64,000 nucleotides of DNA from positions 2,828,001 to 2,892,000 of the forward strand of contig OX387608.1 in assembly GCA_947568835.1 (NCBI GenBank). The letters run 5' to 3'. Both the position numbers and the translations under genes were made by a program. Source of the stretch: Protonemura montana. Its lineage: Eukaryota; Arthropoda; Insecta; Plecoptera; Nemouridae. How positions within the stretch are numbered: position 1 is the stretch's first letter; the number at the start of each line of letters is the position of its first letter. The notes under the pieces were generated by a model. It ran no database searches and was not told where the DNA came from. It saw only the letters and a list, made by a program, of their open reading frames with translations. Positions 1 to 64,000 of the stretch are shown here, piece after piece.

Positions 1-1689
1 CGACCCGTGACATTTGCCCCACGCATTTCGTATGTTTTGTCAGCAATACGCATGTTATAATCCGCATGGTTTGCTATCTGTCACGCGTAGTGTTAATTTC
101 ACCCTTCGGTGCAAAAGCATTCCTTAAACAAGACTCATCTTGGTTTTCTTGCCCGTCATACGAGTACCAATCTTCCAGGGGAAAGGGTCCAGACCAAAGA
201 TGTGCCTACAATCCCTAAACGCACTAAATAAGACATGAATTTATTCACAATACACAAACACAGATCAAATTGACAGCGAAAAGCCGTTGGGCACAGAAAC
301 GTTCTTGATACTTCCGCTCATTTTGTTCTGAAAATTACAAAACCAAACACAATCACGAAGGCGCACGACCTTGGTGCGGTGACAGTTGTTGTTTGACTTT
401 GACATTGACATAAGACGAGGTAAAGTCAAGAAAAATTGTGCTTTAACCAATTCTTAATGTTGTTGACACATGTAATTGGTTCATGGACTGGTTCTCCCTA
501 ATAAACCAGCTGATACTCGGCGCCCCACACAGGCATTACGCGCACTTTCAAGCACCCATCTCCACAATAAGCTAGTGCCAAGTTAACGTCGTGAAAACCA
601 ATTCCACCACTTATCTAGACGCCGAGCAAAATCGCTAGGCAATAAGTTTCATAGGTTGGCAATAACAATTTCGTAGCCGGCTTGTTCGAGATGTTGAGCC
701 GCATGAGCGGGCCTCCGTTCATCTCTCTCTCCCACCAGCAGGAACAATGCCAGCAAGCTGAACTCGACGGTAATCGCGTGTTCCTCCACTAGCGGAGCAC
801 ACATCCACGTTTGTTCTCCCTTGCAAGAGCTTTGCCGATATCGGCGACATAGTTTTCCGATACTCGTCAAGAGATTGGCAATCATTTATTCGCCCCATGT
901 CGTTGTCCCCTATGCTTCGCTGTGACTCTTGCACAGTTTCCGAGCCGGTTCATCGCTACTCTGGCTTCACCTGGATGATTCCGGGTCGACCATGTCACTC
1001 AATAGGGACGCCGTCATAGGGAAAGACAGAGGAATAATGCGTCACTTTTAGAAAACAGTTATCCGTTCAGGGAAATTTATTTCTGTGCTTGAGAGAAGTT
1101 TCCATTTGGTTGCTATGTTCCGTGTTTCTCACCCAAATTTGGAGCGAATTCACATGTTTCCTCCCATGAGATTGACACAGAAGGGCCAATAAAGTTAATT
1201 TACCCCAAAATGTGTTCTTTCTATCACTGGGCTTCTCTTTTGACTATGTTCAGGTCTAGTTTTTCATGAATTCTGCGTGAAAACCTATCGAAATTTGTCA
1301 AGCTCACTTTCGAGTAAAAACTAGCGTCCTCTGAGCATCTCTCTCTGCGCAAGGAAATCCTGTCGGAGTCTACGGCAAAAAAAAATCCCCGTCCCATCGC
1401 CCACCCCAAATAAAATTCGATTTGATTTTCCCGAAGTTAAATCACATTACGAGCTTGACGGTGAATAAAGTTGCCGGCACATTAAATAACTTAGTGTATA
1501 TCGGTAATTTCATCAGTTTAAAAGATGGGGTGGGGGGTGTCCCGCGTGGTTCACAGAGAGAAAAACACGGCGTCTTGTTGTGGGAAACAGGAAGTTGGAG
1601 TTTGCTTCGTTGCCGTCGCCGTCGCCGTCGCTGCCGTAGAAGCAAACGAGCGGGAAAATGAATCGAACTAGTCTTGCGAAGGAAGGAAT
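1..1689. other. Unique DNA, no recognisable gene
   Basis: I see no recognisable gene here. Two overlapping minus-strand frames of 71-78 codons (649-934) have mixed amino-acid composition, but no family, splice context or extended frame supports them. A short GCCGTC-type trinucleotide run lies at about 1609-1640. No interspersed family found elsewhere in the window was recognised in this stretch. Confidence 0.5.
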
Positions 1690-1971
1690 TCAAGTTAAGA
1701 ATCGGTCACACTTACACATCTGCACACATCGATAGCAATGTGAGCAGATTCCTGGGAGATTGGAGCCAATATTTGAAGTATAAGTCACCTCATTGTGCAA
1801 AGGAGTTTCTTGGATCACTTGTCCAGAATCGTTGAGAATACGGACCCATTCCAATGAAACTTCCGGTTCCTTGATGAGCGTTGCTAACGGAGAATTACCT
1901 TCAATCATAAAACCCACAAAAATAGCCCCTTGTGTGAGTTTGTGTGTTTTTGATTCTACTTTTGCGGTCAA
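1690..1971 (-). CDS. Possible coding exon, unknown family
   Basis: This open minus-strand frame of about 93 codons has protein-like composition. A mixed hydrophobic/polar stretch contains VSLEWVRILNDSG and QETPLHNEVTYTSN, followed by a cysteine cluster (CSHCYRCVQMCKC) close to the stop. The first dozen codons (around the ATG at 1971) look less convincing and may be intron. The VSLEWVRI segment is vaguely Ig-strand-like, but I do not recognise a family. A GT after 'CAATGAG' inside the frame could be a donor, so the true exon may be shorter. The next open minus-strand stretch, 2130-2471, would lie upstream of it on the same strand. A chance open frame is the main alternative, because a frame of this length is expected several times in 64 kb. 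Confidence 0.18.
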   Translation of the reverse strand: MTAKVESKTHKLTQGAIFVGFMIEGNSPLATLIKEPEVSLEWVRILNDSGQVIQETPLHNEVTYTSNIGSNLPGICSHCYRCVQMCKCDRFLT

Positions 1972-2129
1972 CGGGTTGCTCCAAAGTTGATGACATTTTC
2001 ATAACACCTTTCTGTGTTCTCAACGTGGACACACTGCGCTTTTCAACGAAATCGGTCCCAAAGTTTGCTTACCAATAAACTAAACTGTTTATAATACCAT
2101 GAATTGTTAGAGTTTTTATTTAACCAACA

Positions 2130-2471
2130 CTACCGAAAACATTGTGAGCTGGCATCGAGACACAGCCGGCAAACAAATAGGAAGTAACAAAGCAACTGAA
2201 ATTGCGATCGTGAAGATGGGTAGTAATCTTCTTCATTGAATATCTCAAAGCATGACTCCACTTGATTGCAGTTCCGTCTCCCGTTCCTCTCCTGACAATT
2301 CACCCGATATCCACCGAGTGTCTGTAGATAGAACGGAACCTGATCCAAGCAGACAGGAAGAAATTGGGCTCGATTGGTCCTGAATCGTGAGTCCTGATTT
2401 ACCTGCAGACGAGGCGTCGAATCAGGATCAACGATTGCCCGTGTCCATGCTCGGTAGCGATGGTCCTCCAC
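2130..2471 (-). CDS. Possible coding exon, unknown family
   Basis: This minus-strand open frame of 113 codons lies outside any repeat I could identify. The translation is rich in Arg, Gln, Asn and Cys, for example GGYRVNCQERNGRRNCNQ and ESCFEIFNEEDYYPSS, and ends in a cysteine-containing hydrophobic stretch before the stop. A strong donor-like CTGCAG/GTAAAT occurs inside the frame at about 2395-2408, so only part could be exonic. No domain is recognised. Together with 1690-1971 it could be two exons of one minus-strand gene, but neither has a clearly convincing acceptor, and chance is a serious alternative. Confidence 0.17.
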   Translation of the reverse strand: MEDHRYRAWTRAIVDPDSTPRLQVNQDSRFRTNRAQFLPVCLDQVPFYLQTLGGYRVNCQERNGRRNCNQVESCFEIFNEEDYYPSSRSQFQLLCYFLFVCRLCLDASSQCFR

Positions 2472-5050
2472 TTCCGAGTTAAGCCGGCAATAAATCTACT
2501 TTCAATGAAATATCTGTTCAACCAAACTCTTCTTAGCTGGGGACAAAACTAAGCAAGGTTTCAAGCAATTTACTGATTGCATTATGTTACTTATCAAGTC
2601 GTTGGTACTTCTTCACTCTGACTAAACAGCACCCAGACATATGTAAAGAAAGCTGGGAGACCAAAGAAAGTCATTTCGCTTTTCTGGGGTCTTCCAGTTA
2701 GGAGCTCAAACCAGCAGTCGGTGAATGGAAGGGGGACGAAACTGAAAAAGGGATCTGTACTATTTTAAGATGTTTCCATCCTATTAGCTGACCAAGCTCT
2801 CGACAAAACCTAAACATGTGATTGACGGAAATTCATACGCATGACCAGCAACGTTTCGTCTTTGTACCAGCAAGAAACGTGCGTGCGTAGTGTGTGATCG
2901 AACGCACGCACCCCCCTATTCGGATGGGGTGGGTCCACCCCCCAGTGAGAGCAAAATAAGATCTGTCTGTGAATGTGTGCAGACAATATCTTATTCCTGG
3001 CAGGAGAAATGTTCGCCGATCTACGGCAGGCATCCCCTGCCCTACAAGAGGTGGGTGGTTGGAGGTGGCCTTCTTGCGCGACAGCACAAAGAAGGATTGG
3101 GGGAAAAATCACCCTTAAAAATTTGTATGTATTTCCCCTCACATGCAATGATGTATCTTCCAGTTCAAATAGTTCGTTACTTTCTATTTCAAAAAGAAAT
3201 GGAACATTTTCTTGCCGTGTTTCACGAACGATTGTGGATTTGTCTTAGAAATTGAACCAATTTCCTGGTGTTGTGGGATCGCTTTGTGTGATCCCGGGAC
3301 TCTGTTCCCTTTCGTAGACCGAATCATCCCGTCTAATTAGAGTAACGCAGGGGATTTGGGCGGGGATCAACGCCAATCAACAGGTTCCTTTTAATCCAAT
3401 TCCTATTGGTTCGCTCCGACTATCACTAGCCATCAGAAGTGTTACGTCACGCCTGAAAATTAAGGCAGGTTTTTGCTTTTTTTACCGAAGTAAAATGGCG
3501 TCCTGTGGTACACAATAAATATATCAACTTCGGTGCATCAAACCTACTGCAACAAGCACTACAGTAACTTACAATAAACCCCAAATCCACAATACTTGCT
3601 GTAAAACTTCGCATATTTACACTAAAACGTGTCATACTTCAGGTGCTACGTTTGTGAAGTCTATCAACTGACAGCAACAAAGCATCAAACACTCAAATCG
3701 ATTCAAATAATCATTGCAATAGACTTGAAGTAGTTGGTCGTTCTCAACAACAAATCCAAGTTATTCATTTTGTGCCCGTCATAGAAAACCCTGCGACAAG
3801 TTCTCCAGCACATTTGCATAGGGACAGTACCCGAGCCCAGCACACACCGAGCCCAACACACACCGAGCCCAACCATGTGTATATGTAATATTGATTGGTA
3901 TAACGGTATAGGGTGGGATTGAGGTGGGGGGGGGGGAGAGATTGGTCCCCATCCCACCTACATCCCTTCTTGTATGCCAATTCCCTTCTTCACTATATTC
4001 GTCCCGATCCCGTCGTGCCCGGGCCTCCACCCGTCTTCCCCTGTGGTTAACTTCCCGGGTCCTGGTCCATCAAACTCCTTGCGATGCCAGTCACTCAATA
4101 TCAGCGTCTTGCGAGATGGGATACACCAGTGGCGGCGAGGGGCCAGTCGGGAAATAGGGAAACTACAACTTGCAGTCATTGCTGGATTAGATATAAAACA
4201 TTGACAAATTTTCCTGGTGAATTTCCAGTCAACATTGATACTCTTTGTGCTAATTTCTTCGACTCTGAGTCAAGCTTCTAGCTCAAGGAATCATCTGGAT
4301 TTGAATGCTTGTGATTGGAAGTTGTCATTGCAATTCGTTTGAACACTTTTTAAACAACTAGGAGTTGAATCCGGAGCGAGTAGCCAACAAGTTTCCTCTG
4401 AACCACGGAAAGGGCAATCAACCGACTTGTGTGCCTTGGCTTGGACTTGTCAATGCCTTCCACCACTGTATACTTCATAGCTTTGCTCTGCATTGGTTGC
4501 CGAGTCCCTGGTCTGCACCGTCCAGTGGTGGTCCTTCCTATGCTGGCAGGCAAGGACCTACGCCACTAGAAGGGGATAACCAATACCTCTCCAGCTGAAC
4601 CACACGCAGGGCAGCCAACCTACAAACGTGGAAAACGGAAGCTTGGATGTGTGTGATGGAGATTGAATGCGATTGGGTGAAATTGGACTGAAACTCTGAG
4701 CGCAGTGCCGCGAGAGGGCGACATGCAAGTTTCAAATCTTGTCTGGGCCTAGTTTCTTATGTGGCAGTTGAGGAGGCTAAACCTTGGTGTGTCTCGATCT
4801 CCCCTACAAAGCAGCTCACGTCGGCTTACCAAGGCATGGCGTATTTTTTTACTGGTTTTCTTAATCATACGTTGTCGTGATTTCATTAGGTTATCAAAAA
4901 ACAGTGTCGACCGGAAACAAGATCAATTTTTTTTATGAAGGACATTTTCTCTCTTGTTGATATGCTCTTTTGAAATCTACATCGAAAAATACCAAAAATA
5001 TGTTGCAAGGTTTCGCCGTTATCAGTGTGGATGTTAAAACATGTTGGAAA
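2472..5050. other. Unique DNA with minor simple repeats
   Basis: No gene is recognised. The stretch contains a 15-bp direct repeat (ACCGAGCCCA-type units, three copies, about 3831-3872) and a short G run near 3925-3937. ORFs here of up to 121 codons overlap on both strands and show no domain. Confidence 0.5.
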
Positions 5051-5645
5051 CTCCGGTCCTCCTGAGATCACCGAAGTTAAGCAACACTGCGCTGGGTCAG
5101 GTATTGGATGGGTGACCATCATACACATGACCAGTTCTGTTCGGGAGAGAGGTTGGAGGGATGCAAGTTAAGCAACACTGTGCTGAGTCAGGTATTGCAA
5201 GGGTGACCGTCATACACATGACCGGTTCTGTCCGTAAGAGAGGTTGGAGGGATGAAAGTTAAGCAACACTGCGCTGGGTCAGGTATTGGATGGGTGACCA
5301 TCATACACATGACCAGTTCTGTTCGGGAGAGAGGTTGGAGGGATGAAAGTTAGTACAGCAACTTCACTCGCCTTGCTTATCAACCTCTCGACAGCATGGA
5401 TTTGTGGAGGAATCCTGTTGTTCGCGTTGTACCGCCCTTCGGAAGAGACGTTAAGTCGGTGGTCCCCTTGGTCTTCGACAGAAGTAGGCTACGTGCCGGC
5501 ACCGGGTTTCCCCTCCTCCCTTCTAGACTAAGTTATGTTCATCGTCATCCTCGTCATCACCCACACATTCACCGCCTCATGGTAAAAACAATGCGTCGTT
5601 TAACCTCACTAATAAATGTCGGTAAGACTAATAAAGCGTTCATAT
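5050..5645 (+). mobile_element. Composite 5S-derived element, copy A (most complete)
   Basis: In order this holds three 91-bp units related to 5S rRNA (about 5053-5348), a linker with one 36-bp unit (5349-5394), a core of about 130 bp starting with CATGGATTTGTGGAGG and ending near CTTCTAGAC (5395-5530), and a tail ending in ATGCGTCGTTTAAC (about 5590-5615). The same order, reverse complemented, is present at 43176-43577. A related copy without 5S units is at 14702-15122, one with most of the core missing is at 19097-19810, and a 5' part is at 49600-49930. No reading frame suggests a protein, so it would be non-autonomous. I infer a SINE-like retroposon mobilised through its tail. No target-site duplication was established. 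Confidence 0.8.
5053..5348 (+). repeat. Three tandem 91-bp 5S rRNA-like units
   Basis: GTTAAGCAAC starts at 5076, 5167 and 5258, and a truncated GTTAG follows at 5349, giving an exact 91-bp period. Each unit keeps the 5S internal promoter order: A-box-like GAAGTTAAGCAACA, then TATTGGATGGGTGACC or a variant matching the C box. The first unit extends further 5' (CCTGAGATCACCGAAG), matching the middle of 5S rRNA. The 5' third and the 3' end of a genuine 5S gene are missing, so these are 5S-derived repeats and not functional rRNA genes. The middle unit is more diverged (TATTGCAAGGGTGACC). Confidence 0.8.
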
Positions 5646-5659
5646 CTTGCGCTAAGAAA

Positions 5660-6912
5660 ACCATTTTCATCAACTCCCACGACTGAAAGTCGCTCGCCGC
5701 GTCACCAACGTCAGAAGAGGTCCGCACGTGCCTGCCAATGAGACACAAGGCACAAGAAACCCACCAATGAAACGAGTCCATTCTAAGAAAAGACTCACAC
5801 AGAAGACATTTCCTGAGATTCCTTTTACTAGCGCCCACATAGCGGTACAAACCACAGCCCCATAGCAACAACAAAAACCCTTTTAACAAGCGCCAAGCTA
5901 ATAATTTCCAAAGAATCTTGAAATAAAGTTGTAAGTCATCATGAATCCAAGTTTCTATCAATACACCGAACCAAACCATACACACACGTGAAGCCAACAT
6001 GTCTTTTGTCGACGCAGAAAGGCGCTATTACCACTAATGGTATGGATCCTAGGTAGTCGCTGTCGCAGAATAACAGCACAGTCTTACCCCACCCCACCCC
6101 GCCCTGCCCCCACGTTTCTTGGGACTCTGTTGTGATACATCCGAGACAACAATGCCGCATGACATCGTTAGAAGGGGAACAGGTCCCGTGTTACTCCGCA
6201 CAGCCTCCATTACTTTCGGGACTATGCCGAGAATATAAAGATGCCTGAAGGAATATAATGATGTCTTATAATTCTAGTGAGATGGAATGTGTAGGTATAT
6301 GTGACGTATGTTATATGTGTGTGTTTATGTGTATATGGGGGTATTTCTTTGATTGAGCAGTGGAGTTCTTGCAGTGTTAGCGAGGAAAATATAAAGGAAA
6401 TGCGCTGGCAAAAGAATCTTGCAAATATGTTTTGCAAACTTTTCGTGCTTTCAAAGGCTGTGCCTTGGTAACTCCTGAGAAAGTATTTACTTCCTCGATT
6501 TGAGATCGCCGTGTGGCAGTTGAAATGTCAGTGTGTTTGGGGAGAATGCTTGGCGCCATGAGCCCGTTGAGAGGTTGCTGACCAGCTGGGACAAATTCTA
6601 ATACGACTGTCCATGGTGCAAAGGACCACCACGACTTCCTAGGACTGTGATTATAGTTTTCACTGACTTTTAGGCAAGCTCAAGGCAAGACAGTGCAGTG
6701 ACTTACCTACAATTTAGATTTCATCTTTTCAATGTTGCATTTTTAAAGACACGGGAATATCCTACATAGCTTGATTAGCTTTTAAACCGTTGTTTTGCGT
6801 TTTGAATTCGGCAAAAAAATTGCCAAACAGTTCATCGACAGACCATCTTGGCAAGGTTTGATCTTTGTAAATGGTCCAATTCCTCAACGAAAAGCAAATA
6901 TTGGAAACGTCC
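5660..6912. other. Unique DNA, no gene recognised
   Basis: Overlapping minus-strand frames (5569-6160) start inside the composite element's tail and show no family signature. A GT-rich patch lies at about 6300-6345. Nothing else is supported. Confidence 0.5.
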
Positions 6913-6916
6913 ACCC

Positions 6917-6943
6917 GATCTTCCCGATCTTCCCGATCTTCCC
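6917..6943 (+). repeat. Three tandem GATCTTCCC units
   Basis: GATCTTCCC is repeated three times without interruption. Confidence 0.9.
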
Positions 6944-7413
6944 GGTTCTGAAAAGCCCGTCTCCCCGCTTGGCGTGGATATATGACCAAGAATATTTCAC
7001 CGCTCTCACGCGGGCTGCCTATCTCGCAGGGGCAGGAGGCGCAGCACCATCGCCGATCTCCATAAATCATATCCAACCCGGGAAAGAAATGATCCATCTT
7101 GGAGGTTAGACGTGCCCTCCGCCGCCGCCCCTGCCCCCTCCCCCCGGATCCTGGGGAGATATCTCACACATCGGATAGGGAATGTGTGGGACAGAGTTTC
7201 ATATCAACCTTCCAGCCTCGAGGGATCCTGGTTTCCTGGTGTAAGATACGCTAAGAGGGCACGCGGTAGTTTTTATGTAGTTCCTCGGTTCTATTTGAAA
7301 AGGATCAATTCTAGGTTTCTGTTGTCGTGGGCCGAGCTAAAATGGCGGTAAGGATTGAGAAAGTGTGACAGTGGTTGAAAGCTTCTCTGCCCGTTGGACT
7401 GCTAGCCATTTAC

Positions 7414-7696
7414 CTGCCATGCCATGCCATGCCTTCCCATGCCATGCCATGCCTTCCCATGCCATGCCATGCCATGCCTTGCCATGCCGTGCCATGCCAT
7501 GCCATGCCATGCCATGCCATGCCTTGCCTTGCCATGCCATTCCAAGCTATGCCAAGCTATGCCATGCCATGCCATGCCATGCCATGCCTTGCCATTGCCA
7601 TGCCATGCCATGCCATGCTATGCTATGCTATGCCATGCCACGCCATGCTATGCCATGCCACGCCATGCCATGCCATGCCATGCCATGCTATGCCAC
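7414..7696 (+). repeat. (ATGCC)n pentanucleotide microsatellite
   Basis: About 280 bp of ATGCC repeats is interrupted by single-base variants (TTCCC, TTGCC, TATGC, CACGCC). Because 5 is not a multiple of 3 and the unit has no stop in most frames, several long frames open across it on both strands; they encode Met-Pro-Cys-His-Ala strings and are artefacts. The 3' third is enriched in CTATG variants, which suggests regional homogenisation. Confidence 0.95.
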
Positions 7697-8044
7697 GTCT
7701 ACCAACTGGAAGATCGGGAGTCCGCGACGAGGCACGTCTTGCAGTCAGTCCCTCAAATAACACACTCACGGAAATCTGATTTAAACCTTGTTGGAAACGA
7801 CAAGGCAAAAAAAATCAAGAAATTGGAAAAGCTTAGAAAAAGCGAGGCAGGGAAAGTGCGATCGTCCAATCGAGTTTCCCGTTTTCCGGGATGAAAACGG
7901 GAGCGCGTCGTGTCGCGAGAGGGGCAGAGGGAGGGGGGAGGGGCACCTAAGGGTTGTTCAATGCGTGCCCACGTGAGTAAAAGAAAATAATGATGTGTCT
8001 GAACGTGAGCTGGGGGTGGGGGCTGGAAGAATGTCCTACGACGT

Positions 8045-8070
8045 GGGGGGGGGGGGGGGGGGGGGGGGGG
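8045..8070 (+). repeat. G homopolymer, 26 bases
   Basis: This is the longest mononucleotide run in the window. A second G run of 14 lies at 8402-8415, continuing as GGGG-rich DNA. A minus-strand frame of 203 codons across this region (7753-8364) encodes Pro-rich low-complexity peptide and is not a gene. Confidence 0.95.
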
Positions 8071-8071
8071 A

Positions 8072-10460
8072 ATGCACGTTTTTGTCAAATTTTCGATAGC
8101 ATAACAACGTCTTAAAGACGGTGACTGGTTGCACTGCACGCGTGTGCGTGTGCGTGGGGATGGTGACATGCGTTTTATCGTGCGTAATGTAGTATCAAGG
8201 CTATCGGACCCAAGTCCGGCACCGGCACGTGTCCTGGAAGGCTGGACGACGCACTGGCCAACTGGAGGTGGTAAAATACACTGGTTGTTTCCGGTTGTTT
8301 CAATGTTTTGGTTGAATGGCGATGCATTCGTGAAAGATTTGTCTGCTTGTATATGACACTTCACCAGTTTGGTAAGGAAGTATGCTTCTGACAGAATGTC
8401 TGGGGGGGGGGGGGGAGGGGGGCGGGGATTGAAGTCGGATTGATAGTCTTGCAGTTTTGCAACGTTGCCAATGTTTTATTATTGTAGTATAATCTTAGGG
8501 AAGTTTCTTGAGGTTAAATGTGGTGTAGGCAGGAAAGAGTTTTCGAAAAACTGCAGAAGTACCATCTTTCTAAATGCAATAAAGTCATTTAAAAAAAAAT
8601 CATTTCTATTTTTTGTTGTATTTCTGTGACCTTAGCGATACCCGTGACCTAGCGTTCTTCGTACGTAGTTTTCCCGGTGAATTTTCCGAGCCCTATGCCA
8701 GGAAAACTCGAACTGGAATGGTTTAGAAAAGTGTTATCTAGGTTTTTCCGGGGAGCTTTTTCTCTCGTGTTCACCCGGGAAAGTCGGTGCCGAGATAAAC
8801 GTCTATCTTTAACATACGAAGTCGATGTGTGAGCGTATATGTTGTATGTGCTGCAAAGATGGCCACATTCTCCAAAGAGAAACTTTCTTCAGTTGTGCCC
8901 CGCGTTTCCCAATTTGTTTCAATCTATTCCCCTCTTCGCATGACAAACGCTCCAAGTTTGCTGAGAGAAAATCAAGCAGTTAATTTATCTATTGCTTTTC
9001 CAACTACAATCACATAACGTACAAACGTTCGCCGAGTTTTCTTTGATTTTTCCTCGTTCCTCGGAAGGTCTGCGATGAATTTTCAATTCTCTGTCGGGAA
9101 AATTCGCAGGCTTTTATTTTCGTAATGCATTTCCCTTAGCAGAATGCGACATCGCATGTATTTTGATATTTTCCTGCGAGTATTATAGCGGGTCTTTTTG
9201 AAATGCCGGTCGATTCAGTTTGACCTTTTCTCGAATAAATCGTGGCAATTTCGTATAATTTGTATTAATTGTGTTAAAATTGTGATTGATATTTATTTTG
9301 AATTGTGTTGGATTGTGTTAGTTGAGTCGAATCCACGTGTTAAATTTCGTATTAGTGTTATTTAGTGTTAGTTGTGGTTCACAGGACAGTAAAATTAATG
9401 TGGTACCACCGTCTTTTTGGGAAAACTCTTGCAATTTTATCAAAATTTTCTCGTTTTTTACAATTTTAGTTAAAAAGAACAGTTCTGTTAAGCTAGCAAA
9501 GGATTTTATGACCAGCTCCGGATCACTATTCTGATCAATCTATCGAGCTTTTATGGCGAATGACGTCAAACAACGATTTATCAACATTTCCCGAGAAATA
9601 TTTCTCTCTGGAAAGGAGCAGGGTTTTGTGCCTCGTGAAACCTTGTAGAGTACTTCTATGGGTTAGGCCCTAGCGAGGGATATGTTGGGCGTCCTAGGGT
9701 GGGGGGGTCTCGTCCATGCTGCCTGTGTCGTTCCCTCTCTCTCGCATCCCCCACCCCATCTATGCCGATCACACAAAGGTATATCCATATGATAAATATA
9801 GTCGTCGAACGTGTATGGGGAAAAACATATTTGCAATATATTGCTTTTCTTATAACTTGTTATAATATAGGCTCTATATGGATGTGGCAGAATATCTAGC
9901 TCGCTTCCACGGCGGGCGACTCGGCTGAGTTTTCATCTTGTGCTTCGTTGAAATTCTAAGTATGTAGCACGGGAAACGGAGAAAAGCTTTCAATTGAATT
10001 TTGCTTCCCAAGATTCTTGAGATATAGGTGCCGTACGTATACCTCGAAACGGATTGAAATTTGTAAATGGGGTTTTTTTCTTCTTGTCAGCGATTCGTGA
10101 AGTATTTCTTAATCTTGACAAGAGATTGTGATTCTGGTTAGCTTCGAGTTGGCAGTGGTTGCATGTCAAGAAATAAGTGCACCTACCAAGTGAAGTTTAC
10201 CAACTCACTTCATTGTTAAGTCTGCATTCTCAATATCAATTGTAAACCTTCTCAATTATCCTGCTCAAACCCCGAATGTCACCCAAGTTATATTGTCCTA
10301 GCTTTAATGACAAGTATATATAATTGTATAGTTCAATTTTAGCCAACTTTTTGTCAAAGTAAGCAAGCAACGCAAGCTTCTCGACTGGACGAACCTTACT
10401 AAAAGCCACCAAGGTCACATTCCAGCTCGATATTGTCGTTGAAGTTGAAGGTCAGTCATT
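8072..10460. other. AT-rich unique DNA, no gene
   Basis: Beyond the G run at 8402-8415 I see no gene, tRNA or recognised repeat. The DNA is AT-rich with GTGTTA-type motifs at 9260-9370. Confidence 0.5.
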
Positions 10461-10479
10461 AGCCATGTACTTGGTGTCC

Positions 10480-11280
10480 ATGTATTACATACATGTACAC
10501 ATTTTTCTCTCTAAAATTCGTTCAATTGTTGATTATGCGTCCAACATCTGGAATTCCCACCAGAGTACACTTGCGACAAAAGTGGAACGCATACAAAAAC
10601 GCTTTTACAACGCAGTAAACATATTGAAACAACAAATATACTTTATAATATACGATAACATTATAGTAATTAGGTACAGTATTAAATCATTGTCATTATC
10701 TTAATGTTTTATCATTTAATAACATTACTATATTGCTTATTGCGAATTCCATCGCTTGTAGGCAACCTCGTCCCGTTTCGGGGCTAGAGACTTGAAATAA
10801 GAACTGAAAAATTCACAAAAGTCTACAGAATGCGGTTGTTTCAGTGCAATTTGCCTCTCGTTGTCAAGTTAGGTAATGCTTGCGTACATAATTTAACATA
10901 AAAAAGAGACAATAATTGGTGACTTCTCTCTCCAATTAGAGAGATCCTTATCCTTCTAATCCTTCTTAGAAATAAGAAGGACAGAAGGCAAAACAAGCAT
11001 AAAATAGATAAATGGTCTAGAGTACCAAAAGAAATGGGCGCCAAATTATTTAACAGATTATCAGGATCGATCAAATTTAAAGATGGCCTGGCTTTAAAAA
11101 ATGCCCTAAAAGAATATTCATTAAAACAATGTTTTTATTCATTTGACGCCATTTTAGAACATAACGAGTAAATCAGGCATTAAAAATATACATTTTATGT
11201 AGCTTATGTAATTTTAGTATCTGACTTTCCAAATGTTATATTGTGGAACCGATTGTAGAAGAAAATACAATTACAAATAC
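10480..11280 (+). pseudogene. Non-LTR retrotransposon, C-terminal remnant
   Basis: Two frames preserve the distal end of a LINE polyprotein. At about 10500-10625 the peptide IRSIVDYASNIWNSH...VERIQKRFYNAV matches the region after the reverse transcriptase core, where LINEs carry 'P.YASxxWxP....E.VQ.R'. At about 10966-11171 KLFNRLSGSIKFKDG, then LKEYSLKQCFYSFD and a stop, match the typical C-terminus (x-L-F-N-x-L-P...CFYSxDEFL). The segment between them is frameshifted and carries stops. The catalytic domain, endonuclease and ORF1 are absent, so it is a dead 5'-truncated copy. A short 3' UTR of about 110 bp ends in a TACAAA-like repeat near 11262-11283, the expected LINE tail. The FYSxD end is, from memory, common in jockey-like elements of arthropods; the clade is an inference. 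Confidence 0.7.
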
Positions 11281-11289
11281 AAATGCCAG

Positions 11290-14200
11290 CGATGAAAACT
11301 ACATCAAAAGATTATTGAATCTCGTTGGTTGACCACGGAAATCTCTCCCCTATCTCGTGATTCATTCAAGAAACGTGAAATTGGTTATTTGATAAGAAAA
11401 AAAGAAATGATATCAACCCTTGTGATCGTCCCCCCATACAACCGTTGGCACACGCAACGGAGCAATGGCGGCTCAATGGGATATATTGACTCATATGTGT
11501 ATCCTAATCTTTACTGCAAAGAAAGTGCTATCAGTCTTTGCTTCTATCTTGCGTCTTGTCTTCGCCGGATCATGCATGTCTAAGTCGTGGACCTAAGACT
11601 GCTGCACCCTTCCGTCTTCCTGGTTTACAATATTGGGATCAGGATCCCCCCCCCCCCCCCCCCACCCCACCTTCTCTCCCTTCTATCCCAGTATTGGAGG
11701 GGAGGGTGACTTCGTTGAAATCTCCCACGTGTCTTATTTTGGGTGCTTTCTGCGACCTCATGCGGCTTCAGGGGGGTGACACGTGTACCGAAAGATATGT
11801 AAAACTTACCTGTCTTCGAAATCATATCTTAATGATGTATTCAACTTTTTTAATAGTTTTTTTTTAGAAATTTTGAAAGTTTGAACATCTGTCATTCTAG
11901 CCTCGATCCTCAAATTACACCGAAACCTAAAAACCGGCGCTTTTCATTTTGTCCGTTTACTTTTTTTGAATTTGAAAAGATCAGCAGGACGTACCGTTTG
12001 ATAGTCAGTCAAGCGTCCGCATCCAACCTTTGCCAAGAACCTAATTGGTCAGCCTTCAAAATGGTACACCCTTCAACCTGCCCCCCCCCCCCCCCCCCCC
12101 CCCCCTTCCAAAGACATGTTCATGCTCCACAATCTATCCCACATCCCACTCTACCCCATCCTAGTGTCCTCACATGCATCTGACGTAACAACACCCCCAC
12201 CCACTCGCTGTCCTCTTCAATCTAGCCTTTATCGAAAATCCCGTTTCGTTCCTCCCCCCCCCCCCCCCCCCCCCGCTGCTGCTGCTTCTTAGATGCACCT
12301 CTCTCTCTCTGGACGCCATGGTAACGCAGAGATGAAATGGCGCGTCACGAGACAGCAAAAAAATAAACAATTTTCTACTTCTGTGTTCGCGTCTTGTTTT
12401 TCTTGCGCAGGGAAATTTGATAAAAGAAATATGTTTGGATCTGGACTGTTTCTTGTTTCCAATACATTTCCTTGAGACTATTGCCAAGAAGAACTCCTTT
12501 GTGTCGAGCGTTTCCTTGAACCACCCCCCGCCCCACCCCACCCAACCCGCTGACTTCAGGGGAAACTATCTGTGATTGCTTGTCCTCGGCGACAATTGTC
12601 GATTTCATTCTGCAAAGTGGCTGGCTTCGAGTCCTCGTTGTAATTGGACGCATGGAAAACATGTCGCCCTCGATCAGGCGCTGCAAGAGTTGGCTAAATC
12701 ATATTTATTGTCCCACCACTAGAATTCCTAGCATCGAAGCACTAAGCATTCCATATTCTAGCCTTGTGCGCCAGGGAGCGCAGGGCAAGCTATGTTCGAA
12801 TCATGTCCAAATCAAGTCCAAATCCTGTCCAAATCCTATCCAAATCCTGCCCAAATCCTGTCCAAATCAATTCCAAATCAAGTCCAAATCAAGTCCAAAT
12901 CAAGTCCAAATCCTGTCCAAATCCTGTCCAAATCAAGTCCAAATCCTGTCCAAGTCCTGTCCATTCAACCGGTGACAAGCCATTTGAAAACTATTGCTAA
13001 TGTCACCCTCGCGTACACGAGCCCTAGTACCAAAACACGGCGCTTTCACCGGCACTAAACGACAGGTAATTCCTTTACCTGGCGTCCCCATTAGCGTCCG
13101 AGCTGGCCCCAACAATCCCCACCCTGACTAGCGCAGAGTGAAGGGCGTTGTCCCGGCCACCCCACCCACCCAATGCCCGCTTGTCATTTATTTGAGTGTA
13201 TCCCAAAAGCTTTTCAATACAAGTTCGATCCAGTAGTGATCGGTCATCGCCCCCCCCCCCCCCCCCCCCCCCGGCTGCCCCGACCACGTGACAGAGGGGT
13301 GATCTCTCAAAATGGCTGATGGCACGTGCCCACAATAGAACCCCCACCCCCACCCACTCGCACATCGTGGCAATGTTGGTAGTTAACACGGGGAGATTGG
13401 GACGGCCGTCAATTGGTGCTGAGGATTACTGAAATCAGGGGCAGTTTGGTTTGGTCATAGAGTTAGCTAAGAAAGTCCTGGTGTGCGATGGTTTCATGCT
13501 TTATTTTGTCGCTCAAGATGTTGTTGGGGGGTTTAACGGAGTTGCAAACTCCAAACACCAGTTGCTGAGTTCAGGCATTTAATTACCAAGACATGTGCAT
13601 TATGCATTAGTTTTATTTTGTTCACAATATGACCATCTATTTGCTTTAGAATATTCGCAATTACGCCTGAGATGGTTGACATTTTACTAAAATTGTTTCA
13701 GTTCGCATGAAAGAGTTGCAATTTGCCAGCGAATTTTGGAAAATATTGGCTGCAATATTTCTATTGGACCTGTTCGATATAATTCGGCACATTCTGGTGT
13801 TACTATTCTGGTAGAAACACAGTTCTGTGTTCACTTTATTTACTCCTCGCTGCGCTACGCGTTGTCTCTCCCACACCGAGTTCACTCGAGACCTGAGACC
13901 ATTTCACATTTCCTTCCCACCCGCTCCTATTTGTCGTCGAATACGTTCTTCCTTCAGATATATGACGTCATTCCCCTATGGACGTCCAATTTTCCCAGCG
14001 AAATATAAGGGTGGGAAGAGGGAGCCACCAAAAACTAGGAGAAACGAATTTCATTTTCTGTATCCGTCCACATGTCTCCATCTCACTCCCACACATGTAC
14101 AATATCACATACACCATACATCTGTCTCTTTCTAGCTCGTTGGTTGGATGCGCGTTTATCTCTCTTCCACCCACACGTTTCGCGAATGAAATGGATAGTT

Positions 14201-14690
14201 CGATATCATCTTTCTATTCCATCTTCCCTATAGACTTTCATATACGACATTCTTTTTATTCCTCGTATATTACGGCCCACCCAATCCCCAGCCGAGCTCC
14301 CCGCCCCCCTCTTCCCCCCCATACCTTTATTCGCGATATTTCCCATGGAATTAGCCTATCTTTCATCCCGGCAGCCGATATAGCCAGTACATTCTGATAA
14401 AAATGTGTCAGTTATGTATCATTTCTCAGCCGGAGAGATGACGCGGCCAATGGGGAAGGATTTCGTTATCCCATTTTTCCCCTTTTTTTTTGAGCGAAAC
14501 GTTTTTGAAAGATTGGATGTTCGATATACAGTAGAGAAAATGTGCGACGGTTTCGCTCGCTAGACTTTGCCAAGAGCGGTTCTTGGGACACGATGAAATC
14601 CTGGCACCGGGATACTGATGATGAGTTCAGTTGGGAATAACCACGTCACCAAGAATCAAACTCGGCAGTTTCATAACACTTCCAATTATT
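11290..14690. other. C-tract-rich DNA without a recognised gene
   Basis: Four long C runs lie here: 11646-11663 (18), 12081-12105 (25), 12254-12274 (21) and 13250-13272 (23). They are interspersed with unique DNA and an 11-bp minisatellite. The frames of 100-139 codons here run through the C tracts, the minisatellite or Ser/Pro-rich low-complexity DNA, and I do not support them as genes. Confidence 0.55.
12798..12963 (+). repeat. 11-bp minisatellite, about 15 units
   Basis: The unit alternates between two variants, CAAATCAAGTC and CAAATCCTGTC, with rarer CAAATCCTATC. Runs of one variant (three CAAG units, then two CCTG units) suggest stepwise duplication of neighbours. Frames across it encode SKSCPNPVQI-type strings and are not genes. 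Confidence 0.9.
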
Positions 14691-14701
14691 GGTACAACAC
14701 C

Positions 14702-15122
14702 TTCAGTCGCCTGGCTTATCAACCTCTCGACAACAACTTCACTCGCCTTGCTTATCAACCTCTCGACAACAACTTCACTCGCCTTGCTTATCAACCTCTC
14801 GACAGCAACTTCAGTCGCCTGGCTTATCAACCTCTAGACAGCGACTTCACTCGCCTTGCTTATCAACCTCTCGACAGCAACTTCACTCGCCTTGCTTATC
14901 AACCTCTCGACAGCATGGATTTATGGAGGAATCCTGTTGTTCGCGTTGTACCGTCCTTCGGAAGAGACGTTAAGCCGGTGGTCCCATTGGTCTTCGACTG
15001 GAGGAGGCTACGTGCCGGCACCGGGTTTCCCTCCTCGCTTCTAGATAGGTTAGGTTTATCATCACCCACTCATTTACCGACGCCATTAGAACAGAGCCTC
15101 ATGGCCAGTGCGTCGTTGAACA
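14702..15122 (+). mobile_element. Composite element, copy B (36-bp unit x 6, no 5S)
   Basis: Six 36-bp units (14702-14913) of the type CTTGCTTATCAACCTCTCGA plus CAGCAACTTCACTCGC lead straight into the core at 14914 (CATGGATTTATGGAGG), which runs to about 15047. The tail contains ACGCCATTAGA and GTGCGTCGTTGAAC (15079-15122). The core is close to copy A over its full length, including GTGCCGGCACCGGGTTTCCC. No 5S unit precedes the array, so the 5' part is missing. A frame of 176 codons across the copy follows from the 36-bp unit being a multiple of 3; the encoded 12-residue repeat FTRLAYQPLDSN is not a protein signature. Confidence 0.8.
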
Positions 15123-15516
15123 CAAAGCAATTTTCTGTCGTCTTCTAACGCTTCTCTGAGCTTCAAACGGCAAATAAGTTGAGAAGCAGAAAGCGTCACT
15201 AACACCGAAGTGAACGAGGAACGCAATGAGATTATTGTTTGACGTGTGGCACTCCGCTCGAACCCCGGTGCTGACTGACGAGAGCTTGGGCTGCTGGCTT
15301 GCACCCTTGTAGGAGACCTCTTGGGTGAGGGGTAAGGCGGAGAGGGAACCATCGCCCAATGCACAGATGCAAGAATGAAAGGGTTGAGGGTTGGGCCATG
15401 GTTTGGGACATTCGGTGAGTTGCATAGGAAGTTTTAGAAAGGAACCACTTAGAATCTACAGATCTACTCTGAGAATAATTTTAAATTTAAATAATTTTTA
15501 AAATAACTATCGATCT

Positions 15517-15968
15517 GGTTGTTGGTTAGATGCATCCAGGAAGCCTAGGCAAGGTGGTTGTTGGTTAGATGCATCCAGGAAGCCTAGGCAAGGTGGTTGT
15601 TGGTTAGATGCATCCAGGAAGCCTGGGCAAGGTGGTTGTTGGTTAGATGCATCCAGGAAGCCTAGGCAAGGTGGTTGTTGGTTAGATGCATCCAGGAAGC
15701 CTAGGCAAGGTGGTTGTTGGTTATATGCATCCAGGAAGTCTAGGCAAGGTGGTTGTTGGTTAGATGCATCCAGGAAGCCTAGGCAAGGTGGCTGTTGGTT
15801 AGATGCATCCAGGAAGCCTAGGCAAGGTGGTTGTTGGTTAGATGCATCCAGAAAGCCTAGGCAAGGTGGTTGTTGGTTATATGCATCCAGGAAGCCTAGG
15901 CAAGGTGGCTGTTGGTTAGATGCATCCAGGAAGCCTGGGCAAGGTGGTTGTTGGTTAGATGCATCCAG
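15517..15968 (+). repeat. 39-bp minisatellite, about 11.6 units
   Basis: The unit begins GGTTGTTGGTTAGATGCATC and continues CAGGAAGCCTAGGCAAGGT. Spacing is 39 bp (15517, 15556 and onward) with few substitutions, such as TTATATGCATCC and AGTCTAGG, so the array is young or homogenised. It begins abruptly after an AT-rich stretch and ends at ATGCATCCAGAC. No single-copy parent unit was seen elsewhere in the window. Confidence 0.95.
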
Positions 15969-15969
15969 A

Positions 15970-18900
15970 CAAAACAGTTTTTATTATTATTATTTTTTAT
16001 TAACAAACATAATAATTGCAAAATATCGTTTTCACTTCAGTTATGTTTGCATTGCATTTCAATCACCAAGGCAGTTCGGTGTGCCTATTTTTCAAACTAC
16101 CTTCCGAATTTGCAAACTTTTCAATTCTCTGTGAGAATATTCCCAGCGACAAAGTACAAGTCTCTCATAGGGATGACAGCAAATTCGTTATCATGTCGTG
16201 AGAGGCCCCATCCATCCAACGTTGCAGGGAGGGCGTTCTCGCCTGGGCAGATCACATGTATGCTGAGGGCGGGGTATAGGTGTGTGGAAAGAAGGAGTGC
16301 AAGGAAACGAACAAGAAGACCAAGATGATGATGTATTGGCAATGTGATGTATGTGATATATAGGATAGCACGTGGAGAGAGAGAGCCCGTGTCGTCGGGA
16401 AAATTGAATTTAAATTCATGAAAGGAGAGATAATGTATATCTAAGGAAAGGTATAGAGTATAGTTGATCTGGCTAGGGACTAGAACTCGCTCTAAAGTAG
16501 GTTTCGTTTCGGCACGACGCGACGCGTGTATTTCTCACTTTTTTCCCTTTTTTTCCTCGCGTGCCCGGAGCTGCCATGGGACTTGCGAGAGTGTGCACTC
16601 AAAATTTTGACTCGTGAGGGCAAATCGGGGCCACGACATAAACGTAGTCACGGCGTCCGGAATTTTGGTGAAGGAATGCAAGTTTTGGGCGACCGGTTGC
16701 GTTGAGCAGGTGTCAATTATTCGCCAGTTGATTGGTTGATTGCCTCCAGAGCCGGGTTGAGTTATTGTGGGAACTTTTGGAACTGGCAAGACTTAACGAA
16801 TACACTGGTTTAGAGAACTAGGACTTGTATCTTTGCCATGCACTTCATCTAGGATCTATCCATGTTGTTCCCTTCCCTATGACAGAAACTCTGGCGCACA
16901 ATTCCTGTCCCTTCCCGCCGCCCCCCAATCCTCCCACCCCTCTGTTCCCGTTTGCTGCCACGTCCCGGGTCGACATTCGACGTCGACGACGTGTGGGGGG
17001 GTATATGTGTGTAGATCAGCAGGTTTGCTGTTCTGCAGCTTCAATTGAATTTGCGTCTTCCTTGGGCGACGTCGAATTTGCTTCCCTTGCGTGGGACTTT
17101 GCTTCGGTTGTAGGGAGTGGCTAGGAGGTACAGTCAACAGGAACATCATAGCGCGGCAAGCAACGATCAAATTGTGTCAGTTGCCGACTTGGGACTGATG
17201 CACAGTCGCCGAAATTATTCTTCGTTTTTCCTGCTGCTTTTTTTATCGGCAAGATAATGAAGAAAAATCTATTTCCAAACTGGATTGACCTAAAAACACC
17301 CGACGCTCGGTGCTGCAACAGTATCAGCTCACTTCATCAACTTGTTTGTTTGTTTGTTTGTTTGTTTGTTTTCCACCAAGTTCCCGTCGCGCTGTGAATG
17401 TTCTTGTGTGAGCATTGTGCCCATGTGTTGACACACTCGACCTAACCAGGGCTCTATCAAACTTTGCACACCTGCAACTCTAGTTTATTGGTCACTTTTC
17501 ATATAGAATATGAATGTTGAGTACAAGGGACAAAGCTTATCAAGTGTTGGGACCAACCCTATTGTAGCTAGTGCCATTCTATCACTTATTGCCAGTGAAA
17601 TGAGATGAAGTTCGGTAGCCAAATGCTAACCAATGGAACACATTAGTGCAGTTCTCTTCTCATTTCGTCTCGTTTCACTGTGAAAAGTTGCAGAATCGAA
17701 CTAAATATCTCTCTCTCAAATCCAGAACGTGAAGTGCATAGGCAGTTTTAGTCATTTTAAAAAAAAAAAAATCTATGATTTGAGGTCCCAAAAACCTGTC
17801 CTACCAATTCTTCAGTTTGGTATTAGCAACTCTACGCCACCATGCGCACCAGGATCGAAACATTGAAATATTGCACAGAATTGAACCAATTCCCCACCCC
17901 CACCCAGCCCCCCAGCCCCCCCCCCTTCACTCCATGCACTGTATATACTTTCATCTCATTTCTCCGCGTCGTCTCGTGCCGCGTTTCAAATAACATTCTC
18001 GACGCGCGAGATATACTTGACGGCGTCGGCGTCGTCGGCAAAAGTCGTTCGGTTGTCGCGCCGGGTTTTTTTTTCGGGGCCCGCACCCCACACGATGGGG
18101 GGGTCGGGCTGATCCCCTCCCCCCCTACGCCAGGCTCACCTATCCTTCACTCTTGCCATTTCATGTGTGTGCATGTGTATGTGGCCCCCCACCCTACCAC
18201 CCTACCACCCCACCACCCCCCACCCATGGTTATTTATTCTCTCTTCTACAACGGCTGAGACTCGAACGTTGCGTCGTTTCAAAATTTTTATATTACGTTA
18301 TGTTACTAGAGCCGGGTGAGCTGAGAAAGGGAAAAATGGGAATGGAAAATAAGCGTAGCCCCGGGCCGCCATTTTTGGATGCTAGTTTTAGGGTGGCGTG
18401 TGCAGGGTGGGTTTTTTTTTCCCAGGGAAAGCGACTTTTGCCTGAATTCTTGTTCCGTCAAAGTTCTGCGTCTGGTAACGGCTCTTGGTGCCTCTCGTTA
18501 CGACAAAGACTTGGTGCTAATATCTTCATGTCTTGACTTGAACAGACAAGCAAAACTTGCCGTCGCCAATGCTCAAAGCTGTGACTTATCTAGATTCTTG
18601 CCCATCATTATCTTTTATCTTTATCTAGATAAATTTAAAAGTTATCTGTCACAACTCTGCCAATGCTACGCGGACATCTTATGTATTTAAGAGTGCTTTT
18701 TAAATGTTTGCCAAGCTTCATACAGCTCTACGTGCCATGAAAGAAGTTTAAATATCTAGTTCGGTCATTTGTACTTGCTATATAAATCAATCGTTTTTGT
18801 ATAAACTTGCTTTTTCGCCAAACAAATCGACAATCTTCTTCTTATTGGGTCCCCATAAGACGGCACGGTGTCCCGCCTGCAAGGCTTGGTACACCTACTT

Positions 18901-19090
18901 TGACCTAGCTTGGAAAGATCGGTTCTAATAACAAACCACCCTCGAGCAATTTGTCAATAATCACATTTTTACTCCAGGAAAAGCCGATAGAAAAGTGTAT
19001 CAAATTTCCTCACGTGCCTGGGATTGCCTTTTCATATTGAGTCCTGTCTCAGCGGCCATGTTCCCAACAAGATCCTGGGAGCGCTTTCAT
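15970..19090. other. Unique DNA, small simple repeats
   Basis: No gene is recognised. There is a (GTTT)n tract at 17342-17371 and an A run of 14 near 17758-17771. A frame of 138 codons at 17842-18258 runs through Pro-rich CCACC DNA. Confidence 0.5.
17342..17371 (+). repeat. (GTTT)n microsatellite
   Basis: Seven tandem tetranucleotides, uninterrupted. Confidence 0.9.
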
Positions 19091-19096
19091 TGGAGA

Positions 19097-19810
19097 AGCA
19101 CTGTTTTGACATCTGGCTATGTAGCACTGGTCTAATGGAGTCGGTGAATGAGTGGATGATGATGAGGATGATGATGAATGAACCTAGGCTAATTTGGAAG
19201 GGAGAAGGGAAAATCTGGTGCCGGCACGAAGTTGGTGTCGAGAGGTTGACAAGCAAGGCGAGTGAAGTTGTTGTCGAGAGGTTGATAAGCAAGGCGAGTG
19301 AAGTTGCTGTCGAGAGGTTGATAAGCAAGGCGAGTGAAGTTGCTGTCGAGAGGTTGATAAGCAAGGCGAGTGAAGTTGCTGTCAAGAGGTTGATAAGCAA
19401 GGCGAGTGAAGTTGCTGTCGAGAGGTTGATAAGCAAGGTGAGTTAAGTTGCTGTCGAGAGGTTGCTAAGCAAGGCGAGTGAAGTTGCTGTCGAGAGGTTG
19501 ATAAGCAAGGTGAGTTAAGTTGCTATCGAGAGGTTGATAAGCAAGGCGAGTGAAGTTGCTGTCGAGAGGTTGATAAGCAAGGTGAGTTAAGTTGCTGTCG
19601 AGAGGTTGATAAGCAAGGCGAGTGAAGTTGCTGTCGAGAGGTTGATAAGCAAGGCGAGTTAAGTTTCTGTCGAGAGGTTGATAAGCAAGGCGAGTGAAGT
19701 TGCTGTCGAGAGGTTGATAAGCAAGGCAAGTGAAGTTGTTGTCGAGAGGTTGATAAGCAAGGCGAGTGAAGTTGCTGTCGAGAGGTTGATAAGCAAGGCG
19801 AATTAAGTTG
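19097..19810 (-). mobile_element. Composite element, copy C (36-bp unit x 16)
   Basis: Read on the minus strand, sixteen 36-bp units (19231-19810) come first. They are followed by a short remnant of the core (GTGCCGGCAC, near 19219-19232) and by the tail with ACTCCATTAGACCAGTGC and GATGTCAAAACAGTGCTTC (19097-19150). Most of the core is deleted. A CATCAT-type expansion sits between remnant and tail (19155-19175). Units differ mainly by GCGAGTGAAG or GTGAGTTAAG variants, which alternate in the middle of the array as if a two-unit block had been duplicated. Long frames on both strands are by-products of the 36-bp period. Confidence 0.8.
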
Positions 19811-19879
19811 CTGGCCACGTGGCCAGTAAGCCCACGTGGGCAGTTAAAGGGAAATCTTCACGTTGATTATTCGGCGTTA

Positions 19880-20115
19880 AAGCGAGATGTGCCAGTCGGC
19901 TTCGTGACGTCATCAGGGGCCGCTACGTCATCGCGTTGTAATTACATTCCTCGACGCCGCTCGTCGTTGTGGAGGGAGGAGGGGGGGGGGGGGCGGCGGC
20001 GTCGCGACGCCCGCGAGTCGACGTCGCGCTGTGTTTTGCGCGGCGAACCGTTTAAGTAATGAGGCGTGCGCCTTGTGGACGCGTTCGCGGGCACGGCCAG
20101 GAGAAAGTTGGGTGA
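19880..20115 (+). promoter_or_regulatory. CpG-rich, CRE-bearing promoter-like island
   Basis: Directly beyond the 36-bp array the DNA becomes dense in CpG (GTCGCGACGCCCGCGAGTCG and neighbours). A perfect CRE/ATF site TGACGTCA lies at 19905-19912 and a half-site TACGTCA at 19924-19930, followed by a G run of 13 (19981-19993). No TATA box is evident. This combination resembles a TATA-less promoter. The strand is inferred only from the possible exon at 20829-20994 downstream. The CpG density could be incidental. Confidence 0.35.
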
Positions 20116-20799
20116 AAGTTTTGTGGAGTTGGAAGTTTTTGGCGGCGACCTGTTTCAAAAATCGGATTTATTTTAAAATTTCAACAAATAAAAACAATAA
20201 TCGGCCGTTTGCAATTTTTTTTTAGTTTCGAAAATGTTTAAAGAGGGCTGCGTTTGCCGCAACAATAGATACATCGAACCATTCTTTGTCGAAAACCTAT
20301 CCTAAACATATTTGTTTTTCATATGAGTACTAGATCCTCGATGAACCCAATTTCAACGCACCCCTCATCCAACTCCCAGCACACATGGACCCTTCTCCCT
20401 ATCGATGATCGCAACAACCTGCTCTTTAGGACTCCGTTCAATATCAAGACATTTCATTTTCTAAATCTAAATGAAATCGACTTCTTCCCAATCAGTGAGG
20501 CAGAGTCGATGAGCGACGGCCGGTAAATCACGCGGCTCTGGAATTTTGAATTCTAAGTGGAAGCAAGACAGTGCGTTGGCTCTAGCAGGCGGTGGAAACG
20601 ATCTGTCGGTCGTAACTCATTTTCCCTTGGGAAGAAACCGCACAGAGATTTATAGCCTGTATTTCTTTTGTTATTTATTGCAATCATCCGCACGATGTAC
20701 ACTCGGTATGCACGCGTGTACACGCACACACGCGTGTGTGTGTGAAGCGAATTGCAATTTGGTAATGTAAAATCGAGTTTCGCCGTACGTGAGTTTGCT

Positions 20800-20834
20800 T
20801 CAATTTTGTCTGTTTCTTATTCTTGCAGGTAAGT
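20800..20834 (+). promoter_or_regulatory. Juxtaposed 3'/5' splice site (recursive-splicing motif)
   Basis: A long pyrimidine-rich tract ending in TTCTTATTCTTGCAG (to 20828) is followed immediately by GTAAGT (20829-20834). This is the ratchet-point motif known from long introns of Drosophila and vertebrates: a full acceptor fused to a full donor. Both halves match consensus well. Its use depends on transcription through the plus strand, which is not shown. Confidence 0.45.
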
Positions 20835-20994
20835 GGACGTCATACGAGGAAAGTCTCACGTGCGTTTCTCGGAGAGAAAATGTCGTAGTTTTTCGCGGCT
20901 CTCTGCAAACGTAGCCCTTGGAGTGCGCTGTACATATTGTGTGTTATTTTCAACCAAACATGACTGCTACCTGGTGGGAAGTTTTAGCGCTACG
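20829..20994 (+). ncRNA. Possible recursive-splice or 5' UTR exon
   Basis: Between the acceptor ending at 20828 and a second good donor (TACG/GTAAGA, GT at 20995) lie 166 bases. They could be an exon, analogous to the RS-exons found next to vertebrate recursive sites, or a noncoding leader exon of a gene starting at the CpG island at 19.9 kb. A frame is open across it on the plus strand but shows no family. This rests on splice motifs alone, and chance is the alternative. Confidence 0.25.
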
Positions 20995-22372
20995 GTAAGA
21001 AAACTTGGCTCAAGGCACTTTTGGGCTGAAATTGAAACGTGTTTTTTGTTTTCCATTATTTTTGGTTAGCTTCAGATGACATGGAATGCTGAGAGTTCCA
21101 TTTTTGAATACTTCTTCGACTGAACTATAACATAACGAGTTGTTGAAAGTCAATTAAGGATCAATTTGACAAATTTAAAACTATTATAACCATTTAGAAC
21201 CATGGTCATTATCCAAATAATAACCTGCAAAGCAAACAGCCAAAATGCACGGCCCGTAAAACTAACCGAGAGCAAACTAAGACAAGGCAGTTGTTTCGTG
21301 ATGATCGCTTTGATGGAAGAATTGAAGGGACGACGTCAGACCCTCCTCCCTCATCTTGAAATAACTATCGCTTCCTTGCTTGCTACCAGCCGCTTGCAGC
21401 TCCCGACCTATCCATGTTGGTCCATATCGCTCCAAGTGGGAGATTGGTTTAACATGGGTAATGTTGGAATGGCGCGGTGGTTCAATACCGTAAGCTGATG
21501 GTCAAAAAGTTGCCAGAACAATTGTCAAAAAGGTGTATTGCTATTGTTGGTCACTTCCCATGGTTAACATTGGGTTCCAACTGGACATTGCCGGAGATAA
21601 CGAGCGACTTCTCATTCTACTTCATGTTACCGGGGTTACTTTTATCTATAGGTTGTTCCAGGTTGCTCCCGGTTTATCCAGGTTTTATCTGTCGATCCGA
21701 AATGGGAGTCGTTTTATTCCTAGTTTCGCGTTTGCCCCGCGAATTCTGCGCCTCGTCCCATGATTGGCTGGCGAAACGGCGTCCTCGAGACAGGAGAGGA
21801 AGTCGTAAACAGTAATGGCCTCTTCGGGGATAAAATTCCCGGCCTCTGGAGAGAAAACACGGCCGTGTGGATTCAAAAGGGAACAAAATGCTTGGCTCAC
21901 CTTGCAGTCGTATAGGCCACCTGGTTTTATTTCATCGTTCATTATAAATAATTGCCTGCCTGGTGGGAGAGGGCCGAGGATTGGCTCTTGAGGTACGCCT
22001 TGTGGGAAGCTACGGGAGCTCAAACCAAGGACCTTGGTGCTCGAGATGCTAGATGGTGGTACGGCAGAAATAATTAAATGGTGCTTGGCGATATGCTTAA
22101 ATCAACTTCGTTCTCTGTGAGATTAAGAAGAGGCTAATATTTTCACAAAGTTTCGATTGCTTTAGAATCTGTAGTGATCTTTTATGGGAGACGTTTCTTA
22201 TAGTTTAGCGGTTGGGTTATTATAAATTTTAGACTCATGTCTACTTTATATATATATCTTTTTTATGTAAGCACGGTTATTGAATGGCAAAAGCTTGGTA
22301 AAAAACAACTATTTTCCCCTAAAATCAAGAAAAAACTAAAAAAAATGATTAGCCGAATATAAAAAAAAACAC

Positions 22373-22440
22373 AGTTTAATAATAATAAAATACCCCGCGC
22401 ATTGCAAGCGTTTGCAATTTAAATAAGAGTTCAAATAAAC
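22373..22440 (+). mobile_element. Fragment: 3' part of the tRNA-dimer family
   Basis: AATAATAATAAAATACCCCG, then CGCATTGCAAGCGTTTGCAA, matches 39712-39760 on the same strand and 42559-42620 on the opposite strand. It contains the near-palindrome ATTGCAAGCGTTTGCAAT. No tRNA-like head is present here. Confidence 0.65.
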
Positions 22441-22538
22441 AGCTTGAAATTTGCGTTAAAAATCTTAACAACCAAAAAAGAACTGATCGCCAACCGATTT
22501 CCGTATAGGAAAACTCGAGAATCGACCTGCCCCATGAC

Positions 22539-22572
22539 ACCCGTCGACAGAACAGTGCGTCGTTAAACAACC
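22539..22572 (+). mobile_element. Fragment of the shared composite-element tail
   Basis: CAGAACAGTGCGTCGTTAAA followed by CAACC matches the tail of the composite copies (43189-43215 reverse complement). This shows that the tail is shared by elements lacking the 5S and 36-bp parts. Confidence 0.6.
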
Positions 22573-24060
22573 GAAAATATGTGAACTCGTGCCGGACGTG
22601 CAAGTTGACTTTATTTGGTTAGAGCGGGACACCTTCTTGCAGCCCGTTAACAAGCCACCTTGCGACAAAGCGCGCAGAGCAATACTAAAGACCGAGGTAA
22701 TGTAGTTAACCGTTTAGAAGCCGGCGCACGTAGCTGCGTACGACGGCTAAATCTAGTTACTACCAACTAGTTCCTCGTTCCTCCAACACAAGTTCTTTTG
22801 TTTCTAGCCCCCGCCCACCTCCCACCTCCCACCTCCCCGTCGCCCTTTTCTGGGTTTCGCTCTTTGAATTTGGTGAAGCCGTGGATGTTGTGAATTGGCA
22901 ATCGCTTGGCTATACAGCGCTAAACGCGGGGAAAAGACGCACTATTTTGTAGCCATGTTTTCAACGTTGGTTTTTGGTAGAATTTATGTTTGACTGAATT
23001 ATTGGGCTATCGAAAGTCTGGGCGCTAGATGAGACTGTTTTTAAAACATAACTTTGTAATATAGAATAGAACTTAACTTAGGCCATTCTAGAATTGACGA
23101 AATCTGGCCGTCCAAATTTTTCATTTCTAAATAGGTGCAGGACATAATACTCTTTGAAACTATCTTCGCAAAACATACCTGAGTGCTTGTCAAACAGGAA
23201 ACATATATGAAGTCTTAACAACGCAATAGTAACATGCGCTAATGTTTGCTACATTCAGTTGTTTTGAAATCATTTGTTATCGAGCGCCTCTGGTGGTTGT
23301 GTTCTCAAAATTAACCAAATGTTACCGCGATTGATAGTCGCCATGTTGATTTCACTCGACAAGTGGTTTCTCGACTGTGAATTAACGACGATTAAATCAA
23401 GGCAAACACTGCAATCACGAGCCGCGAAGTCGCAACAGTTAACGCAGCAGCGTTACGTCAAAACACCCTCAAACTAATTCAAACCGTTCACAAAAAGTCT
23501 GCTTCTAAGCACTTTCTGTTTGAAATTAGCTCGCTCATGAATTCCCCGTTTTAAAGCTGGGTAGCTTTAATTTTGTGGCTCTAATTCCCGGCTGCGCCCC
23601 TATTTCCCGTCTCGCTCCTGGCGCACTCTATCGCTGCTCACCCCGCCGATATAATTTCACGCTGCATCTACTCGATGACGGCGACCAAGAGTGACAGCCA
23701 TCAGCTGACAGAGCGGCTGCCGCCGGCGTCCATCTTCTACTTGTGTCTGATTCGCTTCGACAGGGAGCTGTCAAAGAAACTGTCCGCTTTCACTCAATTG
23801 TCTTGCGTTTTCAGTGCATCTTGGACTATTTTAAATAATAAAAACAATCGGGTGTGCCGTGTATATAGGGACATTCAAAATCCTTTGCAAAACCTTAAGA
23901 ATAAAAATCAAGACAACATTTTTAAAAGGAGTTGTAAATTGTGTGCTCTTGTGAATGTTGTGGACCTCGTGTCTCTACCCGGAAAGAATTGCAAAAAGCC
24001 ATTCGCTGTTGTAAAAATGTGTCATTTTATCAATTTTTCGCTGAAGCTAAATGAAATGTT

Positions 24061-24160
24061 TCTGGAATCCATCTCTTGCTGGTTTCAAATCGCTAGTGGA
24101 ATCACTAGAAAATCAAAAACCCTGCTAAAATATTTCTGTTTCTCAGTATATATCGAAGAC
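24061..24160 (+). mobile_element. SINE tail fragment
   Basis: CTTGCTGGTTTCA, then TCGCTAGTGGAA and AGAAAATCAAAA, matches the region after the tRNA-like head at 51140-51190. The fragment lies inside a frame of 191 codons (23675-24250), which is therefore at least partly repeat-derived. Confidence 0.5.
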
Positions 24161-24267
24161 ATGTCAATATTCCCAGCTAGCATCACACCGAGTCCCCGTT
24201 CGAATCTCGCCGAGTTGTCTTCCGGGGCAAAGGGTTGGGAGGGTGTGTGAATATGTTCCCTATCCCT

Positions 24268-24484
24268 TCCAATGCAAACATAGCCCGTGCCATGGCAAGC
24301 CCCCAGACAAACCATCAAGCGGTACTTGCCGTTGATGGCAAGCATTAAACCGGCGTAACAAATATATCTCGGTGGGCACTTAGCGCAGTTGTATACGAGT
24401 TGAGTTTCCTTGTAATTCGCCCCCGATACATCTTGGCAAGAAGTGTCAGACGCATGCACGCGCGCGAAGGAGTTGCTGTTATTT
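24268..24484 (-). CDS. Possible cysteine-rich exon, unknown family
   Basis: A minus-strand open frame encodes a compact cysteine-rich segment: CQDVSGANYKE, then YNCAKCPPRYICYAGL, then LMVCLGACHGTGYVCIG. Seven cysteines in about 50 residues, with CxxCPPxxxC spacing and Gly/Pro between them, resemble small disulphide-rich extracellular modules, though no named domain fits. An AG acceptor candidate (AAATAACAG, about 24484) precedes the frame and an alternative (TTGCCAAG) falls just before DVSG. I found no clear donor right after VCIG; a possible one (ACTCG/GTGTGA) lies further on near 24190. The open frame continues to 24085 through a stretch that overlaps repeat-like DNA. Better than most frames in the window but still unproven. 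Confidence 0.3.
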
Positions 24485-24662
24485 ATGTGGAATTATTGTA
24501 ATCAAGTCTCTAGTCATGGCGTCTTGGATTCCTCGCATTGCTAATGTGGACGAGTGCTGCTGACAGAACGTTTACAAGCGTGATTCACGGCCTCCACGAC
24601 ATGGGCTCGTGTTAGACAAAAAATGTCGGCAACCTTTTCAGAATGAGACTTGATGGAGACTT

Positions 24663-24990
24663 CTTGGGTTTACAGGTTTAGTCGAGAGTCTCAGTGCTAG
24701 TGTTAAATTGCCAAGCAATTACTGTTGTACCGTCACAATTTGTGGTCGCCCAGAGATGGAGTTGCAGCATTTTGCGTTAGATCTCGCATTTGAGACTGGT
24801 TTACACTCAATCAATCTTTATTAATGCTAACCGCAACGATTGATATACATGTATCGATAGTAAAAAGTACAGTTGCAAGCGCCATCGGGTGGTACCTACC
24901 GGTACTACGAGTTACAGGCTGCATAACTTTTACCATTGTCGCTGTGACTCTGACTTTAATCTATAAACTCTATGGCCTCGGCATGCTGAA
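24663..24990 (-). mobile_element. Interspersed element with one 52-bp unit and a CTCF-like site (copy 1)
   Basis: Read on the minus strand, 24776-24925 matches 58200-58420 on the plus strand: GGTACCACCCGATGGCGCTT, then AATAAAGATTGATTGAGTGT, then CTCAAATGCGAGA. Beyond it, 24663-24708 is one copy, reverse complemented, of the 52-bp unit that is tandemly repeated at 58421-58990. The order is the same at both loci, so the unit belongs to the element. No coding capacity is seen; its class is unknown. Confidence 0.7.
24879..24892 (-). promoter_or_regulatory. CTCF-like motif in the element
   Basis: On the minus strand CCACCCGATGGCGC matches the CTCF core CCASYAGRKGGCRS at 13 of 14 positions (C for A at position 6). 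The second copy of the element keeps the identical 14-mer at 58257-58270. Confidence 0.4.
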
Positions 24991-25009
24991 TTCGGCGCGT
25001 TCCTCGTTT

Positions 25010-28000
25010 TGCTAATTGCGTTCAATCATTCTAATAGACTCAGTACATAGCCGTGTTAATTGCACTTCTGCTCTGAGTCGCAACGACTGGGTGAAACGAT
25101 GTCGCTAATTGTCTGGCATTCTAAACGGGACTGTGGAAAATAAAATGTGATTTAACGAGCTGTTAGTATTTAACTCCGTGAAAAGTAATTTTGTCTGCGA
25201 TTATTATAAATCACAGTTAAAACAATTGTGTGCCGTTCGGTGATTAGGCATTCCATGATGTTCCCCGATTGGCTAGACATTTGAGATATTATTTTTGTTA
25301 ATATTAATTGCCCATTGCAGTTCAAATGTATTGTTTTATGACATTTTTTATGAGCGTTGTCGATATTTTTCTGAGCCGTAACACTTTTTTTTTCTGAACG
25401 TGAGTTACTCAATGTTAAACCGAAAGTCAAAACCGTTTCCCAAACGTCCTCGCATGCCTACACCCTACTACTCCTAGTTGTTCCCCACGATCTACCATTA
25501 AACCATTCCGAACCCCACCGAACTGCGTAACCCATGCAAACCATGCAAGGCTACATCGTGAAAAACAAGCCGCCAAACATCCTCCCAACCTGGACCAACA
25601 TCTGATCTACATATGCTCACAAACACACATCAGATTCTCAGGTACCTGTCCACAATTACCTGGCGTACGAAGGCCCGAAACGCGCACAAAGAATGTTCAT
25701 ACTTAACGTGCGACTCGGGCCAGCGAACACGATGAAAGGACTATCTTTCGACAGAAAGGGTTAATAAATGAAGCTCCCGCTGTCGACTAGCAAGGCAAAG
25801 GGTTATCTTTCTATACCGACAACGCGAGGTTTCTATGCAAAAAAGGTCAGTCCTGCGTTTCCTATGTGTGTAGAAATCTGTGTGTGCCGGTTATTTTACA
25901 TATGGAAGGGTCGCTCTGCATAAGTTGAACTGAATGTATGTAAATTAGGAAGGTATGTGTAGTTTAGCATAACAATCGAAACAAACAAGGCTTTGCGCTA
26001 CCTGGTGGGTCGGCGTTGGTAACGGAAGTCTGGAGTCTGGAGTCGGCTCGGGTTTCAACGCTGGGTTTCTCGTCAGGGTAGTTGGGATTGAGGTTTGGTA
26101 CGTGCTTGAGAGACGACAACTAGTTTTCTTGGAAGCTTACAGAGTGAGACTGCTTTTAAACAATCTTTTCAATTGAATCAAAACATTTTTAAAACTTTGT
26201 TGTAGTTTTTAGACTGAAAAATGTACTGCGTCAAGTTTTGGCACTGATTTTTATTTCAAAATGGGTTTTTGAATGCTCATAGTATTAGATAACTGTCTCA
26301 GCATCCGATGCTCATGTTGGAATAAGTTTTGAAATAAGTTTGAAAACTAGGGACGTGTTGCTGTCAAGGTCGCGGGAACTTTGCGCTGGTTTTACCAAGA
26401 AAAGTGGTCTACTGCTCGAGAACAAAAGATATGTGGTTGGCGAATGTTTGCCTCTTGGTGCCACGTGTTTGAGAAGTGAAGAAGGCCGTGCAGCAAGTGG
26501 TGATGCAGACTTTACCAGACGGTTTTACCCTGTCAAGTATTGATGCCGGGACAGGGACCAGAGTCCAGCGATATTATGTTGTATCGGTAAAGCTTTACAT
26601 TTTGCTGGAACGTGGCTCTTTTTTTAATTGTTTCACATTTAAAATAGCATTTTAACCGAGTTCCGCTCAATTTGATACATTTTGTAGATTTACTAAGTTG
26701 TTGGTGAGCGTAGCGAGATCTTCAATTTAACTTACCCCAGATAAAAATCACTTCTGTGTGTTTTTTCGCATTTTTATTCGCGTTTTGAAAGCCAAACTTC
26801 CTCTTTGATGAAAACAAAATTTGCAGAGCACACTCTTCTGTTCCCAACTCTGACTCGTGAGTTTTTCACAAACATCGTTTAAATAGTTTTGAAACTATTC
26901 AAATTTTAAGAATATTTTCAAATGCGTTTTGAAGTCGTACCGTCAAAAATGTTTGATATCACCGATCTTTGCAAATGTGCTAATACGATTCAATGTGCAA
27001 AATTCGATTTATTTTTTTCAATTTTGGCTGTTTTGCTTGGTACACATTACAATTGATCGGCTCGACATTGTATCATCCCAAAATATCGCTACGCTCATCC
27101 AACAACGCAACTCAAATTGTATTCGCTTCGCTTTAGTTTATATTCACTCGAGTCACATCTTTCTTACCTCAAAGGTTTGGCCAGTTTTTAGCTGTAAAAT
27201 GTTGTCTATTTCCCCAGAAAAGTAGATTTAATTCAGCAGAAAAATGTAAACAAACCTCTCTTACCGATTCCCTACCCTTACTATCAGCCCCTGTCAAGGG
27301 AAAACACGAACTCGAGATACATGCGGAGTCTAAGACGAGTTTTCCAGTCTTTCCCAGTAGCAAAGAAAAGTCCAAAGTAAAATAAAAATTCGCCCAAATT
27401 GCCAATGCAAGTATCTGCACTCTGAGCGACCGATTTCTCCCAACTTGCTCACTCTTACCTGGACTGTCAACCCATGGGACCTGCAGCCAGAAGAGTACCC
27501 AGTTAGACCACCACGTGTGAGTGTGACCCACCCACATGAGGTAGGGGGGACAGACCGCCTATCACCGAATCAATAACACGACGCTCCCACCCCAACACAC
27601 ACACGGCACACACATGTGATGCTGCGTCGATGTCGGCCATCATTGTCGACGTCGAACTCGTGTTGCCATGACGACGCCGCGGCTGCGAGGGTGGGGGACG
27701 CCAGCCGTTGACTCACAGATCAACCCCTGGCAAGGCAAGGGAGGGGAGGGCGACGCTTTGTCGTTTAGATTGAGGTGTTTCTCTGTGTCTGATGAGGTTG
27801 TTGGTGGTCAGGAAGTGGGGACAGATTATAATTGTCTTGTAGTTCTATGTCCTGATATCGGTTTGCCTCAGCAAAGTTGTGGCAGTAACTTTTGAAATAA
27901 AGTCCACATAAGATAGTAAAATAGAAGATACGTCCCGTGCGTTTCACGTGCGTTTCACGTGCTTTTAATGCCAAGACTTGCACGTGTTTATTTCGCCCAA

Positions 28001-28700
28001 ATTCGCGTGCTTCATGGCATGGATCCACAGAGCAAAACCTAACCTCCAAACATTTGAATGTCAAGTTAGTATCACCAGAGCAACAACCCTTGAACATCTG
28101 TGATTGGTTGATCATCTTTAACTCTGCTTCGTGTTTTTAGTCCCAGGGGAAAACTATGCAAATACCCGGACAAAGCCAGTTTTTCGATTCCCTCCCAAAT
28201 TTGTATCTAACTTCTCATTTTTCATGGTACAGAAAGCCCCCGCAGGAATTAAACGGAAAACTTGGCCAGCGTAGAATTGCTCAGCGTAGAATTGCAAAGA
28301 AATAAAAAATGTCAAATCGCGAAAAAAAAACAATCTCACGAATCACGCGCGGTCCCGTGTAAATAATCCCAAGCAAAACTGTCAACTTGACTCGATGTCG
28401 ACATCGAATCAGAGTCGATTACACACCTATGCACGACGCGTTTAGAATTGTACAATGGTACCGTTGGGTCCCGGCCGATTTGATTGTGTCTGTTATTTGC
28501 GCTCACCCTTGGGCATGCGCTTTGTCAGCATCTCCACTTAACGAAGGCACGTAAGGCATTCTACCTCCGCGCACAAACCCTGTGTCCCTTTTCGCATTTG
28601 CGACCTCAAGGGGTCACGCATCGTACACGCACCATTAGTCAGTGTCGCCTGGCGTAAGCACCGCTGGAACGCAGGTAATGACCGTGGTATATCAGGGGAT
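25010..28700. other. Unique DNA, no gene recognised
   Basis: Minor items: a diverged fragment related to the fold-back element near 26250-26280 (AAATGGGTTTTTGAATGCT), and a short repeat starting GAGCGTAGCGAG at 26705 that recurs at 30461. Frames up to 122 codons have no family. Confidence 0.5.
26700..26850 (+). repeat. Low-copy repeat (GAGCGTAGCGAG family), copy 1
   Basis: GAGCGTAGCGAG, then CTTCAATTTAA, ACTTCTGTGTG and TTTGATGAAAAC in order, align loosely with 30455-30560. A reverse-orientation GCTACGCTCATCCAACAAC lies at 27088-27108. Confidence 0.35.
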
Positions 28701-28701
28701 A

Positions 28702-28742
28702 GTCATCAACATCATCATCAACATCATCATCAACATCATCAT
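28702..28742 (+). repeat. (ATCATCAAC)n-type microsatellite
   Basis: ATCATCAAC-type triplet units over about 40 bp. Confidence 0.85.
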
Positions 28743-29035
28743 AAGCTTGAAGCAACGCGGTGGTTATTCGTCAATAGCAAGAAATTAACTTCTTTATAAT
28801 ATTCTTGAACGCCAATACTTGCTACATTTGGTTACTCTGGGGTTAATCGGAATATTTTTGACCAAATTCAAATTTCGGATCAATTTTAACAATAACTCTG
28901 GTTAGTTTCCATTTGCGTATTACAATTTTCAATTAGTTTGCCGCGATTTTCTTCAAAATAAAATTGAAAAGTTTAGTTCCATCTAAGGACCTATGGATAA
29001 AGACTTGTGTTTTGGCAAATAAGCACTAGAAATGA

Positions 29036-29100
29036 ACTGCTATATAAGCGATCCAACATCTTGAGTCTTCAGCACCCAGAGGGACCCAGCAGGCTCAAGA
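29036..29100 (+). promoter_or_regulatory. TATA-box-like motif
   Basis: TATATAAG at 29041-29048 matches the TATA consensus, with TCTTCAGC about 30 bases downstream as a possible start. No gene follows, so this is a weak candidate only. Confidence 0.15.
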
Positions 29101-29410
29101 ACTTGAGCATATCACCTTCGCTGCTAATCTTCACCCTCGCCGGATCTAATTGAACTTGACCCAGTTCTAGTCTGGTGCACCGAGTTATCCCACCCCATTG
29201 TCCCGGCCGCTCTCACCAACGCCAGCCAGGGGTAATAAAATACCATCTCCCTCGCTCATCAAGTCTTTCAACGTCTCTGAGATACCCGACCCAAGAAACA
29301 GAAGCTATAGCAAACCTTCGCTGACTTTTCTGTAAGGTCTTTCTCTGCTTGCTCACTAAATCTTCTTCCATGGAACGCAATTAAACCAGGTCAATTAGAG
29401 GGTTTACCAT

Positions 29411-29472
29411 CCATCTTGCCATCTTTACCATCATCTTTATCTTGCCATCTTTACCATCATCTTTATCTTGCC
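29411..29472 (+). repeat. 26-bp direct repeat, about 2.4 units
   Basis: CTTGCCATCTTTACCATCAT plus CTTTAT is repeated. Confidence 0.85.
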
Positions 29473-29741
29473 CTCTTTACCACCAGGTTCACCATATTGC
29501 ACAACCATCTATACAACAACAATCCACAGTTGTTGGTCAATGTTATTTGCCAATGAGCATCCACGTAAAAGATAGGGTAGAAGAGGCTTTATTATTAATG
29601 CCCAATCTTCTTAAATAACTATAGGCAATACCATAATCATACCACAATATTATTGCTACTTGTATAAGAAATTGTATTTTATAATATAGATTAATACGCT
29701 GCATCCCAATGGTCAAACACCATGTCTTTGGAGAGATGTCA

Positions 29742-29761
29742 ATTAATTAATTAATTAATTG
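29742..29761 (+). repeat. (AATT)n tract
   Basis: Five tandem AATT units. Confidence 0.85.
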
Positions 29762-29769
29762 ATTTTATC

Positions 29770-32700
29770 TCTTTTAACCGTTCTTCGAGTTCAAAGAAAA
29801 CATTGCAGATAAAACCGCAGCGAATTTATGAATCACTCGCCGTCGATTAAAGACTTTATTTGTGTTGCCTTTCTTGAGATTTTCAAAATGTTGATTTAGC
29901 AAAAATCTTGAACCCCGGTGTCGGTGTAATCGGTGTTTGATTCTAAACGCCTCCCCACTAATTGCCCCTGCTAAAAGCGCCCGCACCACGGCGGCTCCTC
30001 GTTCAACGCGCCAGAGAAAGCAAACAAAGAGAAAGCAACGCGGAGAAAAGCGCGGGAACTCGGGACGGCGCACGCGTAAGACGCATGTTCGTTAGCGCGC
30101 GGGCGGAATGAGTCCCCCCCTCCCCTAGCGTCATCTTCGTCTCGTACAACTGGCGGGAGCTCTTTGTCGCTGCCTGGACTCTTCGGCACGTTTCCCCTTT
30201 CATTCATCTGCACACTTAGCTTACTTACACACAACCCCCCCCCCCCCCCCCCCCCGCCCCCCTCCCCTAGCGGGGGCAACTTAAAGCTAGTTGCTCGGAC
30301 GCGCGAAGTTTGGTAAGATATTCGCTCGCTCTTTGTTTTCTTTTAGGCAGACTTTTCTTAAAGGGGAAGTTTCTTAAAAGAATTTTTTTTTTCTGTAGAC
30401 ATACTTCAGTCGTACTCATTACGCTTGAAGTCGTCGCGATTTTTGTATTTGCTTTTTGTTGAGCGTAGCGAGTCTTTAATTTCAGTACCCGTAAAAGGAA
30501 GAGCACTGGTGTGTGAATGCCGGCCAAAATGGCAGCTCCGATTTTGATGAAATGTTCAAAATATATTTTCGTGATCTCAACTCAAGAGACCATGCGTTTT
30601 TTTTTTTTAGCAACATCGGTCAGAAAATTTGCTAATTAATCAAAATTAACGAAAAAGTTCTCAAATTGTTTTCCTTAAAAAAGCAGGCATATTTTGCCAG
30701 TCAAGTTTGGTCAGATACATTTGGTTCAAATTCTCAGAACTTGTTTCCAAGACAACAAACATTTGATCAAATTTGATGACTTCTTGCTGAACTGAAAGAA
30801 TTATAAGTTGGGCTTGGAGGGCGCAGCCCCAAGATAAACGAAATAATACCAAGAAAATAATTTAAAACGCAACAGAATTTGCGACCGCAAAGCGCTAGAG
30901 TTCGTGCTGCTCGCATGCGGGCGCCCGCTTCACTTACAAATAAAACTAAATCGCGTGTAAAATTAATAAAATAAAAACATCCAAGTCCCGAGCAGCGAAA
31001 ATTAAATTACAAAGTCAAACATTGCCTTTCAAAAAAACGTGTCCCCGCACGGCGTTTATTATGAATACAAGACAGATATTCACGATTTCAACTTTAGGGC
31101 CATTCCATTGAAAGCCAACAATGCAAGATGTCGAAATTCAAACAACTTACATGATATAATGGGACTGTCGAATGAAAGGCTCACCCATTACTGCACATGC
31201 CAGTTGATTTATTGGGCGAAACACCCTTTTTGCCGGGCGCGAAAACACTGTGTAATCACGTATCGAATGCAAAGTTACAAGGAGTTCGGAGCGGATCGCT
31301 CGGAGCGGCCTGGATCGCTTCTTTTTGTGTTTCCACAATGGCTTGGAAAGAGTTGGAACACATTAACAAATAAAACGCTCGGTCGCCGGGTGAAAAGGAC
31401 ATCGTCGAGTGGTTTGCTGCTTTTGTCGCACCAGAGGGACGATTTGGGCTCGGATCGGCGACTTCTGGAGGACCTTGCTATCCTGGATGGGACACCTTGT
31501 TGTCCTCGTAGGGTCGCCGTGACACTCTGAAGGACTGCACCTTGCCTTCTTCCAGGACTTAAGCAATTCTGGCGGACACGCATTTTAACCGGGATAATTA
31601 GTCTAGCATAATCTTGATTTCGAAGAAATGTTTAGCCTCCGCTAGAGATTTCTGTCAATAGGACTATCTGCCAATAGACTGCCAATATGAAACTCAGGTG
31701 CCATAAATGTGAAATGATAAGCCTGTCGGATTGTACTGATGCTAATCAGCGGTATAGTTGGCATGGTGTAAGCGTTTTAACGGATTGTTAATCGTTAACC
31801 AGCTCTTGGTCAAAGTGTTGCTGCCTGTTGGTGATGGTAGAAGCCTGGATTGTCATGTATTGGAACGGTGGGGATATTTTAAGTCGATTAGCATATGATA
31901 AACCATCCACAACCCCGTGCTAGCAGGAGCTTGTTTGTGGACATGTTCGACAAAATCTGCATCTCATGGATGTCACACTCAATTCGTCTTGCGAAGTCTC
32001 GTGATCTCCGACGATGAAATCTCGTCCATTTGAAGGCCCGTTATCAGCAGGCAATGTCCGTCATATTTTAGTCGATCAAATCATATACGGCTGTCAAAAC
32101 CTCGAACAATCCTCCCGAGAAACGCCGCATGGAATCCCCTTCGGAAGACTGCAGTGAAACGCTTTGAAAGAGCGAGATGGTGTGAATCCATGGCTTTCAA
32201 ATATCTGTCCAAACAGCCTCCGGGTCCTGACGGAGATGCTGCACCCTAATCTTTCAGCTCTGAGAGCGATAGCTAATATATGGTTTTCACATTTATTAAC
32301 CCATAGAAAGATATACCTTTGCTCATCTTTGACGGTGTAAACCGCAGCCGAGACTGTAGAATAAACAAGTAGACCTCTTTCTCTTGAAAGAAGAGGAGGG
32401 AAGATGGTCTGCAAGACAGAAGGGGTGAGCTCTTCTCTAGGTATATATAGTATACTCGTCCCCCTACCATTTTGTTCCTAGGATATGCATATGTGTGCCA
32501 TCCTGCACCGGCCTAACGAACCCTTCGGGGTGCAAAGGGTTGCCCGGGGAGGATGCACGCATGTTCTATGCACGAAAATCTCAATATCCAACAAAAATCC
32601 ATTGTGTGTTTAATAATAAAACGCATTTTTCTCACTCACTAGAGCATGGTTTATATCATATATAATTTTTTTTGAGGGTTGCAAGGGAGTGGAGAGGAAA

Positions 32701-34360
32701 AAACACGCAGAGGAAAGGGTTGTCTATAATATTATAATGCGTTATTTTTTTTACAAAGATGACTAAAAGGGATTTGGATAATTTATGTATTCGCGTTAAA
32801 ATTTCTAAAGGCTCTTTTGCATGAATGTTTTTTAAAAGTTAAAATAGTTTTTTTTTTTCCTCTTGTGCCTGATGGGTTATAGCGGGTATACTTTTATCAT
32901 CGGCCGGTATGCATTTATTCCTTCCTTTTGTTTATACCTCTAGGCTCTGGTAGCCGATGTAGCGGCGGTGGTGGGGGGGGGAGGGGACCCCGGCTACCCC
33001 TAAACGTGCCCCCACCGTTGGACTGAGTTTGCCCAGGATGTTAATGAGCTCTCGAAAGGGGTACGACCCACTTTTAGGCACGAATCTTCTGCCAGCGTCT
33101 AAAGGAACACATTTTTGTTTCGCTTCTTTGCGTCGTCGGTCGCAGCGGACGCCGACTCCTAGGCCGGCAAGATCTCTGCCTGGCGGTCCGTGGTTCGGTG
33201 CTGGAAGACTCCTGGTTTTGTGTCTCAAAGTGTACTAGAAGGCGTGATTGTTATTCCGTTTGACGGGATGACTGACATCTGTCACAGAGTGATTGTGCCG
33301 TTCTATGTCAATTCTGCCGTCGAAACCGCGCAGTGATGGGAAAATTGAAGAAATGTCATTGGTGTTATTTACTTTCAAGTGATTTATTTGCGTATTTAAA
33401 CCCCTGTATTCTCCGCCGTGACTTCTACTTATCTCTAATTGGTGAACGTTATCACTGACAGGGCCACTGTTCAACGTGGAGCCGGCCTCGTATTTCAAAT
33501 TTTAAACGTCGATTTGATTGGCCGTTGCTAAGTAACAAACAAATAAAATAACGGACAAACCTGTCCTTGATTTGAAACGTTGACAGGGGCGTTTAGTATC
33601 GTAAGTCAGTTTTGATAGTTTGTCTCTCGTGTTTCCTGCGGGCTGTAATCAAGCCATCAATTCGATGTCGATTCGGGCGACTGTTATATTCTTGCTAACA
33701 AAGCGGCGCACGGTCTTAGAGCGCCGTGTTTGGGGTGGCGCTATGAACGCCATTGCTGCGGTGTTGGCCGTGGAACCGAACCAGGAACCAGACCAGGAAC
33801 CGTTTGAAAATGGGAACCTGAACCGGAATCGAAACACAAACTGTGGGACATTTTGGGACCGGTTTTTCGTATCCAAAATGTCAATTTTTCCGATCATTAT
33901 TTTCTGTGCAACGTTTATACCATCTAAAAAAACTTTTTCAATCGGCACTCGACGACATTTGCTGTCTGGCCTTTGTATTTTCTCGCATTTACTTGCATTT
34001 TTATTCAGTTAAACTAATACACACTTGATAACACACTAAATCCTACGCACACATCAAGTCGCGTCTGTGTTCTTACGGCGGTGATTTTAATTAAGTAAAT
34101 AACAACAAGTGAGAGTACTTTACATTATCTTTATCCAGAACCTTCATCTATCGGCACCAGAATATTTCATTTCACATTAAGCAAGCTAGTTTCTTTAGTA
34201 ACAGAGAAATTGAAACCGTTGGATCTCTTTCCTTAGAACCGAACTGCCTCGATAACCGAAACCCGCGCCGTTTGAAAGCAATTTTATTGGATTGGTACGG
34301 TTCACTATTTACAATTAGTAATTTTCCGCCGCCAACTCATGTCAATTAGTGTCTCAAAGC
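29770..34360. other. Unique DNA, C tract, no gene supported
   Basis: The stretch holds a C run of 21 at 30235-30255, a CpG-rich patch at 30060-30115, and the second GAGCGTAGCGAG repeat copy (30455-30560). A plus-strand frame of 163 codons (31039-31530) has no recognisable domain, and frames of this length are expected by chance. CpG-rich patches with short frames also lie at 32970-33200. Confidence 0.5.
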
Positions 34361-34361
34361 T

Positions 34362-35422
34362 CAGTGATGTAGTGGTCAATGCACGCAGATGTACGCAGTC
34401 CACCCAGTGGTGTAGTGGTCAATACACGCTGGTGTACGCAGTCCACCCAGTGGTGTAGTGGTCAATGCACGCTGGTGTATGCAGTCCACCCAGTGATGTA
34501 GTGGTCAATGCACGCGGTGTACGCAGTCCATCCAGTGATGTAGTGGTCAATGCACGCGGGTGTACGCAGTCCACCCAGTGATGTAGTGGTCAATGCACGC
34601 GGGTGTACGCAGTCCACCCAGTGGTGTAGTGGTCAATGCACGCTGGTGTATGCAGTCCACCCAGTGATGTAGTGGTCAATGCACGCGGTGTACGCAGTCC
34701 AACCAGAGATGTAATGGTCAATGCACGCAGGTGTACGCAGTCCACTCAGTGATGTAGTGATCAATGCACGCGGGTGTGCGCAGTCCACCCAGTGATGTAG
34801 TGGTCAATGCACGCGGGTGTACGCAGTCCACCCAGTGATGTAGTGGTCAATGCACGCGGGTGTACGCAGTCCACCCAGTGATTTAGTGGTCAATGCACGC
34901 GGGTGTACGCAGTCTACCCAGTAATGTAATGGTCAATGCACGCGGGTGTACGCAGTCCACCCAGTGATGTAGTGGTCAATGCACGCGGGTGTACGCAGTC
35001 CACCCAGTGGTGTAGTGGTCAATGCACGCGGGTGTACGCAGTCCACCCAGTGATGTAGTGGTCAATGCACGCAGGTGTACGCAGTCCACTCAGTGATGTA
35101 GTGGTCAATGCACGCTGGTTTACGCAGTCCACCCAGTGATGTAGTGATCAATACACGCTGGTGTACGCAGTCCATCCAGTGATATAGTGGTCAATACACG
35201 CTGGTGTATGCAGTCCATCCAGTGATGTAGTGGTCAATGCACGCGGGTGTACGCAGTCCATCCAGTGATGTAGTGGTCAATGCACGCGGGTGTACGCAGT
35301 CCATCCAGTGATGTAGTGGTCAATGCACGCGGGTGTACGCAGTCCACCCAGTGATGTAGTGGTCAATGCACGCGGGTGTACGCAGTCCACCCAGTGATGT
35401 AGTGGTCAATGCACGCGGGTGT
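34362..35422 (+). repeat. 43-bp satellite, about 25 units, each with a tRNA A-box-like motif
   Basis: The unit is CAGTGATGTAGTGGTCAATG followed by CACGCGGGTGTACGCAGTCCACC. It is repeated without interruption with 1-4 substitutions per unit and occasional 42-bp units. The segment TGRTGTAGTGG matches the pol III A-box consensus TRGYNNAGTGG at 10 of 11 positions, or fully in units with TGGTGTAGTGG (near 34410, 34452, 34622, 35009). What follows (TCAATGCACGC) resembles the rest of a tRNA D arm. No B box occurs in the unit. The array ends at a truncated unit, GGGTGTTAG. Confidence 0.95.
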
Positions 35423-35429
35423 TAGTCGG

Positions 35430-36415
35430 CAAATTACATGTTTTTAATCCAAAAATACCAAGTTATATTTTTTAAATTCTGGGCAAAGAACTTACTTGTT
35501 ATTTCCACGATGTTAAAATAAGAACATTCTATTAAGACACAGATAAAAGAGGATTTGAGTAATAATATTGTTTTCGGTTTAAAACGAGTACAGTATAACA
35601 ACGCGTTGATGCAAGTTCGAATTTACTGTTTTTTTTTTTTTAATTTACACACTATTGTTTGTGTGTGTAAGTTGTTGGGGGGGGGGGGGGGGGGTCGAGA
35701 TTGTACGTGCACATTTCTGAAATGTACGCACTAACATTACTAGGGCGACTTCACTGTGTCTATCCTGGCATCGGCAGGAGTCTGGTCTCCCAGCTCCCTG
35801 GCTTGCTTGTATCGGAGCCCGGCGGATCCCGGCTCCACTTGCCGGCAAACGGCGCACTCCGTCGCCGCACTCTGCTAGGTGCACGGCGATCGTAGTGATC
35901 GACGTCGACCAGGCCAGGGTGCTCGGGAGCCAGAAGACAAAAACCCGGGGGGAAAACTGTGCATTTTCTCTACTTCTGAGCGTTTTCCTAGATTTTCCGC
36001 GCCTTTTAATTGCGGAAATCGAATAAGGCTTTGAAAGAAAATGAATTTTAGACGCTTTTTTTAAACATTCTGAAAAAACTCACCCACGTAACATATTTCT
36101 GTTGAATTTATCTATCAGTTTTATGTTGCGAATACTGTCTGCAAAATTTTAAATATCTAAAGGAGAAGCGCAACAAAATTGTTTTGATAAAAGTAATGGT
36201 AATTTTAGGGTTGATATCAGAGTAGGAATTATCTTGTACTTGCTTCACGTTCTTGTCTAAAAGTTTGCTCAATCGGAACATGCACCAAAACACGCTGAAA
36301 ACGCGTCTCATTTACCCGCCCTTCACTTTCACTCGTCTCTAATTACCCGAGTTACCGAGTTGCCGGCACAACGACCCCCCTGGCAACGCAGAAATCGATG
36401 CAACTTAAAATTGCA
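35430..36415. other. AT-rich unique DNA and a G run
   Basis: A G run of 18 lies at 35677-35694, followed by moderately GC-rich DNA to 35950. No gene is recognised. Confidence 0.5.
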
Positions 36416-36419
36416 CGCC

Positions 36420-36700
36420 CCCACCACCGCCAGCAGCACCAGTGAACGCAAGTTCAAGGTTGTTTAAATCCCAACCCCGTCGCTCGTGGCAAGCGACGGT
36501 TAATGAGTGACGTCAGCTGGCCAAGTTTAAAAACATGGAGCACGACGCGCGCGCTGCCCGCTGATTGGTCGACGCCCTCCCCCCACCCCCATCCCCCACC
36601 ACGGCCCCGACGACCCCCGAAAAGCGGGCTATGTTTTCTGAGACTAGTTACGTCATTACGTGCCAGTGAGAACAAACCGTACCCGCGACCTACGATAACT
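36420..36700. promoter_or_regulatory. CpG-rich promoter-like island with CRE and inverted CCAAT
   Basis: A CRE TGACGTCA lies at 36508-36515, a dense CpG run (CGACGCGCGCGC) at 36543-36554, an inverted CCAAT box (GATTGGT) at 36563-36569, and a half CRE TTACGTCATTACG at about 36648-36660. These features are typical of TATA-less promoters. Direction and gene are unknown. A homeodomain-motif cluster follows. Confidence 0.35.
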
Positions 36701-36790
36701 ATTTACGCGAGAAGCCAGACACCTTTTTTTTTCAACTTCTTTGTGCTTTTGTCGTGATCTAAAGACTTATAATCCGTTCCGATACCTTTT

Positions 36791-36890
36791 CATTAGTTAA
36801 TTGGCTAATTAATTAGGCGGATAATTAAGGTAATCAACCTAACTGGGTCGAATTAGTTTCTTATGTAAATTTCTCTCGATTAATTATGAA
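36791..36890. promoter_or_regulatory. TAATTA-rich cluster (possible homeodomain sites)
   Basis: In 100 bp there are TTAGTTAATTGG, CTAATTAATTAG, GGATAATTAAGG, AATTAG and GATTAATTATG. The local TAAT/ATTA density is high compared with the surroundings. It could be an enhancer or simply AT-rich DNA. Confidence 0.3.
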
Positions 36891-37385
36891 TATATTACCT
36901 ACAGCGCGTCTTATCACTCACCTATTTCATTTTTTATGGTTATAAATTGTAAATCGAAGCGTTTAAAACCGTATCTTAATGGAATTTCTGCGTTTTTTTT
37001 TTCTTCTCGGCTGTGTTTTATTCATAAGATCGGCTTTTAATTCAATGATTTCACGTTTAAAAGCCGACCGCCGAGTGGATAAGCGAGTAAATAAATTCAC
37101 GCTGGACACAAACGAAGAAGCTGTCAAAAATGTTGAAGAGAAAAAACTACTCAACTCACCGCATCGGCAATCATCTTCTCGCCGTTCCTTGCCGTCGCCT
37201 CCTGCATTTCTTCTGTCCTCCGATGTCTTCTTACAAGATTCTGGCTCAGACTCGGACTTGCAGGGATAGCGGGAGAAAGGGAAAGCCCTCGCGAAAGTGT
37301 TTTGAATAATTAATCGCATGTTTTGCCAGTCGGAATAAAGCGCTTTCAGCGTCCGTTTCGAAGTGTCCGTCGAAGTGGTCAACAT

Positions 37386-38218
37386 CGACCTAGCTTTGCT
37401 ATCACAATACTGCTTAAACCTACCTATGTTAGCACGGTACTGCTTAAACCTACCTATGTTAGCACGGTACTGCTTGGACCTAGCTATGTTAGCACGGTAC
37501 TGCTAGGACCCAGCTATGTTAGCACGGTACTGCTAGGACCCAGCTATGTTAGCACGGTACTGCTTAAACCTACCTATGTTAGCACGGTACTGCTTGGACC
37601 TAGCTATGTTAGCACGGTACTGCTTGGACCTACCTATGTTAGCACGGTACTGCTAGGACCTGGCTATGTTAGCACGGTACTGCTAGGACCCAGCTATGTT
37701 AGCACGGTACTGCTTGGACCTAGCTATGTTAGCACGGTACTGCTTGGACCCAGCTATGTTAGCACGGTACTGCTTGGACCTAGCTATGTTAGCACGGTAC
37801 TGCTTGGACCTAGCTATGTTAGCACGGTACTGCTTGGACCCAGCTATGTTAGCACGGTACTGCTTGGACCTAGCTATGTTAGCACGGTACTGCTTGGACC
37901 CAGCTATGTTAGCACGGTACTGCTAGGACCTAGCTATGTTACCACGGTACTGCTTGGACCTGGCTATGTTAGCACGGTACTGCTAGGACCTAGCTATGTT
38001 AGCACGGTACTGCTTGGACCTGGCTATGTTAGCACGGTACTGCTTGGACCTGGCTATGTTAGCACGGTACTGCTAGGACCTAGCTATGTTAGCACGGTAC
38101 TGCTTCGACCTGGCTATGTTAGCACGGTACTGCTTGGACCTGGCTATGTTAGCACGGTACTGCTTGGACCTAGCTTTTCTATCATAATCTTGCTAGGACC
38201 TGGCTATGTAAAGGTACT
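37386..38218 (+). repeat. 30-bp satellite, about 28 units
   Basis: The unit is TACTGCTTGGACCTAGCTAT followed by GTTAGCACGG, in exact 30-bp register, with variants TTGGACC, TAGGACC and TTAAACC, and TAGCTAT, CAGCTAT and TGGCTAT. The outermost units differ from the interior and resemble each other. Because 30 is a multiple of 3, a 301-codon plus-strand frame (37323-38228) is open across it, encoding VLLGPSYVST repeats. A second frame is also open, so I do not call a protein. Confidence 0.95.
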
Positions 38219-38229
38219 GCGGACATGAG

Positions 38230-39480
38230 CGTTAATAAGAGAAATCGACTAAACACTTAGTAACAATGGACAGGGAGTGTAAACACATGCCGGACGATTT
38301 GCTGAGCTTGGGTGAAGGGGAGTGACGTGATTACACGTCGAAGAAAATTGCTTTTTGGAGATTAAATAATTTAGTTGGAATTAGAGTGATGATTTGTGAA
38401 CGGTGCTGGCGTTTTTTGTTGGAAACTGTCTAAAGACGCGAGCAAAACGCGGACAAAACAAGGTTTTTGTGTTTTTGTAGTAAAAAAAAAAAAAAAAAAT
38501 TAAGAAGTGCGATTGAATTTTGAGCTAAAACGTAGTTATGATCAAAATATCGGCTATTTTAGTAATTTTCCTATTTGTGTTGAGAGTTTGATCTACCTTG
38601 CGTGGCGGTCAGGCTCGAGACGGGAAGCTGGTGTCTTGCGGGAGGTCGGCGTCGAAGTAGCTCGACGGCGTCGCGACGCTCTGCCAAGGCGTCGGCGTCG
38701 TCTTATCGCAGCAGTCGGAACCAGAATGCCGTCGCGACGACGACGGCGTCGACTCGCGACTTGCTTCTTCGACGCGGAGGCACGCAGAATCCGCAAGGCG
38801 ACCAACGAGCGCGAGAAGGACAGTGTATACGAACGAAAAAACCCGAATAACAAAACATAAGACGAAGCTTCACCTTAGCTAGGAGATAGAAGGAAACGAG
38901 GTCGGACCTCTCTCTTGCTCTCATGATAGTACCGTGTAACTCCATCTTTGTTTGCCCCTCGTGCGATCCACCCTCGCCCCGGCCCCCCTCACCCTTGTTC
39001 GTCCCCCCAATATCGCTTGATCCCCCCCCAACTCCCTCGCGAGGCGTCGGTTTTCAAATCCAAGATGGCTGCAAGCGACGCCGTCGAGTCGCGTCGTTCT
39101 AAGCGTACGATTTCCAGTGCAGTTTTGGCGACGCTGCATTTTTTTTGGCTATTTGAGGGTTAATTGTTGATTGATCTTGCGTTGAGGAATTCGATGTCTT
39201 GCTTGCTGCGTTGATTAACGCTTGGTTAGCGTCTGGTTAGCGTTTGGTTGCTAGGAGACAGGCGCGGGGTAATCTGTTGTTAAATCGATAGCGAGAGTTG
39301 CCTATTGAACCCCTTATGCCTCTCAAATGGCTTCTGAGCTATCGTAGGGACAGTTTAATTTGTTACATTTGGTCAACGCTAACCTGGATTTCTCTTGATC
39401 TGCATTTGTCTTCTGTCAAAGGATGTGGGTGCCGCGTTGCGTTTTTATGTCACCAATATTGGATGTTCCTTGCCTTGGCA
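38230..39480. other. CpG-rich patches, no gene
   Basis: An A run of 18 lies near 38481-38498. A GTCGNCG-rich stretch at 38640-38775 is open in several frames (Arg-rich low complexity). A second CpG patch at 39040-39130 contains CAAGATGGCTGC, a YY1-like motif. A plus-strand promoter is possible but no exon is evident. Confidence 0.4.
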
Positions 39481-39679
39481 TCATGATCAAGGTGGCAGAT
39501 CGAATCAAACTAGCCGTGGTCACAAGCTTCTCATCCGGCTTGCAAATAACTACAACAAAAATACTGTGTGGCACGGCTTTCTGGAATCTATCCACTCTTG
39601 GGGCAAAAAATTACTCAAAAAATGCAGAATGCATTGGAAAAAAATTTAGATTGTTATTGGGAATACTAACAACCGTTTG

Positions 39680-39765
39680 GGCATCAATTTTTGAGACGGT
39701 TATAGTGTTCTTAATAATAAAATACCCCGCACATTGCAAGCGTTTGCAATTTAAATCACATTTCA
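39680..39765 (+). mobile_element. Fragment: 3' part of the tRNA-dimer family
   Basis: ATCAATTTTTGAGACGGTTA, then TAGTGTTCTTAATAATAAAA, continues into ACCCCGCACATTGCAAGCGT. This is the downstream part of the family seen whole at 47605-47815 and 61040-61268. The tRNA-like head is absent. Confidence 0.65.
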
Positions 39766-39779
39766 TCTACATATGATTA

Positions 39780-40090
39780 TAACTACAAGTATTGCTACCC
39801 GGCTTCGCTTGTACTTGGACATTTTTTATTAAAACTAATTTTGATTTGAACTATTTAACATAAATAAATCAAATTATTTGACGCACAAAATGTAGTTATT
39901 GAAAATATAGTTTTATTTGACGACCTAGCGGTACACAATATTTTTTTGCCTTCGCTATCAGCCGCGTTGTACAAATAGGATTGGTCCGTTGCTCTGGGCA
40001 CAGACAAACAGACAAACATACAAACAGACAAACAGACGGACTCCATTTCAAAGCTACTGCTTTCCAAGCTCGTTGCCATGACGATTCTCT
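39780..40090. repeat. Probable interspersed repeat ending in an (ACAAACAG)n motif
   Basis: The stretch contains CTACCCGGCTTCGCTTG and, further on, a run of CAGACAAACAG units (40003-40037). Similar 'CCCGGCTTCGC...ACAGACAGAC' arrangements are, from memory, common in invertebrate retroelement tails. Only one copy is in the window. Confidence 0.35.
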
Positions 40091-40099
40091 TGACAGATT

Positions 40100-42550
40100 T
40101 CCTTCAAATTCGTTTCTATGCAGGATTCAATCCTAAAATCAATCGCTACAATCAAATTAATCAATCAATTATATATATTAGAAGTATATATATATATATA
40201 TTTTGATTAGTAAGCCAGATAAACAATACAATTTCATGATACCACTTTGCCATTCCAGATAAATAACCTTCACCCAGACTCGTTTGGTGGCAAGACAATA
40301 TCGTGCAGAAACTCATTGGTACGGACGATGGATTCCTTCACTTTCAAGAAGAGTCTTAAAAACCCTCTCCCCACGTTTTAAAAGTGATCCAAATCCTCTT
40401 CATATTATCCACCTGTACCTCTAGCTAGTACCTATATAGCCTAACAGCACCTACAGCACCCACAGCAGCGTGTCCCATGCAAATACAGACCTTCCCATGA
40501 GTGTGTCAGTAAAACCAGCACATGCCATGTAATACCATCCTGTGCTAGCCACACAATAAGCATAGTCAGGCGGCCATATGCTCAATATTCACACACCAAG
40601 CCAGAGCTTATCAAAAATAATAACAAATACAAACTGGCTTCATCTTTAGCATAATGGTCGACGGTTTGAAAGAGTCCCGAACGTTATGCAAATAGTGTAG
40701 AGAATGGAGAGAAGAACGAAAGGGAAGGCAAGGAGAGAAAGAAGAGTCAAAAGGTGCTGTTAGAGTTGAACCCCATTCTCTTTTTGTCCGTTTTTCTCTC
40801 GCGGCGTCCGCTCATTACATTCTTCTAACCTGCTGCTTCTCTTCCTTTCACTGCCTCGCGATCTCACCCCTTTACTCTCTGACGCATAATGTATGCGTAA
40901 GATTTCCGTATCCTGCTCTCTGGGTCCAGGTATACCTGCTCTGATGTGTGGGTTGTTTTTGAGATCACTTTTTTTTTTTTCGAGGGGTTACCCTAATCTG
41001 AATACATGCTAAAGACATATAGAATCTTTCCGTGTGTGGATCTCGGGACAATGGGTGCGTAATGAAAGCATACGAGCTGGAGAATTGCGTGGAGGCTCCC
41101 CTTTACGCAATGCGTTGTTATTATTCGTTTTTGTCAAAAGACGCACATGCTTGGCCGTGAAAAGAGTATTTTTTCCTGGGTCCTCGCATGCATGGGCCCA
41201 TTTAATTTGAATACGAGTTGGGCTGTGGGCTGTCACCAGGCTGGGGGGAAAACCAGGCTCCTCTTCATTCGATTTGAATAACGCCGAGGAGCTTTTTGAT
41301 GCTGCATTCGAATTGTGTGATGTCGTGGCTTGGGAGAAGAAATTGTCGTTGCCTGCTCTTTGAGTGAATGGGTTTTTTTTTGTGGTCTGCCACGCCGGAC
41401 TTCCGTCTTTTACCGACCTTGTTTAGGTGGAAGTTCACCCCTTTTTGACATTTGGCTATTTTTTTTTTCTTACCACACATCGTACTTACAAACGTTTATA
41501 CCTAACCAGCCAGTGAGCTATATATATTTTTAATAACATCTGAATGATATTTTTTATTGTCTAGAGGTTTGTTTCACAAAAAAAAAACTAACCTAATTAG
41601 CTTTTTTCTGGGTTTTCAACTCAATTTCAAACAAGATGCATAAATTACGATTATGACTTTGAAACATATGTCAATTTCGCACTTGTTTTTAAAAAAACCT
41701 AATTAAAAAAATGGTTTTGAATGCCAACTAAACACCCACCACGCTTCCCCTATTTAGCGAAATGTTTTAATTTAATTCCAGTATTTTAATTTATTTGTTA
41801 TAATTTCAAACTCCAATGTGAATTAGTAGTTTGAGCCCACGGTTAAGTGGTAAGAGCTGTTTTCCTCATGTTGGTACAATTATAAACCATGATCAACTCA
41901 AGCAAGGTTACCAACTCAACGGAATCTTAAGTTTCAGGGGAAAATGTGTTAGTGTATTTTAATTATTTAGGACAATAATAGTCGAAAATTGGTGAGTTTA
42001 ATGAACACAAAAATAAACGATGCTGTTTATGGTTTAAACTGAAAAGAATAAAATATCTACCTGACATAACCTTTAGTTTTCACAACAACTATTTAAACTG
42101 CGTTCGATCATGACCAGACCAGTTTGCACCCTTGATAAACTGACAGGTGCAAGTCAAGAGGCGATCTTGACAAACAATTGCTTTTATCTATTTACTTTGC
42201 TCAAATATATTTTTTTGTTGTTTGCTCCCAGAAAAGATGATGTGCTATTTCAGAATTGATTAAAATTACAAAAATGTATCCAAATATCAATTGAATGAAA
42301 TGAGACGGAACGGAAATGAGATGAAAGCCCCGACCGACCCCTGGCGTCGAACCGTGGACCCTAGGCCATGCCTACCTTGCCTGCACCAGCAACGTCGGCG
42401 TAGAGAATTACACATACAACTTCATCTTAGATATAAAGCAACTTGATTTATCAACCGACTGACCGCTTTTCAACACATATACATAACATACCTACACAGA
42501 TTGGCATGCAGTGTTCGGCAACAAGCATTCGCCGTATAAAAGTAAAGCTA
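40100..42550. other. AT-rich unique DNA
   Basis: A (TA)n tract lies at 40184-40200. Nothing else is recognised; the region is AT-rich with no frame above 75 codons of interest. Confidence 0.5.
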
Positions 42551-42558
42551 TTTTTTTA

Positions 42559-42835
42559 CATGAGATCTTATTTAAATTGCAAACGCTTGCAATACGTGGA
42601 GTATTTTATTATTATGAACACTATAAGCGTCTCAAAAATTGTCTGACAGTGTCAAAAACATTGTCAAAAATTGTCTCAAAAAGCCAGTGTCCAAGTAGCT
42701 GAATGGGTTAGAGCAACACCCGCGATAGGTGGAGATCGGGGTTCGAGTCCCCGTTTGGACATCAGTTTTTGAAACGGCTTTAGTGTTGATAATAATAAAA
42801 AAATAAAGCTATTTAAAATTAGATCCTCAAATGCT
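42559..42835 (+). mobile_element. tRNA-like SINE unit flanked by inverted tails
   Basis: Centre: a tRNA-like unit from about 42689 to 42761. The A box is TAGCTGAATGGG (from 42696), the B box is a perfect GGTTCGAGTCC (42740-42750), and the ends GTCCAAG and TTTGGAC pair as an acceptor stem with one G-U. Downstream is TTTTTGAAACGGCTTTAGTG and AATAATAAAA, the family tail. Upstream, 42559-42640 holds the same tail in reverse complement (GCAAACGCTTGCAA...GAACACTATAAGCGTCTCAA). The tRNA anticodon arm lacks a normal loop (no T33), so this is not a working tRNA gene. Confidence 0.7.
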
Positions 42836-43175
42836 AAGTTCAAATCAACTCAATGTCTCCAAATATCTCCGATTAGGCGAGCTTTGTGAATATCGATCCA
42901 GATGCTTGTAGTAAATGTAAATGTCCGCTGTCATATTCGCCAGATTTCCAGTGCATGCTGTAGGTACTATTTTAATTAATAAACACAATCAGTGGATTAA
43001 ATAAGAGTCTTGTTTGAGCGGGAATTTCACGTTCAAATTATTTCCTAAAATCGTTGGATTCAAAATTGAGGAAATTTGCACCAAAAAAATGTTGCAAATT
43101 GTGTGTTTTCTCGAATGGGGCAAACCGCATGTCTCTTTCAGGAAAGACAAAACAATTTCTCAACTAATTTGGATT

Positions 43176-43577
43176 TATTTATTTATTTGTGGTGTTTAAC
43201 GACGCACTGTTTTGACATCTGGTCATGCGGCACTGGTCTAATGGCGTCACTGAATGAAAGGATAATGATGAACCTAACCTAACCTAGAAGGGAGGACGTT
43301 GCTGGCACGTAGCCTACTCCTGTCGAAGAGCACCAAGGGGACTACCGGCTTAACGTCCCTTCCGAAGGACGGTACAACTCGAACAACAAGATTCCTCCAC
43401 AAATCCATTCTGTCGAGAGGTTGATAAGCAAGGCGAGTGATGTTGCTGTACTAACTTTCATCCCTCCAACCTCTCTCCCGAACAGATCTGGTCATGTGTA
43501 TGATAGCCACCCATCCAATACCCGACTCAGCGTAGTGTTGCTAAACTTTAATCCCTCTTACCTCTCTCCCGAGCAAC
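43176..43577 (-). mobile_element. Composite 5S-derived element, copy D
   Basis: Minus strand, in order: a truncated 5S-like unit, a full 5S-like unit (43455-43577), one 36-bp unit (about 43409-43447), the core (43293-43409, CAGAATGGATTTGTGGAGGA to ACGTGCCAGC), and the full tail with ACGCCATTAGACCAGTGC, CAAAACAGTGCGTCGTTAAA and a terminal AAATAAATAAATAA run (43176-43290). This copy gives the cleanest 3' end: the AAATA simple tail is what a retroposon would carry. TTAGG-type repeats (CCTAACCTAACC, 43273-43284) lie between core and tail. Confidence 0.8.
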
Positions 43578-43819
43578 TAATTGGAAGTTTTCTAGTTTAT
43601 TTTCACTGTGTATTTCTGTCCCGACCGATACAGGTTTGCACCGTCGATGTCAGCAATTCCTCTTCCCTCGAGATTTTCCCACCGATTTATTAGGTGCCAG
43701 GACATCTAAAGATAGCGATCTTCAATCTGATAGCCCGCTCATTTATTGGCATAGCATGCAGTTAATTCCCCACTCAAAGACAGCTAAAAAACACTCACAG
43801 CGCGATCTTGCTGTCGGTC

Positions 43820-44480
43820 TAGGCAGCTTATCACCTTACCAGCTTATCTCACCGATCGGCAACCCGAGGCACGCGACCCACCGATTGACAGTCGCCCTCG
43901 ACAGAGTCGTTTGACGGCGTTCACCCCCGCGAGGTTTGTTATCGCCGACCTCACCCAGGCTGGGGCGATTTACACGACAAAAACCGCTCGGGACGGTGCT
44001 AATTCACCGAGTAAATACCAGACATTGAGACGTGTTTCGCTTTCTGGAAATCCGTTTTGAATGCGTTTCGCTGTTTAGAGCGTCTTATCGGGGGTTGGCC
44101 ACTCGGAAGGCGCGTGGCCTGGCCGTGATAAAACACGTTATCGCCGTCCATTGTTTCCAGTTCGGGCGGAACGCATTGTTTCGCCGCATTTAAGAAGTTG
44201 TTTGGCGTTTCCACCCGCCTTGTTGAAACCAAGCGCTGGCCGTGCACGGCTTGACGCCCTGACGGCTGTCGCTTACACGGACTGAACATCAATAAATAAT
44301 TGCTAATAATCACCTTCAGAAACAACAAGAAAAAAACACAACCCAACGACTTTATTTACTCGGTGGAGGCGTTGAACGGCGTCCGTCAAAATGTGAAAGC
44401 TTTCACTAATTTCACTTCCTCGACGCGCGTTGAGAAAATAAAATAAATTCCCGCTCGACGCGAATCGGAAAAGTATTAAA
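43820..44480. promoter_or_regulatory. Unique, motif-rich stretch (possible cis-regulatory module)
   Basis: This non-repetitive, CpG-containing block has several GATA-type sites (AGCTTATC at 43825 and 43841, TCTTATCGG near 44083, GTGATAA at 44125, GTTATCG near 44138) and two SOX-type ATTGTTT sites (near 44149 and 44174). Overlapping frames (43999-44346, minus) have no family. The even, non-repetitive composition differs from the neighbourhood. Function is inferred only. Confidence 0.25.
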
Positions 44481-44489
44481 ACCCAATTA

Positions 44490-46290
44490 ACTGAGTTTTC
44501 TTGCGTTGCTCATTTCCGCTTGTTTTCCCAGCGCAGCGTGGATCGTGCCAGGATGTTCTATGTCGGATGTTCTAAGTCGGATGTTCTATGTGGATGTTCT
44601 ATGTTGGATGTTGGATGTCCCTGCTGAGGTCTGAAGGTGCTAAATCTGCATGTTAATGTATGCAAAGGGTTAGAAGGGAGGGAGGGGAGGGAGGGGGAAG
44701 GGTACGTATTGCCAATGTGTGAGTTATAGTTTTTTTATAATCATTTATTTGACACAAATGTAAACGCAAGGTTTTGTGATTCACCTGACGTCAAATTGCA
44801 TCCAAGTTGTTTGGTACAAACTATGAAGTCATCGCCAAAACTTAGCAGAGTACAAAATTCCTTGCCAATCATCTTCGTTTGTTCATGCCTTCCCGTATTT
44901 AGATCCCAGTTGACAGGGGGAGGCGACCCCCCTCCTCCCTCTTTGTGTGTTGCCGAGAGTCACCGCCTTGTCACCTCGCGTCGACCCACGGTGAAACGTT
45001 CGGCGAGGGCGGTGGACTCCCTGCGACCGTGTCGACGTCCAGGGTGGGGCGTTTAGTAGCCTTTGTCAGCCTCACGTGGCTGGTATGAGGTGCTAAAAGG
45101 GACGCCGAGTTAACTTATTTATTTGCCTGTTATTTATTTATGTCTTAAAGTTGCCTTTGAATACGATCCAGTATCATAGGGTGGTTGAAAAGTGGCCACC
45201 TCGTAATGGTATCAATAAATATGGAACGTGAGAAACAAGCTAAGTTTGTGTTTCTTGATTTAATTTAGTCTTAACGGAGTTTTTTTAATGCTTTTAACTT
45301 TTTAGATAAATACCATTTAAAATTGACACGTATTATAATTATTTGAGCTATTTAATGTGGCCTCAAAGTCTGATGTTCATGTTTTGACTTGATATTTGAC
45401 ATAGGTAACAAATGTGGGAGCTAGCCAGTGACCGTTATGAAAGTTTTGTCTAAGAAATCAACGTCTTCTAGACGTAGATAATTAATTTCCTGGAGACGAA
45501 TGTAATGTTTGAAAAGGACAGGTTGTTTGAAATGGCAGAAGCCATCCCTGCCGAATAGTTGCCGCCATGTCCCAGCGAATGAAAACACCCCCGCGAATGA
45601 CCTAATTAGTCCGCGCACCCGTCGACTAAGCCCTATCTGCTTTAAAACTTAGCCCCCATCTGACTACTTCGCCTTTAATCCGTTTTGCATGAATTAATTA
45701 CTCGTGCACTGTGGGTTATTAACCGAACTGGGGTGTGAAAGTGACGGCACCCAGCGCCGCGTAGTGAGCGCCGATCGAACTGCTGTTGTGCACCGCCGCG
45801 CCACCCCAGCGCCATCTGTAGGCGACCGAGTGAACCTGGTGCCTGGCTCTTGACTGAGTGGTAGGCAATTGGTGGTACGCCAGGGTCGTGCGGTGCGGGC
45901 ACGGGATGTGCAAGGGGCAGTGAAAAGTGTTAAAAGGGTTGGAATCGGTACAGTCTTGGCAGGGATTCGCGGTTTTTGGGTCGGTGGGCACATTTATGTG
46001 AGGTTGAAAGCTTGTTTGTTTGGTCTGCTAACTTTGTGGCTAGGTATTGGCTCGGGAAGATGAGTGGCTATCTAAATTTATATTTGTATTTGTATGTATT
46101 TACCGTAGTTTTTTATACATGCCATAATGTTTTTTACAATTTTTGGTAAAACAGGCGTCGGAAATTGTTAGGGTGTACATAAAAACATAAAAACATATAT
46201 CATCTGAAACATTATGAGACGCATTCGTGGTAATAAATACATAATTATATGGTATCTTTATAAATCAGGTAGTCATCCAAAATTTACAAT
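44490..46290. other. Unique DNA with GGATGTTCTA repeats
   Basis: Short imperfect repeats of GGATGTTCTA(T)GT lie at 44551-44619 and a GGGAGG run follows at 44675-44700. GC-rich DNA at 44920-45060 and 45740-45910 has overlapping frames on both strands without domains. A CTCF-like site is at 45808-45821. Confidence 0.45.
45808..45821 (-). promoter_or_regulatory. CTCF-like motif
   Basis: On the minus strand CCTACAGATGGCGC matches the CTCF core CCASYAGRKGGCRS at 12 of 14 positions, including the AGATGGCGC half. It lies in GC-rich unique DNA. Confidence 0.3.
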
Positions 46291-46299
46291 CACTTTCTT

Positions 46300-46839
46300 T
46301 TTTGGTAATGCACTCGTCAGTGGAATAGAAACTAGGTGCTGCATTAGGAAATCTTTGACTGCATTTTTGAAAGTCTACCAAGTCTTGCATTTTCTTTAAT
46401 ATTTGCTAGTAGCTAATTGTAAATGGATGGGGCCCATATACATTGCATTCTTTCTACTTATTTCGAGAAGGCATTTTTTTAGTCTTATTTCTTCCTTTTT
46501 CGCTGTGTTTTTGTGATGGATTTCTTGGTTTTCTGCAAAAAGGGTTTAAATGTTTCTTACGTATAAAATTCCTTGAAGAATATATCAGAACGATATTGTC
46601 AGAATGTTAAAATGTTAAAATGCATTTCTACATGAGCCTTTTTTCTTAAATTATTCTCACTGCTCTTTTCTGTTTTCGATGATCCGCCTGACTTCTGTTG
46701 CCATTTCCCAATAAATCAACCCATGTTTTATTGATGCTTGGATAAAAGCTTTGTAGACAAATTTTTGTGTATTTTGACTCACTTGGTTCGATAGTCTTTG
46801 GAGTAAGAAGCAAGCGGAGTCATTGCTCAAAGCTTGCAA
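46300..46839 (-). pseudogene. Second LINE C-terminal remnant
   Basis: On the minus strand the frame at 46657-46839 encodes NSACFLLQRLS-like sequence (here NDSACFLLQRLSNQ) followed by TQKFVYKAFIQASIKHGLIY, matching the 'R.L...T...YyA.i.s.L.YGi..WG' region after the LINE reverse transcriptase core. Downstream the frame is broken. At about 46310-46365 FKNAVKDFL and, in another frame, PSFYSTDE match the terminal 'FK..LK.FL....FYSxDE' motif. It therefore belongs to the same broad LINE group as 10480-11280, on the opposite strand, and is dead. Confidence 0.6.
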
Positions 46840-46841
46840 GT

Positions 46842-46893
46842 TGTGACTCTGTGCAAGCTTGGACTCTGTGCAAGCTTGGACTCTGCAAGCTTG
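46842..46893 (+). repeat. 18-bp repeat, about 2.7 units
   Basis: GCAAGCTTGGACTCTGTG-type units. Confidence 0.8.
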
Positions 46894-47039
46894 GCGTTAT
46901 GTCTTGGCCTTATGAACTGTAGCGATGCACGATATATAATCGAGTCTGAGGCAAACACGTCGAGAGCATGGATACCTGACCTTTCACTCTCGTCCCTTCC
47001 AAGGCTAGGTAAAGGGTTGCAAGAATCCCACCTTCCTTC

Positions 47040-47102
47040 TCTCTCTCACCGTCTCCAGCATCTCCAGCATCTCCCTCCAGCACCCCCCTCCAGCACCCTC
47101 CT
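47040..47102 (+). repeat. (CTCCAGCAT/CCC)n tract
   Basis: CTCCAGCATCTCCAGCATCT followed by CCAGCACCCCCCTCCAGCAC. Confidence 0.8.
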
Positions 47103-47604
47103 CTAGACACAGATTCATGGTAATTATATCTCTTGCTAGAACCACCAGGTGCACAGGTCCACCGGTTCTCAAGACGCGAACGAAAATACATCTTAATTTT
47201 TTTTAGTTGTTAATTTTTTTTCTTGAAAGCGAGAGTTTGTTTGATGAGAATTGTGGGGGACAAAGATTGCCGCCGCCGGTCACCGGTGAGAACCAACTCG
47301 TCTTGAATTTGGGGAGTGAAATTACTTACATGCTGCGACATGGATACCGAGATGTTTGGGAAATATGCGATCTTTAAGTAGATGTTCACATCTAGCTTAG
47401 TTAGATCCGTTTTATTAACCCTCATTTGACTCAATCTAATTGATTATTTTACTTATTTTCGTTAATAATGTCACCCCCTTAAGAGGGAGAAGGCAGATTT
47501 TGGGCAAAAGATCCGCCAAAAGGTTTTCTGTGTTCATCTTATCTTAGAGTTTGCTCAAAGTATAAACCAACGCATCCAACGTCAAATTGTAGTTACTCGA
47601 GATT

Positions 47605-47815
47605 GACAGGTTGTGGCGTGGTATAGCGTCTCTAGAATTAGAGTGACTGTGAGTATTCACAGTCTCTTGGTTCGACTCCTTGGAGATCCGTCATTCTCAT
47701 CAAATACCCTATCTATGGTCTTTGGGTCAGAGCTACACTCGCGACAGGTGGTGATCGGAGTTAGAGTCCCCGTTTGGGCATCAATTTTTGATACGGTTAT
47801 AGTGTTCATACTAAT
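47605..47815 (+). mobile_element. Dimeric tRNA-derived SINE, copy 1
   Basis: Unit A has an A box TGGTATAGCG (47619-47628) and a perfect B box GGTTCGACTCC (47669-47679). A spacer GATCCGTCATTCTCATCAAA leads to unit B (about 47722-47780), whose B box is weakened (AGTTAGAGTCC). Then comes the family tail TTTTTGATACGGTTATAGTG and TTCATACTAATAAAA. Unit A also contains the hairpin CTGTGAGTATTCACAG. The complete order recurs on the minus strand at 61040-61268. Two distinct tRNA-like heads in one element indicate a heterodimeric SINE. Confidence 0.7.
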
Positions 47816-47819
47816 AAAA

Positions 47820-49590
47820 GCTGTTATGTCTCAAAATCATGTCAACAAACTGCGAATTGACAGCCGAAAGTAACACAAACCCAAATAAAACTACGAGTCT
47901 TCTCATGGAAAACATAAAATTTCACATGTTTAAAAAATGAAACCATTCCCATTTCCAAGTAATTTCTACCTGACAATTCTCTCTCTCCGTCTAACACCCC
48001 GCCGGCGGCGCAGTCCATCTCGCTTCCATATCTAAAACACAATTTTCATCAAGACTTGTTTTCATAATTTGTTAAAGCTCCGGGGCTAAAGATTGTTTCC
48101 AAAGAATTAATTCTGGGCTCCCACGCCGTCGAGACTATTTTCACCGCGAAGATAGCACCTCCGCCTTGAGGTACACATAATTACCAGCCCCCATTAACTC
48201 CACACATGGCCCAAGTGTATGGTACATAATCTAACAGCTTATGAGGTGGCAGTATGTAAATTACCAGCCCGGAAAGGAATGGTCACCTGTCTTTAAATTC
48301 TAGTAATGGCCGTGTATTATCTTCAGTCGTTCACACACGTGTTCTAGAAGGCTGTTGCTCCACCTGGTGTCCACACACATAAGAGAGGGCTGTGGAATCG
48401 CCCTGGGCATGTGTACGATGTGTTGGTAGAGAATTACAATAGTTGTATGACACTTTAACGTCTTCGCTTCTGACGAGTTATGCTTCCTTTTAGCGCTAGA
48501 AAGATGTAAAAGTGCTCTGAAAAAGTCATTGTTAATTTCACGCCGTTCACTTAATGTCTGTGTTGGTTATTCTTTTTAATTACTTAAATGCGAGGAAATC
48601 GTAAAATAGTTTCCTTCAATTAACGTCTCACGCAAAGGCTTCAGATATAGCGCCTCGGTTGGTAGCTTTTTTCAACGATCTTTAACTGGATTGGCTCTCG
48701 CAGTCTGGTTTCTACGATCTCTTTTATCGTTTCAATTCTTGGCGATCTTAGCCGTGAAGTGTTGGAAACCAGTTAAAATAATTACTGTCCTGTCGTCCTC
48801 CTAGAGTCTGTCTTGCATCGGCGTTGTCTTCTTAATAACATCTTGCAAGATTTTGCAAGAATCTCAACAAGATTCTCTGAGCAGTCGGATTACACCAGAG
48901 TCCTGCACATTTCTTGCACGTTTCTATGATGCTTTTAAGAAAATTAAGCATAGAAAATGCTAGAAAAGAACCTAAAAAATGTGCCATCAATGTCAGAGTA
49001 ACGAGTCATGCGCAAACCTGGTCAATATCCCAAACATCTTCAAGGGGTTCCTCTTCACTGACCGGTAGTAACTTGTAACCGAGTTTTCTGGTTTGCACCT
49101 ACATTCTATCGGCCGTTACACGATAGACCCTAGTTTGTAATTATCATATCCCGTCCCAATAAATAACTCTGAGTGGTAAAATCCCCAAATAACCTAACTC
49201 CTTGCACAAACTCATGCTTCTAGCATGACTGACTGCAACGCTTCGAGGGCAATGCCCCGCGATCCAAGGCTAATCCACCCCCGTAAACAAATACATAAAC
49301 ACCGGTGAGTGGGGGGGTGATAACAACGGTTAAACAATTAAACGGGGTCATTGCTCTTATTTTTCGATTAAACTCCAGTAGTGTGCTTCTCGCTCCAACT
49401 ACTTCCGATTAGCCGGGACCAGGGAGGAAACGATGCTGATATCGGAATGATGTCGGCCACTTGCACAAAGGTAGTTTTTTTTAACCGGACACCAGCGCAA
49501 CGGATGGGACAGGACATGGTCTTGTGGCGGTGGACGGCGCGTTTGCTCGGGTTGTTCAAACGTGCGCTTTGTGAGGGCATAGGACCATGT
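47820..49590. other. Unique DNA
   Basis: No gene or repeat family is recognised. Several short frames only. Confidence 0.5.
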
Positions 49591-49599
49591 CTGCTGCAG

Positions 49600-49930
49600 A
49601 TTCATGACTGAAGTTAAGCAACACTGCGCTGAGTCGGATGTTGGATGGGTGACCATCATACACATGACCAGTTCTGTTCGGGAGAGAGATTGGAGGGATG
49701 CAAGTCAAGCAACACTGCGCTGGGTCAGGTATTGGATGGGTGACCATCATACACATGACCAGTTCTGTACTGGAGAGGTGTTGGAGGGATGAAAGTTAAG
49801 CAACACTGCGCTGAGTCAGGTATTGGATGGGGGACCATCATAGACATGGCCAGTTCTGTTCGGGAGAGAGGTTGTAGGGATGAAAGTTAGTACAGCAATT
49901 TCAATCGCCTTGCTTATCAACCTCTAGATA
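49600..49930 (+). mobile_element. Composite 5S-derived element, copy E (5' part)
   Basis: 5S-like units start at 49613, 49704 and 49795 (GTTAAG or GTCAAG), with the truncated GTTAG at 49886: exactly the 91-bp, three-unit arrangement of copy A. The same junction GTTAGTACAGCAA, then TTGCTTATCAACCTCT of a 36-bp unit follows. The copy then stops at about 49928, so core and tail are missing. The first unit lacks the extra 5' bases of copy A. Confidence 0.8.
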
Positions 49931-50102
49931 TTTCTAAGTACAGACGTTTTCAACAAACACTCTGTATTTGTACAATTATGTATTCGTTTCTGCTTTAACT
50001 TCTTAGAAAAGAAAATTGAAATAAAAAAACTCACAGCGGGTTAATCTAAAGAAGTGCCCCCATCCTTCCTGGACGGTTAACTTAAATATCAAGCCCCCCT
50101 CT

Positions 50103-50122
50103 CCCCCCCCCCCCCCCCCCCC
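50103..50122 (+). repeat. C homopolymer, 20 bases
   Basis: Uninterrupted C run. Confidence 0.95.
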
Positions 50123-50778
50123 AACGGCCAACGGCCAACCACCCAATTAGTCAGACATCAATCAAACTTCGGACGCGCGATCCGAGATTTAGAAAAGAAA
50201 TTTCGATGCGTCGTATCGACGACTTGTCATGGGCAAAGTTCAGCCTGCATCAGATATTGAAGGGGGTTTTTACAGCTTCGTCGAATTCTAGCTGAAAATC
50301 ATGATCTTATATTTCAGCTAACGGAGATCTCAAGATAAGCCTTCAGTAAAATCTAATCTCGTATTCACAGTAACTACAATTAATTTACAGAAATGTTGCG
50401 TTTCAAAATATTTTCGCAGTGGTTCAGAGAATCATTTGTCCGTTAGAGGTTTCCATGGTTACTCTTGCAGCTAATCGCTGGAAGCCGGCACCTCCACCAA
50501 GAACTGACATAAGTAACCTAACCTACAAACCCAATCAATGTCTGTTTATTGTCATTTTGTTTCAAAGGCGTCTTCAGGGCTGAGTTGGAAGCTCAACAAT
50601 GTTCTTCTTGCACCAACGATTGAAACAGCGACACATTGTTGAAGATGCAACACACGGTATCCAATAGGCATTGCATTAAATTTGTCAACATGGCTTTCCG
50701 TTGGTCGAAATTAACACTTTGAAAATCCACATTTGTAGGTACGAAGTTTAGTAAATATATTTTTTTAACAAAAATCTT

Positions 50779-50947
50779 GTTATAACAAAAACTATTTGAA
50801 ATGGGTTTTTGAATGCTAAGTAAAGGACAACTAAATTTCCCTAATTTAATTTAGTTGTCCTTTACTTAGCATTCAAAAACACATTTCAAATAGTTTTTCT
50901 TAAAACTAGTGCTAAGGATAAATCAAGTAGACATGAGTCTAAAAACC
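50779..50947. mobile_element. Fold-back (MITE-like) element, copy 1
   Basis: Arms at 50787-50836 and 50849-50898 are reverse complements over about 50 bases with one mismatch (TTTGAATGCTAAGTAAAGGA and its complement) around a 12-nt loop. A non-palindromic shoulder, CTAGTGCTAAGGATAAATCA then AGTAGACATGAGTCTAAAAA, follows. The same arms and shoulder recur at 59312-59462. No coding sequence. A fold-back or MITE is likely; no clear target duplication was found. Confidence 0.75.
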
Positions 50948-51042
50948 TTGTTCGCCCGAACTTTACATACTCAATTTATTGCTTTTTCGGTACGGCCAGT
51001 TTTTTTTCGGCAATAACCAAACCCCCGCGAAAACTGGAATAT

Positions 51043-51230
51043 GTGTGTCTGGATAGCTCAGTTGATAGAGCACCCGATCAGAAATTGGGAGGTCCCGGGT
51101 TTGCATCCCGGCACATTAATCCAGTCAAGCTTCCTCTCCATCATCTGCTTGCTGGTTTCAGCTCGCTAGTGGAAATGCCAGAAAAACCAAAAAGACACGG
51201 CAACATTATATTTGTTTTTTTGATTTCTTC
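51043..51230 (+). mobile_element. tRNA-derived SINE with shared tail
   Basis: The A box TAGCTCAGTTG at 51054-51064 is a perfect consensus match. The B box GGTTTGCATCC (51099-51109) has two changes. The 45-base spacing is tRNA-like. The body CTTGCTGGTTTCAGCTCGCT is shared with 24061-24160. The acceptor stem does not pair well, so I call a SINE and not a tRNA gene. A frame of 66 codons starting here is a by-product. Confidence 0.65.
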
Positions 51231-51594
51231 TCTAAAAAGTTGAAACCATTCCCTGTTCCAACTACAATGCATGGATAAGACATGGATCTTCCCTCCCTCT
51301 AAGTGCATCTTAATTGCCGTGTCGACCGCACGCAGTTAAAACGCAGATAGAAGAAGCACTCGACATTCTGAGCACGCACCATCAGTAATTGAGTCTCATT
51401 TTGAACGCATTAAAGCGCGTGCTGCCAACCACACGAGTCTGATTCAACGGCACACATTACACTAACGAGCTAATTATGCGTTTGGTACCCAAATAAAAAA
51501 CCCGTTGTACTTACGAGCGTTACCACTGTGCTCCAAATGACCAATACTTGGGCGAGTCTATGTACGGTCAGGGAGCGGGCATCTTCTGGTAACG

Positions 51595-51838
51595 GCCGCC
51601 ATATTTTAAACTCTCATTTTCGAATTATTTTTACAGTTAAAATTGGTGATAACTACGAAATCCACGAAAAAAACGGACATAAACACATAAATGACACGGG
51701 TTCTTTGAGAGAACTGGAAATCAGGGACTCTCAAGATGGCGGCCTTGGCTTCAAAGTCTCTCCATGGCATCCGCTATCCAGGTTGTTTGAGAGTATGGAC
51801 AGGGAGTGGCCATCTACTAGCAATGGCCGCCATTTTGG
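51595..51838. promoter_or_regulatory. Cluster of YY1-like motifs
   Basis: GCCGCCAT at 51595-51602, CAAGATGGCGGC at 51732-51743 and GGCCGCCATTTT at 51825-51836 all match the YY1 core (AAGATGGCGGC or its complement). Three in 240 bp is unusual for this window. A promoter-proximal cluster is possible. Confidence 0.3.
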
Positions 51839-53004
51839 CCTCGACAAGCTAGATAGGAGATTACCACTCCATGGCAGTACAGAGGTTTGCTAAACTGCGT
51901 TGGTCAACGCTGGCAGCTGCACAACGCTGATGACCCAACGCTGTTAGGAGAGGAGGGAAAAACTTGGACGAATTAATTAGAGTTTTAATTTTAGGTGAAT
52001 CCCCCGATGATGAGTGGCCAAGGGATGGCAGTATTAATTATTTTAAGAATTATAAATGATCTTAATTATTTCTTAATTAAATTGTCCATTGCATGCACTT
52101 GGATAAGTATAGACAGCGGGTTTCCGTCAATTATTTTTTGTATTTTTATATAACGAGGGTTATTTATTTAAGGCAAAAAATAATAATTACTATTTAAAAC
52201 GTTTTTTTGAACGCAACTCGTAATGAGCGTGGTAGAAGCACCTTGTCACTGAATATCCAGCACAGAAGCAATGTTTCAGGTCGCTTGAAAAGTGTCATCC
52301 TATACCTGTTTGACAGGAGGTCATCTTCTAATAGAACATAAACGACATGGACAAAACACATTCCATACAGGAAACCCTCTCGGACAAAACCTAACTTATT
52401 ATTCGTGAACTTCACCATCATGTTCTAGCCTATAAATTGAGTAAACAGCATGGGGGGAAAACCGATAAAAATGCGACTTTGTGTAACCTAATAAAAGTCA
52501 AGCTTTAGTGACCAGAGCTATGTAAGTGAAGCAGTTTACCTTGGGCGGTCTACGTTTGGGTCACAAATTCATGGGGTTAGGAGACCCATCGAACGACGAT
52601 ACCTGCAGTCCTACATTTTTTTTGGGTATACGCTGGGTTATCAGGCTGTGAGTTCCAAATGCCGTGGTCATCACTAGGTTAGGTACTGGGTGGTGGGTGT
52701 TTCTAATTATTTACCTTTAGTCTATTCACTAGTTGAAGTTCATAGATAGTTAATTCCTACCAACACTAAAACTACTACTTGGTGTTGGGGTAGCTGCAAA
52801 TGCAATGATGGGTTGAATAATTACGTTGACTGCTTGGAAAAACCATTGCATACCCATCCAGATCATACGAACCGCTACTTTACACGGACTACCCACTTTT
52901 CGGAATAAACTTTACTTTTCGAGTTTTTATAGTGCAGGTTGTAGGGAGATGAAGAATTTTCGTTACAAAACGCATTTTAAAGTTTTGCAAAGAGTATTTA
53001 TTGG

Positions 53005-53077
53005 GCGTATACCCTGTATATTTTATTGGGTATACGCTCGGTGTCAAAAAGTTTTTCGGGTATACGGCGTATACCCG
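53005..53077. repeat. Two GTATAC inverted repeats
   Basis: GCGTATACCC (53005-53014) pairs with GGGTATACGC (53028-53037) across 13 bases, and CGGGTATAC/GTATACCCG (53057-53077) pairs across 3 bases. The GGGTATACGC decamer also occurs alone at 52624-52633. Confidence 0.75.
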
Positions 53078-56000
53078 CGTTTACACCACTGGATGTGCTG
53101 AAGCCGTGGATTCACTATGTGCTTGATCTGCTGTTTGGGTCTCGACATCGAGATTGGTAAGGTTCGTGTCCGAGCTATGGGTGCTGCACGCAAGCCAGTT
53201 AGCCCTCCGACACCTGCCCGTTCAACAAACACAAAACCATCGGACATCACTGCTTAGTTATCGAATATCGCGAGCTTTGGACCGATCATTCTGACACCTG
53301 CAAATGTACAGGAAATTTGTTTTCTTTTCTAGAGTTCTTGTGAGTCGTTCGTGTTTACTTATTTTTTTTTCGGAGAGATGTTTATTCTGTTCATGATTCA
53401 AGTTATTGATGAGATTTTTTTAACGGGAAACGTGAACAAATTGGTTTAAGGAGTTGAAGATATTTTAATTTTAGTAGTCATCTGTTTGGTAATGAAAACG
53501 AACACAATCACGATGCAAATGATGTGCTGCTCATATCATTGCGCGGGTAAATTAGAGAGATCTCTTAGAATAAGTGTGTTTTTTTAATCGAGAACATATG
53601 CGTGGGGGTGATAATTTGAGCTAGGGCGTTGTTCTGGCGTGTACTAGAAAAAGGATAAAGCTGATTACCTCAGCGTAGCTGGCCACTGGGTCCCACTGGG
53701 TCCAATTGCCCAACTTTTTCAACAGCCAGGCGTCGAGTATGTGCCGTTAAATCCACTCTATTAATAATGATTTGCTGGTAATGAGTATGTAGACCCAGGT
53801 AATAACACAGTACGCCGGAGCTAAACACAGTTTTTAGTGATATTGGTTTGGAAAATTGGCCGGGTTTTTCCCCGTGCGTTTCTCGAATGAATTGCCGTCG
53901 TTTGAACGAGGTTTAAATTGTCGCCCACGCCGCACATGCGATGGACAGTTTTCTTTTAGTGGTACATGGCTATTTTCTTGAAGTTCTTTCTCTATTTACC
54001 AAAATGTAACCTTCCCTCCTATACCTATGTACAAAATATACAAGACAGGGAACAATATTTTCAAATTATTACCCTTGATCGACAAAAATTATATCCGCTG
54101 TCTGTAAAATACTCGATCCTTACCATTCTTACCTCGGGTATGAGGAAACTTTTCTGTGTAAAATTTGGTTTCTTAATTTTTCTCTTAAAAAAAGGGATTA
54201 TTACAGAAGTAAACTTACTCAATTGCATGCCAACCATTCCCTGCACAGCAAAATGTAAAGAGTAAACACAAGCTCGAGGGCCAACAGAGCTTGAAGACAG
54301 ATCCGTAAGAAGCCAGCGGTCTTTACCGAAGATCAATGTCTGAGTGTGAAGTTGCTTGAAGGAAGGTGAGTTGCTGGGGTCGTCGCTGTTTTCCATGGAA
54401 CCGGGCAAAGGCAATCAAGACTGCAGCTGATTTAATTATTGGATACACGGAACTCAATTCAAAGGGTGTCCAAACTTCGTCGTGATTTCTTAAGCTTTAT
54501 CCAGGTTTAACCTTTTTATCGCTGCATGTTAAACCAGCTCTTAGCATTACCAAGTTCAACTGTCAACCATATTACCTGATACCTGATTACCTGATAAGTA
54601 CCTGAAGATTCGACTGATGTCCAGACGCTTCTTGGTGTCTCAGCCATTGTATTCTCGTGTGGCTTATTTTAAGATCATGCACAATAAGGAGGTGAAAACG
54701 GAGTCAGGTGTCTGTCCACTCCTTCGCGAGGATACGGCTAATATTGGCCCCTTTGCCGCTGTGGCCCAATTTACATGAAGTTTAGAGTCAGTTCACGCTG
54801 GTTTAGGCTTCTCTAATGCTGGTTTAGAGTAATAGCCCAATGCACACAAGTTCTAGGTAATTTTAATGCTAGTTCAGGCTCCTCTTTGTGCCCTATAGCA
54901 CACCGCTTCAGATTGTTCACACGGAGAACGGAAGTGAGCCTGTCCTTCCGTTCGACGATTGGCCAGGAGGGGAGCATTGCTGCCAACAGAACTACTTCAA
55001 GTGGGGGGAGGAGTGAATGGAAGAATGCTTGAAAAACAAGGGGAGATCATCTAATGTTTGGTGCGGTGGTACTGATGGAGGGGGGTTGGGGGGTGGGGAC
55101 ACATATGGAGTTAGGACTTCTTATAATCTATAATCTTGCAACCAGTCCAGGAGGTTTTTGCAGGGGTTGGCAGTATTGCTACTGTCTTGCACCTTGGAGT
55201 TGAGAGGAGATGTTCTTTAGCACACGAACTTTGGTTTTCATATTTCAAATAAAAAACAACTTCGGTATTTTTGTTTATTTTCACCAAGAAAAATATGAAA
55301 TCAGTTTTTACAAACGATTGGCGCTTGCGCGCATACAAAAATGTAATAATCACGTCGGAAAGAAATGTTTCGCTTGAGTTGGAAAATATTGGAAATTTGA
55401 ATTGAAACTATCGAAGCAAGATGAACGTGAATATTAAATTACTTTCCCCGAAACCCCCGCGAGCATTTCGTGGAAATCACTTTCAAAACTCGTCGGAAAA
55501 ATGCGTTGGAAAAGACGGCAAATAATTCGGCGGGCAGCCGTCGGTAAGAAGTGTAATTACAGGGCGTAATGCCGAAACTATGAGTTGAAGAGGCATGACT
55601 CTCACCTGGCATGTACATCTTGCTCAGTACCTATGAAGGTATAAGAGTGAATGTCGAGGGCAAGGAGGGGTTGAAAGATGTGCAACAAGGACCAACAGAT
55701 CATTGCATACCATTTGTTATCAGTATTTCAAGATATCATTTTTCAAACACACATGTCTACTTAGCCTGAAAACTGAAAATCAAGTCGAGTTTTTACCTGT
55801 GATACCGCTTACAAAAGTGTAGTTATTGAAGTCACAGTTTCATCACCAGGATTGCTAGAAAAACAATCTTTCCCCTCCACTCTTTCACCCTCACTTACCC
55901 ACTTAAAACATTTATCTGCGTCCCGAATTCTGAGACCAATTTGTGAACGCGTCCAGAAGACGTGCACATCTTCCCTTCGAGCCAGAAGCGACCTGTGGTA

Positions 56001-58169
56001 AGATGTGGCGAATCCGTTGAGTACAAAGATGTATTCGTGTTTAAGTGACTTATTGCTCCACCAGTCAGTCATTTCAACAGCTTGACGGTAACTGGGAGAG
56101 AGAACTACACTGTGAATTGTAAAATTTCTGTTAAAAAGCTGGTCAAAGCTTGGGAAGTTTCAGTTCTTGTTTAAAGTTGTTGAAAACTAGATGAAGGAGT
56201 TGTAACGGTCAAAACAGGTGAAAGGCAGCTGACGGGTGACACAAAACTTGACCAAGCTTCAATATTATGGTCCATTTTGAGCGAGGCCTAAAAAGCTAAT
56301 GTAAAATACGTGAACCGTTATTTTGGCAAGACAGAGAAAGGAACGGTTTCCAAGAGTAGTGCTTCCGCTGTAATATCTCCTAGCGGGCTTCAACCATGTT
56401 ATGAAAAGCAGACACGGGAATGAATCTAAGTACCTGCCCATGTAACTTGACGTTAAATAACATCGAGAAAAACCCCGCCAGAGGTAATTTCCTCGTGGAT
56501 CTCTGTCGTATTTATATAAAAACACACAAGCGTTTTCCTCCTAATGATGTATATATTACTTTTTTTGCCCCCAGCCATCTTTTATGCACGCCGGCAGCTC
56601 TTAGAGCCCGGCTATGGCTTTTTAAAAACACCCTTATTTCCATTCCATCATTTCGAGTGGGTGGGGGGGAGGGCAAGACGGCAAAAGCCCCGGGTATCGA
56701 TCGCAAGTCCCGAACAGCACCCACCAATGCACCACTCGCGTGGTCTCCGGCAAAAGAGAACTCTCAGATTTTAGGGGATGGTTAGCAGGAAAAATGGGGG
56801 AGGGCGCCCAGGAAGCTAGGGATCAAGGAATATTTCAAGGAATCATTCGAGGGGAATTTCGAACGAAGAAAAGTAATATTCGACGTGGGGTGTGTTCTCT
56901 CTGGCTGCCATTCTTGAGTCATGCAGGATTTAAGATGTTTAATGTATTAATGGGGGGTAGTTGGGGGTGGGACGGGGGTATGGATTTTTATGCTTTGTCG
57001 GGGGTCTTGTTGGGATATTTGTTTCTGCTTCGTGGCATTACGCACATAACGGCATTACGAGGTTCCTTTTTGGAAAACGCGGTAATCATGTTTTGGGCGA
57101 CATTGTAATTCAATCAACTCAAGTTTCCATGAGTCTGCGTTTTTGTGTTCCACTCTTCGGAGTGTGGCTGGTTTCTTGCTGATTGTTGATTTCTTTTTTT
57201 GGGTTGATATGTGTTGTAATTGGCTGCTGAGAAGAGTCGCCAGTAGAGCGGGTTGCTACTCGATGGGCTGCTAAGAGAGATGTGTCATCAGAAACTGCTG
57301 CTAATTCTTGTATTTCAGTGAATCACCCCATTTTTTAAATTTGAGTTTACTGTCTGTCGTCCAAACCAATTTGGATGCAACTTTTAGGACACCTTTGAAA
57401 TCTCTTTTCATACAGATATGCTACGTTTTTGGAAACAATCTTCTGGATAGCTTTTTTAAAATACATTTTTGCAAATACTGTATATTATCTACAAGATTTT
57501 TGCGTTTTTTCTTTCTTTTTTTTTATCCATATGGATAAATAAAGGGATTTATAAAATAATATTTTTAACAAATTTGCTAAATGCCAAAGTATTAAACATA
57601 ACTGAACCAAATATTGCTAGTAAACAAATGGCTGAAAATTACAAATCCTCAAATTTCAGCACCTTTCAGGTTTTCACGCCATCTTCAAAAAATGTTAAAG
57701 AAATAAAAGAACGCTCATCCGCCAACGCGACAGAGTGAATTTGCTAAGCCCCAGTTATACTTTACTTTATGAACTCAAAATAAAAGAAATGCAATCTAAA
57801 ATCTAGAGCATCAAAATCTAAAATCTCAAAAGTACCGAAATGTGGGCCATTGTACCTGAATCCGAGTCAAAGTCTTGACTTGCTTATTGAAATGTTTCAC
57901 TCTGTGGTCCTAAAGACTGGAAGGAATTGCACCCAAGATTAGAGCGGGACAGAAGGTCAGTGAAAATACCACCGGTTTTACCCTTTGCATGAGGCGCCTT
58001 GGAAAGGTGGTCATTACGACATCACGGTGTCGTACCAATCTACGTCGTTTAAACTTTTCTGACTCACTCAGAGAACAGATCATTGATATTAAAAATCAAA
58101 AATCAAAATTCTTGAATCATTGAAATTAAGGAAGTTTCAAAAATTGGGTTTCAAGACTTTATAAATGTA

Positions 58170-58420
58170 TCGTTTCCTTGTATTTTTGTATTGTATTTGT
58201 AAACGCTTTGTAAATCTGGCTTTACAAAACTTTCTACAGCGTAGTACCGGTAGGTGCCACCCGATGGCGCTTGCAGCCGTGCTTTTTAACAAACCTCTAC
58301 AATTCAATAATTACGAGTCAAAATATCACGATACATGTTTATCAATTGTTGAGGTTAGCAATAATAAAGATTGATTGAGTGTAAACCAGACTCAAATGCG
58401 AGTAATCTGCGAGAAATAAC
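58170..58420 (+). mobile_element. Interspersed element with a CTCF-like site (copy 2)
   Basis: This aligns with the minus strand of 24776-24925: GTAGTACCGGTAGGTGCCAC, GATGGCGCTTGCAG, AATAAAGATTGATTGAGTGT, ACTCAAATGCGAG. Divergence between the copies is considerable, yet the GCC-rich block is conserved. The 52-bp array begins directly at its 3' end. Confidence 0.7.
58257..58270 (+). promoter_or_regulatory. CTCF-like motif in the element
   Basis: CCACCCGATGGCGC, 13 of 14 positions of the CTCF core, identical to 24879-24892 on the other strand. The two sites point away from each other. Confidence 0.4.
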
Positions 58421-58990
58421 ATTAGCACTGTGACTCTGACTAAACCTGTGAACCCAATGGCAGGACGTTTAACATTAGCGGTGTGACTCTGACTGAACAT
58501 GTAAACCCAATGACAGGACGTTTTATATTGGCGCTGTGACTCTGACTAAACCTGTGAACCCAATGACAGGACGTTTAATATAAGCGCTGTGACTCTGACT
58601 AAACCTGTAAACCCAATGGCTGGACGTTTAACATTAGCGCTGTGACTCTGACTGAACATGTAAACCCAATGACAGGACGTTTAACATTAGCGCTGTGACT
58701 CTGACTAAACCTGTAAACCCAATGACAGGACGTTTAACATTAGCGCTGTGACTCTGACTATACCTGTAAACCCAATGGCAGGACGTTTAACATTAGCGCT
58801 GTGACTCTGACTGAACCTGTAAACCCAATGGCAGGACGTTTAACATTAGCGCTGTGACTCTGACTAAACCTGTAAACCCAATGACAGGATGTTTAACATT
58901 AGCGCTGTGACTCTGACTAAACCTGTAAACCCAATGACAGGACGTTTAGCATTAGCGCTGTGACTCTGACTAAACCTGTAAACCCAATGA
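58421..58990 (+). repeat. 52-bp minisatellite, about 11 units
   Basis: The unit is ATTAGCGCTGTGACTCTGAC then TAAACCTGTAAACCCAATGA and CAGGACGTTTAAC, in 52-bp register. Variants (TGAACATG, GGCAGG, TATATTGG) are shared by non-adjacent units, suggesting a higher-order duplication. One further unit, in reverse orientation, sits beside the other copy of the parent element at 24663-24708. Confidence 0.95.
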
Positions 58991-59311
58991 TTGCCAATTA
59001 TAAGAACACGCTGAAGACAAAGCACTCGAGGACTCCAATATTTTCCGGAAGAAAACTAGATAACGCATTTCTCAATAAATTAAAAGCATGCTTTGATCGG
59101 AATTTCAATCTCCTTTTAATGCATTATTTTGATCTCAGACATATTTGTTTATACAATTGTGTTGTGATCAGAATTGCCCGTGTTAATGAGTGATGTTGTC
59201 GGTGATGATTCATTGCTAATCAAATTATTGTGCAAACTGCACTGGTTTAGTCGGGAAGAGCGAGACCAGAGATGGTGGCAGCGAAGGAGTTGCTTACCAA
59301 CAATTGAAAAT

Positions 59312-59462
59312 GTTATAACAAAAACTGTTTGAAATGGGTTTTGAATGCTAAGTAAAGGACAATTAGATTTAGTTGTCCTTTACTTAGCATTCAAAGCATT
59401 CAAAACCCATTTTGCTAAAACTAGTGCTAAGGATAAATCAAGTAGACATGAGTCTAAAAACC
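59312..59462. mobile_element. Fold-back (MITE-like) element, copy 2
   Basis: Arms TTTGAATGCTAAGTAAAGGA and TCCTTTACTTAGCATTCAAA pair around AATTAGATTTAG. A 10-bp tandem duplication (GCATTCAAAGCATTCAAA) and some loss affect the right arm. The shoulder CTAGTGCTAAGGATAAATCA and AGTAGACATGAGTCTAAAAA is the same as in copy 1. Confidence 0.75.
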
Positions 59463-59464
59463 AT

Positions 59465-61030
59465 CATAATTTAAAATGTCGTTAAATGTATGTCAAATGT
59501 ATTTATGAATGTAAAGTTTATTAAATGTATTAAAATGTATGACAAGGAAAGGAATGTAAGAATTGTCTCCTCGGCAATTTCACTAACGCCGTTTAAAACG
59601 CTCTTAAACACCGTTTGGTTGTGATTTTAACCTGCGCAGTAATTTGCTTTAAAACAATGATATTTTAATAATAGCAAACCAAGAAACTTAGACAACACGC
59701 GAAGAACAAGAATAAAATAGTTTTTAACAATGTGTTTGCTTCGAAACGGAATATTTGGGGACTTGGAAATACAAACAAAATATCAATGGGACTTCTTACT
59801 TTGACCTCCAAATGACAGTTTAAAAGTTAAACCCCGTCCTTCCAGATTCAAATATTAAACGGTTATTTGGACAGAGAGAAAATAGTGACGGCTGCGAAAT
59901 AAAATTTCTTTTATGTGACAGTACAAAGCCTTCCTGAATTATCACCAAATTCAAATTTACATTTATATCTTTTTTTGTGTATTTATCTAAACATTCTCTT
60001 TCAAATCTTTCAAAATGCCTGCAAATCTGGGAAATTAATTTAGGCCTAAAAGCTACATTTAAACGCCGATTCAGCAAGATTGAAATGGCTAGGATGAAAT
60101 CGGCTATATGATCAATAGGCAATAAAATTCCGTTGTTTTTATTATTATTTTTGTTTTGATTGCATGTTTATAAAATACAAATGAAGTTGAAACGTTGGTA
60201 GAGACTTGCATCTTGTCATCGAACAGTTCCGATATTTCTCGATCCGCGCATCGTTTACCATGATTCCCGTTTCCGCGAAAACTTTCAGCATCGCCATTGA
60301 ATTCAAGATAATATATAATTGAGCAAACAGACGAGCAAATAAAACCAATAAACCCAACGGGAATAATCGACGGAAACTTAATTTTCAGATTATTTTTCCA
60401 GCAAAACTTTTCCTCCCCCATTTCCTTGATTTTCTTGAATTGAAAGTTAAATCAGTACGACTGGAAATCAGCTCAGACTCGACTTGTTAAAAAACAGCCC
60501 CAACAGCAGACAAATATAGCGACATCTCTTCACACGAAGAGTAGCCACCCTGAATTCGCTCTGGGCTAATTTTCCCGCTTCAACAATCACCAATTAACAT
60601 CTTGAAAACTCTTAAAGAACGTTACTCTAATTACCAAGGACTTGCTCTTAACAATGGACATAATTACCAAGCCTCGGGCCTAACCTAACCTAACCTAGAA
60701 TTAACATAACAACGTTATATGGTGAGATTCAGACAGGTTTAGTGTTCAAGATAAACTGTCTTGAGTTGGTCGGTGTCTTGCAAAGGAACAGACTTGTTCG
60801 TTTTTAATGATATGTACAGTTTTTATTTCTTTTATTAATAAAGGATTTTATCAGTCGCATATTTAATGTAATAAAAAAAAACTGTGTTCTTTTCATCTGT
60901 CTTTCGTTTTGTCGCTGGTGAGAAAGGTTGTGTGATAGAAATTACATAATGCATTCTATTAGGTGCCGCAAATGCACTTTAGCTTCAACCCAAAAATAAA
61001 TGCATTTTGCATTGCAGTAACGAGAAAAAG
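59465..61030. other. AT-rich unique DNA
   Basis: Frames on the minus strand at 59820-60421 have no family. A CCTAA run lies at 60679-60697. Confidence 0.5.
60679..60697 (+). repeat. (CCTAA)n interstitial telomere-like run
   Basis: CCTAACCTAACCTAACCTAG, nearly four units. This is the arthropod telomere unit TTAGG in reverse. Too short to be a telomere. Confidence 0.7.
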
Positions 61031-61039
61031 GTATTTTTT

Positions 61040-61268
61040 TACTGTTATCAACACTGTAACCGTCTCAAAAATTGATGCCCAATCGAGGACACGAACCCCG
61101 ATCTCCACCTATCGCGGGTGTTGCTCTCACCAATTAAGCTACTTGGACACTGGCTTTTTGAGACGATTTCAGTGTATTTGATGAGAATGACGGATCTTCA
61201 AGGAGTAGAACCAAGAGGCTGTGAATACTCACAGTCACTCTGGTACAAAATTCGAGTGTACACACTCC
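61040..61268 (-). mobile_element. Dimeric tRNA-derived SINE, copy 2
   Basis: On the minus strand: unit A with hairpin CTGTGAGTATTCACAG and B box GGTTCTACTCC (61201-61211), then the spacer GATCCGTCATTCTCATCAAA, then unit B. Unit B has GTGTCCAAGTAGCTTAATTG as 5' arm and A box and GGTTCGTGTCC as B box (61087-61097), ending GGGCATC. It is bracketed by TCGTCTCAAAAA and TTTTTGAGACGG, which are inverted repeats. This is the best-preserved copy of the family and shows both heads. Confidence 0.75.
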
Positions 61269-61274
61269 GAGGTA

Positions 61275-64000
61275 AACAGTTTCTGTCGTTCAGTAGCAAT
61301 TGACTGCCGGACTTTGCTACAAGAATATCTGAACAATTTGAAAGTCAATCTTGGTTTGGAAACTTAGAGTTTGGCTGCGATGTCGACGTGTATTGCCTAC
61401 TGGTGTCTTCAGATGCAAGGTTTGTCTAGTTGCTGGACTTACTGCGTCCAGGACTAAGCTTTGATGTAGGAACCATCGATTAAAGACAAATAAATAAGCT
61501 GATATTTTATTAGACGCAGTTATTTTGAAATCCTCCGATTGACTGTCAGTTTATTTTGACTTTAAAAGTTCAAATTTGCCTTCAAGATATTTCCCACGGT
61601 GGCCAATACTGTAAAAGTGCAATTGGAATTAAAATTGTGACGTAGATTTCAAGCTGGATATAAATATCAGTTGTTATCAGCGAGTTTGCCAGTAGAAACA
61701 ACGCCGTTAACAAAGCAAACTAAATGCATATACAGCGCCATTTTTGCTGCAAACACCAACATATTGGCACATGGAGATGGGCTGCCTGCACGGCTGATCC
61801 ATGCCCGGCCGACCCACCCCCAGACAGCCTAATTCCACAGCCCGGTCCCCTTCCCCTATCCGTGCCTTGCCAGGATAACAGGGGGGGGTGTGGGAAACAC
61901 AGGGGCAGGAAAGATTGACGAATGAGAACGCTTCGCAAACCTCCCCCATCAAAACCCCCCACATTCTGCTTCTCGTTGAATACCATGGGGAGCCAACGAC
62001 TCTCGAAAAAATGGACGTTTTTTTTTTCTCTCTCTCTTCTCTTTCTCTCTTTTGCTGTATTATCCTCAGAAAATGGTGAATAGATGCGAAGGTAAAGAGA
62101 GAGAGTCCTCGTTGAAAATCTTGACTCTGATTATGTCGAAGAAATCGCGTAGAAGTACTTTTAATGCGAGTTTAATGAGGTGCTTGAATAATTGTCATAA
62201 CATTGTTCATTTTCCAGCGTTCGTCTCCGCCGAGTTTACCCTTAACGGGTGAAATTAGAATGATAGCCTACCTAATTGGTGGCACTCTTCTACGCCGTCG
62301 TGCCTGCCAGGGGTAAATTAAATTCTGCTCCGAGGAGAAATTACATTTGCGAGATGGTTTCAATTACATTTCATCTCTTTTCAGAGAACAATTGCCTGCC
62401 ACGAGGTTTTTCGCCGCTCTCTTCGCTAACTTTTAACCTCGAAATGGGAAATTAAATTGGACACATTATAAAACGAGCACAAACAAATGTTGTTTTTGCT
62501 CGAGTAAAGTTAGCGCATCTTACTGGCGTTGTATTTAATAACAAAGTGGCAGTTTAATTTCGTTGTTTCGTTGTTTTTACCGAATGTAACCCTTGCGTGC
62601 ATGGTTAGCACGGTCCCGTTGAGAAGAAAGTCCCGTGTTAGCATTGTCTAACTGGACACGAACCATTATTATCACAATTCAAATATTTTTCTAAACCGTT
62701 TCTCCAGCTCGTGATAGTAAATAAAAACAGTCAGCAGTTTCATTGGTCAATAAAATGTTAGATTACACGTCGTTCAGGGGCTTGTTTCACTTTTTATTAT
62801 TAAATTCCTGGCAGCCGTGAAATTTCCCGCTCGACTTTCCCGACCGATTAGCGGTTGAATATGAGATTTCCCTCGTACGCCGCCATCTTGCCTGTGTGCC
62901 CGACTAGCTCAATAACTCGCGAGCACAAGTATTATTCTTTTTAATCTCTTCCGATTATTCCTCCTCGAAATGAAAACGCAAGGAAATTAATTAAATTTCA
63001 ACAAGCGATGCTTGCTTAATCTTCGAGTGGGATTATCTTCTATCAGATCTCAATGACAGGCGAATATTCTTTCTGCACAAAAGATACACTTGTGTTCACC
63101 GAGACGGTTTTTAGATTCTTATTTCCCACTTCTCTTTGCGGAGGCATTATCAAAAACAAACCCACGCGTATATCGTGTAGCATTTTTAATATAATTCCTT
63201 CCTTTATTTCCACTAAATCTACTTTGTGTGGGACAAGAGAGAAGACATTGTTAAATTATAATACGTGTCTTCCCCCCCCCCCCCCCCCGCCCCCTCCCTC
63301 GCCCACCCAACCCTTGTTAGCTGCCTGGGAAATATCACCGGGAATTCTTTTTGACGAGCCCCCCCCCCCCCCTCCCTTTCACCCACACGCCGTGTATTTG
63401 CCCCAAAAATCCCAATCACCTCGCTTCTTTGCGCCCCTTCATTTCGTTGTCGTTGTTGTTGCATAGTTAGGGAAGATCGTTTTGAAATCGATCTTTTAAA
63501 AAGATCAAGAACGTCTTCAAAAAACTACATTTTAAAAAGATCGAAGTTTATGATGGTTTTATTTTTAGTCCAGATTCAAATTTGTTTCAAGAAAATATCG
63601 AGTTCATTTAAAAGATCGTTTTCCAAAAAAAGAAATCGTGTGATCTCTGGAAATAAACGTGTTATTTAGCACTTATAGGTGCTGGGAAATGCAATATTGA
63701 TATAGAAATAGTAGGAACACAACGCGACGAGGACTATGACTTATAGTCAAGTCAAGAATACAAGAAGAAAATTAACAGCCTGTTAACACTTAACAGGAAC
63801 AAGAATGCTTTGCATTTTGTCTACAAGGGACAGTGGTCAGTTGAACTTGGCAGAAAGGGGGCCTCGAATCTCGATGACCCAATTTGAGAAAAGCTGTGGT
63901 CTTGGACAGGCACTGCGAACAAACTAGGCAGCATTTGCACGCATTAATAAAACTAATCAAAGTAAAACTAATAACCGTTTGGAATCCTGGAAACGCTTTC
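61275..64000. other. Unique DNA with C tracts
   Basis: No gene is recognised. A CT-rich tract lies at 62017-62052, a YY1-like GCCGCCATCTTG at about 62880-62890, and C runs at 63272-63288 (17) and 63359-63372 (14), through which a Pro-rich frame (63053-63466) passes. The DNA of 62250-63020 is even in composition and free of repeats, which may mark a constrained noncoding stretch. Confidence 0.45.

Follow-up and report, generated by a model that had tools for sequence, protein, structure and literature searches.

A 5S-headed SINE with variable tandem arrays of its own parts in the stonefly Protonemura montana

We analysed a 64,000-nucleotide stretch of the Protonemura montana genome (the window, C11:2828001-2892000 in an assembly of 258.5 Mb and 34 contigs) and found that a composite repeat in it is a real 5S-headed (SINE3-type) SINE with thousands of genomic copies, parts of which stand in tandem arrays of variable length. 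In the reading that we favour, with a probability of roughly 0.6, a LINE moves this SINE, its dispersed copies act as seeds of local tandem arrays, and multi-unit RNAs have in some cases been retrotransposed as well.

The element is composed of a 5S head, a 36-bp unit, a core, a GTGCGTCGTTAAAC tail and short A/T-rich repeats. Its single-unit form is about 430 bp long in a consensus from 13 copies, and the full-length layout runs from a leader (with ACCGAACGG near its start) through one 5S unit, one 36-bp unit and the core to GTGCGTCGTTAAACACCACAAAT and the short A/T-rich repeats. The 91-bp unit comprises the inner part of the 5S sequence and its 3' extension. All five copies that the initial annotation had located in the window were confirmed, and they are listed here with one isolated tail motif.

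5026..5146, plus strand: head of copy 1, consisting of the leader and the first 5S unit (Rfam RF00001)
5074..5352, plus strand: three 91-bp 5S-derived units of copy 1 (Tandem Repeats Finder)
5355..5390, plus strand: one 36-bp unit of copy 1, beginning with ACAGCA, which occurs again at 5391 (sequence reading and BLAST)
5391..5604, plus strand: core and tail of copy 1 (ATGCGTCGTTTAAC at 5591-5604)
14694..15121, plus strand: copy 2, with about six 36-bp units (14694-14915), core and tail GTGCGTCGTTGAAC, lacking the 5S part
19095..19813, minus strand: copy 3, with about 16 36-bp units (19228-19813), only the last part of the core and a decayed tail, lacking the 5S part
43182..43575, minus strand: copy 4 (the 43176 copy), consisting of a 5S-unit fragment of about 27 bp, a complete 5S unit, a single 36-bp unit, the core, the GTGCGTCGTTAAAC tail and AAAT repeats, flanked on both sides by AATTAGTTG
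49604..49928, plus strand: copy 5, with three 91-bp 5S units (49611-49889) and a partial 36-bp unit, lacking core and tail
22555..22568, plus strand: exact tail motif GTGCGTCGTTAAAC with no SINE core upstream

The single internal order that had been ascribed to all five copies is present in those at 5050 and 43176, which combine the 5S part, the 36-bp unit, the core and the tail, but not in the other three: the copies at 14702 and 19097 have no 5S part, the latter also lacks most of the core, and the copy at 49600 ends inside its first 36-bp unit. The window contains four further minisatellites besides the SINE (15516-15968, 34362-35422, 37387-38175 and 58417-58990, with 39-, 43-, 30- and 53-bp units), so this genome seems to be rich in minisatellites.

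The Rfam model RF00001 matched the head of copy 1 over its whole length (model positions 1-120, window 5026-5146) with 44.9 bits against a cut-off of 38, and scores above this cut-off were also obtained at the loci L001, L004, L006, L010 and L013 (39.3 to 60.7 bits, the highest at L013); locus L041 scored 34.8, below the cut-off. We assigned the element to the 5S-headed SINEs because of this head. The inner 5S-like region is retained in the alignment and TTTT is absent from the first 425 bases of the consensus; transcription of the element by pol III is predicted. The border between the 36-bp unit and the core matched 9,765 places in the 258-Mb assembly (4,877 forward and 4,888 reverse, at most 2 mismatches), and the border between the last 5S unit and the 36-bp unit matched 7,783 places (3,917 and 3,866, at most 3 mismatches in 42 bases), with no match for a reversed-pattern control. 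The element thus has what characterises SINE3 families, namely a 5S-derived head, a short length, dispersion in high copy number and in both orientations, and target-site duplications (TSDs). The exact core and tail had no match in viral contigs. An apparent strand polarity at C1 30.05-32.04 Mb, where only plus matches were seen among the matches listed, was rejected, as locus L026 contains an exact minus match and other patterns list both strands; we took this stretch to reflect an incomplete list and not biology. At 19 loci on contig C1, exact matches to five patterns (unit-type and body) were all present among the matches listed, as far as these extend.

For a closer comparison, 60 loci were fetched, 30 of them from matches to the 5S/36-bp border, all on C1, and the others being 30 of the 37 matches picked by a rare variant, on nine contigs. 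TSDs were scored in 51 copies, made up of the 50 of these 60 loci with a recognised tail (the 10 without one being left out) and the 43176 copy. The duplications that the initial annotation had proposed to look for were found: 12 of the 51 copies scored at least 9, compared with 0.65% of 2,601 mismatched flank pairs. A separate test used 27 copies whose head was nearly whole, the other 33 of the 60 loci being dropped because their head or tail was not nearly whole; 8 of these copies scored at least 10, and no mismatched pair did. The TSDs show that the element has been inserted as a mobile element. With the Rfam head, the TSDs and the variable arrays, the view of a composite 5S-headed SINE joined to an expandable minisatellite was borne out.

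The fixed count of three 91-bp units, which had been proposed from the two triplets of the window, did not survive this comparison. Three units are indeed present at both 5050 and 49600, but full 91-bp units ranged from 0 to 11 across the 60 loci and numbered three in only six of them (0 units in 8 loci, 1 in 21, 2 in 7, 3 in 6, 4 in 4, 5 in 3, 6 in 3, 7 in 4, and 8, 9, 10 and 11 in one locus each). Both triplets do run into AAAGTTAGTACAGCAA, as had been observed for their shared GTTAG junction; this junction is no mark of a triplet, being the ordinary head-to-body border that occurs at the 7,783 places, single-unit copies included. The 36-bp unit was single in 60/60 loci, which the rare-variant pattern (30 loci) required and the border pattern did not.

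Four registers expand in this family, with lengths of 15, 36, 91 and 92 bp. At L036-L038, a 15-bp piece within the 5S unit has grown to tens of copies. Borders between one 36-bp unit and the next occurred 2,709 times genome-wide (at most 2 mismatches), and exact ones, among the matches listed, at about a dozen places, one of which spans about 2.3 kb; a separate 92-bp head-to-head border occurred 1,049 times (at most 1 mismatch). In these arrays the tandem units are parts of the SINE, and SINE sequence continues from them to a SINE end, as is characteristic of SINE-derived satellites (sSats). In the single-unit consensus (13 copies), identical 6-bp sequences recur in direct orientation 91, 36 and 15 bp apart, distances that match three of the registers seen in the window and the loci, and the border repeat of the 92-bp head unit is only 3 bp long (ACC). 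Direct-repeat pairs of at least 6 bp number 18 in the consensus versus 7.6 in shuffles, so a repeat alone is insufficient for a register. We also observed a head-variant subfamily, CCACCGAACGG...GGTCCTC, that recurs at C5:17.6-18.9 Mb and C12:11-16 Mb and on C5 often forms 92-bp tandem heads.

TSDs were recognised less often in copies with several units. They were present in 10 of the 25 copies that have a single unit piece versus 2 of the 26 that have at least two (P = 0.009; the latter class counts L007, a single unit interrupted by a gap, among its members), and, among copies with a nearly whole head, in 8 of 14 single-unit versus 1 of 12 multi-unit copies. Uncertain 5' ends of copies without a whole head may lower the multi-unit count. 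Core divergence was similar in copies with 1, 2-3 and at least 4 units (0.053, 0.058 and 0.061, respectively). Two loci with 6 and 3 units, L008 and L009, have a common 3' flank (96% over about 1.2 kb), and a match between their 5' flanks was not found. The rarer TSDs of multi-unit copies, the mixture of unit types and this one-sided flank fit ectopic exchange between copies, and fewer TSDs in multi-unit copies are what would be expected if such exchange separates the flanks. Locus L041 combines 7 units with a 10-bp TSD. At positions 2514-2716 of this locus lies a long inverted repeat with microRNA-family matches below the cut-offs, perhaps a MITE-like element. L044 and L058 are SINE copies that were seemingly inserted into copies of the same SINE, because their TSDs consist of SINE sequence. 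The 5' flank of L003 and the 3' flank of L046, which are unlinked, share a minisatellite whose period is about 41 bp; their versions of it are about 94% alike over about 830 bp.

Unit variants were compared in 32 arrays with 150 units, of which 145 were kept after odd-length units had been dropped; L009 was left out as a flank duplicate of L008. Variants present in 2 to 8 units gave 71 within-array sharings, whereas 1,000 permutations gave 11.6 on average and never more than 25. Between arrays of equal length, the unit distance was 0.061 at the same index and 0.057 at different indices, and only one pair of arrays had at least two rare variants shared within a unit. Variant sharing inside arrays together with the lack of index agreement points to local duplication. 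The window triplets themselves differ at the one common variable site, reading G-A-G at 5050 and A-G-A at 49600. Given the unit numbers, this difference and the sharing inside arrays, a fixed, inherited triplet was rejected, and the earlier conclusion that the triplet was inherited and not formed locally was given up, the variants being mostly private to a locus.

A weaker form of that conclusion did find support. In the fetched loci, A was the base at unit position 22 in 19/31 first units, 15/83 middle units, 11/31 last units and 10/17 single units (L009 being left out of the array counts, and 17 of the 21 single units being kept after dropping odd lengths). Genome-wide, among exact matches, in which long arrays weigh more, A occupied this position in 1,008 of 1,852 first units (54%) versus 2,885 of 10,519 later units (27%). 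Such a bias between first and later units is unexpected if every array grew from its own single unit, and unit types show some degree of inheritance or mixing. The 43176 copy, which is cut inside its second unit, is preceded by AATTAGTTG, and the same letters recur after its tail (TSD score 9, P = 0.0065, one of 51 tests). With the cut lying beside this modest TSD, some multi-unit RNAs were probably copied, that is, retrotransposed.

The age of the unit separation is ambiguous. Mean unit distance was 0.052 within arrays versus 0.056 between arrays; without CpG sites, the within-array value was 0.048 for 2-3 units and 0.038 for at least 4 units. If the units had parted at insertion, a distance of 0.053 would be expected by single-unit copies, which the observed values approach, and of 0.12 by the core, and the observed value lies far below the latter (P about 3e-8). 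Within-array distance did not rise with core divergence. Neither yardstick is clean, because even in single-unit copies the core has diverged about twice as much as the unit.

Arrays are also unevenly placed on C1. By exact matches, on this one contig and at one of its ends, the first 2.2 Mb contained 26 arrays and the stretch 2.2-27.1 Mb contained 10. Of 27 bodies in the first part, 12 had an array close by, as against 7 of 72 in the second (P = 0.0003), in a test that covers bodies up to 27.1 Mb. To read this as a subtelomeric position assumes that the low end of C1 is a chromosome end.

In the favoured reading, a LINE would move the element, and its short internal direct repeats would permit tandem growth of the 91-, 36- and 15-bp pieces (6-bp repeats) and of the 92-bp head (ACC). 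Growth would then take place mostly at the DNA level after insertion, through slippage and through putative unequal or ectopic exchange between copies, would be strongest near the low end of C1, and would be accompanied by occasional retrotransposition of multi-unit RNAs. A considerably less probable account, which we still take seriously, gives the leading part to multi-unit master elements with A-type first and G-type later units, which are transcribed and retrotransposed so that arrays are mostly inherited; this keeps the view of the initial annotation but drops the fixed count. It would account for the A/G bias, the 43176 copy truncated inside its second unit beside AATTAGTTG, the 10-bp TSD of the seven-unit L041, and a within-array distance nearly equal to that between arrays (0.052 and 0.056). 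However, equal-length arrays show no agreement by index (0.061 at the same versus 0.057 at different indices), only one array pair shares at least two rare variants per unit, unit numbers spread widely, TSDs are rare in multi-unit copies, and arrays are concentrated at one contig end.

We think it quite unlikely that reverse transcription itself creates the arrays, whether through slippage or through a switch of template from one SINE RNA to another at the AAGTTA repeat, and that insertion then fixes them: neither the concentration at a contig end nor the scarcity of multi-unit TSDs is predicted by such an origin, and RNA switching would not yield G-rich later units when single units are A in 10 of 17 cases, although within-array divergence lies near the copy age given by single-unit copies and A and G units are mixed in many arrays. 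That a pre-existing satellite of 5S-like or 36-bp units was captured by the SINE, with single-unit copies as contracted arrays, seems extremely improbable. Some arrays do lie far from any exact body match (e.g., the 91-bp run at C1:62181-63942), and the body starts with AAGTTA-GTAC-AGCAAC where the 5S unit starts with AAGTTA-AGCAAC, so that a second 5S unit may have left its stump at the head/body border. Against this, the leader with which the 91-bp unit is continuous is 5S-like too, copies with one full unit form the largest class (21/60), recognised TSDs are mostly in single-unit copies, and the 36-bp unit is single in every fetched locus, as the pattern required for 30 of them. A functional extension, very unlikely in our judgement, holds that multiplication of the 5S head would multiply the internal pol III promoter, that array length would set transcription, and that copies with several promoters would be favoured sources; if true, this would be a SINE with a heritable, tunable promoter number.

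As for the LINE of the favoured reading, the initial annotation had suggested looking for one that shares the tail. None was found among 32 reverse-transcriptase stretches, the SINE tail being absent from 30 reverse-transcriptase loci and two further 3' stretches (150 of 1,781 candidates scored). The exact tail GTGCGTCGTTAAAC occurs without upstream core at a few places, such as window 22555-22568 and the minus strand of L058 at 2785; as a lead only, the coreless tail at 22555 is possibly the end of the partner LINE or of another SINE. Of the best reverse-transcriptase matches, many fall at C11:54367-932285 (in the first megabase) and C16:29486730-29528256 (at about 29.5 Mb).

A search largely confined to papers outside subscription, in the literature on 5S SINEs, tandem heads and SINE-derived arrays, found no paper on tandem 5S heads in a SINE, and a search with the letters of the tail and core gave no paper on a SINE by its title among the matches listed; the SINE family itself may already be catalogued. 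SVA-type retroposons, which are composite, non-autonomous and carry an internal VNTR, are an analogy only, having no 5S head and another origin. Among 5S-headed elements, HaSE3 of Helicoverpa armigera (SINE3) has the same succession of 5S rRNA-derived head, body and tail, but its abstract does not mention a tandem head, and the tail of HaSE1 and HaSE3 has been traced to an RTE-type LINE, whereas here the LINE was not found (PMC3272025). Among satellites, PcH-sat of Patella caerulea is likewise an invertebrate satellite grown from a SINE (a Nin-SINE), but its 179-bp unit derives from the 3' part of a tRNA-type SINE, is pericentromeric and makes up about 10% of the genome (PMC11121367). Jerboa Dip multimers contain up to eight full-length SINEs, whereas here only SINE parts multiply, and SINEs with internal duplications of about 30 nt resemble this family in their short internal duplication (both via PMC10702118, which describes them at second hand).

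The closest precedent among the works compared is provided by the sSats of squamate reptiles, which derive from Squam SINEs with a tRNA portion in the head and reach up to about 950-1200 units (PMC10702118). In both systems, SINE copies that can still be recognised contain part of the head and body in tandem, the terminal unit is longer and leads to a SINE end, and several registers occur; alternating unit types, subtelomeric preference (here a concentration at one end of C1, assumed to be a chromosome end) and independent origins are further features of the squamate arrays to which the present SINE can be likened (PMC10702118). It differs from what is described there in its 5S head, in mostly having 1 to 11 units in the loci seen, in combining four registers in one family and in the sign of multi-unit RNAs that moved (PMC10702118). 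In the sources compared, the SINEs that gave rise to satellites contain a tRNA portion and belong to squamates and a limpet (PMC10702118, PMC11121367). Arrays grown from SINEs are known, for instance in reptiles, and the present family represents a variant in which the SINE is 5S-headed and forms arrays of several kinds. In this family, with its 5S head and four registers, a single genome contains copies ranging from one unit to long arrays, which makes it possible to count how satellites are born from dispersed repeats; one can also ask if extra promoter units help or hinder a SINE.
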